Position numbers and translations under genes: made by a program. A model generated the notes under the pieces. The model saw only the letters and a list, made by a program, of their open reading frames with translations. It was not told the origin of the DNA and ran no database searches. Shown here in pieces: positions 1-45,325 of a DNA stretch of 45,325 nucleotides; positions within the stretch are counted from its first letter, which is position 1; every line of letters begins with the position of its first letter. Location of the stretch: contig JAPLCN010000202.1 in NCBI GenBank assembly GCA_026392215.1, positions 1 through 45,325 on the forward strand. Direction: 5' to 3'. Source of the DNA: Actinomycetota bacterium (lineage in GTDB: Bacteria; Actinomycetota; Humimicrobiia; Humimicrobiales; Humimicrobiaceae).

Positions 1-836
1 TATTCTTTAATACCCCCGGCTGTCAGACCGCTGGCAAGATGTTTTTCGATGATCATGAACAGGATGAGAACCGGCACGGTTGCGATGAGAGATGTGGCGA
101 ACAAATACTGCCATTGGATATCATGCTTTCCAAAAAACGCATATATTCCAACTGTCAGTGGTTTATTAGCTTCGGAGGATATAATGGTCAAAGCGAATGT
201 GAATTCATTCCATGCGGCGATAAACACAAAAATTAACGCAGTAATAATTCCAGGAGCCGACAAGGGCAGCAATACTCTAAAAAGTGCCTGGAATCTTGAA
301 CATCCGTCGATCCATGCCGCCTGCTCCAGCTCATAGGGAATTGTTGCAAAATATCCCCTCAAAATCCAAACGGCAAAAGCCTGGTTAAAAGCAGCGTTGA
401 CAAGCACAAGGCCCCAAATGGAGTCTACAAGGCCAAGCCAGCCTATTACACGGTATAGACCCACAAGAAGAACAATGGGAGAAAACATCTGAGTTACCAG
501 GATCAAATATAAATAAGCCTGGCGGCCTTTGAATTTCATCCTGGAGAGTGCATATGCTGCAGGAATGGCACATACAAGCGTTATTATTGTCGCTGACAAT
601 GCGACGATAACCGTATTAGTCAGATAATGAGCCAGCGGTATTTTCGTCCATATATCGATGAAGTTGTGAAACGTGAGTGTTTTTGGAAAAAAGGTCTGAG
701 GTATTGCGAAAACTTCATCGTTGCTTTTAAGTGAAGTCAGCACCATGATCAAATATGGAAAAAGAAAGACAAACAGGATCAAACATGCAGCGAAATATTT
801 CAGTATTCTGGAAATCACAGTGCTTTTGCCACCCAT
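1..836 (-). CDS. Sugar ABC transporter permease, MalG-like (3' end truncated by window)
   Basis: Minus-strand reading gives MGGKSTVISRILKYFAACLILFVFLFPYLIMVLTSLK...; EAA-type loop 'YELEQAAWIDGCSRFQALFRVLLPLSAPGI'; start overlaps the stop of the upstream permease. Confidence 0.9.
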   Translation of the reverse strand, partial: MGGKSTVISRILKYFAACLILFVFLFPYLIMVLTSLKSNDEVFAIPQTFFPKTLTFHNFIDIWTKIPLAHYLTNTVIVALSATIITLVCAIPAAYALSRMKFKGRQAYLYLILVTQMFSPIVLLVGLYRVIGWLGLVDSIWGLVLVNAAFNQAFAVWILRGYFATIPYELEQAAWIDGCSRFQALFRVLLPLSAPGIITALIFVFIAAWNEFTFALTIISSEANKPLTVGIYAFFGKHDIQWQYLFATSLIATVPVLILFMIIEKHLASGLTAGGIKE

Positions 837-1774
837 CAGTCTTCCCTCCTTAGCGCGATCGAAACATATAAAATTGAGAATGCCAGCAATATTAGAAAGA
901 TGATGACGGATACAGCAGCCGAAGGACCAATTTTATTTACCTGGAACGCAAGCTTGTAAAGATACGTCACAGCAGTATCTGTCTGATTCAGAGGGCCGCC
1001 ACGAGTGATGGTCCATATGATTGGGAATGAATTAAAAACATAGATAATGTTCCGTACTGTACTCACGGTTAAAGGCTGCTTCAACATTGGCAGGGTAATG
1101 TGTACAAATTTTCCAAAACCATTAGCTCCATCAATGTTCGCTGCTTCATACAAAATGCCTGGGATTGCCTGTAAGCCTGCCAGGATAACAATAGTTGTAA
1201 AAGGCATGGTATCAAATATACCTGCCCACATCACCACTGGAAAAGCACTTGAAGGTGCAGCGAGCCAGTAATAGTTCTTGTCGATTATATGCATGTTCAT
1301 TAGAAGCAGGTTCAGAGTCCCATAATTGTAGTCGAAAATCCACTTCCACATGGAAGCAGTGATAATAAGTGATGTAGCCCACGGAAAAATGATTGCAGCC
1401 CTTACAGTACTCCGTCCAAAAAAATTCTGATTTAATAGGTGGGCAATCCCCATAGACAGAACGGTACTTACTCCAACAACAACAACAGTCCATATAAGCG
1501 TATTCTTCAAGACCATCAGGAATGTGCCATCTTCAAAGAGGCTGGCATAATTCCGAAAACCATTAAGCCCTTTTATTATCCCGGATTTGCTGACCTCTGA
1601 AAAGGAAGTGCGAAACAGTTCCAGAATAGGTATAAAAACAATGACCATGACTAAAATAACACTAGGTAAGATCCATAAGTAAACAGACAATCCGGCCATG
1701 GAGAATTTTCGCTTTGAACTGGGCCTTTTTAAATTTTTACCGGATGAAACTGAATAATCTATTTGCTTAGCCAT
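836..1774 (-). CDS. Sugar ABC transporter permease, MalF-like
   Basis: 312 aa hydrophobic protein, EAA loop 'LYEAANIDGANGFGKFVHITLPML'. Confidence 0.93.
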   Translation of the reverse strand: MAKQIDYSVSSGKNLKRPSSKRKFSMAGLSVYLWILPSVILVMVIVFIPILELFRTSFSEVSKSGIIKGLNGFRNYASLFEDGTFLMVLKNTLIWTVVVVGVSTVLSMGIAHLLNQNFFGRSTVRAAIIFPWATSLIITASMWKWIFDYNYGTLNLLLMNMHIIDKNYYWLAAPSSAFPVVMWAGIFDTMPFTTIVILAGLQAIPGILYEAANIDGANGFGKFVHITLPMLKQPLTVSTVRNIIYVFNSFPIIWTITRGGPLNQTDTAVTYLYKLAFQVNKIGPSAAVSVIIFLILLAFSILYVSIALRRED

Positions 1775-1824
1775 TTTTCCTATCTATTCCATTCCGTAAG
1801 TGCAAGCAACTTTGTTTAATGCAA

Positions 1825-1854
1825 GCGGGCAGGATTACTACAATACCTGCCCGC
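1825..1854 (-). promoter_or_regulatory. Intercistronic hairpin between binding-protein gene and MalF-like permease
   Basis: GCGGGCAGG-N12-CCTGCCCGC, perfect 9-bp stem. Confidence 0.7.
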
Positions 1855-1892
1855 CAGATAACTATTAGGACACGCCGTAACTCACGTGCGTT

Positions 1893-3137
1893 TTATTTTA
1901 ATCCTTCAGCCATTTTCTGCAAATCATTCAAGGCACTTTCAACAGTGCTTTCACTCAGAATAACCTTTTGCAACGATTTGATTGCCTCAACTTTTACTTC
2001 CGGGTATTTGGTATCTGTTACAGGATAAGTCTGCGCAGCAGACAGCTCTTTGATAAATTCCGCAGTCATCGGGTCTTGTGCAGACATTGCATCTCCGACA
2101 GATTTTGTAACAGGCAGGAACCCTTCCTTTGTCACAAAGTCCTGGTAGTTTTTATCACTGTAGAAATAATCCAAAAATTTCCCTACAGCCTGTGGATTTT
2201 TTGCTGATTTGAACACCATCAAAGAATCCTCTACAAACAATGCGGTCTGAGGTTTCCCATCGTTTACAGGCATAGGTGCGATACCATAATTAAGTTCGGG
2301 AGCATCTGTTTTAAGAAGGGTCGGGAAGAAATTAGCTGTCATCAACATAGCAAGTTTCCCAGCACTGAATACTTTCTGGAGTTCATCCCTATTGATTGCT
2401 GTGGGTTTGGGGTTGGTAACCTTGTCTGTGTTGATCAGGTCATTCATAAAAGTGAATGCCTCAATATTCTCAGGGCTGTTTAGTGCCCATTTGCCATCCT
2501 TTTTCCATCCGCCGCCATTTCCAAATGCAAAATATGAGAAGAATGCTTCTCCTTCAAAATCTGTCATCTCGATACCGAATGCATCAATACCTGTTTTCTC
2601 CTTGATTGTTTTAGCATCCTGTCTCAGTTCAGACCATGTTTTGGGAGGATTGGCAATTCCTGCTTGTGCAAAAATATCCTTGTTATAATAAAGGCTTCGT
2701 ACCGATGATATCAGTGGTATGGCATAATTGATCCCGTTAATCTCATCACCTTTGTACATAGAATCATAGAATTTGGCTTTCAATTCAGGTGAAATGACTT
2801 TGGAGGCGTCCAATAACAGATCATCATTCACATAGGCAGAGAATAGATCGATATTTAGAAGATCAGGAGCCTGCTTTGTGGAAATCAATGTATTAACCTT
2901 TTGTACCAGGACATCCCACCCAACGACCTGCAGGTTCACTTTAATGTTGGGGTTTTCCTTCTCAAAGTTTGCAATCAGGTCTGTAAAATAGGGCTCTGTA
3001 GCATTACTATACTGCGAGGCTACAAAAGTAAATTCGGTCTTACCCTCCGTGGCTTTACACCCTGTGAAAGCAAAAGCGGAAAGCATGGCCACGATAAGAA
3101 ATACAACTATCAGTTTGGCAAATCTGCGACCGGACAT
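1893..3137 (-). CDS. Extracellular solute-binding lipoprotein (ABC sugar transport, family 1)
   Basis: Signal peptide with lipobox FTGC; 'YYNKDIFAQAGIANPPKTWSEL' motif; AGGAGG upstream of MSGRRF start. Confidence 0.92.
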   Translation of the reverse strand: MSGRRFAKLIVVFLIVAMLSAFAFTGCKATEGKTEFTFVASQYSNATEPYFTDLIANFEKENPNIKVNLQVVGWDVLVQKVNTLISTKQAPDLLNIDLFSAYVNDDLLLDASKVISPELKAKFYDSMYKGDEINGINYAIPLISSVRSLYYNKDIFAQAGIANPPKTWSELRQDAKTIKEKTGIDAFGIEMTDFEGEAFFSYFAFGNGGGWKKDGKWALNSPENIEAFTFMNDLINTDKVTNPKPTAINRDELQKVFSAGKLAMLMTANFFPTLLKTDAPELNYGIAPMPVNDGKPQTALFVEDSLMVFKSAKNPQAVGKFLDYFYSDKNYQDFVTKEGFLPVTKSVGDAMSAQDPMTAEFIKELSAAQTYPVTDTKYPEVKVEAIKSLQKVILSESTVESALNDLQKMAEGLK

Positions 3138-3150
3138 CTTATTTCCTCCT

Positions 3151-3254
3151 TTAATTTTGATTAGTAAAAACAATTAATTTGTTTGTAAATCAAACATTCT
3201 CTTTATGATTATAAAAAGATTTTCCACAATGTCAATAATCCGAATTGCTTTATT
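3151..3254 (-). promoter_or_regulatory. Promoter/operator block, copy 1 (TTGACA-16-TATAAT plus TGTTTG-N5-CAAACA)
   Basis: Minus-strand -35 at 3230-3235, -10 at 3208-3213, inverted repeat 3180-3196; near-identical block at 10282-10385. Confidence 0.8.
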
Positions 3255-3331
3255 ATCAATTCAGACATTACAGCTAAAAACCTTTAGCTTCCGAAAGAAC
3301 AATTATTATCCTTTAAAATAAAGTACGGCAA

Positions 3332-4699
3332 TTATTCAAGAATTGTTAAATTAATTCCTGCCAGCCTGCAATAAGCAGTCATTTCCTGCTGAAGGTCTCC
3401 ATAATAAACTATATAATGCGGACCTGCTATATTTTCCTTGAATTTCTCTATACTGTAATTGGTTTTTATTTTTAATCCGGGAATCATCGGACCGCAAGAA
3501 TTTTTCCATCCCTCCTCCTGAAAAATTTCCGGAGTTTCAGAATTTCCCTTTAACAACTGCAAACTTAATTTCCCATCTCTTGCACTTAAATTCATTAGTG
3601 TTATTTCGCCTGTTTTTAGTTTCGAAATATTCATGATGCCTTTTGCACCGCCCCAGTCATGTTCCCTGATCTCAATGCAATCCCCTCTGCAAGCTTTAAA
3701 CGGGGCAAACCCGCATGAAGCCATCAGAAACCCGTCACTGTAAAATTCAAAAATCTCTAGGAAGAAAGATTTTTGGGAAGTTATTTCTGAAATAATTACC
3801 TGTAAAACAAGATTATAAACATCACATTCGCAAATTGCGTCAACCTTATTGCTGATATACGAAAGTACCATACAAGGAGTGAAGCCAAGAAGTACGCCAG
3901 GGTCGCTGCCGCATTTTAATGTGATAGCCTTATAACCACCGTCTTTAATAATACTCTCCATTGCTGCAGAATATCTTGCAAATAATTCCATCTCCAGATT
4001 ATTGATATCAGTTTTGTATATATATTTTCTTAAATCATTTTCATAATGCTTAATTTCATCTTGGCTTACGGAGTCGGCAATATTTTTAAGAGCCAGAAGT
4101 TCAATATTGTCCACCTGAATACCTGTAATCTTTTTAATTATGTTACCGTCATACATGAAAGGAAAAAGATTTGAGCAGGCATATCCGATGGATACGATGC
4201 TGGTATTTTTTATATTTCTATAAGATGCTGCAATTTTTATATATTTTATTACTTTTTCTACTGCTGGTTCTTCGTCCAGATTATCAAAAACAATAAAATT
4301 TTTTATATTCATCAAATCCAGGGAGTATTTTAAAAGACTTACTCCGGCAGCTGCCGCCGGCGCAATTAAACCTTTTTCAACATAGTAACCGGAAAGACTC
4401 CAGACAATTAATGGAATATAAAGGAATTCTTCAATAACTTTCAGCAATTTTGGCGATTCTCCCCAGCCTGCATAAATTACGAGCAAAGAAGAGGAATCTT
4501 TTATTGTAGCCGACACGACTTCTTTTATTTTAAGCAATTCGTCCTTATCGTGATCATTAACACAGCCAATAAAATTAATTTCAAAATCTTCAGGGGCGTT
4601 ATTTTTTAATTTTTCGTAAGCATTAAGAATAATTGCACCCATTTTTTCTTTTGGATGGGCATAACTATAAAAACCGATAACAGATGTTTTGTTTCTCAT
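3332..4699 (-). CDS. L-fucose/L-arabinose isomerase-family-like protein
   Basis: 455 aa; overall layout and C-terminal 'GVLLGFTPCMVLSYISNK...' resemble fucose isomerase-like proteins. Confidence 0.6.
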   Translation of the reverse strand: MRNKTSVIGFYSYAHPKEKMGAIILNAYEKLKNNAPEDFEINFIGCVNDHDKDELLKIKEVVSATIKDSSSLLVIYAGWGESPKLLKVIEEFLYIPLIVWSLSGYYVEKGLIAPAAAAGVSLLKYSLDLMNIKNFIVFDNLDEEPAVEKVIKYIKIAASYRNIKNTSIVSIGYACSNLFPFMYDGNIIKKITGIQVDNIELLALKNIADSVSQDEIKHYENDLRKYIYKTDINNLEMELFARYSAAMESIIKDGGYKAITLKCGSDPGVLLGFTPCMVLSYISNKVDAICECDVYNLVLQVIISEITSQKSFFLEIFEFYSDGFLMASCGFAPFKACRGDCIEIREHDWGGAKGIMNISKLKTGEITLMNLSARDGKLSLQLLKGNSETPEIFQEEGWKNSCGPMIPGLKIKTNYSIEKFKENIAGPHYIVYYGDLQQEMTAYCRLAGINLTILE

Positions 4700-4774
4700 T
4701 TTCTTTTCAATAATTTTTAAGATTGGTATTAAAACACTTAAATATAAGCCGGATAAAACTTTTTATTCCCGTTC

Positions 4775-5998
4775 TTATCCCTGTTTCATATTGGAACCGT
4801 AAAAAGACTGCGGCTCCCTGAAAATAATAAAATCTATATAGTCTAGACCATTTTTTATTGCCCCATATATTTTGGATCTGTTCCTTAGACTTGAAAATAC
4901 CACATCTCTTTTGTAAGGAATTATTTTTTCCACCTCATTTTTAAGCAGATTTAAAAAATCCTGTCCAAGCTCTACTATTTCACCATTTATTACAACAAGT
5001 TCCGGGTCAAGTGTTATGACCAGGGAAGCAATTCCCAGAGCCAGAGTCCTTATTATACTGTTATTTATTAAATCTCTAATTTCGGTTTTTAAATTATATA
5101 AAGAAGCTATGTCACTAAAATTGCTGATATTATATTGGAGATTATTTGCTTTAATATATTCTTTAACGATTTCGGTAATCACTCTGATATCGCACTTTGA
5201 TTCAAAATATCCCAGATTCTTATTGCCGTTTAATAATTCATTATAATCAAAATTTTCCGCCACAGGCAAAAATGCAATTTCTCCCAGATAACCGCTCTTG
5301 CCCTCTCTTATCTGTCCGTCAATAATTATTCCCGAACCAATACCGTAAGTAACGACTATATAAATAATATTTGAAAAATTGCTGAAGCTTTTCCATTGCT
5401 CCCCGATAGTCTCCAGCTTAACATGGTCTTTTAATATCACATCTATTTTATATCTTTCAAAAAACAACTCCCTTAAATCCATCCCAATCCAGTCGCTGAT
5501 ATAAGGTGCCCATTTTATCTTGCCTGTCCTTGTATTAAATGTCTCGGGAGATCCCAGACTAATCAGGCAAATTTTTTCTATCCCTATTTTTGAAATTATC
5601 CTGTCTGTTTTTTTAAAAACCGTTTCCGTTATTTTTTTTGCACTTACTTCTTCGACGGAATACTGTATTGTTTCTTCTTCTATTATTTCTCCGATTAAAT
5701 TGCAGACAACAATATTTGCTTCTCTTATAGTAATAACAATGGAAACAAAATAATAATAATCTTTGTTAAAATATATTAAAGTGGGCCTCTTGCCTAAATT
5801 GCCTTCGACTTTTTTACCTTCCAGTATAATATTATTTGCAACCATATCATTGCATATTTCTGAAACAGTTGATCTCACAATCCCTATTTCCTTTGAAATA
5901 GAAGCTCTGGACATCGGGCCGTCATTTTTTAGTAATTTTAAAATCAGCCCCTGATTCCTTGACTTTATATATTTCTGGTTATATTTTTTATCAGCCAT
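4775..5998 (-). CDS. ROK family transcriptional regulator (NagC/XylR-like)
   Basis: N-terminal winged HTH 'NDGPMSRASISKEIGIVRSTVSEICNDMVANNII' followed by ROK domain 'YGIGSGIIIDGQIREGKSGYLGEIAFLP'. Confidence 0.92.
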   Translation of the reverse strand: MADKKYNQKYIKSRNQGLILKLLKNDGPMSRASISKEIGIVRSTVSEICNDMVANNIILEGKKVEGNLGKRPTLIYFNKDYYYFVSIVITIREANIVVCNLIGEIIEEETIQYSVEEVSAKKITETVFKKTDRIISKIGIEKICLISLGSPETFNTRTGKIKWAPYISDWIGMDLRELFFERYKIDVILKDHVKLETIGEQWKSFSNFSNIIYIVVTYGIGSGIIIDGQIREGKSGYLGEIAFLPVAENFDYNELLNGNKNLGYFESKCDIRVITEIVKEYIKANNLQYNISNFSDIASLYNLKTEIRDLINNSIIRTLALGIASLVITLDPELVVINGEIVELGQDFLNLLKNEVEKIIPYKRDVVFSSLRNRSKIYGAIKNGLDYIDFIIFREPQSFYGSNMKQG

Positions 5999-6093
5999 CT
6001 GCTTTACTCCGTAAAAAACGCTATTTTATATTCAAATATTTCTACCGGAAACTTGTGCTAATATCGATTCATCTTTTTAAATTATTTATTTTA

Positions 6094-6780
6094 TTATTCG
6101 CTGAATATAACTCTGCAGGGTAATCCTGTTGTATTCATGATCTTTAAAGGGCATATATATATCTTAACAACTGTTTTTGTCAGCTTGTCCAGATTTACAA
6201 GAGGCGCAACAAGAGAAACATCATTGTCGTAAATAATTTCCCAGCTTCCTCTTTCATTTTCAAGACAATCGATATATGCAGAATCAAGTGCTAATATAAA
6301 TGGCTTTTTGTTAACAAGATACTTAACAGCATCTCTTTCGCAAAACCAGGCATCTGTCAAAAAATCTTTTTCATTCCAGTGAGAACCCCAGCCTGTTGCA
6401 AGAACAAGTACTGAACGTTCGGGAATATTTCCGGTAATGTTTTTTTCTGCTTTTTTTACAGCTTCAAGTGTTACAACCGGTCTTTTACCTTCTTTTTTTA
6501 ATTCATTCAAGTCAAATTTATAAACAAAAGCGTCTACTCCAAATAATTTTTCAATAGGAATATCGCTCATCGGATATGATTTTTCTATACCAATGGAATG
6601 TGCAGGTCCGTCAATATATGTTCCAGTAAGCATGCTGAAACCTTCAAAAGCATTGCTTTTAGGGTGAAACCCTTCAACCCAAGCAGGCTCTTTCAGGTCA
6701 ACAAGTTTAAAATCAGGAAAAGGATCCCCGTATGACCACATGCCATCATAGATCGGGCCTGATGCATCTATTATTTTCAT
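6094..6780 (-). CDS. Cyclase family protein (kynurenine formamidase-like)
   Basis: 'MLTGTYIDGPAHSIG' HxGTHxD-like motif region; 'LVLATGWGSHW'; likely start at MKIIDASGP. Confidence 0.8.
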   Translation of the reverse strand: MKIIDASGPIYDGMWSYGDPFPDFKLVDLKEPAWVEGFHPKSNAFEGFSMLTGTYIDGPAHSIGIEKSYPMSDIPIEKLFGVDAFVYKFDLNELKKEGKRPVVTLEAVKKAEKNITGNIPERSVLVLATGWGSHWNEKDFLTDAWFCERDAVKYLVNKKPFILALDSAYIDCLENERGSWEIIYDNDVSLVAPLVNLDKLTKTVVKIYICPLKIMNTTGLPCRVIFSE

Positions 6781-6814
6781 AAAATTATCCTTACTTAAAA
6801 AATATTCATTTATA

Positions 6815-7813
6815 TTAAGATGTAAGAGCAATTTTTAAATCATCAGCCACAGGGTCAATTATTACAAAATCACAGGATGACAATCTTAAAATTGAACCTG
6901 GAATTTCAGGAACTATTGGGCCATGAAGCGCAAGCCTTACAATAAATTTCTGCCATGTTATACCGCCCGGGAAATAGCCTCCCTGATCGGTAAGTCCGCA
7001 TCCGTCATTCCACCATGATCTGTAGTCGGCATTTAGTGTAGTTGATGATCCTATAGTGTGCGCTTTGGGTGGAATAAATGCCCACGCGCCATTCATATCG
7101 GTCATAGCCATCTGACATGTTGAAAGAGGGTGAAACTCCACACAGCTTGGCTTAGCTTTTTTCCATTCTTCAAAAGATAGACCACGTTCTTTGGCCAGGT
7201 GTGGATCCCAAAAAGCATAATGTCCTGAAAAACCAGTTCCTCCATAAACAATATTGGCACCTTTTGCTCCAGGTTTCTTACGTGCATCAATAATCATATC
7301 GTCAAAATCATTTATATTATTCTTATTAGGAAAATGAATGTTTTTTTCAGGAATTTTGAGTTCAGGCTTTACCCTCGAGAAAAAATTTGTCTCGATTGTC
7401 CAATGAAATGATCCGGGCCAGTTGTGGTTAACGTCATTGCCATTTTCATCACAATATTCATCCATTGCAAAATAATGCACGTGTTTTAACGGAATATTTA
7501 ATGCATTAACCATGTCAGCCAGAAGCTGATATTGAAAGATAGGGCCAGTCGGAAAGACTCCTACAAATTGTTTTCCTTCATCAAGAGCTTCTTTTATTCT
7601 TATTAACATGTCGAGTGCCATCTGAAAGTGGAAATCTTTTACAGGCGCAATCCTTACCTTAAACTCAGTATGGGAATCATCAGGAACATTACAAATATCT
7701 TCTTTCTTTACCTTTGCTGCTTTCTTGCATGCTTCCATGTCTCTGAAGGCAAGGAATCTGGCAGGAGCAAAATTTATTAAGTCAATATCAGGATTAAAAT
7801 CTTTAGACAACAT
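6815..7813 (-). CDS. Glucosamine-6-phosphate deaminase/isomerase-like protein
   Basis: 'GVFPTGPIFQYQLLADMVN', 'VHYFAMDEYCDENG', 'YGGTGFSGHYAFWDP'; AGGTT ribosome site before MLSKDF. Confidence 0.75.
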   Translation of the reverse strand: MLSKDFNPDIDLINFAPARFLAFRDMEACKKAAKVKKEDICNVPDDSHTEFKVRIAPVKDFHFQMALDMLIRIKEALDEGKQFVGVFPTGPIFQYQLLADMVNALNIPLKHVHYFAMDEYCDENGNDVNHNWPGSFHWTIETNFFSRVKPELKIPEKNIHFPNKNNINDFDDMIIDARKKPGAKGANIVYGGTGFSGHYAFWDPHLAKERGLSFEEWKKAKPSCVEFHPLSTCQMAMTDMNGAWAFIPPKAHTIGSSTTLNADYRSWWNDGCGLTDQGGYFPGGITWQKFIVRLALHGPIVPEIPGSILRLSSCDFVIIDPVADDLKIALTS

Positions 7814-7878
7814 AACCTCCCCTTTAAAAAATAATAATAATAAATACTTATAAAATGCCATTAACATAAAAAAACAAA

Positions 7879-8928
7879 TTACTTTTTCCTATACCTGTTA
7901 AAAGCTTCCACAGATGCCATTACATTTTCATCGCTATATGCAGGCCTATGCCACTTAACTATCTCACAGATGAAACCGCCATCAGGTGTAGATAATTCTC
8001 TGACAAGCTCATCTGCTTCCTTCTTTACTTCCCCGGGTGTTCCGACTGCAAGCGTATCCTTCATATCAACAGGAGCTTTAAGACATATTTTGCCGGCAAG
8101 ATTTTCCTTAACCTTTTTTATTCCCGTAGTCTTTATGTCAGGTATGAAAAACAAGTCTATGTCCATATCAAGCAGGTCCTTGTGAACCGCTTCAGTATTT
8201 CCATCCATACATATTGAAGTATACAGGCCAAGATCATGGACATAATTATAGAACTTCTTAAGTCTTGGTTTAAATTCCTTCCTCCATACTATAGGATTTA
8301 TGACCATGCCGGAATTTTGTCCCCAGTCTTCAATTACCGTTATCATATGTGCACCGGCATTCTTAAAATAGACAGTTATCTGTTTATAGTAATCAATAAC
8401 CTTTTCATAAATATCCACTACAAGATTTAAATCTGTTGCTACCTTCATGAAAAAATTCTGAATGCCAAGTATAAAATTTGTGGTAAGAAAGAAGCCCGGA
8501 TCTATAAATCCGTTAACAAATCTATCTGAGTAGTATCTGTCAATTACCTTTTTTAACTCAATATATTTTTTTTCAATCTTTTTCGGGTCAGGAAATTCAT
8601 ATTCTTTAAAATTCGGATTTTTTTCCAGCGGGTGTTCAAGTAAAACATAAGTTGAATTCATATTATTCGGTATTTTTAACTTTGTACCAAACTGATCTGA
8701 ATAGATTGTCTCTTTCTGTTCATTTTTTCCTATTTCTTCAAAGAACCATGAATAAGCTTGAGGCCAAAAAGAATCGAAATTTTCTGTTCCCGGAATGAAT
8801 TGGACTTCACCGGGGTTCAATGTGTGATATGCATTGTAAATATGAGGAACCTGCTCTGTTTCCATCGGTAAATAAGTTGGCTTTTTAAACTCAACGGCTC
8901 TTTTTACATTATCAATATGATCTGACAC
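7879..8928 (-). CDS. Uroporphyrinogen decarboxylase-family (UroD/methyltransferase-like) protein
   Basis: 349 aa UroD-like organisation; 'YTSICMDGNTEAVHKDLLDMDIDLFFIPD'. Confidence 0.75.
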   Translation of the reverse strand: MSDHIDNVKRAVEFKKPTYLPMETEQVPHIYNAYHTLNPGEVQFIPGTENFDSFWPQAYSWFFEEIGKNEQKETIYSDQFGTKLKIPNNMNSTYVLLEHPLEKNPNFKEYEFPDPKKIEKKYIELKKVIDRYYSDRFVNGFIDPGFFLTTNFILGIQNFFMKVATDLNLVVDIYEKVIDYYKQITVYFKNAGAHMITVIEDWGQNSGMVINPIVWRKEFKPRLKKFYNYVHDLGLYTSICMDGNTEAVHKDLLDMDIDLFFIPDIKTTGIKKVKENLAGKICLKAPVDMKDTLAVGTPGEVKKEADELVRELSTPDGGFICEIVKWHRPAYSDENVMASVEAFNRYRKK

Positions 8929-8968
8929 TAAATTCTCCTTTAAAAAACTATAAAAAGTTCAATTTTAT

Positions 8969-10264
8969 TTAGCCGCAATAATCAACAGCTGTTAAGACCA
9001 TTATTTTGATTAAATCCAGAATATCTTTAACTTCTACATTCTCGTCTATCCCATGCGGATTTTCACCTTTGGGACCTATTACTACCACTTCTGTATTTCC
9101 GGCTTTTTTAAATGCAAAAGCATCACAGGCAATACCAAGACCGCATTCATTATAATCAAGGTTTATATTTGAAAAGGATTTCCTGATTGATTTCATGGCT
9201 TCATGGTTAATATCTGTCCTGTGCCCTTCAATAAATCTTGTAACGGTTTCAAACTTCGGAAAATCATCCTCAAACTCCTTATATGAGTTTAATTCCTTTT
9301 TCATAAAATCCATGAATTTATCCTTTGCTTCGTTCTCGCTTGTGTCTGCAAAAGTTTCCAGCCAGAAGTATATGTGTCCCTTTGTCGGAACAGAACCTGA
9401 TTCCAGATAATTTGAACCTCCGGAGTATAACTGAAAAGTCAGAAGTCTTATAAATTGTTCGGTCTTATAATTTTTTGATGCTTTTATTCCTTTTAGAATT
9501 TTGTTGTATTTTTCAAGTGCTAAAGCAATTTTGCTTAATTTATATATCGGATTTGGAAGTTCAAGGCCAAAACCAAATCCCCCTGGCCCCTGAACATCCA
9601 ATGTTGCTTTCCAGTCACTTCCCCCTATGGTTTCAACGCCGGCCGACATATCGCTTGTTTCCGGCAAAATAGCAAAATCAATACCAGGATATCTAAGTCT
9701 TGCCGCAACAGTCCCATTAACTCCGCCGTTTTCCTCATCTATTACACTCTCGGCAAGAATGTCTCCCTTTAAATTAATACCAAGGTCATTTAAACATTTT
9801 ATTGCAAAAAAACCTGCCAGTGCGCCTGCTTTCATATCCATGGACCCTCTTCCGTAAAGCTTCCCGTCTTTGACTTTGCCGCTAAAGGGGTCAGGGAAAA
9901 CTTTCCATTCTTTTTCCTTAACAGGCATCACATCCATATGACCGGAAAATAATAATGATCTTATGCTGTCCGATCCTTTTATCTTTGCAACAACGTTAGG
10001 TCTTCCCTTATATATTCTTTCTGTCCCGTCCACAGTCGGAAAAAACATCGGATGCTCTCTGATACCCTTGACATCGTCAATCTCAAACACATCAATGTTT
10101 TTTTTAGGGATGAATTTGGATATAAAATTATAAAGATATTCCTGACCTGGTTTTTCATTACCTGTCGGAGGAGTATTTTCGGTCTTGATCTGAATTAGTT
10201 CTGATATAGTATTTAAAATCAACTCTTCGTTTTTCTTAATCCAGTCAGCAATTTTTTCAATCAT
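8969..10264 (-). CDS. M20 family metallopeptidase (ArgE/DapE-like)
   Basis: 'LLFSGHMDVMPVKEKEW', 'GRGSMDMKAG', 'ESVIDEENGG'. Confidence 0.9.
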   Translation of the reverse strand: MIEKIADWIKKNEELILNTISELIQIKTENTPPTGNEKPGQEYLYNFISKFIPKKNIDVFEIDDVKGIREHPMFFPTVDGTERIYKGRPNVVAKIKGSDSIRSLLFSGHMDVMPVKEKEWKVFPDPFSGKVKDGKLYGRGSMDMKAGALAGFFAIKCLNDLGINLKGDILAESVIDEENGGVNGTVAARLRYPGIDFAILPETSDMSAGVETIGGSDWKATLDVQGPGGFGFGLELPNPIYKLSKIALALEKYNKILKGIKASKNYKTEQFIRLLTFQLYSGGSNYLESGSVPTKGHIYFWLETFADTSENEAKDKFMDFMKKELNSYKEFEDDFPKFETVTRFIEGHRTDINHEAMKSIRKSFSNINLDYNECGLGIACDAFAFKKAGNTEVVVIGPKGENPHGIDENVEVKDILDLIKIMVLTAVDYCG

Positions 10265-10281
10265 CGATAAATATTTTCCTC

Positions 10282-10385
10282 TTAATTTCAATTAGTAAAA
10301 ACAATTAATTTGTTTGAAAAGCAAACATTCTTTTTATAATTATAAAAAGATTTTCCATAATGTCAATAACCCGAATTGCTTTATT
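10282..10385 (-). promoter_or_regulatory. Promoter/operator block, copy 2 (TTGACA-16-TATAAT plus TGTTTG-N5-CAAACA)
   Basis: -35 at 10361-10366, -10 at 10339-10344, inverted repeat 10311-10327; aligns without gaps to 3151-3254 with about 8 mismatches. Confidence 0.8.
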
Positions 10386-10620
10386 TAAAAAGTATTCCAA
10401 ATAGTATCGTTGCCTCATTTAAAAAAAGTATCTGAAATTAATTTAAACTGATTGTTGTCATATTTTTTGCTACAATTAGTAAATCAAAGAGTTTTAGACC
10501 GAAAGGTGCGGAAAGTGAGATATAAGATAGTGTAAATCCCATTATAGACCAATGGGTAAACATACAAAACAATACAGGTGTCGAAAACCTCAATATAGCC
10601 CCCATTACCTGTGCATTTAA

Positions 10621-10698
10621 GATAATTATGAATCCTTTGAAAGGGTTTATGAGGAAAAATGTGAGCCAAAGTATGGATTCTTAAGGCCTATTGTTTAA
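10621..10698 (+). pseudogene. Possible remnant of an IS91-type transposase N-terminus
   Basis: Plus-strand reading 'DNYESFERVYEEKCEPKYGFLRPIV*' with an in-frame stop just upstream. Confidence 0.4.
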
Positions 10699-10722
10699 GT
10701 AAAAAAACTTGAGGCTGTTTTT

Positions 10723-11958
10723 TTAGATCAGCGTTTTTCCGCTTTTAATCCTGTTAATGAGTTTTGGTACAATATCAAAAATATCTCCGACTATCCCATA
10801 ATTTGCAACTTTAAATATTGGCGCATTCGGATCTTTGTTAATGGCAATTATTATGTCTGCGGTTTGCATTCCTGCAAGATGCTGGATTGCACCTGAAATT
10901 CCAATGGCAATATATAGTTTGGGGTTGACGGTTTTCCCTGTCTGGCCAACCTGATGAGGATATGATATCCAGTTTGAATCAACTGCCGCCCTTGATGCTC
11001 CAACAACTCCGCCAAGCAGCCCTGCAAGTTCTTTAACCATTGCAAATTTTTCACCGCTTCCCAAACCTCTCCCCCCTGAAACAACAGCATCATAATCATT
11101 TAAATTTATCTTTTCTTCTGTTTCTTTTTCAATATTTATTAATTTATACTTTGTTTTAAATTTTGATTCATCAAGTTTTATATACTCAATTTTACTTTTA
11201 TAATCTTCAGATGAATAATTTTTTCCACCGTTTTTATCATCAATATTGTTACTAATTTTTATCTCCATTACGTGCGGCCTAACTGTCGCCATCTGAGGCC
11301 TGGAATTTTTTGTAATAATTGTAGCTAATATATTGCCTCCGAATGTCGGGCGTGTTTGAAGCAGAATTTTTTTACCTGTGTCAATTGATAATGCAGTGCA
11401 ATCAGCAGTCAGACCAGTTTTAATTATTGCAGCTACTTTAGGAATTAATGTTCTCCCGAACATTGTAGCTCCCGCCAAAAAAATCTCCGGTTTATATTTG
11501 TTTATTACCTGAACTAAAGCCTTTGCAAAAATATCATCCAGGTTATTTTCAAAAATATGGCTTTTTACAAGATACAATTTGTCTAATCCGTAATTAAAAA
11601 CCTTATTTAAATTTTTTGGCTCTTCTCTGCAAATAAGAACAGCTGATAAATAAACGCCAAGGTTATCTGCAAGCAGTCTCCCGGAGCTTAAAAGTTCAAA
11701 CCCGACATCAATAATTTTATCAGCATAGGTCTCAAGATAAACACATACCCCGCTGTAATCAGAAAAATCTTTTTCAGATGCAATTAAACCTGAAATTTCA
11801 ATAGCATCATAATTGCACGATTCTATGCAGGCACTGCAAAAAACACAATTTTCATTTATTACAGCTTTTTTGCCAACAATTTCAATAGCATCATACATGC
11901 AGACATTTTTGCAGATTCTGCATCCTGTACACTTTTGAATATCTACTTTTATTTCCAT
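10723..11958 (-). CDS. etfA: Electron transfer flavoprotein alpha subunit with N-terminal 2x[4Fe-4S] ferredoxin domain
   Basis: 'CTGCRICKNVCMYDA...CVFCSACIESCNYDA' then EtfA FAD domain 'GGRGLGSGEKFAMVKELAGLLGGVVGASRAAVDSNW...QVGQTGKTVNPKLYIAIGISGAIQHLAGM'. Confidence 0.95.
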   Translation of the reverse strand: MEIKVDIQKCTGCRICKNVCMYDAIEIVGKKAVINENCVFCSACIESCNYDAIEISGLIASEKDFSDYSGVCVYLETYADKIIDVGFELLSSGRLLADNLGVYLSAVLICREEPKNLNKVFNYGLDKLYLVKSHIFENNLDDIFAKALVQVINKYKPEIFLAGATMFGRTLIPKVAAIIKTGLTADCTALSIDTGKKILLQTRPTFGGNILATIITKNSRPQMATVRPHVMEIKISNNIDDKNGGKNYSSEDYKSKIEYIKLDESKFKTKYKLINIEKETEEKINLNDYDAVVSGGRGLGSGEKFAMVKELAGLLGGVVGASRAAVDSNWISYPHQVGQTGKTVNPKLYIAIGISGAIQHLAGMQTADIIIAINKDPNAPIFKVANYGIVGDIFDIVPKLINRIKSGKTLI

Positions 11959-11985
11959 ATCAGTTAATTTCTCTTAATTTCTTAG

Positions 11986-12807
11986 TCAAATAAGATTTAA
12001 TTCTTTTAGTTTTGAGTAGATTTCACTTACCTGCTCATCCGGTGTTCCGGATAACATAAGAGTCTCGTGCTTATGTTCAGGAGTAAAAATCTTTATAACC
12101 TGTGTGTATGAACCATTAAGTCCGCATTCTTTAGCTTCCATGCCCAGATATTCATTGCCCCATACCGGTATTTCTGCACTTCTGGATTTCATTTTTCCCC
12201 TAAGTGAAGGAATTCCGGGGATATTTATGTCTTTACCTACAGAAATTGCAGCAGGCAATCTGACTTCAAATGTTTCATACCTGTCTTCCATCAGCCTCTT
12301 TATTACCATTTTATTTCTGCTAATTTCAGTGATTTTGCTTGCATAACCAATAAAGGGTATATTTAAAATATGTGCAAGTTCAGGACCAACCTGGCCTGTA
12401 TCACCATCCAAAGTCTGTTTACCCAGAATTATTATTTTCCAGCCTTCTATCTTTTTTATTGCTTTTGAAAGCGTATAAGCAGTTGCCCAGGTATCCGAAC
12501 CGGCAAATGCCCTGTCAGATACCAGAACTCCGCTGTCAATACCAAGGGAAATTGCTTCCCTTAATATTTCTACTGATTGGGGTGGACCCATGCTGATCGC
12601 AATTACTTCAACATCAAAGCTATTATCTTTTAAAGCAATAAGTCTTGCCTTAAGCCTGACTCCTTCTTCTATTGCATATGTATCAAAGGGATTTATTATA
12701 TTCTCAATACCTTCTCTTATTAATGTGTTGGTTTCCGGATTTATTTTTATTTCCATTACGGCTGGGACTTGTTTAATGCATACTATAATTCTTATTTTTT
12801 CAATCAT
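11986..12807 (-). CDS. etfB: Electron transfer flavoprotein beta subunit
   Basis: 'CIKQVP', 'NPFDTYAIEEGVRLK', 'GKQTLDGDTGQVGPELA'. Confidence 0.95.
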   Translation of the reverse strand: MIEKIRIIVCIKQVPAVMEIKINPETNTLIREGIENIINPFDTYAIEEGVRLKARLIALKDNSFDVEVIAISMGPPQSVEILREAISLGIDSGVLVSDRAFAGSDTWATAYTLSKAIKKIEGWKIIILGKQTLDGDTGQVGPELAHILNIPFIGYASKITEISRNKMVIKRLMEDRYETFEVRLPAAISVGKDINIPGIPSLRGKMKSRSAEIPVWGNEYLGMEAKECGLNGSYTQVIKIFTPEHKHETLMLSGTPDEQVSEIYSKLKELNLI

Positions 12808-12859
12808 TATTTTAAGTGTGCCAATTGATATTTTTTTAAAATATCTTTAATAATTTTAA

Positions 12860-12964
12860 TTAGTTCTTGGTGATTAACTTAAGTTTTTTTGTAAATTTTT
12901 CAGTTTTATAAGCTCAAAATTTCATAATTTTTTAAACTTTAGTGAATTGTTCACCATAAGCTAA
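12860..12964 (-). repeat. ~105-bp dispersed repeat, copy 1
   Basis: TTAG...CTAA-bounded AT-rich unit, also at 16337, 25776 and 41220; overlaps stop codon of the acyl-CoA dehydrogenase. Confidence 0.9.
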
Positions 12965-14112
12965 TTAAAACCTTTTTTTATTAAATCAAGGGCAATGATG
13001 TTTCGCTGAATCTGATTAGTTCCTTCATAAATCTGAGTTATCTTTGCATCTCTCATCATTTTTTCTACCGGATAGTCTTTCATAAAACCATAACCACCCA
13101 GTATCTGTACCGCATCAACCGTAACTTTCATTGCCATGTCTGAAGCAAACAATTTAGACATAGCAGATAATCTTGAAACATCTTTTTCACCGCTGTCTAT
13201 AACCTTTGCAGTATAATATACAAGCGATCTTGCAGCTTCAACACTGGTTGCCATATCGGCAAGCATATGTTGTATTGCCTGGAAAGAGGATATGGAAGTG
13301 CCAAATTGTGTTCTTATCTTGGAATAATTTAATGCCTCCTCCAGCGCAGCTTGTGCTACACCGACTCCCTGTGCACCTACTGCAGGCCTTGACTGATCAA
13401 AGGTCCTCATTACTATTACAAATCCCATACCTTCCCTTGAAATCAGATTTTCTTTTGGGATTTTGCAGTTATTAAATATTAACTCTCTTGTTGTTGAAGC
13501 CCTGATTCCAAGCTTGTCTTCTTTCTTGCCAAATTCAAAACCGTTGGTTCCTTTTTCAACAATTAAAGCGCTGACTCCTCTTGCCCCCTTTTCAGGATCG
13601 GTTTTAGCAAAAATTGTATAAATATCTGCTTCACCGCCATTTGTTATCCATTGTTTAGTTCCGTTTAAAATATAAAAGTCGCCATCTTTAACCGCAGTTG
13701 TCCTGATTGCGCTTACATCGCTTCCGGCATCAGCTTCTGTAAGCCCGAATGCTGCCAATTTTTCACCGCTTGCAAGTTGAGGAAGATATTTCTCCTTTTG
13801 TTCTTCACTCCCCATTAAAATGATAGGTATGAAGCCAAGGCCGCTTGCAGCATAAGAAGTTGCCACGCTTAAATCTCCACGGCTTAATTCTTCAGTTGCA
13901 AGGCATACCTCAAAAATACCTGTTCCCATCCCGCCATATTTTTCCGGAACAAATAATCTGAAAAGATCGCTTTTCCCGATCTCTTTTATTATGTCTGTCG
14001 GGAAAATTCTTTTTTCATCAAATTCTGCTCTTACAGGAATAATTCTATCTTCAACAATCTTCCTGCAGATCTCTACAATCATTTTTTGTTCTTCAGTTAG
14101 TAAATATCTCAT
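12961..14112 (-). CDS. Acyl-CoA dehydrogenase
   Basis: 'FGLTEADAGSDVSAIRTTA', 'QWITNGGEADIYTIFAKTD', 'QILGGYGFMKDYPVEKMMRDAKITQIYEGTNQIQRNIIA'. Confidence 0.97.
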   Translation of the reverse strand: MRYLLTEEQKMIVEICRKIVEDRIIPVRAEFDEKRIFPTDIIKEIGKSDLFRLFVPEKYGGMGTGIFEVCLATEELSRGDLSVATSYAASGLGFIPIILMGSEEQKEKYLPQLASGEKLAAFGLTEADAGSDVSAIRTTAVKDGDFYILNGTKQWITNGGEADIYTIFAKTDPEKGARGVSALIVEKGTNGFEFGKKEDKLGIRASTTRELIFNNCKIPKENLISREGMGFVIVMRTFDQSRPAVGAQGVGVAQAALEEALNYSKIRTQFGTSISSFQAIQHMLADMATSVEAARSLVYYTAKVIDSGEKDVSRLSAMSKLFASDMAMKVTVDAVQILGGYGFMKDYPVEKMMRDAKITQIYEGTNQIQRNIIALDLIKKGFN

Positions 14113-14240
14113 AAAACCTCCAGTTTCTCTTAAATAGAGTTGTAAGAAAAGACGTTAGAGCGGGTTAATAGTTTCGGTGATTGGTATCTATTTGCTTTAC
14201 TGCTTTTATAGGGCACAAAATGTGAATATAAATATAACAT

Positions 14241-15146
14241 TTATAAATATTTTTTAAACCAATCAAGAATCATTCTTGTTGCTCCGCTTTTTGTTGGTTC
14301 TGCAAGCAGTCCGTGATCCCCATTTTCAAATAATTTAAATTCTTTAATTTCTTTTGCTCTTTCAAAAAGAAGTTTCGAATTTTCTTCCCATGGAACAATT
14401 CCATCTTTTCTGCCTGCCATGAGCAGTAAAGGTTTTGGAGAAATTTTATCTGCAAAATCTATCGGCCTTAACTGAAAAATTGAAGCAATTGAAGCAATTT
14501 CAACATAATAAGTAAATTCTTTATCTTCAAAATTCTTATTTAGCGTTTCAATTAAGTCTAAATATTTTTGAGGATATGAAAGTGCATCTGACATCTTTAT
14601 TAAATTGGATTTTCCGTAAATTGACTTCCTGATACTATCTTCATTAACAATTTTTAAGAATTCATTAAATTCCTTCTCGCTTTTATTTCTTAGCCAGTTT
14701 CCTTTTATCCATTTAAAACCATCAGAAACAACAGAAAGGGCTACAATGCATTTTGAAATGTTTTCTGAACCACCGGCCTGGATAACGTTTGCACCACCCA
14801 TGCCTTCGCCGAAAAGTCCAATTCTGCCTGCATCAATACCTGGAAATGAAGAAACATAATAAACAGCAGAAATTAAATCTTCTCTCCATTCAGTGCAGCA
14901 AAGCATCCTGCCCAAAGGATACTCAGATTTCCCGCAGCCTCTGTTATCAAACCTGAAACTTGCAATACCCGTTTCCTGAAGTTTTTGTGCAAGGTAAACA
15001 AAATCGCCGAATTCATTCTGGCTGGCGCCATACCCGTGAGACATTATTACTATAGGTGCTTCCTTATTTTTATTCAAATACTGTGGAATCGCAAATGTTC
15101 CGTAAAGCTTTACGCCATTGCTATAAAAATAAACTTCTTTTTCCAT
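14241..15146 (-). CDS. Alpha/beta hydrolase (serine aminopeptidase-like)
   Basis: 'IVIMSHGYGASQNEFGD', 'FRFDNRGCGKSE', 'GLFGEGMGGANVIQ'. Confidence 0.88.
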   Translation of the reverse strand: MEKEVYFYSNGVKLYGTFAIPQYLNKNKEAPIVIMSHGYGASQNEFGDFVYLAQKLQETGIASFRFDNRGCGKSEYPLGRMLCCTEWREDLISAVYYVSSFPGIDAGRIGLFGEGMGGANVIQAGGSENISKCIVALSVVSDGFKWIKGNWLRNKSEKEFNEFLKIVNEDSIRKSIYGKSNLIKMSDALSYPQKYLDLIETLNKNFEDKEFTYYVEIASIASIFQLRPIDFADKISPKPLLLMAGRKDGIVPWEENSKLLFERAKEIKEFKLFENGDHGLLAEPTKSGATRMILDWFKKYL

Positions 15147-15271
15147 AATTAATCAATTTCTATTTCAGGCTTATAAAATTTACAGGAAATATATTTTTGT
15201 TTCTTTTTTAAAATTATTGATTTAACTCTTTAAAAATACAGCATTGATATCAATAATTGGTTTGTAAATGC

Positions 15272-15592
15272 TTAATCAATGTGGAAAACTTCTTCCAGCA
15301 TTTCCATTTCCGGGCCGATAATTGTCGGGTCGCTATTTACAAAGTATTTTGCCATTGCCTTCTGCCACCTTCCATTTACCTCTGTTGCTCCCAGAATTTT
15401 ACCGCCTTCTTCAAGGTTGTCGTGTTCAAGATAAGCAAACATTGTTCCGTCTTTTCTGAAATAAATGGAATAATTCTTATAACCTGCATCTGTTATAGCT
15501 TTTGCCATATCCGGCCAGATGTTAGCATGGTCTTTTTTATATTGCTCTTTTAATTCAGGTTTTATTTTCCATATCATTGCGTGTCTTGCCAT
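15272..15592 (-). CDS. rhaM: L-rhamnose mutarotase
   Basis: 106 aa; 'MIWKIKPELKEQYKKDHANIWPDM', 'NYSIYFRKDGTMFAYLEHD', 'GRWQKAMAKYF'. Confidence 0.85.
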   Translation of the reverse strand: MARHAMIWKIKPELKEQYKKDHANIWPDMAKAITDAGYKNYSIYFRKDGTMFAYLEHDNLEEGGKILGATEVNGRWQKAMAKYFVNSDPTIIGPEMEMLEEVFHID

Positions 15593-15593
15593 A

Positions 15594-16253
15594 TTATTTT
15601 CCTCCAGTTATTTTTTTGTTTTCCAGGGCTTTTATAAATTCCTTTGCAGCAGTAGATGCATCCGGTGCATAAAGCTCTATGCCGTACCTGTCTGCAAATT
15701 CACGTGTAACGGGAGCACCTCCAACAGCAAGAATAACTTTGTCTCTAAGACCTGCATCAACTATTGCTTTTATATGGGCAGGCATATTACCAAGTGTTGT
15801 AGTTAAAAGACCTGAAAATGCTACTATGTCAGGTCTGTTTTCTTTTATTGCTTCTACAAATTTAGGATAATCTACATCTATTCCAAGATCTATTACCTTA
15901 AGACCCTGGCCTTCCGCCATGGTAATTACAAGGTTTTTGCCTATGTCGTGAAGATCTCCCTTAACTGTACCAATTAAAAGGGTGCCCTTTTCTGATGTGT
16001 GGTTTGATGCACTCATGTGGGGTTTTAATACTTCCATTGCAGTTTTCATTGTTTTAGCTGACAGCAGCATATCAGGCATGTAAAGCTCGCCTGTTGAGAA
16101 TTTGTCTCCAACATATATCATTGCTTTAGATAATGCGTTATTTATTATGTCGTCTATCTTTACCCCCTCTGATAAAGCTTTTTCTACAAGGGGATCTATT
16201 TCCTTGTAAGCTCCCTTTACAGTGGTGCTGTAGATGTCATCCAGTATTGCCAT
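15594..16253 (-). CDS. Corrinoid (B12-binding) methyltransferase protein, MtbC/MtaC-like
   Basis: 'GTVKGDLHDIGKNLVITMAEGQGLKVIDLGIDV' = DxHxxG cobalamin-binding motif; N-terminal helical cap domain. Confidence 0.93.
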   Translation of the reverse strand: MAILDDIYSTTVKGAYKEIDPLVEKALSEGVKIDDIINNALSKAMIYVGDKFSTGELYMPDMLLSAKTMKTAMEVLKPHMSASNHTSEKGTLLIGTVKGDLHDIGKNLVITMAEGQGLKVIDLGIDVDYPKFVEAIKENRPDIVAFSGLLTTTLGNMPAHIKAIVDAGLRDKVILAVGGAPVTREFADRYGIELYAPDASTAAKEFIKALENKKITGGK

Positions 16254-16336
16254 TAAAGACTCCTTTTAATTAAAATTTTTATAAAATATAATTTAAAAAC
16301 AAAAATACATAAGGCAACATAAGTTGTAGCAATTAA

Positions 16337-16442
16337 TTAGTTTTTGTTGGTTAACTTAAGTTTTTTTGTAAATTTTTTAAGTTTTATAAGCTCAAAATTT
16401 TATAATTTTTTAAACTTTAGTGAATTGTTCACCAGAAACTAA
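16337..16442 (-). repeat. ~105-bp dispersed repeat, copy 2
   Basis: Same family as 12860-12964; abuts stop codon of the UroD-like gene. Confidence 0.9.
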
Positions 16443-17546
16443 TTAATACTTTCCGTATTTATGTATCGCATTGATATATGCAATATAGTTTGCATGGGGA
16501 ATGTAATTAACTATTGAATGTGAACATGTTGCAACATAACCGTAACCTGGTTTTAAAACATCCATATGAGCTTTAACATCTGCATCCACCTCTTCCGGTA
16601 TGCCGTTCCCGAGAGGAAATTCCACGTCAATATTACCGGAAAGACATAATCTATTGCCGTATCTTTTCTTAAAGTCATGGTAATCAATTCCGTAAGGATC
16701 CATGGGGTTAAGGCAGTTAAGCCCCATATTGATAAGGTCCTCTACAATATCATCAATTCTACCGTCACTATGAAACATTACAGGAATGCCCGCATTTACA
16801 GCAGGTTCAAATATTCTTGCCATCCTTGGAACCCATATTTCCCTAAATATCTTTGGAGGGATAAATAACCCTGTTTTAAATGCAACGTCATCGGCAGGGA
16901 ATAAGAAGTCTACTTTTTCTGCAACAAGAGCTTTTGTTAAATTCACAAAATGAACAGTTGATACCTCCAGCATTTCTTCAACCAGATCCCTGTCCTCATA
17001 AACCATCATCATGAAATCATTCATTCCTACAACAAACTCATAAAGGGTCTGGATAAGGCAGCCATAAAGCCCTGTTACTCCAAGATTTACTTTTTGTTTT
17101 TTTATTTCTTCTTTATACTCACGGACATATTTTACTGTATTTGCTATTGCGGCTTCCGAATCAAGTTTTAATGCTTCAAAGTCTTTTCTTGTCTTGATTG
17201 ACTTGTCAAATGCATTAATCCAGTTTCCGTCTTTGTCCTGCTTTTTAAATGGGGTCCACAGGCCACCGTCAAACATCATTGCATCCTGGCCTATTATTTT
17301 ACATAATTCAATATAATCAGCCGGATACATGGGCCTGCCCGCTTCGGCATTAGCGCCTTTTGCGGGATCACCGCCATAAGAAAGAGTATTTCCTGCATAT
17401 CTGCCGAGTATCTTTTCTACATGCTTGTCTTCTATAAGTATTTCAAAATTAGGAACCCTGTCTACTTTTTGTCTTCTAAAAGCAGAAAGAAGCCTTTCCT
17501 TGTCTATTTCGCCATCATAAGGCATTATTTTTGTTGATTCTATCAA
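16443..17546 (-). CDS. UroD-family methyltransferase-like protein
   Basis: 'IPVMFHSDGRIDDIVEDLINMGLNCLNPMDPYGIDYHDFKKRYGNRLCLSGNIDVEFPLGNG...GYVATCSHSI'; adjacent to corrinoid protein. Confidence 0.85.
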   Translation of the reverse strand: MIESTKIMPYDGEIDKERLLSAFRRQKVDRVPNFEILIEDKHVEKILGRYAGNTLSYGGDPAKGANAEAGRPMYPADYIELCKIIGQDAMMFDGGLWTPFKKQDKDGNWINAFDKSIKTRKDFEALKLDSEAAIANTVKYVREYKEEIKKQKVNLGVTGLYGCLIQTLYEFVVGMNDFMMMVYEDRDLVEEMLEVSTVHFVNLTKALVAEKVDFLFPADDVAFKTGLFIPPKIFREIWVPRMARIFEPAVNAGIPVMFHSDGRIDDIVEDLINMGLNCLNPMDPYGIDYHDFKKRYGNRLCLSGNIDVEFPLGNGIPEEVDADVKAHMDVLKPGYGYVATCSHSIVNYIPHANYIAYINAIHKYGKY

Positions 17547-17599
17547 AATTACCCTCCTTAAGATTTACCTGATTTATTAATATATATTATAGCTGAAGT

Positions 17600-18577
17600 T
17601 TAAAATAATAAATCAGAAATCAAATCCATGTTATCAACAAAGTGATATCCCTTCAGGTTCTCATCAATTTCTTTTTCATGCTTTAGCAGCTTTTCAACCA
17701 TTTCCTGGTATTTCCACATTAGCTTAACACCCAAAGCAAGGGATTTTGCTCTATCATCACGAGGAGCAATTATATCAATTGCACACCAGCCCTCATAATT
17801 TGTTTTATTTAAATAATAATAAAATTCAAGAATTTCCCAGAAATTAATTGTTCCGAAAATCATATCCGGGTCAGCATCCTTATAATTTTCATTAATATGG
17901 ATCTGATTTAATTTTCCCCAATAATCAAGAAGCGCTGCTGATTCTGCAATACCTTCTCCTGCCATTAGTGCATGGCCTATATCCAAAGCACAGCCGACAT
18001 TCTTTAAATTCACGTCCCGCACAAAAGCCATTGCCTTACCGGTATCGCTTATATATTGTTTTTGCCTTGGATCCTTGCTTTTTGCTTCAATAGCAATTTT
18101 CATATCTTTTGCATATTCACCAATTTCTCTGACAGTTTCAATAAGGTATTTCCAGCCTTCCACATAATTAACCTGGAAAGTATAATCATAACCATCATGA
18201 GCCGGCCACAGCAAAACACTGTCGGCTTTTACTTCTTTGGCAAAATCTATAGCGTCTTTAAAAAGTTTCACTGTTTCTTTTCTGATTTTGGCATCATTGG
18301 TGCAAAATGAGCCGTGTTTCCACTTTCTGTCTCCCCAGCATTCAACCGCAATATTAGAAACTTTTAAACCATAACTTTCAACTTTTTTTACAAGCTTATC
18401 CGGATCATTTGGAAGTGGAGCAGTCGGATAAAATGTAAAGAGTCCTGTAAGACCTTTTATTTTTGACATTATCTCCAATTGTTGTTCTGCAGTAAGTTCT
18501 TCATAATAACCGCCGGGCACATATCTTTCTCCGTAAGTTCCAAGACACCAAAGATGCGCATCAATGTTAAGTTTCAC
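17600..18577 (-). CDS. Sugar isomerase/epimerase, xylose-isomerase-like TIM barrel
   Basis: 'IAIEAKSKDPRQ', 'VGCALDIGHALMAGE', 'QIHINENYKDADPDMIFGTINFWEI' metal/substrate motifs. Confidence 0.83.
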   Translation of the reverse strand: MKLNIDAHLWCLGTYGERYVPGGYYEELTAEQQLEIMSKIKGLTGLFTFYPTAPLPNDPDKLVKKVESYGLKVSNIAVECWGDRKWKHGSFCTNDAKIRKETVKLFKDAIDFAKEVKADSVLLWPAHDGYDYTFQVNYVEGWKYLIETVREIGEYAKDMKIAIEAKSKDPRQKQYISDTGKAMAFVRDVNLKNVGCALDIGHALMAGEGIAESAALLDYWGKLNQIHINENYKDADPDMIFGTINFWEILEFYYYLNKTNYEGWCAIDIIAPRDDRAKSLALGVKLMWKYQEMVEKLLKHEKEIDENLKGYHFVDNMDLISDLLF

Positions 18578-18805
18578 TTAATATCTCCTTTCGAGTTAAT
18601 AAAATTTTAAGTAAAATCGTTTTTTTAACTTTTACTGCCATAACTTACACCTGAACTAAGATTTTTAAATAGCCGTTAATTTTAAATATCATAATTATTT
18701 AAAAAAAATTTAAGGTATTTAACTTTTACAAAATAAATAGTTCTATTTTTTTAAAAACTTAAACTTGGGCTTTTAATTTATACCTTTTATAAATATAAAA
18801 ATTTA

Positions 18806-20287
18806 TTATAGAATCTTTAAATATTTTTCATAAGCAGCATCCCATACTGCCTTTTCTTTTGGTTCGTAAACAATAACATTTGATGAGTTGCAGCATATAA
18901 GCCTCCCCTCATTTACATCCTTGATTTCTCCGGTCCCCTTTAGCTGCATCAGCAGGTTACCCACAGCAGTAGTTTCAGCAGGTCCGGCAGCAACAATAAC
19001 ACCGAGAGCGTCGGCAATCCATTGGCAGATAAGCTTGTTGTTTGTACCTCCGCCTACTAACTGCATTAGTTCAATTTTCTTTCCGGTTAATTTTTCAGTT
19101 TGTTCAACATTAAATCTGATCTTAAGGACAAGACTTTCATAAAAGCACCTTGCAACCGGTCCTATTCCTTCTGGAATATTCTCTCCTTTTTCCTTGCAGT
19201 ATTTAGCAATCACTTTGGACATGTCGGTTGAGGGGGGGAGAAAAACAGGATCGTCTACATCTATTAATGCATCAAAAGGTTTTGCCAAAGGATACACTTT
19301 GTCTATTTCCGTCCATGCAATGTTTTCACCCTTATCTTTTCGCCATTTCCCCATGCATTGTTGTATTATCCAAAGACCATTTATATTTTTAACAAACAAA
19401 TTTCTGCCTTCACAGCCGCCTTCATTACCGTAGCCGGCCTTAAAAGCTTCAAGGTTTATTATCGGCTCTGAAGTTTCGACACCTTGAACAAGCCATGTTC
19501 CCATGCTTACAAACGCCCAGTTTTTCCTTGAATCTATTAAAGGAATCCCTGTTTCAGCAGAAGCAGAATCATGAGTTGCCGGTGCAATTACAGCAATATT
19601 TGATATTTCAAGCTCGTCAAGCACGGATTTCTGAAGGCCTCCGACTTTGCTTCCAGGCTGGATAATTTCAGGAAAGATATCTTTTGAAACTCCAAGCTTA
19701 CTTAAAATAAGATCTGACCATTTTTTGTTTTTCTGGTCATACATTATGGTAGTTGTAGCATCTGTAAATTCATTAAAGGTATTTCCTGTAAGGAAATAAT
19801 TAAATAAGTCCGGCATCATTAAAAATTTATTTGCATTTGGGAGCTCGATAGCTTTATTGATTTTTAAATTATAGAAGTGGTAAATGGACATTATGCTCAT
19901 TATAAGACCCCCGGTTAATTCGAATAACTTTTCCGGAGGGAAATCTTTATGGACAGCTTCTGCTGCTTTAGTTCGGTCTTCATCCCTGTAATGATGGGGA
20001 TTTGAAAGCATTTTGCCGTTTTTATCCAGAAATCCAAAATCAACCCCCCACGTGTCGACACCAAGTGCCTCAATTTTTTTAAAGAGTTTTACTGAAGCAG
20101 AAATTCCTTCTTTTAATTCAAAATAAAGCCTTAAAATATCCCAATACAAGGTCCCTGCAGCATACACAGGTTTGTTTTCAAATCTGTGTGTTTCTTCCAA
20201 TTTAAATTTACTGCCGTCAAATTGTGCAACAATGGCTCTTCCGCTGCTTGCTCCAAAATCAAAAATAAGATAATTTTTCAAAGCCAT
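18806..20287 (-). CDS. rhaB: Rhamnulokinase (FGGY family)
   Basis: 'FDFGASSGRAIVAQFDG', 'GVDTWGVDFGFLDKNGKMLSNPHHYRD', 'APATHDSASAETGIPL', 'VGGGTNNKLICQWIADALG'. Confidence 0.93.
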   Translation of the reverse strand: MALKNYLIFDFGASSGRAIVAQFDGSKFKLEETHRFENKPVYAAGTLYWDILRLYFELKEGISASVKLFKKIEALGVDTWGVDFGFLDKNGKMLSNPHHYRDEDRTKAAEAVHKDFPPEKLFELTGGLIMSIMSIYHFYNLKINKAIELPNANKFLMMPDLFNYFLTGNTFNEFTDATTTIMYDQKNKKWSDLILSKLGVSKDIFPEIIQPGSKVGGLQKSVLDELEISNIAVIAPATHDSASAETGIPLIDSRKNWAFVSMGTWLVQGVETSEPIINLEAFKAGYGNEGGCEGRNLFVKNINGLWIIQQCMGKWRKDKGENIAWTEIDKVYPLAKPFDALIDVDDPVFLPPSTDMSKVIAKYCKEKGENIPEGIGPVARCFYESLVLKIRFNVEQTEKLTGKKIELMQLVGGGTNNKLICQWIADALGVIVAAGPAETTAVGNLLMQLKGTGEIKDVNEGRLICCNSSNVIVYEPKEKAVWDAAYEKYLKIL

Positions 20288-20490
20288 TAATTCTCCTTTA
20301 AACGGTTTTATTTATAATTTAAAAATTAATTTCCTGCTAAAATAAATATCCACTTTGATAAATTTTAATTCAAAAAGAATCAATTTTTAAACAAAATTAT
20401 TAAAATTTAATCAATAATTAAAAAAGTTGTAACCTTTAAAAAAGTTGTAACCTCATTACCTTATTTCTATTAATTTATTTATCCTTATTA

Positions 20491-21471
20491 TTAATAAAGC
20501 TGTAAATTACGCCTGTTTCTTAATGCATCAATTGAAATTACAAGAACCAGCAGTACGCCTTTAACTACCTGTCTTAAATAAATAGGAACATCAAGCATAA
20601 CCATGCCGTTTGCAATAGAGCCTATAATAAGAAGTGCTATAAATACTCCAAAGAAATTGCCCTTGCCACCGCCGACTGCAACCCCGCCAAGAACTACAAT
20701 AGTTAATACTTCAAGCTCAGCACCTGTACCGTATTCAGGTCTTCCTGAACCTAATTGCGAAATTAAAAGAAGCCCTGCAATTGAACAGAAAAATCCGGAT
20801 ATTACATAGGTTATTATCTTAATTCTGTCAACCGGTATACCTGCAAGCCTTGCAAGAGTTTCATTGCCGCCAATGGTAAATAAATTTCTTCCAAATCTTG
20901 TAAATTTCAGAATAAGTGCAAGGATAATAAAGAAAACTATAATATAAATAGTAGTATAGGGAACAATATCAGCTATAAACTTCCTTCCAAAACCCTGAAT
21001 GAAGACATTATAAATTCTCGGGTTTTGATTGGCCCAAAAATAACACACTCCCCTTATGATAGCAAGCGTGCCTAAAGTAGTGATAATCGGATTTATTCCT
21101 ATCTTGGTGATTATAAGGCCGTTAATTAATCCAACGCTGCAGCCAATTACTATTGCAATTACAAAAATTAGTGGAGTTGGTACACCAAATTTATCCATCA
21201 TTAAAACTGCACTCACTATGCCTACGAGTCCGGAAATTGAACCGATAGAAAGGTCAAATCCTCCGGCTAGCATAACAACCATAATCCCTGACGCTAAAAC
21301 TCCAAAAACTGCAAAATTGTTAAAAATTCCTCTGAAATTTTGTACAGTTAAGAAATTTTTATCAGCAATTGTAAATATTATTATCATTACAATATAAAGA
21401 CCTATCAATGTCGGCGTAGGGGTTCTTAAAAAATTCTTAAACCCTGAATATTGTTTTTCTGGTTTTGCCAT
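20491..21471 (-). CDS. Sugar ABC transporter permease, RbsC-like
   Basis: 'GGFDLSIGSISGLVGIV', 'GINPIITTLGTLAIIRGV', 'ELEVLTIVVLGGVAVGGGKG'. Confidence 0.95.
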   Translation of the reverse strand: MAKPEKQYSGFKNFLRTPTPTLIGLYIVMIIIFTIADKNFLTVQNFRGIFNNFAVFGVLASGIMVVMLAGGFDLSIGSISGLVGIVSAVLMMDKFGVPTPLIFVIAIVIGCSVGLINGLIITKIGINPIITTLGTLAIIRGVCYFWANQNPRIYNVFIQGFGRKFIADIVPYTTIYIIVFFIILALILKFTRFGRNLFTIGGNETLARLAGIPVDRIKIITYVISGFFCSIAGLLLISQLGSGRPEYGTGAELEVLTIVVLGGVAVGGGKGNFFGVFIALLIIGSIANGMVMLDVPIYLRQVVKGVLLVLVISIDALRNRRNLQLY

Positions 21472-21529
21472 GTAACCTCCAAAACTATAAAAAAATTATT
21501 TTAAAAAAACTTTAAAACCATAATACTGG

Positions 21530-22513
21530 TTATACTCTTTTCAATGCTCTTGACTGCCTTATTTCGTAAGTAGCAACCACCAATACTAAAACAGACCCCT
21601 GCACAATCTGAATATAAAAATAATAAACATTCATGATTGTTAAAAAGTTATATAAAACACTTAATATTAAAATTCCTGCAAGGGTGCCAAGAATTTGTCC
21701 TTTGCCTCCCCCAAGTGCTGTTCCGCCTAATACAATTCCTGAAATAATAACAAGTTCAAGCCCTTGTCCGTGCTGCGGCATACCAACTGCAGAAAGAGAA
21801 GTCAGAATCAGTCCACCTAAAGATGCGGTAATTCCACAAAGCAGAAAACCGACAAATTTGACTTTTTTAACATTTATTCCGGAAAGATATGAAGCCATTG
21901 GGTTTGTTCCAATAGCATATATTCTCCTGCCCCATTTGGATAAATTCATAATTACATAAGTTATAACAAAAACAACAATAAATATCACAATTGGAAATGG
22001 TATCACTTTAAACAGAAATCCTCTTCCTATATAGTCAATAACAGGGTTCATTGCAAGCATTGACTCTCCATTAGACAATGTATAGCCAATACCTCTCCAT
22101 ATAAACATGGTTCCTATTGTGGCAATTATTGAGTTTACGCCAATTACTGTTGCTAAAAAGCCATTAAACGCACCCATAATAGCACCACCGCATAAAGCTA
22201 TTATTACAACAAGCCAGCCTGGAAGCCCTTTTGATAATAAAAGCGCAACAAGACAAGCTGTCAAACCGATATTTCCACCTATTGAAAAATCAATATCACC
22301 AGATACCATAACCATTGTCAGTACCGCTGCAATTATACCTATAAATGAAAGATTGTTAAGCATGGGCACTAAGTTTAAAGTAGAAAAGAAAAAAGGCCTG
22401 CCTACATATGAAAATAAGGCAAATAAGACCACGAGAACTATAAATAAAATTCCGGTATTGCTGATTTTAGCCTTTTTCCCCGGCTCCACTGAAGAAGCTT
22501 TAATTTCGGGCAT
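21530..22513 (-). CDS. Sugar ABC transporter permease, RbsC-like
   Basis: 'SGDIDFSIGGNIGLTACLV', 'GVNSIIATIGTMFIWRGIGY', 'LELVIISGIVLGGTALGGGKG'. Confidence 0.95.
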   Translation of the reverse strand: MPEIKASSVEPGKKAKISNTGILFIVLVVLFALFSYVGRPFFFSTLNLVPMLNNLSFIGIIAAVLTMVMVSGDIDFSIGGNIGLTACLVALLLSKGLPGWLVVIIALCGGAIMGAFNGFLATVIGVNSIIATIGTMFIWRGIGYTLSNGESMLAMNPVIDYIGRGFLFKVIPFPIVIFIVVFVITYVIMNLSKWGRRIYAIGTNPMASYLSGINVKKVKFVGFLLCGITASLGGLILTSLSAVGMPQHGQGLELVIISGIVLGGTALGGGKGQILGTLAGILILSVLYNFLTIMNVYYFYIQIVQGSVLVLVVATYEIRQSRALKRV

Positions 22514-22534
22514 TAGTTCCTCCTCTTAAAATAA

Positions 22535-24028
22535 TTAAATACATGCAGATTGCAGTAAATTTTCTTCTGAAGCTTCTTTTCTTGAATATTCGGCAGTCAT
22601 CTTCCCTTTGCTCATTACTAAAATTCTATCAGCAATAGAGAGAATCTCCGGAAGCTCTGAACTGATCATTATGACCGCTGAACCCTTTTCACACAAATTC
22701 TGCATCAGTTTATATATTTCAATTTTTGCGCCAACATCTATACCTCTGGTTGGCTCATTTAATATTATTATTTTTGAACCGCTTTCAAGCCATTTTGCAA
22801 GAACAACTTTCTGCTGATTTCCTCCTGAAAGGCTATTAACTTCCTGATCCATGGTTGGGGTTTTTATTCCCATTTCTTCTATCCACATTTGCGCCTTTTT
22901 ATTTTCAAGCTGTTTCTTTATTAAAAAACCCTTTCCGAGATCTTCTATATTAGCCAGTGTAATATTTTCTTTAACTCCCAAATGAAGTGCAAGGCCTTCA
23001 ACTTTTCTATCAAGCGGAACCAATCCTATTTTTTCATCTCTTGCCATCTTTGGACTTTTAATATCTACTTTTTTTCCATTAATTAATATTTCTCCGCTTT
23101 TTACCTTGTTTGCTCCAAATAATGCCTTAACAAGTGAAGTTCTTCCGGAGCCTAGAAGCCCGAATATACCAAGTATTTCACCTTTTTTTAATTTAAAACT
23201 GATGTCTTTAAATCCGTCAGCAGTAAGATTTTTAACTTCCATAACTGTATTACCAATTGGCACTTCTCTTTTAGGATACATTTCCTTAATGTCACGGCCA
23301 ACCATCAAAGTAACAAGCTCATTGGCATTGGTATCTTTGGTTTTAATGGACTCAACTTTTTTCCCATCCCTAAGCACAACGACTCTGTCAGTTATTTGGA
23401 AAATTTCTTTTAGCCTATGGGAAATATATATAATGGAAACGCCTCTTGATTTCAAAGTAGCAATTATCTTAAACAAAGATTGGGTTTCTTCTTCACTTAA
23501 GGCAGCAGTCGGCTCATCCATTACGAGAATCTTTGCATCTTTTGAAATTGCCTTTGCAATTTCAACTATCTGTTTTTCGGAAATAGATAAATCACCGATA
23601 ACAGAATTAGGATCAAGCGCAACATTAAGGCTGCCAAGAATCTCTCCTGCTTTTTTAGTCATTGCTTTCCAGTCAACAATTTTAAATGGGCCTTTAACAA
23701 GCTGCTCTCCAATAAAAATGTTTTCTGCAACACTTAGATTGTTTAAGGTATTTAATTCCTGATAAATTACTCTTATTCCAGAAGCCATTGCTTCAGAAGG
23801 GCTCTTGATTTCAAATTTCTGCCCGTCTACATAAATAGAACCTGAATCCTTAATATAATTACCTGCCAGTATTTTAATTAAAGTTGATTTACCAGCACCG
23901 TTTTCGCCTAATATACCTAAAACTTCTCCTTTGTAAAGTTCAATGGAAACATCTTCCAATGCAATTACACCAGGAAAGATTTTAGTAATATTTTCCATTT
24001 TTAGAACTATGCCGTTATTGTCGGTCAC
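22535..24028 (-). CDS. Sugar ABC transporter ATP-binding protein, RbsA/MglA-like
   Basis: Two ABC domains; 'GENGAGKSTLIKILAG', 'LSISEKQIVEIAKAI', 'LSGGNQQKVVLAKWL', 'LNEPTRGIDVGAK'. Confidence 0.96.
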   Translation of the reverse strand: MTDNNGIVLKMENITKIFPGVIALEDVSIELYKGEVLGILGENGAGKSTLIKILAGNYIKDSGSIYVDGQKFEIKSPSEAMASGIRVIYQELNTLNNLSVAENIFIGEQLVKGPFKIVDWKAMTKKAGEILGSLNVALDPNSVIGDLSISEKQIVEIAKAISKDAKILVMDEPTAALSEEETQSLFKIIATLKSRGVSIIYISHRLKEIFQITDRVVVLRDGKKVESIKTKDTNANELVTLMVGRDIKEMYPKREVPIGNTVMEVKNLTADGFKDISFKLKKGEILGIFGLLGSGRTSLVKALFGANKVKSGEILINGKKVDIKSPKMARDEKIGLVPLDRKVEGLALHLGVKENITLANIEDLGKGFLIKKQLENKKAQMWIEEMGIKTPTMDQEVNSLSGGNQQKVVLAKWLESGSKIIILNEPTRGIDVGAKIEIYKLMQNLCEKGSAVIMISSELPEILSIADRILVMSKGKMTAEYSRKEASEENLLQSACI

Positions 24029-24051
24029 TTTATCACCACCTGTATATATTT

Positions 24052-24090
24052 AATTGAGGAGACTAACTACTTAAGCTAGTCTCCTCAATT
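24052..24090 (-). promoter_or_regulatory. Intercistronic hairpin between RbsB-like and RbsA-like genes
   Basis: AATTGAGGAGACTA-N11-TAGTCTCCTCAATT, perfect 14-bp stem. Confidence 0.8.
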
Positions 24091-24132
24091 TTATTTAATA
24101 ATTCGAAATCATTTTACCACTTTATCGGATTA

Positions 24133-25302
24133 TTATGATTTTGGATAAAATTGGTCAATGTTATCCTTAGTAATAACCTGGTTTTCAACATACATGAATG
24201 CAGGAACCGGCTGGCCTTGCATTAATGCTACTGAACCTGGAATTAGATACTCGCCATATTTTTCAGGGAAGTAAGCAATAGAGGCATCGGTTAAACCATC
24301 ACGAAGCTGTTGCTGACCGGTAGCATCGCAGCCTTGTGTAATAACGATAAATTTCTCAGGATCCCATCTTCCGGCAGTTTGAACAGCTGCAATAACTCCA
24401 CTCATGGTTTGTTCATTAATTGAGGTCAAAACAACTGTTTTAGCATCAGGGTTTTTAGCAAGAACGTCTGTCATAGCCTTGTTAGCTTGTTCAGCTTCAC
24501 CTGCGCCGCCGTCTGCTCTAACAGTTTTAGGATCAATTACGTCAGCACCATATTTATCTACGAATGCCTGATAGAAACCTTCTGAACGAAGCATTGTTAC
24601 TTCTCCACCAGATGGCATTTGCATTAAAATAATCTTGTCAATTTTATCAATTCCACCCATTGCTTCAACTCTTGCTATAGCTTCCGTACCAGCCATGTAA
24701 GCAACTTTAAAGTTGTTTACACCCATAAATGGAGCTCCTGGTGTGGGAACGTCAACAGCTATGATAGGTATATTGGCAGCGCCAAATTTAACACCGATGA
24801 TACTGTTAACTTTTGAATCAAACTGAAAGTTTATTAATACACTGGGCTTTTTAGCTAACATGATGTCCGCATTCTTAAGACCTATTGTTGCATCATACTG
24901 GTTGTCAGCATAATACAATTTGTTAGGATCCCCACCAGCTAGTTTCCATTGATCCTGAACATTTTTCCAAACGCTTTCACAGAATGGAATGCCGCCCATG
25001 ATGTTTGTAAATGCAAGAGAAAAATCCTTGGCCGGAGCGCCAGGGTATTCTTTATTAGCTTTAGCAGCTTCTCTCAATGCTTCATAAGCAGGATAGCCGC
25101 CTGCTGCTGTAGTTTCTGTTGGTGCTGCAGTTGTTTCTGCTGCTGCTGCTGTAGTTTCAGCTGCTGCAGTTGTTTCTGCTGCTGCAGTTGTTTCTGCTGC
25201 TGCTGTGGTTGTAGTAGTAGTTTTGCAACCCGGTAAAATAGTGAAGGTTACAACTAAAGCTACAGCCAAAACCAAAACTAAAAGTACTTTTGTCTTTGAC
25301 AT
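24133..25302 (-). CDS. Periplasmic-binding-protein-like sugar-binding lipoprotein (RbsB/Peripla_BP_4 type)
   Basis: Lipobox LPGC, Ala/Thr/Glu-rich linker, 'ILINFQFDSKVNSIIGVKFGAANIPIIAVDVPTPGAPFMGVNN'; adjacent to Rbs-type transporter. Confidence 0.9.
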   Translation of the reverse strand: MSKTKVLLVLVLAVALVVTFTILPGCKTTTTTTAAAETTAAAETTAAAETTAAAAETTAAPTETTAAGGYPAYEALREAAKANKEYPGAPAKDFSLAFTNIMGGIPFCESVWKNVQDQWKLAGGDPNKLYYADNQYDATIGLKNADIMLAKKPSVLINFQFDSKVNSIIGVKFGAANIPIIAVDVPTPGAPFMGVNNFKVAYMAGTEAIARVEAMGGIDKIDKIILMQMPSGGEVTMLRSEGFYQAFVDKYGADVIDPKTVRADGGAGEAEQANKAMTDVLAKNPDAKTVVLTSINEQTMSGVIAAVQTAGRWDPEKFIVITQGCDATGQQQLRDGLTDASIAYFPEKYGEYLIPGSVALMQGQPVPAFMYVENQVITKDNIDQFYPKS

Positions 25303-25775
25303 TGTCTTACATCCTTCCTTCTTTTGTTAATTACTGTTTTCACAGTATACTTTCCATGCTAAATATTTTTTTAAAATCTATATAACTTTCTTTTTTCCTC
25401 CTTTCGTATGCGCAAGGCATAACAAATATAAGAATTAAAAAAAGATTTATTATCAGATTTGAAAAAACGTTTTTTTATATTTTATTTAATATATTGAACC
25501 TATTCTGTAAAGCAATTTAATATTGAAGTTTGGATAAAAAACGATTTTTTTATGTTCATATAATTTATTACAACGGAAACCATTTGTCAAATAATAATTA
25601 AATGTCATTTAAAATTTAAAAGTGCACAGTTTTTTTAAGATTTAAAATTTAAAAGTGAACTGTTGCGCGGCTATAATTTAGAACCAATAATAAAAGAAGA
25701 GAAAGGTTTTAAATTATGCCTTAAGCTTTACAAAAAGTTCACTGATTCTTAAGGTGAAAGAACTGATAAGACTAA

Positions 25776-25879
25776 TTAGTTTCTGGTGAACAATTCACTA
25801 AAGTTTAAAAAATTATAAAATTTTGAACTTATAAAACTGAAAAATTTACAAAAAAACTTAAATTAATCACCAATAACTA
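25776..25879 (+). repeat. ~105-bp dispersed repeat, copy 3
   Basis: Same family as 12860-12964 in the opposite orientation on the window; abuts the stop codon of the M20 gene. Confidence 0.88.
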
Positions 25880-27025
25880 TTATATTATTTTATCAAGATT
25901 CAAGAATATGTCCTTATAGATATCAACGCTTTTAATTATATTATCTATAAACACATATTCATCTTTGGTATGTATAACTTCGGGAGTACCCGGCCCAAGA
26001 ATTACTACGGGAATGTTTAAATGTGTATTTAATACAGAACCGTCAGTTGCATATGAAAGTGCTATTTTTCTTTTCCCGGAAACATTTTTATCAACTATAC
26101 TTTTAAGCTGTACTGATACCTTGCTTTCAGGATTAATAAACGATGCATTAAGGCTGTCAATTACCCTGATTTCATATTCACTTTTTTTATAATCATCCGA
26201 AAGTATGGAACTGATTTTTCTCATAACATCCTGTATTGTTTCAGGTGGGGAAATTCTGATATCAAAGCCAGCCACGCAATCATCCTGCACAACATTGAAA
26301 GGGCCGGAAGCATGAATAAAGCCTATATTGATTGTGCTTTTTAGAAAAAATCTGTTGTTTTTTGTAAAAAGCTCCGGGTTAAGCACCCTTTGAATAAAGT
26401 TCATCTCCATAAGAATGGCATTTTTACCCTTGTCAGGAACAGAGCCATGGGCCTGTTTTCCCTTAAACCTTACCTCAAGCCATATCTGACCTTTCTGCCC
26501 TAACCCTAAATTCAGATTGGTCGGCTCTGCAATAAGCATTAATTTTGTTTTCTTAACTAAATCACTTTTTAAGAGGTACTGAGCTCCGGTTTTATTATTT
26601 TCTTCGTCACCAGTCAATGCTACCGCAATATCATATTTAGGCTTTATATTATTATCAGCAAGATATTTTAATGCAAATAATATGCTTATTATGCCGCTTT
26701 TCATATCTGAAGAGCCCAGGCCGAAAATTCTGCCGTCTTTAATTTCAGTGTTAATGCTCTTATCTTTATTAATCTTTACAGTTGAAATATCAATTGTATC
26801 AAGATGTCCGCATGCAAGCAGGTTTCTGGAAGAATTTTCTCCAGAAAATACTGCTATCAGGCTTTTCCTGTAATTTTCATGCTCAATTACATCAAAGCTT
26901 AATTTTGAACTGCTGAAAGTTTTTAAAATATAATCAGTAATTTTATCTTCAGCATGGGGGCCATTTCTTGAATCAATTTTTATAAGTTCAATAGTCTGAT
27001 TTAATATTTCTTCGTTATTATCCAT
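25880..27025 (-). CDS. M20 family metallopeptidase (ArgE/DapE-like)
   Basis: 'LLACGHLDTIDIS', 'GLGSSDMKSGI', 'ALTGDEENNKTGAQYLL'. Confidence 0.9.
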   Translation of the reverse strand: MDNNEEILNQTIELIKIDSRNGPHAEDKITDYILKTFSSSKLSFDVIEHENYRKSLIAVFSGENSSRNLLACGHLDTIDISTVKINKDKSINTEIKDGRIFGLGSSDMKSGIISILFALKYLADNNIKPKYDIAVALTGDEENNKTGAQYLLKSDLVKKTKLMLIAEPTNLNLGLGQKGQIWLEVRFKGKQAHGSVPDKGKNAILMEMNFIQRVLNPELFTKNNRFFLKSTINIGFIHASGPFNVVQDDCVAGFDIRISPPETIQDVMRKISSILSDDYKKSEYEIRVIDSLNASFINPESKVSVQLKSIVDKNVSGKRKIALSYATDGSVLNTHLNIPVVILGPGTPEVIHTKDEYVFIDNIIKSVDIYKDIFLNLDKII

Positions 27026-27046
27026 AAATTTTCATTTTTTATTTTT

Positions 27047-28462
27047 TTAAACATAAAGATAATCTGCGTATGGCATTTTTCTAACTTTGTTAAGCCCAAG
27101 CCAGTATGCCATTTCTTCCAGATATATGCCTACATTTTCCATAACCATTGGATAATGGTGAGGAAGCCCGTTAAGAATCATTGTGTTTGCAAGGTCCATC
27201 ACTTTAATAGGCTCATTATATAATTTTAAATCATTTACCCAGCCCCGGCTGCCATTAAATGCTTTTTTATCTTCATCAAAGAACCTGCCTGTAAAGTAAT
27301 AAAATCCCTGGCCTTCATCAAAAAACCTGAATACTGTTACAGCTGACTTCTTAAAAATAATATCTGTTATCGGAGCACAGTTTTTAAGTGTTTCATCATA
27401 TTCTGCAAAATAATGCCTGTCACAAACACAGCCTCTGCCGTTTGCCATTTCTTTAGGAGCAGAACCGCAATGCCATAATAAAAGGGATTCGTCTTTTTCA
27501 TCGAATTTCGGGAGATCCATTACTGCAACTGGTTTATTTGTTAATGACCTTAAAATTATCATTGAAATTGTGCTTAAAACATCTGCTTCGCAGCCCCCTG
27601 GAAGCCCAATGGAGTTAAGCATCGAATTAACAAGGCAGCCTACCATTTCCTTATTGGGCATGAGTTTCGGCCAGCAGGAAAATGCAATGGCAGAGTAATT
27701 ATTTTCTGCGGCTATTTTCTTTATTGCAAGAAACATCTGGACAGAATACTTGATCTTATCTATAGAAGCTTTCCCGACCTTTACAACATCCATTAATTTT
27801 TTAAACTCCGCTTCGACTTCAGCTGAAGGGATTTTCTCTCCGAGAGCTATGATATCTTCAACCTCATAATCCCTTGATACATTCACCTTCAGGTTTTTAT
27901 ATATATCTCTGGGGTCTACAGTATGATTAATATGGCCGTCAGCAAGTTTTCCGATTTGAGCTACCCTCGCATTTTCAAGAGCTTTGATTGCTTTCAGGGC
28001 TTTAACGGTAATTTCAAATCTTGGTTTAAAATATTTTGAATCTATCCCGCCAAAAAACCATTTAATTTTTTTAGGATTTCCTCTGAAGTTATTTTTAGCG
28101 ATGCCTGCATTTTGAGATAAATTTACAAGAGAAGCTAGCGGCATGGGACCTTCTTCACGAAGCTCTTCAATTGCCCACAGTCCAAAATGCGCTCTTGCCT
28201 TCATTATTTCAAAGATAAAATCTCCTATTATATATGAAGGATGAAATAACAAACAAAAATCAACATTTTTATCATCAAGTTCTTTCCTAACTGCTTCAGC
28301 CTGTCCCATCGAAGAAATAACTGTATTAATATTTATAAGCTCAAAATCCATTTCAGAAGCCATCTTAGCCAGCTCGCCCTGATATTTTTCAAAAGATTTA
28401 AGGCCTTCAGTAGAAAATCCAACCATAAAACCAGCCACAAAACCTATTTTTAACTTCGCCAT
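27047..28462 (-). CDS. L-fucose/L-arabinose isomerase family protein
   Basis: 471 aa; 'YSAIAFSCWPKLMPNKEMVGCLVNSMLNSIGLPGGCEADVLSTISMIILRSLTNKPVAVMDL' typical of the family. Confidence 0.78.
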   Translation of the reverse strand: MAKLKIGFVAGFMVGFSTEGLKSFEKYQGELAKMASEMDFELININTVISSMGQAEAVRKELDDKNVDFCLLFHPSYIIGDFIFEIMKARAHFGLWAIEELREEGPMPLASLVNLSQNAGIAKNNFRGNPKKIKWFFGGIDSKYFKPRFEITVKALKAIKALENARVAQIGKLADGHINHTVDPRDIYKNLKVNVSRDYEVEDIIALGEKIPSAEVEAEFKKLMDVVKVGKASIDKIKYSVQMFLAIKKIAAENNYSAIAFSCWPKLMPNKEMVGCLVNSMLNSIGLPGGCEADVLSTISMIILRSLTNKPVAVMDLPKFDEKDESLLLWHCGSAPKEMANGRGCVCDRHYFAEYDETLKNCAPITDIIFKKSAVTVFRFFDEGQGFYYFTGRFFDEDKKAFNGSRGWVNDLKLYNEPIKVMDLANTMILNGLPHHYPMVMENVGIYLEEMAYWLGLNKVRKMPYADYLYV

Positions 28463-28668
28463 ATCAACTCCTTTATTATGGTTATTTATTTTATGAGGTT
28501 TTATTTTTATAAAATGTTTATTTTGTTTATTTTCTTAAAATGAAAATAAAAATACAAACCTAAAATCTTGTATATTTCCTGAAACTAAGCAATTAAATTA
28601 TATTATAAGAATTTTGCTTTTTTGCAAATTTTTTCTAATATTTAAATTTCTTCTTTTAGCTGCCTGTT

Positions 28669-30966
28669 TTAAATAATTTTTTTTATAGGAGCTATGCTTG
28701 CGAGAATTTTTTTTAGCCCAACAGACTTGAATACAACATCAAGCTCAAGGTCATCAGATGATTTTTTTATCCTCAAAATTTCACCGCTCCCCCATAGCTT
28801 GTGTTCTATCAGGCCTCCTACCTTAAAACTTAAGAAATCTTTTTCTTTTTCAAAACCGGAGCCAGCGGATTTATCATATCCTTTTTGTTTTCCGGAAAAG
28901 ATATCAATGCTTCTTTTTGTTAATCCGGAGCTGCCTTCAGCCTGATTTTTACGGGACTGAAAATCTAAATAATTATTTGAAGCTAAGTTGCCTGAAGAAT
29001 ATAAAAGAGACTGGCTTTTATTTTCATCAATAAAAAGCTCATCTGGAATCTCGCCAATAAATCTTGAAATCAGCCTCTCACGCTGGTCGCCATAAATATA
29101 ATGCAGGATAGAAGAAGTTAAAAATACTTTTTCTTTTGCTCTTGTTATGCCGACATAGCAAAGCCTTCTTTCTTCTTCTATCTCATCATAATCTCCGGTA
29201 ATGCTTCTAACGTGAGGAAAAATTCCTTCTTCCAGACCTACAATAAATACCACTGGAAATTCCAGCCCTTTAGCGTTATGAAGAGTCATTAATGTTACGG
29301 TATCTGCATTTTCATCATAATTATCTATTTCAGAAACAAGAGATATTTCCTGCAGAAAACCATGAAGGCTTAATTTGGCATTATCCTCTGCCAGGTTATG
29401 GCTTTCCTCGAATTCTTTTACAACTGTCAGGAATTCTTTTAAGTTATCAATCCTGTTTAAGGATTCAATTGTGTTTTCAAGAGCAAGTTCTTTCAGATAA
29501 GAAGTCTGCTCCCAAAGCTCCTCTATTGACTCATAAATGCTATGGTCGTTCAGATAATCCCTTAAATGATCCATTGTGCTGATAAAATCCTTTATTTTTT
29601 GTCTTGTTGAAGGGTTTACCGTATTTATTTTTTCAATATCATAAAATGCTTCGCAAAAAGTGATACTGGCGGCTTGAGAATATTTTTCAATATGCGAAAT
29701 AGTTGTACTGCCTATACCCCTTGCCGGAACATTGACAACTCTCATCAGGCTTACGACATCTTTAGGATTTGAAGTCAGCTTTAAATATGCCAGCATATCT
29801 TTTATTTCTTTTCTATCATAAAACTTCAGTCCGCCAAAAATACGATATGGGACACTTTCTCTGATAAAAATTTCCTCAATCGCTCTTGACTGAGCATTTG
29901 TCCTGTAGAAAACAGCAAAATCCTTAAAGCTCTTTTTACCATCAGCAGCAATAAAATCCCTTATTTTTCTGGCTATGAATTTAGATTCTTCCTGTTCGTT
30001 TTTAGCCCTGAATTTTGAAATTAATTCTCCCGTCTTGTTTTCTGTCCATAATCTCTTTTTGCTTCTTGAGTAATTATTTTTAATAAGTGCGTTGGCAGCA
30101 TCTAAAATATGCTCCGTTGAGCGGTAGTTCTGCTCAAGTTTTATTATCATTGTATCAGAAAAATTCTTATCAAAATTTATAATGTTTGATACTTCTGCAC
30201 CTCTCCAGCTATAAATGCTCTGGTCATCATCTCCTACTACAAATATCTTGTTTCCCCCGCTATATAAAAGAAGGATTATTTCATTTTGTACAAGATTGGT
30301 ATCCTGAAATTCATCAACAAGTATATATTGAAACTGATTCTGGTATTTCTCCCTTGCATCGGGGTAAAGCTTAAGCAGGTTAACGGTTAAAAGCAGCAGA
30401 TCATCAAAATCAAGCGCATTTGCCTTATGCAGCTCATTTTGATAAATGGGGAAAATATTTGCAACAATTTTCTCAAACGGATCAAAAGCTTTTTTTGAAA
30501 AAATATCACAATCCTTTAATTTGTTTTTTGCTGAACTTATAGTTTCCTGGACAGATTTCGGAGAAACCATTTTCACATCATAACCTGCATCAGCAACACA
30601 CCTGGAAATTAGCTTCAAGGAATCATCACTATCATATATTACGAATTTTTCACTGTAACCAAGTCTTGAAATCTCTCTTCTTAGAAGGCGGGCGCAAAAA
30701 GAATGGAAAGTTGAAACCCACATGTACTGCCCGACTTTACCAACGAGACTTATGACCCTTTTTTTCATTTCGTTAGCAGCTTTATTTGTAAATGTTATTG
30801 CCAGGATTTTAAAAGGGTCTGTACCTTTTTCTTTTATAAGATATGCAATTTTATAGGTGAGAACACGGGTTTTCCCGCTGCCGGCCCCCGCAAAAATCAA
30901 AAGTGAGTTCTCGCTATTTAATACAGCCTTTAGCTGCTGAGGATTTAATTCTTTTTCCAGTTCCAA
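28669..30966 (-). CDS. pcrA: UvrD/PcrA-type ATP-dependent DNA helicase
   Basis: 'LNPQQLKAVLNSENSLLIFAGAGSGKTRVLTYKIAYLI', 'VDEFQDTN', 'GDDDQSIYSWRGAE', 'TLMTLHNAKGLEFPVVFIVGLEEGIFPH'. Confidence 0.95.
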   Translation of the reverse strand: MELEKELNPQQLKAVLNSENSLLIFAGAGSGKTRVLTYKIAYLIKEKGTDPFKILAITFTNKAANEMKKRVISLVGKVGQYMWVSTFHSFCARLLRREISRLGYSEKFVIYDSDDSLKLISRCVADAGYDVKMVSPKSVQETISSAKNKLKDCDIFSKKAFDPFEKIVANIFPIYQNELHKANALDFDDLLLLTVNLLKLYPDAREKYQNQFQYILVDEFQDTNLVQNEIILLLYSGGNKIFVVGDDDQSIYSWRGAEVSNIINFDKNFSDTMIIKLEQNYRSTEHILDAANALIKNNYSRSKKRLWTENKTGELISKFRAKNEQEESKFIARKIRDFIAADGKKSFKDFAVFYRTNAQSRAIEEIFIRESVPYRIFGGLKFYDRKEIKDMLAYLKLTSNPKDVVSLMRVVNVPARGIGSTTISHIEKYSQAASITFCEAFYDIEKINTVNPSTRQKIKDFISTMDHLRDYLNDHSIYESIEELWEQTSYLKELALENTIESLNRIDNLKEFLTVVKEFEESHNLAEDNAKLSLHGFLQEISLVSEIDNYDENADTVTLMTLHNAKGLEFPVVFIVGLEEGIFPHVRSITGDYDEIEEERRLCYVGITRAKEKVFLTSSILHYIYGDQRERLISRFIGEIPDELFIDENKSQSLLYSSGNLASNNYLDFQSRKNQAEGSSGLTKRSIDIFSGKQKGYDKSAGSGFEKEKDFLSFKVGGLIEHKLWGSGEILRIKKSSDDLELDVVFKSVGLKKILASIAPIKKII

Positions 30967-31035
30967 TATAAACCATGCCTTTACCTATCAAGTTATTTTT
31001 TGAGTTTTACTTAAAAAAAATTTTTTAAGTATTGT

Positions 31036-31962
31036 CTATCTGATTTTTTTCCCAAGCAACGAGGCAATGCCGGAAACCTGATGAAGCATTTCATGCGTTT
31101 GCTTTGTGTCCAATGCCTGCTGGCCATCGCATAATGCTTGCTCCGGCTGATTATGAATTTCAACAATAAGGCCGTCAGCACCAACAGCAATAGCAGCCCT
31201 GCTCATGGGGATAACAAGATCGCTTTGCCCCACAGCATGAGAGGGGTCGATAATTATGGGAAGCCTGCTTAATTTCTTTATTACAGGAACTGCAGACAAA
31301 TCTAAAGTAAATCTGGTATATGTCTCAAAGGTCCTTATGCCTCTTTCGCAAAGAATTAACTCCACGTCGCCTTTTGAAGTTATATATTCTGCTGCCAGCA
31401 GCCATTCCTTAATGGTTGCAGCCCAGCCCCTTTTTAATATGACTTTTTTATTATATTTGTTTGCAACAATACCCACTTTTTTAAGTAATGCAAAATTAGA
31501 CATGTTTCTCGTTCCGATTTGTAAAATATCAGCATATTTTGCAACTTCTTCTACTGTTTCGGCATCAGTTACCTCGGTTGTCGTGTAAAGCCCGTATTTA
31601 TCTCCAATTTCCTTCAGAATTTCAAGGCCCTGATGTTCAAGTCCCTGAAAACTGTAAGGGGAAGTTCTTGGTTTGTAAGCTCCGGCTCTTAAAAAATTCA
31701 GACCTGACTCTTTTACAATCTTAGCAATAGTGTCAAGCTGTTCCCTGCTCTCGATTGCACATGGGCCTGCAATAACTGTCACATAACCGTCTTCAATCAA
31801 CCTTATATCTTTATTTTTTGCGCTTTTTACGGCTTTGACTTCACGTAAGCTTATTTCTGAATTATCTTTCCCGGAGGCTTTTACTCCAGCTGTTTGATGA
31901 ACGCTATCCGGAGAAACTTCGCAGCCTAATTTAATTCCTGAATTTTTAATTTTATCATCCAT
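31036..31962 (-). CDS. aroF: 3-deoxy-7-phosphoheptulonate synthase (DAHP synthase)
   Basis: '[14 protein letters not shown]', '[17 protein letters not shown]', '[35 protein letters not shown]'. Confidence 0.95.
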
Positions 31963-32005
31963 AATTAATAAAAATCCCAACAATATTATTTTTTACAATT
32001 TGAAC

Positions 32006-32293
32006 TCAAAGGTCTTCTCCTCTTTCAAGAATCTGGACGTTTCTTAAAATGCTTTCAAAAATCTGAATTATATTATCGTTATATAAAGGGCCTTTATTAT
32101 ACTTTGCAATGTTGTCTAAAAGCTCCTCTTCTCTTCTTGCATCATATAATGGCAAGTCATTCTTTTTTTTCAGCCTCTTTATTTCAAGGACAATTCTTGC
32201 CCTCTCATTTAAGTTATCAACAATTTCTTTATCTATTCTGTTAATTTCATCTCTATATTTTATTATCTTTTCTTTAAAGTCCGTATCCATCAC
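32006..32293 (-). CDS. Chorismate mutase (AroQ type)
   Basis: 95 aa; 'YRDEINRIDKEIVDNLNERARIVLEIKRLKKKNDLPLYDARREEELL'. Confidence 0.92.
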   Translation of the reverse strand: MMDTDFKEKIIKYRDEINRIDKEIVDNLNERARIVLEIKRLKKKNDLPLYDARREEELLDNIAKYNKGPLYNDNIIQIFESILRNVQILERGEDL

Positions 32294-32448
32294 ACTTGCT
32301 CCCCTTTTATATATTCTTAATATTTGACTGCCTGTTTTGTATTTATTTAAATAAACCTGATCTAAACAATTTTTATAATTTACCTAAAATAATAAATTTC
32401 ATTTTTAGAACTAATTACTTAAGTCCAGATATATTAAATAATCTTTAT

Positions 32449-33993
32449 TTATTCCCACTCTATCGTACTTGGCGGTTTGGAGCTTATATCATATACTACT
32501 CTATTGACTCCTTCAACTTCATTTATTATTCTGCATGAAAGCTTTTCAAGGACTTTATAAGGCAGCCTTACCCAGTCTGCTGTCATAGCATCTTCGCTCG
32601 TAACCGCCCTTACAACAATAGGATAGTCATAGGTCCTTTCATCGCCCATTACTCCGACACTCTTTATTGCCGGCAGTACTGCAAATGACTGCCATATCTT
32701 ATTATAAAGGCCGGCCCTTTTTATTTCTTCAATAACAATAAAATCTGCTCTTTGCAATATTTCCAGCCTTCTTTCTGTAACTTCTCCGATTATCCTTATT
32801 GCAAGGCCAGGTCCGGGAAAGGGCTGCCTTAAAACAATTTCTTCAGGAAGGCCAAGTTCAATTCCCAGCACCCTTACTTCATCCTTAAAAAGCATCCTTA
32901 AAGGCTCAATCAGTTTAAGCGCCATATCATCGGGAAGCCCGCCGACATTATGATGAGACTTGATTTTTGCTGCATTTTTCGTACCGCTTTCAATAACATC
33001 AGAATATAAAGTGCCCTGAACAAGAAAATCAGCACCCTTTATTTTTTTTGCCTCTTCTTCAAATATCCTTATAAATTCGGTGCCAATTATTTTTCTTTTT
33101 TGTTCAGGTTCGGTAACACCTTTAAGCTTAGATAAAAACCTTTCCTGCGCTTTAATCACAACAAGATTGATTTTAAAGTTTTCCTTAAATGTTTTTTCAA
33201 CCTGCATAGCTTCACCGCTTCTTAACATGCCATGGTCAACAAAAATACAGGTTAGCCTCTCTCCGACTGCCTTATTTACAAGTATTGCTGCGACTGATGA
33301 ATCAACGCCACCGCTTAATGCACCTATTACCTTCCCGCCTTTTGATTTTTCCCTTATCTCATTTACTTCTTTTTCTATGATGGATACCGTGGTCCAGGCA
33401 GGGGAACACTCGCATATCTTAAACAGAAAATTTTTCAGGATATCCATGCCTGATGGAGTATGAATTACTTCCGGATGAAACTGGATTCCGTAAATTTTTT
33501 TAAAAGGTTCTTCAATTCCTGCAATCGGGAGATTTGCTGTAGATGCAATTATCTTAAAAAAAGGAGGAAGTGAAGAAACGCTGTCCCGGTGGCTCATCCA
33601 GCAGGTTTCTACAGATTGAAGCCCGTCAAATAAAAAAGAGTTTGTGTCAATGTTAACTTTTGTTTTTCCATATTCATTAGTCCTGCTGCTTGCTACATCT
33701 CCATCCATAAGATATGCAATCAACTGCATGCCGTAACAAATGCCAAGTACAGGTATTCCAAGTTTAAAAAGTTCCTTATCAACAACATATTTTTTCTCAT
33801 TTGCACTGATACTATATGGGGAGCCTGAAAGGATTATCCCTTTAGGATTTTTTGCCTTTATTTTCTCAAACGGCGTATCGTAAGGAACAAGCTCACTGAA
33901 TACTCTAAGCTCCCTGACCCGCCTGGCAATCAACTGGCTATACTGGCCGCCAAAATCAAGAACAATAATATTTTCTATGTTGCTGTTTTTCAT
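32449..33993 (-). CDS. guaA: GMP synthase (glutamine-hydrolysing)
   Basis: '[17 protein letters not shown]', '[16 protein letters not shown]', C-terminal '[17 protein letters not shown]'. Confidence 0.98.
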
Positions 33994-34036
33994 ATTGATT
34001 TATTCTTTTTTTTTAGTTTTATAAAATTTTAATATT

Positions 34037-35194
34037 TTAACCCATTCCAACTTTTTGAGCACGCTGTTCAACTTTTCCTTCAGTTTTAATTGCAGGTGCT
34101 ATCATTACTTCCGCTTTTTGAAATTCCTTGATATTTTCATAACCGCATGTTGCCATTGACGTCCTTAAAGCGCCGAAAAGATTCAGTGTTCCATTATTTT
34201 CATGAGCAGGCCCTACAAGAATTTCCCTTAAAGTTCCAACCGCTTCGGTTTTTATCCTTGTTCCTCTTGGAAGTTCAGGATGGAATGTAGCCATGCCCCA
34301 GTGATAACCTCTTCCCGGTGCTTCTTTTGCTTTTGAAATCGGGCTTCCAATCATTACAAGATCCGCTCCGCATGCAACAGCCTTGGCAATATCTCCGCCT
34401 GTTCTCATGCCGCCATCAGCAATTACAAAACAATACTTGCCGGTTTCTTCAAGATGCCTGCTTCTTGCTGCTGCAGCATCAGAAATTGCTGTAGCCATTG
34501 GGACACCAATTCCCAGAACCTGCCTTGTTGTGCAAGCTGCTCCTGGGCCAACTCCAACAAGAACTCCAATTGCGCCTGTTCTCATTAAATGTAGAGCTGT
34601 AGAATAAGAAGCTACTCCTCCGACTATTACAGGAATAGGACATTCAGGAATAAATTTCTTTAAGTCCAGCGGAACGATTGTTTTGCTTACATGCTCTGCG
34701 CTTACAACAGTGCCCTGGATTACAAGTATGTCAAGACCTGCATCTATAGCTATTTTATAATATTTTTCTACTCTTTGAGGTGTAAGCGAGGCACAGGTAA
34801 TAACTCCGCCTGCTTTAATTTCTTTAATTCTTTTTGCAATTAATTCATCTTTGATTGGTTCTTCATAAATTTTCTGCATTTTTCTGGTTGCTTCTTCTTT
34901 TGAGAAACCTGCAATTCTTTCCAGTATTTCATCAGGATTATCATATCTGGTCTGCAAACCTTCAAGATTTAATACAGCCAGCCCGCCAATTTTGCCCATT
35001 TCAATTGCCAGTTTTACATCTACTACGCCATCCATGGCTGATGCAAGGCATGGGACTTCAAATTTAAATTTATCTATTTGAACAGATATATCTATATCTT
35101 CAGGATCTCGTGTCCTTCTGCTGGGAACAATTGTAATTTCATCAAAGCCATAAGCTCTGCGGCCCATCTTACCCTTTCCAATTTCTACTTCCAT
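34037..35194 (-). CDS. IMP dehydrogenase family protein (GuaB-related, GuaB3-like)
   Basis: 'GVGPGAACTTRQVLGIGVPMATAISDAAAAR', 'VIADGGMRTGGDIAKAVACGADLVMIGS'. Confidence 0.92.
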   Translation of the reverse strand: MEVEIGKGKMGRRAYGFDEITIVPSRRTRDPEDIDISVQIDKFKFEVPCLASAMDGVVDVKLAIEMGKIGGLAVLNLEGLQTRYDNPDEILERIAGFSKEEATRKMQKIYEEPIKDELIAKRIKEIKAGGVITCASLTPQRVEKYYKIAIDAGLDILVIQGTVVSAEHVSKTIVPLDLKKFIPECPIPVIVGGVASYSTALHLMRTGAIGVLVGVGPGAACTTRQVLGIGVPMATAISDAAAARSRHLEETGKYCFVIADGGMRTGGDIAKAVACGADLVMIGSPISKAKEAPGRGYHWGMATFHPELPRGTRIKTEAVGTLREILVGPAHENNGTLNLFGALRTSMATCGYENIKEFQKAEVMIAPAIKTEGKVEQRAQKVGMG

Positions 35195-35848
35195 TTATTC
35201 CTCTTTCTTTTTTCTTAAAATTTTTTTTTCTTCACCCTTAAATAATCTTTTAATATTTTCTCTATGCGCAATTAAAACAATAATTGACCATATAACTGCT
35301 GCTATAATTACATATTTATCATACCTGGAGATAAAAAACATCATAGGGCTGACTATTGCTGCAAAAATGGAGCCCAGCGACATTATCCTGGTAATAAAAA
35401 AAATTATAAGGACAGTCAGCACAATTACAAATGCCGGAACCAACCTTAAAATCAGATTTGCTCCTGAAAAAGGTAGAACGCATGTTGCAATAATCACCCC
35501 GCCAACAGCTGAAACCCCTTTCCCTCCCTTAAATTTTAAAAAAACAGGGAAAACATGCCCGATTAATACTGAAACTGAAGTAATAATATATAAAATATAA
35601 CTTGCCGGGAAAAATAAATAAACAAGAAGAACCGGAATAAATCCCTTTAATATATCAACTATTATTGTCAGGGTGCCAAGTCCGGGCCCGGCAGATCTTA
35701 AAACATTTGTTCCGCCAACATTCCCACTTCCATGGTTTCTGATGTCATCTCCCCTACGGGCTTTAAAAATTATAAAAGCAGTTGGAAAAGAGCCAAACAA
35801 ATAGGCAAAAACCACAAGTAAGATTTTAAATAATAAATTAACAGTCAT
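35195..35848 (-). CDS. plsY: Glycerol-3-phosphate acyltransferase PlsY
   Basis: 'YLFGSFPTAFIIFKARRGDDIRNHGSGNVGGTNVLRSAG', 'GHVFPVFLKFKGGKGVSAVGG'. Confidence 0.95.
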   Translation of the reverse strand: MTVNLLFKILLVVFAYLFGSFPTAFIIFKARRGDDIRNHGSGNVGGTNVLRSAGPGLGTLTIIVDILKGFIPVLLVYLFFPASYILYIITSVSVLIGHVFPVFLKFKGGKGVSAVGGVIIATCVLPFSGANLILRLVPAFVIVLTVLIIFFITRIMSLGSIFAAIVSPMMFFISRYDKYVIIAAVIWSIIVLIAHRENIKRLFKGEEKKILRKKKEE

Positions 35849-36160
35849 TAAACTAAATAAAATAAATAAATTAATACCTATTATAAAATTAAGGCAAATA
35901 GAAAAAAATAAAAGAAAAATTTATTTTTTTATTTTATTTCTGCCTCCAAAAAAGTAAAAATCAAAAACAATAAAAAAATTTTTTATAGCTTTATAAAACT
36001 TAAATTTTACTATAGTTTAACAGTTTCTTCAATTTGAAAAAGCAACATTCTTGAAAAAACAATTAAAATCCAATTCCTATTGTGGAAAATTCATATTTTA
36101 TTTGTATGTCAGCGTCAGGAATATAAATTATGTTTACAAGCACACCGATATCAGGATTCT

Positions 36161-36964
36161 TTACAGTACCTTTTGATTTAAAACGTAGTTATTTATGGCA
36201 AAAGCAACACCATTACTGTCATTATCAGGAACAATATAATCCGCAATTTTTTTTAAATCTTCAACCGAATTACCCATTGCGATGCCTATCCCGGCAAATT
36301 TAACAATTTCTAAATCATTATTGCTGTCTCCAATTGCCATTAATTCATCTTTTTCTATATCATACATTTCCATTACTTTGCGGACTGCCAGAAATTTATC
36401 TGCTTTGCTGTTAAATATCAAAAATGATGTTGGGCTTCCCCTTACGATTTTTATTGATTTGGATTTAATTTTGCTTTTTATGAATTCTTCAAACCCGTCA
36501 TTTTCATAGGCTGAAATTGAAAACATTATTGCCTTGCTTATTAATTCTTCTGATGCAACATTTTTTGTTTTTACTATCTTATCACCGGTATCAGTTACTA
36601 TTTTAAGATACGGGTGCTTTTCATCATAGTATAAAAGCCCATCATTTGCCCCGAGGGTAAGTCCCTTCCCCCACTCCCTGCAGAGGCTTATTATTTCTTT
36701 GCATTCTTCAGGTGGAACTTTAAGCTCAAACATTATTTTAGTGTAATTTTCAATAATCAGTGCTCCGGAATATGAAATCTGCGGAGTATCAAGATTTAAC
36801 ATTTTTGCCAGCTTGCCCACTATCAGGGAAGGTTTGGCGCTGGTTATTACTGATTTTATTCCATTTTCTCTGCATTTTGCTATTGCTTTTTTGTTTTCCC
36901 TGCTGATTTCTGATTTTGAATCAAAAAGAGTTCCATCAAGATCAATAGCTATGAGCTTTATCAA
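36161..36964 (-). CDS. Cof-type HAD-superfamily hydrolase
   Basis: 'MIKLIAIDLDGTLFDSKSEIS', 'MAIGDSNNDLEIVKFAGIGIAMGNSVEDLKKIADYIVPDNDSNGVAFAI'. Confidence 0.95.
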   Translation of the reverse strand: MIKLIAIDLDGTLFDSKSEISRENKKAIAKCRENGIKSVITSAKPSLIVGKLAKMLNLDTPQISYSGALIIENYTKIMFELKVPPEECKEIISLCREWGKGLTLGANDGLLYYDEKHPYLKIVTDTGDKIVKTKNVASEELISKAIMFSISAYENDGFEEFIKSKIKSKSIKIVRGSPTSFLIFNSKADKFLAVRKVMEMYDIEKDELMAIGDSNNDLEIVKFAGIGIAMGNSVEDLKKIADYIVPDNDSNGVAFAINNYVLNQKVL

Positions 36965-37167
36965 TTTTTAACCCCTAATCTTAAAAAAAAACTTTAACTG
37001 TTCTTATGCTATTTTAATAATTTATATACAATTTATATATATTGACAATTCACTTTAAAAATAAAACTTTAATTTTAAAACAAAGTTAAATTAGAATAAT
37101 TTAAAATATAAGCCAAAGAATTGCAATCTAATATTGAAAATATTAAATTGACCTTGGGTTATTGGGT

Positions 37168-38130
37168 TTAAGAGGTTTGAATATTTGCGCTTTGATGTTT
37201 ATTTAAAAAATCTTTAATTTCATTGCTAATTGAAATAATTTCTTCGTCATAATCAGTTAAATTAATTAATTCTTCCAGATCATTTTTTTGGGATTCTAAT
37301 TCTTTCTGAATTTCTGCTCTCCGGATTAAAATACTGTCAGATTTTTCAATTTTATCTTCCAACTCAACTATCTTCATATTATTGGTTTTAATTCTTTCCT
37401 GAATTTTAAAAAACTCTTTTTGAACTTCTGAAAAATTTAATTTTTCAATGTAATTCTTAGCTTCTCTTAATAAGAAATCAGCAAAATGATAAAGTTTTTT
37501 AACTTGAGTCTTGTATTCAGTTGTAGAATTTAAATATTCTTCTGTCGTTAAATATTCAAATTCAGGAGAATGCTGATCCATTTCAATTTTTGGATATTGT
37601 TCACTGAAACTGCTTATTCTATTTTTAAATTCTTCAATATTTCTGCCGCATGCTTTTGATATATACGCATCAAATCTGTTTTGCATTTCAAGATTTGCTT
37701 TTTCAGATTCATTTACAAGTTCATCTTTTTTCTTAATTAACTCCTTCTTCTCAATTTCTCTTGCTTTGCATATTCTTATGGTATCTTCAAGTTCCTTTTC
37801 TTTTATTCTTATAAAAGCTTTTTTTTCTAAAACCTTTAACTGATTTTCACTGTCTTTTTTTGAGTAAAGTTCCTCAAAATTTCTGATAATGTGGTTAAGT
37901 TCAAAAACTATTCTTTCCTTTTCTTCAATTTTTGTCTTTATGGCATTAAAATTGGACGAAGCATTATTGTAATTGGTGCTTATGGCTTTCTGTTTCTCAT
38001 TTAATACCAGGTTATATGAAGAAGCTATATTTTCATACAGCGAAAGCTTGGGCATATATATGGAGTTTTCTTCCCTAACCTTATATATAAAATTATTGCA
38101 GTTTGTTTTTATTTCCTGGAAAAGCCTCAT
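37168..38130 (-). CDS. Hypothetical protein, extensive coiled coil
   Basis: 320-aa ORF rich in charged heptad-like segments; 4-bp overlap with the upstream ORF. Confidence 0.7.
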   Translation of the reverse strand: MRLFQEIKTNCNNFIYKVREENSIYMPKLSLYENIASSYNLVLNEKQKAISTNYNNASSNFNAIKTKIEEKERIVFELNHIIRNFEELYSKKDSENQLKVLEKKAFIRIKEKELEDTIRICKAREIEKKELIKKKDELVNESEKANLEMQNRFDAYISKACGRNIEEFKNRISSFSEQYPKIEMDQHSPEFEYLTTEEYLNSTTEYKTQVKKLYHFADFLLREAKNYIEKLNFSEVQKEFFKIQERIKTNNMKIVELEDKIEKSDSILIRRAEIQKELESQKNDLEELINLTDYDEEIISISNEIKDFLNKHQSANIQTS

Positions 38131-38840
38131 TTTAACTCTGTTTCCTCTTCAGTATCTTTTTTATTTATAGTCTCATCTGTGCTTTTTCTTTGCACTGATT
38201 CTTCAATTACAATATCTTTGATTTCTGAATCTTTAATGTCAATTAAAATATACTTATTTATATTATTGTTTCTTAACCCTTCAATCATATTGCTGTAAAA
38301 TTTATTTATTAAACTTCTGTCCTCGATTCTTAAATTCATATCATTGCCAAGTTTTATTGATAAAATATCAGCATATGCTCTTACAAGCGTATTAATGTTT
38401 TCGTTGTACTGGTGTTTCGTTAGATAATCTTTTTTCAGGAAATTTTTCTGATTTGTGATCTCGGTATTCATATTCTCTATTATAAAAGATATATCCTTAT
38501 CTAAAATCTTCTTATATTCCTCATATTTCAGGCTTTCCTTTTCATTATTTTCCAGTATTACCGCTTTAATCATTCCTATTTCATTTTCTTCAATAAAATT
38601 GCCTTTAAATAGAAGGGGTAAATTTTTGGGCTGGTTATTCTTTGAGATTTTTAGAAAAATAATATTTTCAAATAATGGAAAGTAAACTTTTTGCTGCTTG
38701 TAATAAAGCTCATCGTTTATTTTTGTAAACTTGCATTGTGCATCAGGTTCTATAGTGAGCTGAACCCTGTCTTTAAAAAATCTTGAATTTTTTAATTGCA
38801 GCTTGTCGGGAGTAATTGTTTCACAAATTTCAAGGCTCAT
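38127..38840 (-). CDS. Hypothetical protein
   Basis: 237-aa ORF translationally coupled to 37168-38130; no recognised motif. Confidence 0.7.
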   Translation of the reverse strand: MSLEICETITPDKLQLKNSRFFKDRVQLTIEPDAQCKFTKINDELYYKQQKVYFPLFENIIFLKISKNNQPKNLPLLFKGNFIEENEIGMIKAVILENNEKESLKYEEYKKILDKDISFIIENMNTEITNQKNFLKKDYLTKHQYNENINTLVRAYADILSIKLGNDMNLRIEDRSLINKFYSNMIEGLRNNNINKYILIDIKDSEIKDIVIEESVQRKSTDETINKKDTEEETELK

Positions 38841-39069
38841 TTATTTTTTCTCGGCATGTTCTATAATAAATCATGAAAAAATAATTAAATCATATAAATA
38901 ATAAATTGGTATAATTAATTTAAATTATTTTTATATTAAAACTTTTTAAGAAAAATTACATCTAATTTAAAAACTGTAACTTTTATCTAATGAAATTAAT
39001 TAAGCATTATAAATTCACAAATATAATTAGTAAATTTATTTATGAAATAATTATAACAAAAGAGGGAAA

Positions 39070-40239
39070 ATGGAAAATAAAAATTTTATATATTTAGATA
39101 ACGCTTCTTCTACAAAAGCAGATGACAGAGTAATAGAAGAAATGCTTCCTTTTATTAAAGAACATTATGGCAATCCATCAAGTGTTCATCAGGCAGGAGC
39201 AGATGTAAGGGAAGGTATTGAAAATGCAAGAGTAAAAGTATCAGAACTGATTGGGGCAAACCCTGAAGAAATTTATTTTACTTCTTGCGGATCTGAATCA
39301 AACAATTTTGCCCTTATCGGAATTGCAGAAGCAAACCAAAGCAAAGGCAGGCACATAATTACTTCGGCTATAGAACATCTTTCAATCTTAAATCCACTTA
39401 AGGATCTCCAAAAGAAAGGATATGAGGCGTCCATTCTTACTGTTGATAAGGATGGATTTGTAAATCCCCAAGACATTAAAAAAGCTATCAGACCGGATAC
39501 AATCCTGATATCAATCATGCATGCAAATAATGAAATAGGCACTATTCAAAAAATTAAGGAAATTTCAGAAATTGCCAAAAGTGCAGGTGTTATATTCCAT
39601 AGCGATGGTGTTGCAACTGCAGGCATTATTGAACTGGATGTAAATGAGCTTGGCATGGATGCTTTAAGCTTTTCATCCCAGCAAATGTATGGACCTAAAG
39701 GCTCGGCGGCACTTTATGTAAGGAAAGGTGTTAGAATAAAACCATTTATTTTAGGAGGGGTTCAGGAAAAAGGAAGAAGAGCAGGAACAGAAAATGCTCC
39801 GGGGATAGCCGGATTTGGCAAGGCATGTGAAATAGCTAAACTTGAAATGAAATCAATCAATGAACGTTTAGTCATACTGAGGGATAAGCTTATAAAAGGT
39901 ATCATGGACAATATAAAAGAGGTTACTTTAAACGGATCGATGGAAAGCAGGCTTCCGGGAAACGTTCATGTAAGCTTTGAATATATTGAAGGTGAATCAA
40001 TTGTTCTCTTTTTGAACATGCAGGGAATAACTGTTGCCACAGGTTCATCATGCGCTTCACAGGCACTGAAAGTTTCGCATGTATGCACGTCAATCGGGCT
40101 TAGCCAGGCAACTGCCCAGGGTTCAATCCTGTTTTCAATAGGTAAATACAACACCGAAGCTGATATCGAAAAAGTAATTGAAGTTTTACCGCCAATTATT
40201 GATAAATTAAGGAAGATGTCACCACTATATAAAGGCTAA
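39070..40239 (+). CDS. iscS: Cysteine desulfurase (NifS/IscS family)
   Basis: 'YLDNASSTKADDRVIEEM', 'FTSCGSESNNFAL', 'MHANNEIGTIQ', 'FSSQQMYGPKGSAALY', 'TGSSCASQALKVSHV'; GAGGG before ATG. Confidence 0.95.
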   Translation: MENKNFIYLDNASSTKADDRVIEEMLPFIKEHYGNPSSVHQAGADVREGIENARVKVSELIGANPEEIYFTSCGSESNNFALIGIAEANQSKGRHIITSAIEHLSILNPLKDLQKKGYEASILTVDKDGFVNPQDIKKAIRPDTILISIMHANNEIGTIQKIKEISEIAKSAGVIFHSDGVATAGIIELDVNELGMDALSFSSQQMYGPKGSAALYVRKGVRIKPFILGGVQEKGRRAGTENAPGIAGFGKACEIAKLEMKSINERLVILRDKLIKGIMDNIKEVTLNGSMESRLPGNVHVSFEYIEGESIVLFLNMQGITVATGSSCASQALKVSHVCTSIGLSQATAQGSILFSIGKYNTEADIEKVIEVLPPIIDKLRKMSPLYKG

Positions 40240-40446
40240 AAGTATTAATTTTTTATAATGCTTTCATAGTCTGGTATAATTAAGCCATAACAGGATTTGA
40301 AAATTCTTGATTTATGGAGTAAATATTTTAATTGGCAGCTGGAGGTTATAAAATAAATTCCAAAATTTAAAAATTGTTGTATTATATAAGCTGTAAAAGT
40401 TACAAGCAAGTTGAAATTACAATAATTTAGAAACAGCGAGGAAATA

Positions 40447-40827
40447 ATGTTTCAATATAACGAAAAAGTAATGGACCATTTTGCAAACCCGAGAAATGTG
40501 GGCGAGATAGTAAATGCAGACGGTGTTGGCGAAGTTGGTAACCCTGTTTGTGGAGACATGATGACTTTTTACATAAAAGTTAAAGATGGCAAATTAGATG
40601 ATGTGAAATTTAAAACATTCGGATGCGGAGCGGCCATAGCTGTATCAAGCATGGTAAGCGAAATGGCTAAAGGAAAGACCCTTGAACAGGCAATGCAGAT
40701 ATCCAACAAGGATGTAGCAAAACAGCTTGGAGGCCTTCCTGAAAACAAGCTGCATTGCTCAAACCTTGGTGCAGATGCGCTTCATAAAGCAATAGAAAAT
40801 TACAGGCAACAACATAAGGAGATTTAA
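40447..40827 (+). CDS. iscU: Fe-S cluster assembly scaffold IscU/NifU-like
   Basis: 'DHFANPRNVGEI', 'VGNPVCGDMMTFYIKV', 'FKTFGCGAAIAVSSM', 'LHCSNLGADALHKAI'. Confidence 0.96.
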   Translation: MFQYNEKVMDHFANPRNVGEIVNADGVGEVGNPVCGDMMTFYIKVKDGKLDDVKFKTFGCGAAIAVSSMVSEMAKGKTLEQAMQISNKDVAKQLGGLPENKLHCSNLGADALHKAIENYRQQHKEI

Positions 40828-41151
40828 ATGAATGAAAAGCAGTGCAAGTGCCCATATTGCGAACCGGAAGTAAAAGAAAATCTGGGAGATTTGTGTTCTC
40901 CCTGCAGCGTAGAGCCTAAAATCAAGCCTGATGAAATTCTTGACTGCACTGGTCTTTACTGTCCTGCACCGATTTTTGAAACTAGAAAGAAAATTGACGG
41001 CTTAAAGAAAAATCAGATACTTTTAATGATCGCAGACGACCCTGCTTCAGAAGAAGATATGAAAGCCTGGGCAAAAAGGACAGGCAATGAACTAATCAGC
41101 ATGGAAAAAGATAAAGACACCTTTAAATTCCTGATTAAAAAAACATCCTGA
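40828..41151 (+). CDS. TusA/SirA-like sulfurtransferase with Cys-rich N-terminus
   Basis: 'DEILDCTGLYCPAPIFETRKKIDGLKKNQILLMIADDPASEEDMKAWAKRTGNEL' TusA CPxP signature; N-term CKCPYC...CSPC. Confidence 0.9.
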   Translation: MNEKQCKCPYCEPEVKENLGDLCSPCSVEPKIKPDEILDCTGLYCPAPIFETRKKIDGLKKNQILLMIADDPASEEDMKAWAKRTGNELISMEKDKDTFKFLIKKTS

Positions 41152-41219
41152 TTTTTTTACGTGATAATTTTTTCTGTTTTTTATTGGTAAAAGATATTCT
41201 TATTATTTTTTTTTAATAA

Positions 41220-41324
41220 TTAGTTTCTGGTGAACAATTCACTAAAGTTTAAAAAATTATGAAATTTTGAGCTTATAAAACTGGAAAATTTACAAAAAAA
41301 CTTAAGTTAATAACCAATAACTAA
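41220..41324 (+). repeat. ~105-bp dispersed repeat, copy 4
   Basis: Same family as 12860-12964; lies between the TusA-like and DsrE-like genes. Confidence 0.9.
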
Positions 41325-41345
41325 TTAAGCATTAAGGAGGACCCG

Positions 41346-41717
41346 ATGTCTATGAAAAAAATTTTATATGTTCAAACAAGCGGAACAAACACACCCCAAA
41401 GATTATATTCACCTTTTATTTTAGCTCAAACTGCAGTCGCCATGGATATTGAACCTATACTATATTTTTTAGGTGAAGGTATAACTGTAGTTATTAAGGG
41501 AAATGCTGAAAAAATTAAAATGGGCAGCTTCCCTTCCCTTAGAGAAGTCATGGATAAAACCGCTGAAATGGGAATTAAGATGATGATCTGCCAGCAAAGT
41601 ATGCAAGTATTCGGTCAGAACCTAAAACCGGAAGATTTTGTAGATTATGCTAAAATTGTTGGCGCAGCAACCTTAAATGATTTAGTCCTGGAAGCTGATG
41701 GAACAATGTGGTTCTAA
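41346..41717 (+). CDS. DsrE/DsrF-like family protein
   Basis: 'ILYVQTSGTNTPQRLYSPFILAQTAVAMDIEPILYFLGEGI', conserved Cys 'MMICQQS'; AGGAGG upstream. Confidence 0.82.
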   Translation: MSMKKILYVQTSGTNTPQRLYSPFILAQTAVAMDIEPILYFLGEGITVVIKGNAEKIKMGSFPSLREVMDKTAEMGIKMMICQQSMQVFGQNLKPEDFVDYAKIVGAATLNDLVLEADGTMWF

Positions 41718-41838
41718 ATAAGATTTTACTTTTTAAAAAAATGTGTTATAATTTTTAATAATTTAATTTATATATTTATTTTGATAACTTGAAAATCTTA
41801 TATATAAAGGGCAATTAATCCTTAGATTAATTAGCCAT

Positions 41839-41911
41839 AACTACCTCCAAATAATTATTATTAATATATTTTTTAAATATAATAATTCTAAAAAGTGGAG
41901 GTAGTTTTTTT
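41839..41911 (+). terminator. Terminator-like hairpin with T-run after DsrE-like gene
   Basis: AACTACCTCCA ... TGGAGGTAGTT followed by TTTTT; interior is also partly self-complementary (ATAATTATTA/TAATAATT). Confidence 0.6.
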
Positions 41912-42107
41912 ATGTCCTAAATTCAATGCTTTTTCTTTACTTTTCACACATCATCTTTAGGATAAAATTAATTCTCTATCTGAATGCCTTAAAAAAAATT
42001 ATAAAACGTAAAGTTTGATAAAAATAATAAATTGCAAATAATTATTTACCTGAAGTTAATAATTATAGTACGGCTAATAGACTTGATATATTTATTTGGT
42101 AGGAATA

Positions 42108-42233
42108 GGAGACTGTCCGAGGACAAATATTTTTAAGTTAGAACCACAATATACCGTGCCTAACAGCAGACTGCTATACTGTATGTGGTATGAAAAAACT
42201 TAGATTCTTATTCTCGGACAAGCTCCTAGGACA
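42108..42233. mobile_element. Palindromic MITE-like element
   Basis: Ends GGAGACTGTCCGAGG... and ...CTCGGACAAGCTCC are inverted repeats; interior (ACCACAATATACCGT / ACTGTATGTGGT, GCAGACTGC centre) imperfectly palindromic. Confidence 0.6.
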
Positions 42234-42315
42234 TTCTTATTGTTGGCATAACGAATATTACTTATTCTCGGACAAGCTCCTAGGACATTCTTATTGTTGG
42301 CATAACGAATATTAC
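42208..42315. repeat. 54-bp exact tandem duplication (2 units)
   Basis: TTATTCTCGGACAAGCTCCTAGGACATTCTTATTGTTGGCATAACGAATATTAC at 42208-42261 and 42262-42315. Confidence 0.95.
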
Positions 42316-42465
42316 TGAAATTTCACTATAAGAATCTGCCCTAAAAAACTTAGCTTAAAATATTGAAATTTCCTGGTATTTAAAGCAAATTTTTAAATTA
42401 TTTTGACAATTATCTTTTTTTAATTTAAAATCTTATCTGTAATAATAATATATACAATTAAGATA

Positions 42466-42861
42466 ATGGATTTATCTCAGCTAAGGAAAAAGATAAAAGA
42501 CTTAAACCTTGAGCGCTTTAAACTTGAAATGGAAATGATAAATTCTCTTTCAAGAAAAAGTATGCTGCCCGGCTCGGTGGTGGAAAAATATATAATATGC
42601 GGGAAAGAAGGCTGCAAGTGCAAAAAAGGTTCCCTTCACGGGCCGTTTTACTACTTAACGTATAAAGAAAACAAAAAGACAAAAATGATATTTTTAAAGA
42701 CAGCTATTAGCAAAAGAGCAAAAGTATTAAATGATAGCTACAAAAGCTTCAGAAAATTAAGGGCAAAAGTAAGCATGATAAACAGGCAGATACTGGCTTT
42801 AATGGATGAAATTGAAAAGATTAATACGGTAAGTCTATCCGGTATTAAAGAAGATGGATGA
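42466..42861 (+). CDS. IS-associated small accessory protein (DUF6788-like)
   Basis: 131 aa with 'CGKEGCKCKKGSLHGPFYYLTYKENKKTK' immediately upstream of, and overlapping, the transposase ORF. Confidence 0.75.
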   Translation: MDLSQLRKKIKDLNLERFKLEMEMINSLSRKSMLPGSVVEKYIICGKEGCKCKKGSLHGPFYYLTYKENKKTKMIFLKTAISKRAKVLNDSYKSFRKLRAKVSMINRQILALMDEIEKINTVSLSGIKEDG

Positions 42862-44344
42862 AAAAATAAACTGGAAATTTTATGAAAGAAACGACAAAAA
42901 GGTAGCACGCCTTGTAAGAGAGGGCTCTCTTGAGACAATAACAGGAACAGGCTGGGGCTTTCTTGACAGGTTCTTTAGTTTTCTCTATGAAATAGGGTTC
43001 TTTAAAATAATTGATACCCCTGGCCGGGGTTATACAAGAATATTAATTCCTGTTGCAAGATTAATTACAACATACTCTGTTAAGATTTTACTTGGTATTT
43101 CTTCAATGAACAAAATCCCGGATCTTCTTTTTAGGGAAGTATCTTTACTTAAGTTAATCGGCTTTACTGCAGCCCAGATAAAAGAAGGCTCCTGCAGAAG
43201 GGGAAAAGGCGGCTCAATTCCCATAAATAAAAATACATTATCCAGAATGCTTGAAAGGTTAAGCACGCTTGAAGTAAATGAAATACTTGCATCTACCGTA
43301 AAAACTCTTGCTAAAAAGAAATTTATTAAAGGCTCTGTCTTTGTTTTAGACGCAACAGATATACCCACAACAGATAAGTGTGAGGGACGGGGAGTAAAGA
43401 CGGTAAAGATTAAGAAATATGACAAGCTTACTAAAGAATTTATTGAGACAGAAAAAACAACTTACGGGTTTAAGTTAATTGTAATATGGGAAATAAAATC
43501 AAAAGTAGTGGTTGCTGCAAAAGTAGTAAAGATATCAGAGCATGAGTCAAAGCATGCATTAAGTCTTGTAGAAACAGCCAGGCAAAATCTCGGGGAAAGT
43601 AAAATATCACTTCTTTTAATTGATGCGGGCTTTGTTGATGGAGTTTTTCTTTTTAAATTAAAGCATAAGCTTAAAACAGACTTTATTGTTAGAGCCAGAA
43701 AGAATATGCATGTAGCCATGGATGCAAGATCTCTTGCACAAACACCAGGATGTTTTAAAGGCCAAAGTAAAGAATATAGCTGTATTGGGATAGAAAATCT
43801 TTCCTCATATTCCCAGTATAACTGCGTGGAAGCGTTAAGAAACATATATAAAAAGGATTTTAAGTCCTTTAACTTAAATGCGGTTGTTGTAACAGAATAC
43901 AAAGGCAGAAAAATAGCAAATGAAAAACAAACCGTATTTTTAACAAGTCTTGATGTTAAAAATCCCTGCACCGTAGCTGACTACTATGACAATAGAAGCT
44001 TAATAGAAAACTGCCTCTTTAGGGAATTAAAGCAGGGCTGGAACATAACTAAAATACCAATGAAGAAAAAATCTGCAGTTATTTCCCACACTATTTTAAC
44101 CCTTGTAATGTACTCTCTTAATGCATGCTATCAAACTGAAGAAGGCAAAAAGCTTGCAGAAAAAGGGATAAGAAAACTGCGTGATGCCGATTTATCAAGT
44201 ATCCATAAAGTTATTGTATTTGCCGGTAGCTATTTTGCTATATTTGATATTGAAGAATACAGCTTAATTGTGCGCTCACCCCCAAAAGAATTCTTTAGAA
44301 TTAATCCAACTATAGCTAAAAAAAGACTTGGTTTAAAAGATTGA
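42854..44344 (+). CDS. DDE transposase (IS4 superfamily-like)
   Basis: 'VLDATDIPTT', 'LLIDAGFVDGVFLFKL', 'YYDNRSLIENCLFRELKQGWNITKIPMKK'. Confidence 0.9.
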   Translation: MDEKINWKFYERNDKKVARLVREGSLETITGTGWGFLDRFFSFLYEIGFFKIIDTPGRGYTRILIPVARLITTYSVKILLGISSMNKIPDLLFREVSLLKLIGFTAAQIKEGSCRRGKGGSIPINKNTLSRMLERLSTLEVNEILASTVKTLAKKKFIKGSVFVLDATDIPTTDKCEGRGVKTVKIKKYDKLTKEFIETEKTTYGFKLIVIWEIKSKVVVAAKVVKISEHESKHALSLVETARQNLGESKISLLLIDAGFVDGVFLFKLKHKLKTDFIVRARKNMHVAMDARSLAQTPGCFKGQSKEYSCIGIENLSSYSQYNCVEALRNIYKKDFKSFNLNAVVVTEYKGRKIANEKQTVFLTSLDVKNPCTVADYYDNRSLIENCLFRELKQGWNITKIPMKKKSAVISHTILTLVMYSLNACYQTEEGKKLAEKGIRKLRDADLSSIHKVIVFAGSYFAIFDIEEYSLIVRSPPKEFFRINPTIAKKRLGLKD

Positions 44345-44584
44345 CTTCTTTTAAAGCTTACGGATAAAACAATTGTCGAAACTGGCCTTGTTTTTAATTT
44401 GATATTTAATATTCTGCTTGAAACAATTCTAATTTGAAATCTTAAGATATTTTTCTTAAAAACATTACCATATATTGAAAGATAGCTGATTTTTAATTCC
44501 TTATGGTGAAATTCCAGAACGAATATTAAAAGTTATTTGTAATTTTCTCAACTTCAATTATAATAATAACTTGCATTTCTTCGT

Positions 44585-44658
44585 TGGGGAGTAGTCTAGT
44601 GGTAGGACACATGACTCTGGATCATGGCGCGGGGGTTCGAGTCCTCCCTCCCCAGCCA
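44585..44658 (+). tRNA. tRNA-Gln (anticodon CTG), CCA encoded
   Basis: Acceptor TGGGGAG/CTCCCCA, anticodon arm ATGA-CTCTGGA-TCAT, T-loop GGTTCGAGTCC, discriminator G, CCA. Confidence 0.95.
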
Positions 44659-44673
44659 CTCCCTCCCCAGCCA
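44644..44673. repeat. 15-bp tandem duplication of tRNA-Gln 3' end
   Basis: CTCCCTCCCCAGCCA at 44644-44658 and again at 44659-44673. Confidence 0.93.
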
Positions 44674-44718
44674 CTTTCAGACATCTATGTCACATAAATC
44701 TAAAAATTATTAATGCAA

Positions 44719-45325
44719 CTATTTTTCAATTATCTCCTGATAAATTATTGCTCTTGCTGTATTATCAGATTTAAATATTATTCCAATTTCACTACCTAGA
44801 TTAATACTGTCAAGAGTTATTTCTATTACAGTCTCTTTTTCATCCGGTCTTTCAAGAATAACTTTTACTATTTTACAGTCTTCTGACAGTGTAACTTCAG
44901 GAGAAATCTCTTTCTCGTTAGGTTCATTTATCAGCTGTTCTACAATTATCATATTATTTTTTACATCAATACTCTTTAAAATAGCATTTACAAAATATTC
45001 TCCTTTTTGCGGGTCAGTATCTTCTATTATTTTTGCTGACTGATTATCAAAGCGAACAGGTATTTCAATCTTAGCATCATTTTCAGAAAGTCCTGAAGGG
45101 TTATCTTTTTCCAGTATTAATACTCCTGTATCTGTGGCAGGTTTTTCAAATTTAATTTGAGCTTTGAACGGAACAAAATCTAACAGGAAAACTAGCCTCA
45201 AAAAACCATGTTCCCCGTGCCTCTCCTTCAATTGTAAGAGGGCTTTCTACCACCTGGTTTGGTGTAGGTTTTGTAACCTTAATCTGATCTGAAAAGTTAT
45301 TTTTTGCAGTGGTTTCTGTTTCTTT
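44719..45325 (-). pseudogene. Gmad2/immunoglobulin-like domain protein gene, frame-disrupted
   Basis: One minus frame reads 'IKVTKPTPNQVVESPLTIEGEARGTWFFEASFPVR', another continues 'LDFVPFKAQIKFEKPATDTGVLILEKDNPSGLSEND'; frame change with missing residues near 45185-45215; extends past window. Confidence 0.6.

Follow-up and report, generated by a model that had tools for sequence, protein, structure and literature searches.

A duplicated promoter with a predicted ROK operator adjoins the end of an ISLbi1-like insertion sequence whose lineage probably targets sigma-70 promoters

The window analysed here, the whole 45,325-nt stretch of contig JAPLCN010000202.1 from an Actinomycetota bacterium of the family Humimicrobiaceae (assembly GCA_026392215.1), carries a sugar locus with two operons, each headed by one copy of a duplicated block (Table 1). 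The gene calls agree with a sequence-only reading made earlier, which had placed a solute-binding protein gene after copy 1, an M20 peptidase operon after copy 2 and a ROK regulator gene at the position listed. The copy-2 operon runs in the order M20 hydrolase, URO-D-like protein, NagB-like protein, cyclase, ROK regulator and isomerase-like protein. Against the NagC model (NCBIfam NF047937) the ROK regulator scores 81.5 bits, below the curated cut-off of 650 bits, and it was not filed as NagC.

Table 1. Features of the sugar locus, in coordinates of the window
Feature	Position	Strand	Remarks
ABC permease	836..1774	-	shares operon with solute-binding protein
ABC sugar solute-binding protein	1893..3173	-	under copy 1; ATG at 3137 is the probable true start
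Block copy 1	3151..3254	-	precedes solute-binding protein and permease genes
Predicted operator, copy 1	3180..3196	-	TGTTTGATTTACAAACA; begins 11 bp past -10
Promoter, copy 1	3208..3235	-	TTGACA-N16-TATAAT
5-bp interval, IS end to -35, copy 1	3236..3240	.	GATTA on minus strand
IS terminus, 14 nt, copy 1	3241..3254	+	same IS end as copy 2
Fucose / sulfoquinovose isomerase-like protein	3332..4699	-	weak matches
ROK-family transcriptional regulator, N-terminal winged HTH	4775..5998	-	Pfam ROK 2.2e-21, HTH_24 4.5e-06, both above cut-off
Putative cyclase	6094..6831	-	PF04199
NagB-like protein	6815..7867	-	below NCBIfam cut-offs; orthologue has operator in G004, G023
URO-D / MtaA-like methyltransferase family protein	7879..8928	-	
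M20 (ArgE/DapE-type) hydrolase	8969..10291	-	true start probably ATG at 10264
Block copy 2	10282..10385	-	promoter, operator, 5' leader and IS terminus; precedes M20 operon
Predicted operator, copy 2	10311..10327	-	TGTTTGCTTTTCAAACA; begins 11 bp past -10; over start region
Promoter, copy 2	10339..10366	-	TTGACA-N16-TATAAT
5-bp interval, IS end to -35, copy 2	10367..10371	.	GGTTA on minus strand
IS left-end remnant	10372..10446	+	75 bp, two transposase-site-like repeats, no transposase left; inward CGAATTGCTTTATTTAAAAAG...

The two copies of the block align over 104 bp without gaps and with exactly 8 mismatches, where the earlier reading had counted about 8, and a BLAST search of the 2.15-Mb genome matched the pair to each other over 111 bp at 91% (E 1.7e-39). 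No third copy came up in that search, the next matches being 18–24 bp long with E values of 0.006 or worse. The minus-strand TTGACA, 16-bp spacer and TATAAT described in that reading are present in both copies, and these are the only sigma-70 matches of 12/12 within positions 1800–10900. Also as described, each promoter is followed by the inverted repeat TGTTTG-N5-CAAACA, with arms identical between the copies and spacers that differ; in its perfect form this sequence occurs in the 2.15-Mb genome at the two block sites only. The genome scan that had been proposed for block and repeat thus yields two copies of each and not a dispersed repeat. The sequence before copy 1 showed no intrinsic terminator, so that transcripts from copy 2 may read through into the transporter genes.

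What the sequence-only reading called a promoter/operator block does contain both elements, but that reading overlooked its upstream edge: the outermost 14 nt (3241–3254 and 10372–10385) belong to an insertion sequence (IS) of ISNCY/ISLbi1-like type and form its terminus. At copy 2 only, IS sequence runs on to position 10446. The 5 bp between the IS end and the −35 hexamer occupy the place where related elements have their target-site duplication. The orthologous promoter of a congener (G004) is without the IS, and its homology to the block begins at TTGACA. The sequence AATAAAGCAATTCG had been entertained as a transcription-factor site or UP element, an idea dropped once the family proved to have transposase genes as well as terminal repeats and target duplications.

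Elements of this IS lineage have the left end CGAATTGC and the right end CCTGTTGC, with the 5-bp duplications lying outside both; exact 5-bp duplications are present at L119, L122, L190, L191, L193, L195, L202, L206, L207 and L214, and the ISLbi1-like ISNCY elements also have inverted terminal repeats. The transposase, of DDE/rve type, matches the rve domain (1.2e-07; L102 falls just below the cut-off and L109 above it) and aligns with that of ISLbi1 at 42% over 95%. Its homologues are annotated ISLbi1/ISBj12. A search of the PDB by sequence gave no relatives of the transposase, and no copy of the IS end was present in viral contigs.

The history of the two copies can be read from the IS end and from orthologous loci. 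Copy 2 is probably ancestral, judging by the positions of orthologous operators in G004 and in a genome of another genus (G023), and copy 1 is probably derived, as suggested by the single block-like match in G004. Copy 2 retains 75 bp of the IS end and copy 1 just 14 nt, and from this one locus it appears probable that the promoter was duplicated after the IS had inserted. Two separate insertions into promoters that were already duplicated, both decayed later, would be a less simple history than one insertion followed by copying, and although two hits are not implausible for a lineage that prefers such promoters, copy 1 has exactly the terminal 14 nt of the IS and nothing further, with block similarity stopping at that point; we regard two insertions as unlikely.

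The ROK protein is most likely the repressor at both copies of the block, as far as sequence comparison can predict. The published site of ROK/XylR regulators is GTTT-N7-AAAC (PMC9104551), and the arms of TGTTTG-N5-CAAACA agree with its half-sites. G004 encodes a ROK orthologue (86%) and has a perfect site before the orthologue of the NagB-like gene and a one-mismatch site directly past the −10 of its rok promoter, and in G023 (ROK orthologue 55%) a one-mismatch site stands before the NagB-like operon. The two-site local regulon of the ROK protein proposed from the sequence is supported by this agreement with the published site and by its conservation at orthologous promoters. The comparison of orthologous loci that had been suggested finds the inverted repeat retained in G004 and G023, and no site in the available contigs of G013, where the best score on the contig with the ROK orthologue is 9.2 against 19–24 for the sites, and of G019, where the orthologous contig begins at the operon. 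An association across genomes between the perfect palindrome and a ROK orthologue (Fisher p 5e-5) was rejected as support, since G003, G013 and G019 have their palindromes within other genes or in a tRNA-like stretch, where they appear to be chance occurrences.

That both operators serve not the local ROK protein but a different HTH repressor belonging to the sugar locus gains something from the G013 ROK locus with no clear site, but the half-sites agree with published ROK sites, the rok promoter of G004 itself has a site, and sites before NagB-like operons occur only in genomes with a ROK orthologue; we consider another regulator quite improbable. The local ROK protein would then bind just downstream of each −10 and stop transcription until a sugar-derived inducer is present. 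Since rok sits in the copy-2 operon it is predicted to be autoregulated, and the outcome would be a local regulon of two promoters. Known ROK repressors with local regulons (XylR of Firmicutes, NagC/Mlc and the Thermotoga ROK regulators; PMC9104551, PMC2873477, PMC3750489) likewise combine an HTH with a ROK domain, use a palindromic GTTT-N7-AAAC near the promoter and regulate a catabolic operon with its transporter as well as themselves, both of which are predicted here. The present system differs from them in its M20 hydrolase, NagB-like, URO-D-like and cyclase proteins, which correspond to no known ROK pathway, and in that its two promoters are copies of one another.

The position of the IS at the promoter edge recurs across its family. 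An initial motif search required ATTGA downstream, was therefore biased and is not the basis of the promoter claim, which rests on a family-wide search for IS ends that left the flank unconditioned and yielded 49 distinct left ends. Their flanks show no signal at positions 1–5, TTGAC(A/T) at 6–11 and TATAAT at 29–34, in one orientation, giving the pattern 5-bp duplication, TTGACA, 17 bp, TATAAT. Both hexamers occur at that offset in 32 of the 49 flanks, compared with at most 4 of 49 at offsets 30–89, at most 5 (mean 1.2) in 1000 shuffles and none of the seven flanks beside right ends. A co-directional gene is faced by 38 of 48 left ends. Both hexamers at the offset are missing from 17 of the 49 family flanks, among them that of an intact IS copy in this genome (L116). 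On weaker evidence the signal seems to extend to distant homologues across Actinomycetota, where 7 of 18 flanks have the two hexamers at this offset (other offsets: mean 0.08, maximum 2) and the remaining 11 do not. Many of the IS ends are remnants, and retention beside promoters could inflate the signal.

We infer that the transposase chooses such targets, directly or via RNA polymerase/sigma, and that the signal does not stem from selective retention. Loose insertion followed by selection that keeps ends lying just upstream of a −35, where the AT-rich terminus could act as an upstream element or gene insulator, would fit the many remnants without a transposase, the AT-richness of the terminus and the genes that most ends face. 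It would not readily give an offset that equals the 5-bp target duplication exactly, with the count falling from 32 to 1 on a shift of ±1 bp, nor the same offset at L119, L122, L195 and L202, elements whose transposase is intact or nearly so and whose target duplications are exact, and we judge it unlikely. A further reading, in which the block would be a promoter-bearing mobile repeat in its own right, is extremely improbable: a dispersed IS end does form the upstream edge of the block, but the genome has two copies only, and past that end other copies have just the promoter hexamers in common in their flanks.

With target choice as the preferred reading, an ISLbi1-like lineage of Actinomycetota probably targets sigma-70 promoters. 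It would insert preferentially in a single orientation, so placed that the left end and the 5-bp target duplication meet the −35 of TTGACA-N17-TATAAT, and what it recognises is probably the DNA of the promoter or RNA polymerase/sigma bound there; the ROK-controlled promoter here would be one such target, later copied and so recruiting the transporter. For the locus as a whole, we think it likely that a ROK-repressed promoter is present twice after IS insertion at copy 2 and later copying, in a lineage with a preference for promoter edges. The ancestral promoter, that of copy 2, would have received an IS 5 bp upstream of its −35, and decay would have left only the 75-bp left end of this IS. A copy of the promoter, together with the terminal 14 nt of the IS, would then have been placed before the ABC transporter genes, which thereby joined the regulon.

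Bacterial insertion sequences are often found in promoters, but we know of none described as choosing promoters at base-pair resolution. The literature searched contained no report of an IS lineage preferring sigma-70 promoter edges and no description of promoter targeting by ISLbi1 or ISBj12. If true, promoter-edge targeting would be an unusual rule for a bacterial mobile element; it would let IS ends flag promoters in genomes of uncultured organisms, and would make directly testable whether the transposase reads promoter DNA or the transcription machinery. The ROK part offers a regulon that is clean and open to testing, from an actinobacterial family without cultured members, in which growth of a regulon by promoter copying is visible; the IS part is the more important. 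The lineage would also be a bacterial counterpart of the yeast elements Ty1 and Ty3, which insert upstream of Pol III promoters and likewise find a harmless place to land where transcription starts, although these are eukaryotic LTR retrotransposons with unrelated enzymes, guided by Pol III factors (PMC5911963).

Among bacterial elements, ISLbi1 and ISBj12 (ISNCY in current annotation) resemble the present IS in a transposase homologous over its full length (about 37–42%), and ISLbi1 also in a 5-bp target duplication (AGAAG, L190). ISLbi1 on the Leptospira biflexa plasmid adjoins a dif-like sequence, unlike here, and ISBj12-type elements differ in having longer shared ends. The 'dif hunters' of the IS1202 family, such as ISAjo2 (PMC10132070), share the element length of about 1.5 kb, the 5-bp target duplication, an extra internal transposase site and an invariable orientation and spacing, 5 bp from the binding site of a protein, but their target is the XerC site of dif, whereas a promoter is the probable target here. 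IS1202 ends are 5'-TGT/ACA-3' (PMC10132070), and those of the present IS are not; if the E of CFVEQKN, assigned by eye, is catalytic, residue +7 is V where the IS1202 family has Q. The fixed 5-bp geometry would, if promoter targeting is true, tie this lineage to the dif-hunting IS1202 elements.

The sequence-only reading had described a ~104-bp block, present twice without gaps at about 8 mismatches, in which a minus-strand promoter is followed by an inverted repeat, and each of these elements was recovered. The two copies align ungapped and differ at 8 of 104 positions, and a BLAST search for the region in the source genome (G000; 2.15 Mb in 207 contigs, estimated completeness 96.5%) found these two copies only. 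Both carry TTGACA and TATAAT on the minus strand, separated by 16 bp, and in both TGTTTG-N5-CAAACA starts 11 bp past the −10; the genome holds two perfect sites of this form, both at the duplicated block. Among 41 promoter-like sites between 1800 and 10900, a total nearly matched by shuffles, the two TTGACA/TATAAT pairs are the only 12/12 σ70 matches. The solute-binding protein probably starts at the ATG at 3137 and M20 at the ATG at 10264, which would place the block entirely upstream of both genes. Since every gene from M20 through the permease is on the minus strand, rok falls within the operon headed by copy 2.

Features of the locus and its surroundings
Feature	Coordinates	Description
Block copy 1	3151–3254	heads solute-binding protein and permease
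IS terminus	3241–3254	all that copy 1 retains of the IS
Isomerase-like gene	3332–4699	weak Fucose_iso_C match
rok	4775–5998 (−)	ROK regulator
Block copy 2	10282–10385	heads M20 operon
IS left-end remnant	10372–10446	75 bp, without transposase; at copy 2
Isomerase-like gene	27047–28462	
Second IS	42466–44344	DDE_Tnp_1 transposase

The rok product combines a winged HTH with a ROK domain and is similar to NagC, with a score under the family cut-off. It has an orthologue in G004, a genome of the same genus (86%), and others in the family genomes G019, G013 and G023 (55–58%), where several operon partners are retained beside it. In G004 a TTGACA..TATAAT promoter followed by TGTTTGCTTTACAAACAAATTAATT lies upstream of the NagB-like orthologue (87%), and the rok gene there carries TGTTTTACGAACAAACA right after its −10; TGTTTGAAAAACAAACT lies upstream of the NagB-like operon in G023. 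A profile scan of the window and orthologue loci scored the operator sites at 19–25 and every other position below 10; these sites had themselves served to train the profile. The published ROK/XylR site, GTTT-N7-AAAC (PMC9104551), is contained exactly in TGTTTG-N5-CAAACA, and a site placed immediately after the −10 is consistent with repression. Given the operators at orthologous promoters, their arms and their position, the earlier reading stands: the repeat is the predicted operator of the local ROK protein, with a predicted two-site local regulon, a further case of an already known type. Because the operator precedes the catabolic operon in both G004 and G023, and G004 has a single block-like match, copy 2 is probably ancestral to copy 1.

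At its upstream edge the block has 14 nt (AATAAAGCAATTCG on the minus strand) that also occur elsewhere in G000 and its relatives; they form the outer terminus of an insertion sequence (IS) with a 420–430 aa rve-type transposase, whose plasmid homologues are annotated as ISNCY, ISLbi1 or ISBj12. Read inward, its left end, which faces the promoters, is CGAATTGCTTTATTTAAAAAGTATCTGAAAYNGTATCGTTGC, and this sequence is present a second time further inside; the right end is CCTGTTGCGTCATCTAAAAAAGTATCTGAAA. Exact 5-bp target duplications were found at L119, L122, L190, L191, L193, L195, L202, L206, L207 and L214, loci carrying the IS or its homologues. The G004 promoter is without the IS, and its similarity to the block starts at TTGACA. 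Two independent insertions, one per promoter copy, are possible; the simplest history is a single insertion, 5 bp upstream of the copy-2 −35, after which the element would have decayed and the promoter, operator and last IS bases would have been copied to the front of the transporter. The proteobacterial relatives L192 (ISBj12-type) and L194 (Marinobacter) have longer terminal repeats, their two ends having a further ~25 bp in common (e.g. CATCCTGATTGTCGCGC) outside the CAATNCG motif.

A pattern confined to the IS end gave 51 matches in 23 of the 35 family genomes, and the reversed-pattern control gave none in the same 35. Forty-nine distinct flanks were long enough for analysis, no pair exceeding 60% identity over 60 bp. 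When these are stacked ungapped, positions 1–5 (the duplication) carry almost no information, positions 6–11 read T43 T41 G30 A38 C21 A28 and positions 29–34 read T35 A34 T28 A28 A25 T35 (counts of 49): a σ70 promoter with a 17-bp spacer. Requiring at least 4/6 for each of the −35 and −10, both hexamers occur at this offset in 32/49 flanks, one base to either side in 1/49, at offsets 30–89 in at most 4, and in 1000 shuffles in at most 5 (mean 1.2); none of seven right-end flanks has both at the offset. A co-directional gene start lies within 300 bp ahead of 38 of 48 ends, and the genes are diverse. L116, the intact copy in G000, is without a −35 at the offset, and the preference for promoters is strong, not absolute.

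A set of 18 more distant homologues, each from a genome or plasmid of Actinomycetota (~35–61% identity), includes seven with the two hexamers at that offset (other offsets: mean 0.08, maximum 2). Several G+C-rich ones adjoin LexA-box-like promoters, and at least one such promoter heads a DUF222/HNH gene; the distance between duplication and −10 is ~10 bp, rather than 23, in L207, L214 and L206. Elements upstream of such promoters (e.g. CGAACACATGTTCG) are L124, L209, L207, L214, L125 and L206; L124 is followed by a gene for a DUF222/HNH (13E12-type) protein, and the genes after L209 and L207 seem to be similar.

The duplicated 5 bp, at about −40 to −36, would coincide with the upstream edge of the σ/RNA polymerase footprint, and the IS always turns the same end towards the promoter. 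On the Leptospira biflexa plasmid p74 (L190) the 5-bp duplication of ISLbi1, AGAAG, is exact and is followed in the left flank of the element by TCCGATAA-TATAGA-TTATGTCG, a dif-like XerC/XerD site; IS1202-family elements likewise adjoin dif-like sites. From the fixed position at the polymerase edge and the dif-like site beside ISLbi1, we infer that this transposase group may recognise a protein site that is bound or bendable; for this lineage that would be the promoter or its polymerase. The main rival, that IS ends are selectively retained beside promoters with no target choice by the transposase, is disfavoured, as the single-base sharpness of the offset speaks against it. To our knowledge no lineage of insertion sequences that favours σ70 promoters to the exact base has been described, and none appeared in the literature searched, a scope that left most subscription papers and ISfinder outside. 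A site-hunting IS is of a known kind; the σ70 promoter as its target would be new.

Elsewhere in the window, the neighbouring cluster at 11–28 kb encodes a rhamnose mutarotase, an FGGY kinase, a ribose-type ABC transporter, a B12-binding corrinoid protein, URO-D/MtaA-like methyltransferases, an ETF with a ferredoxin domain, an acyl-CoA dehydrogenase, a second M20 and a second isomerase-like protein, and might serve the demethylation or breakdown of O-methylated sugars. The two isomerase-like proteins are paralogous, have almost no Pfam signal and weakly match the sulfoquinovose isomerase SftI. The second IS is unrelated to the ISLbi1-like one, and ahead of its transposase lies a DUF6788 ORF that overlaps the transposase start by 8 bp.
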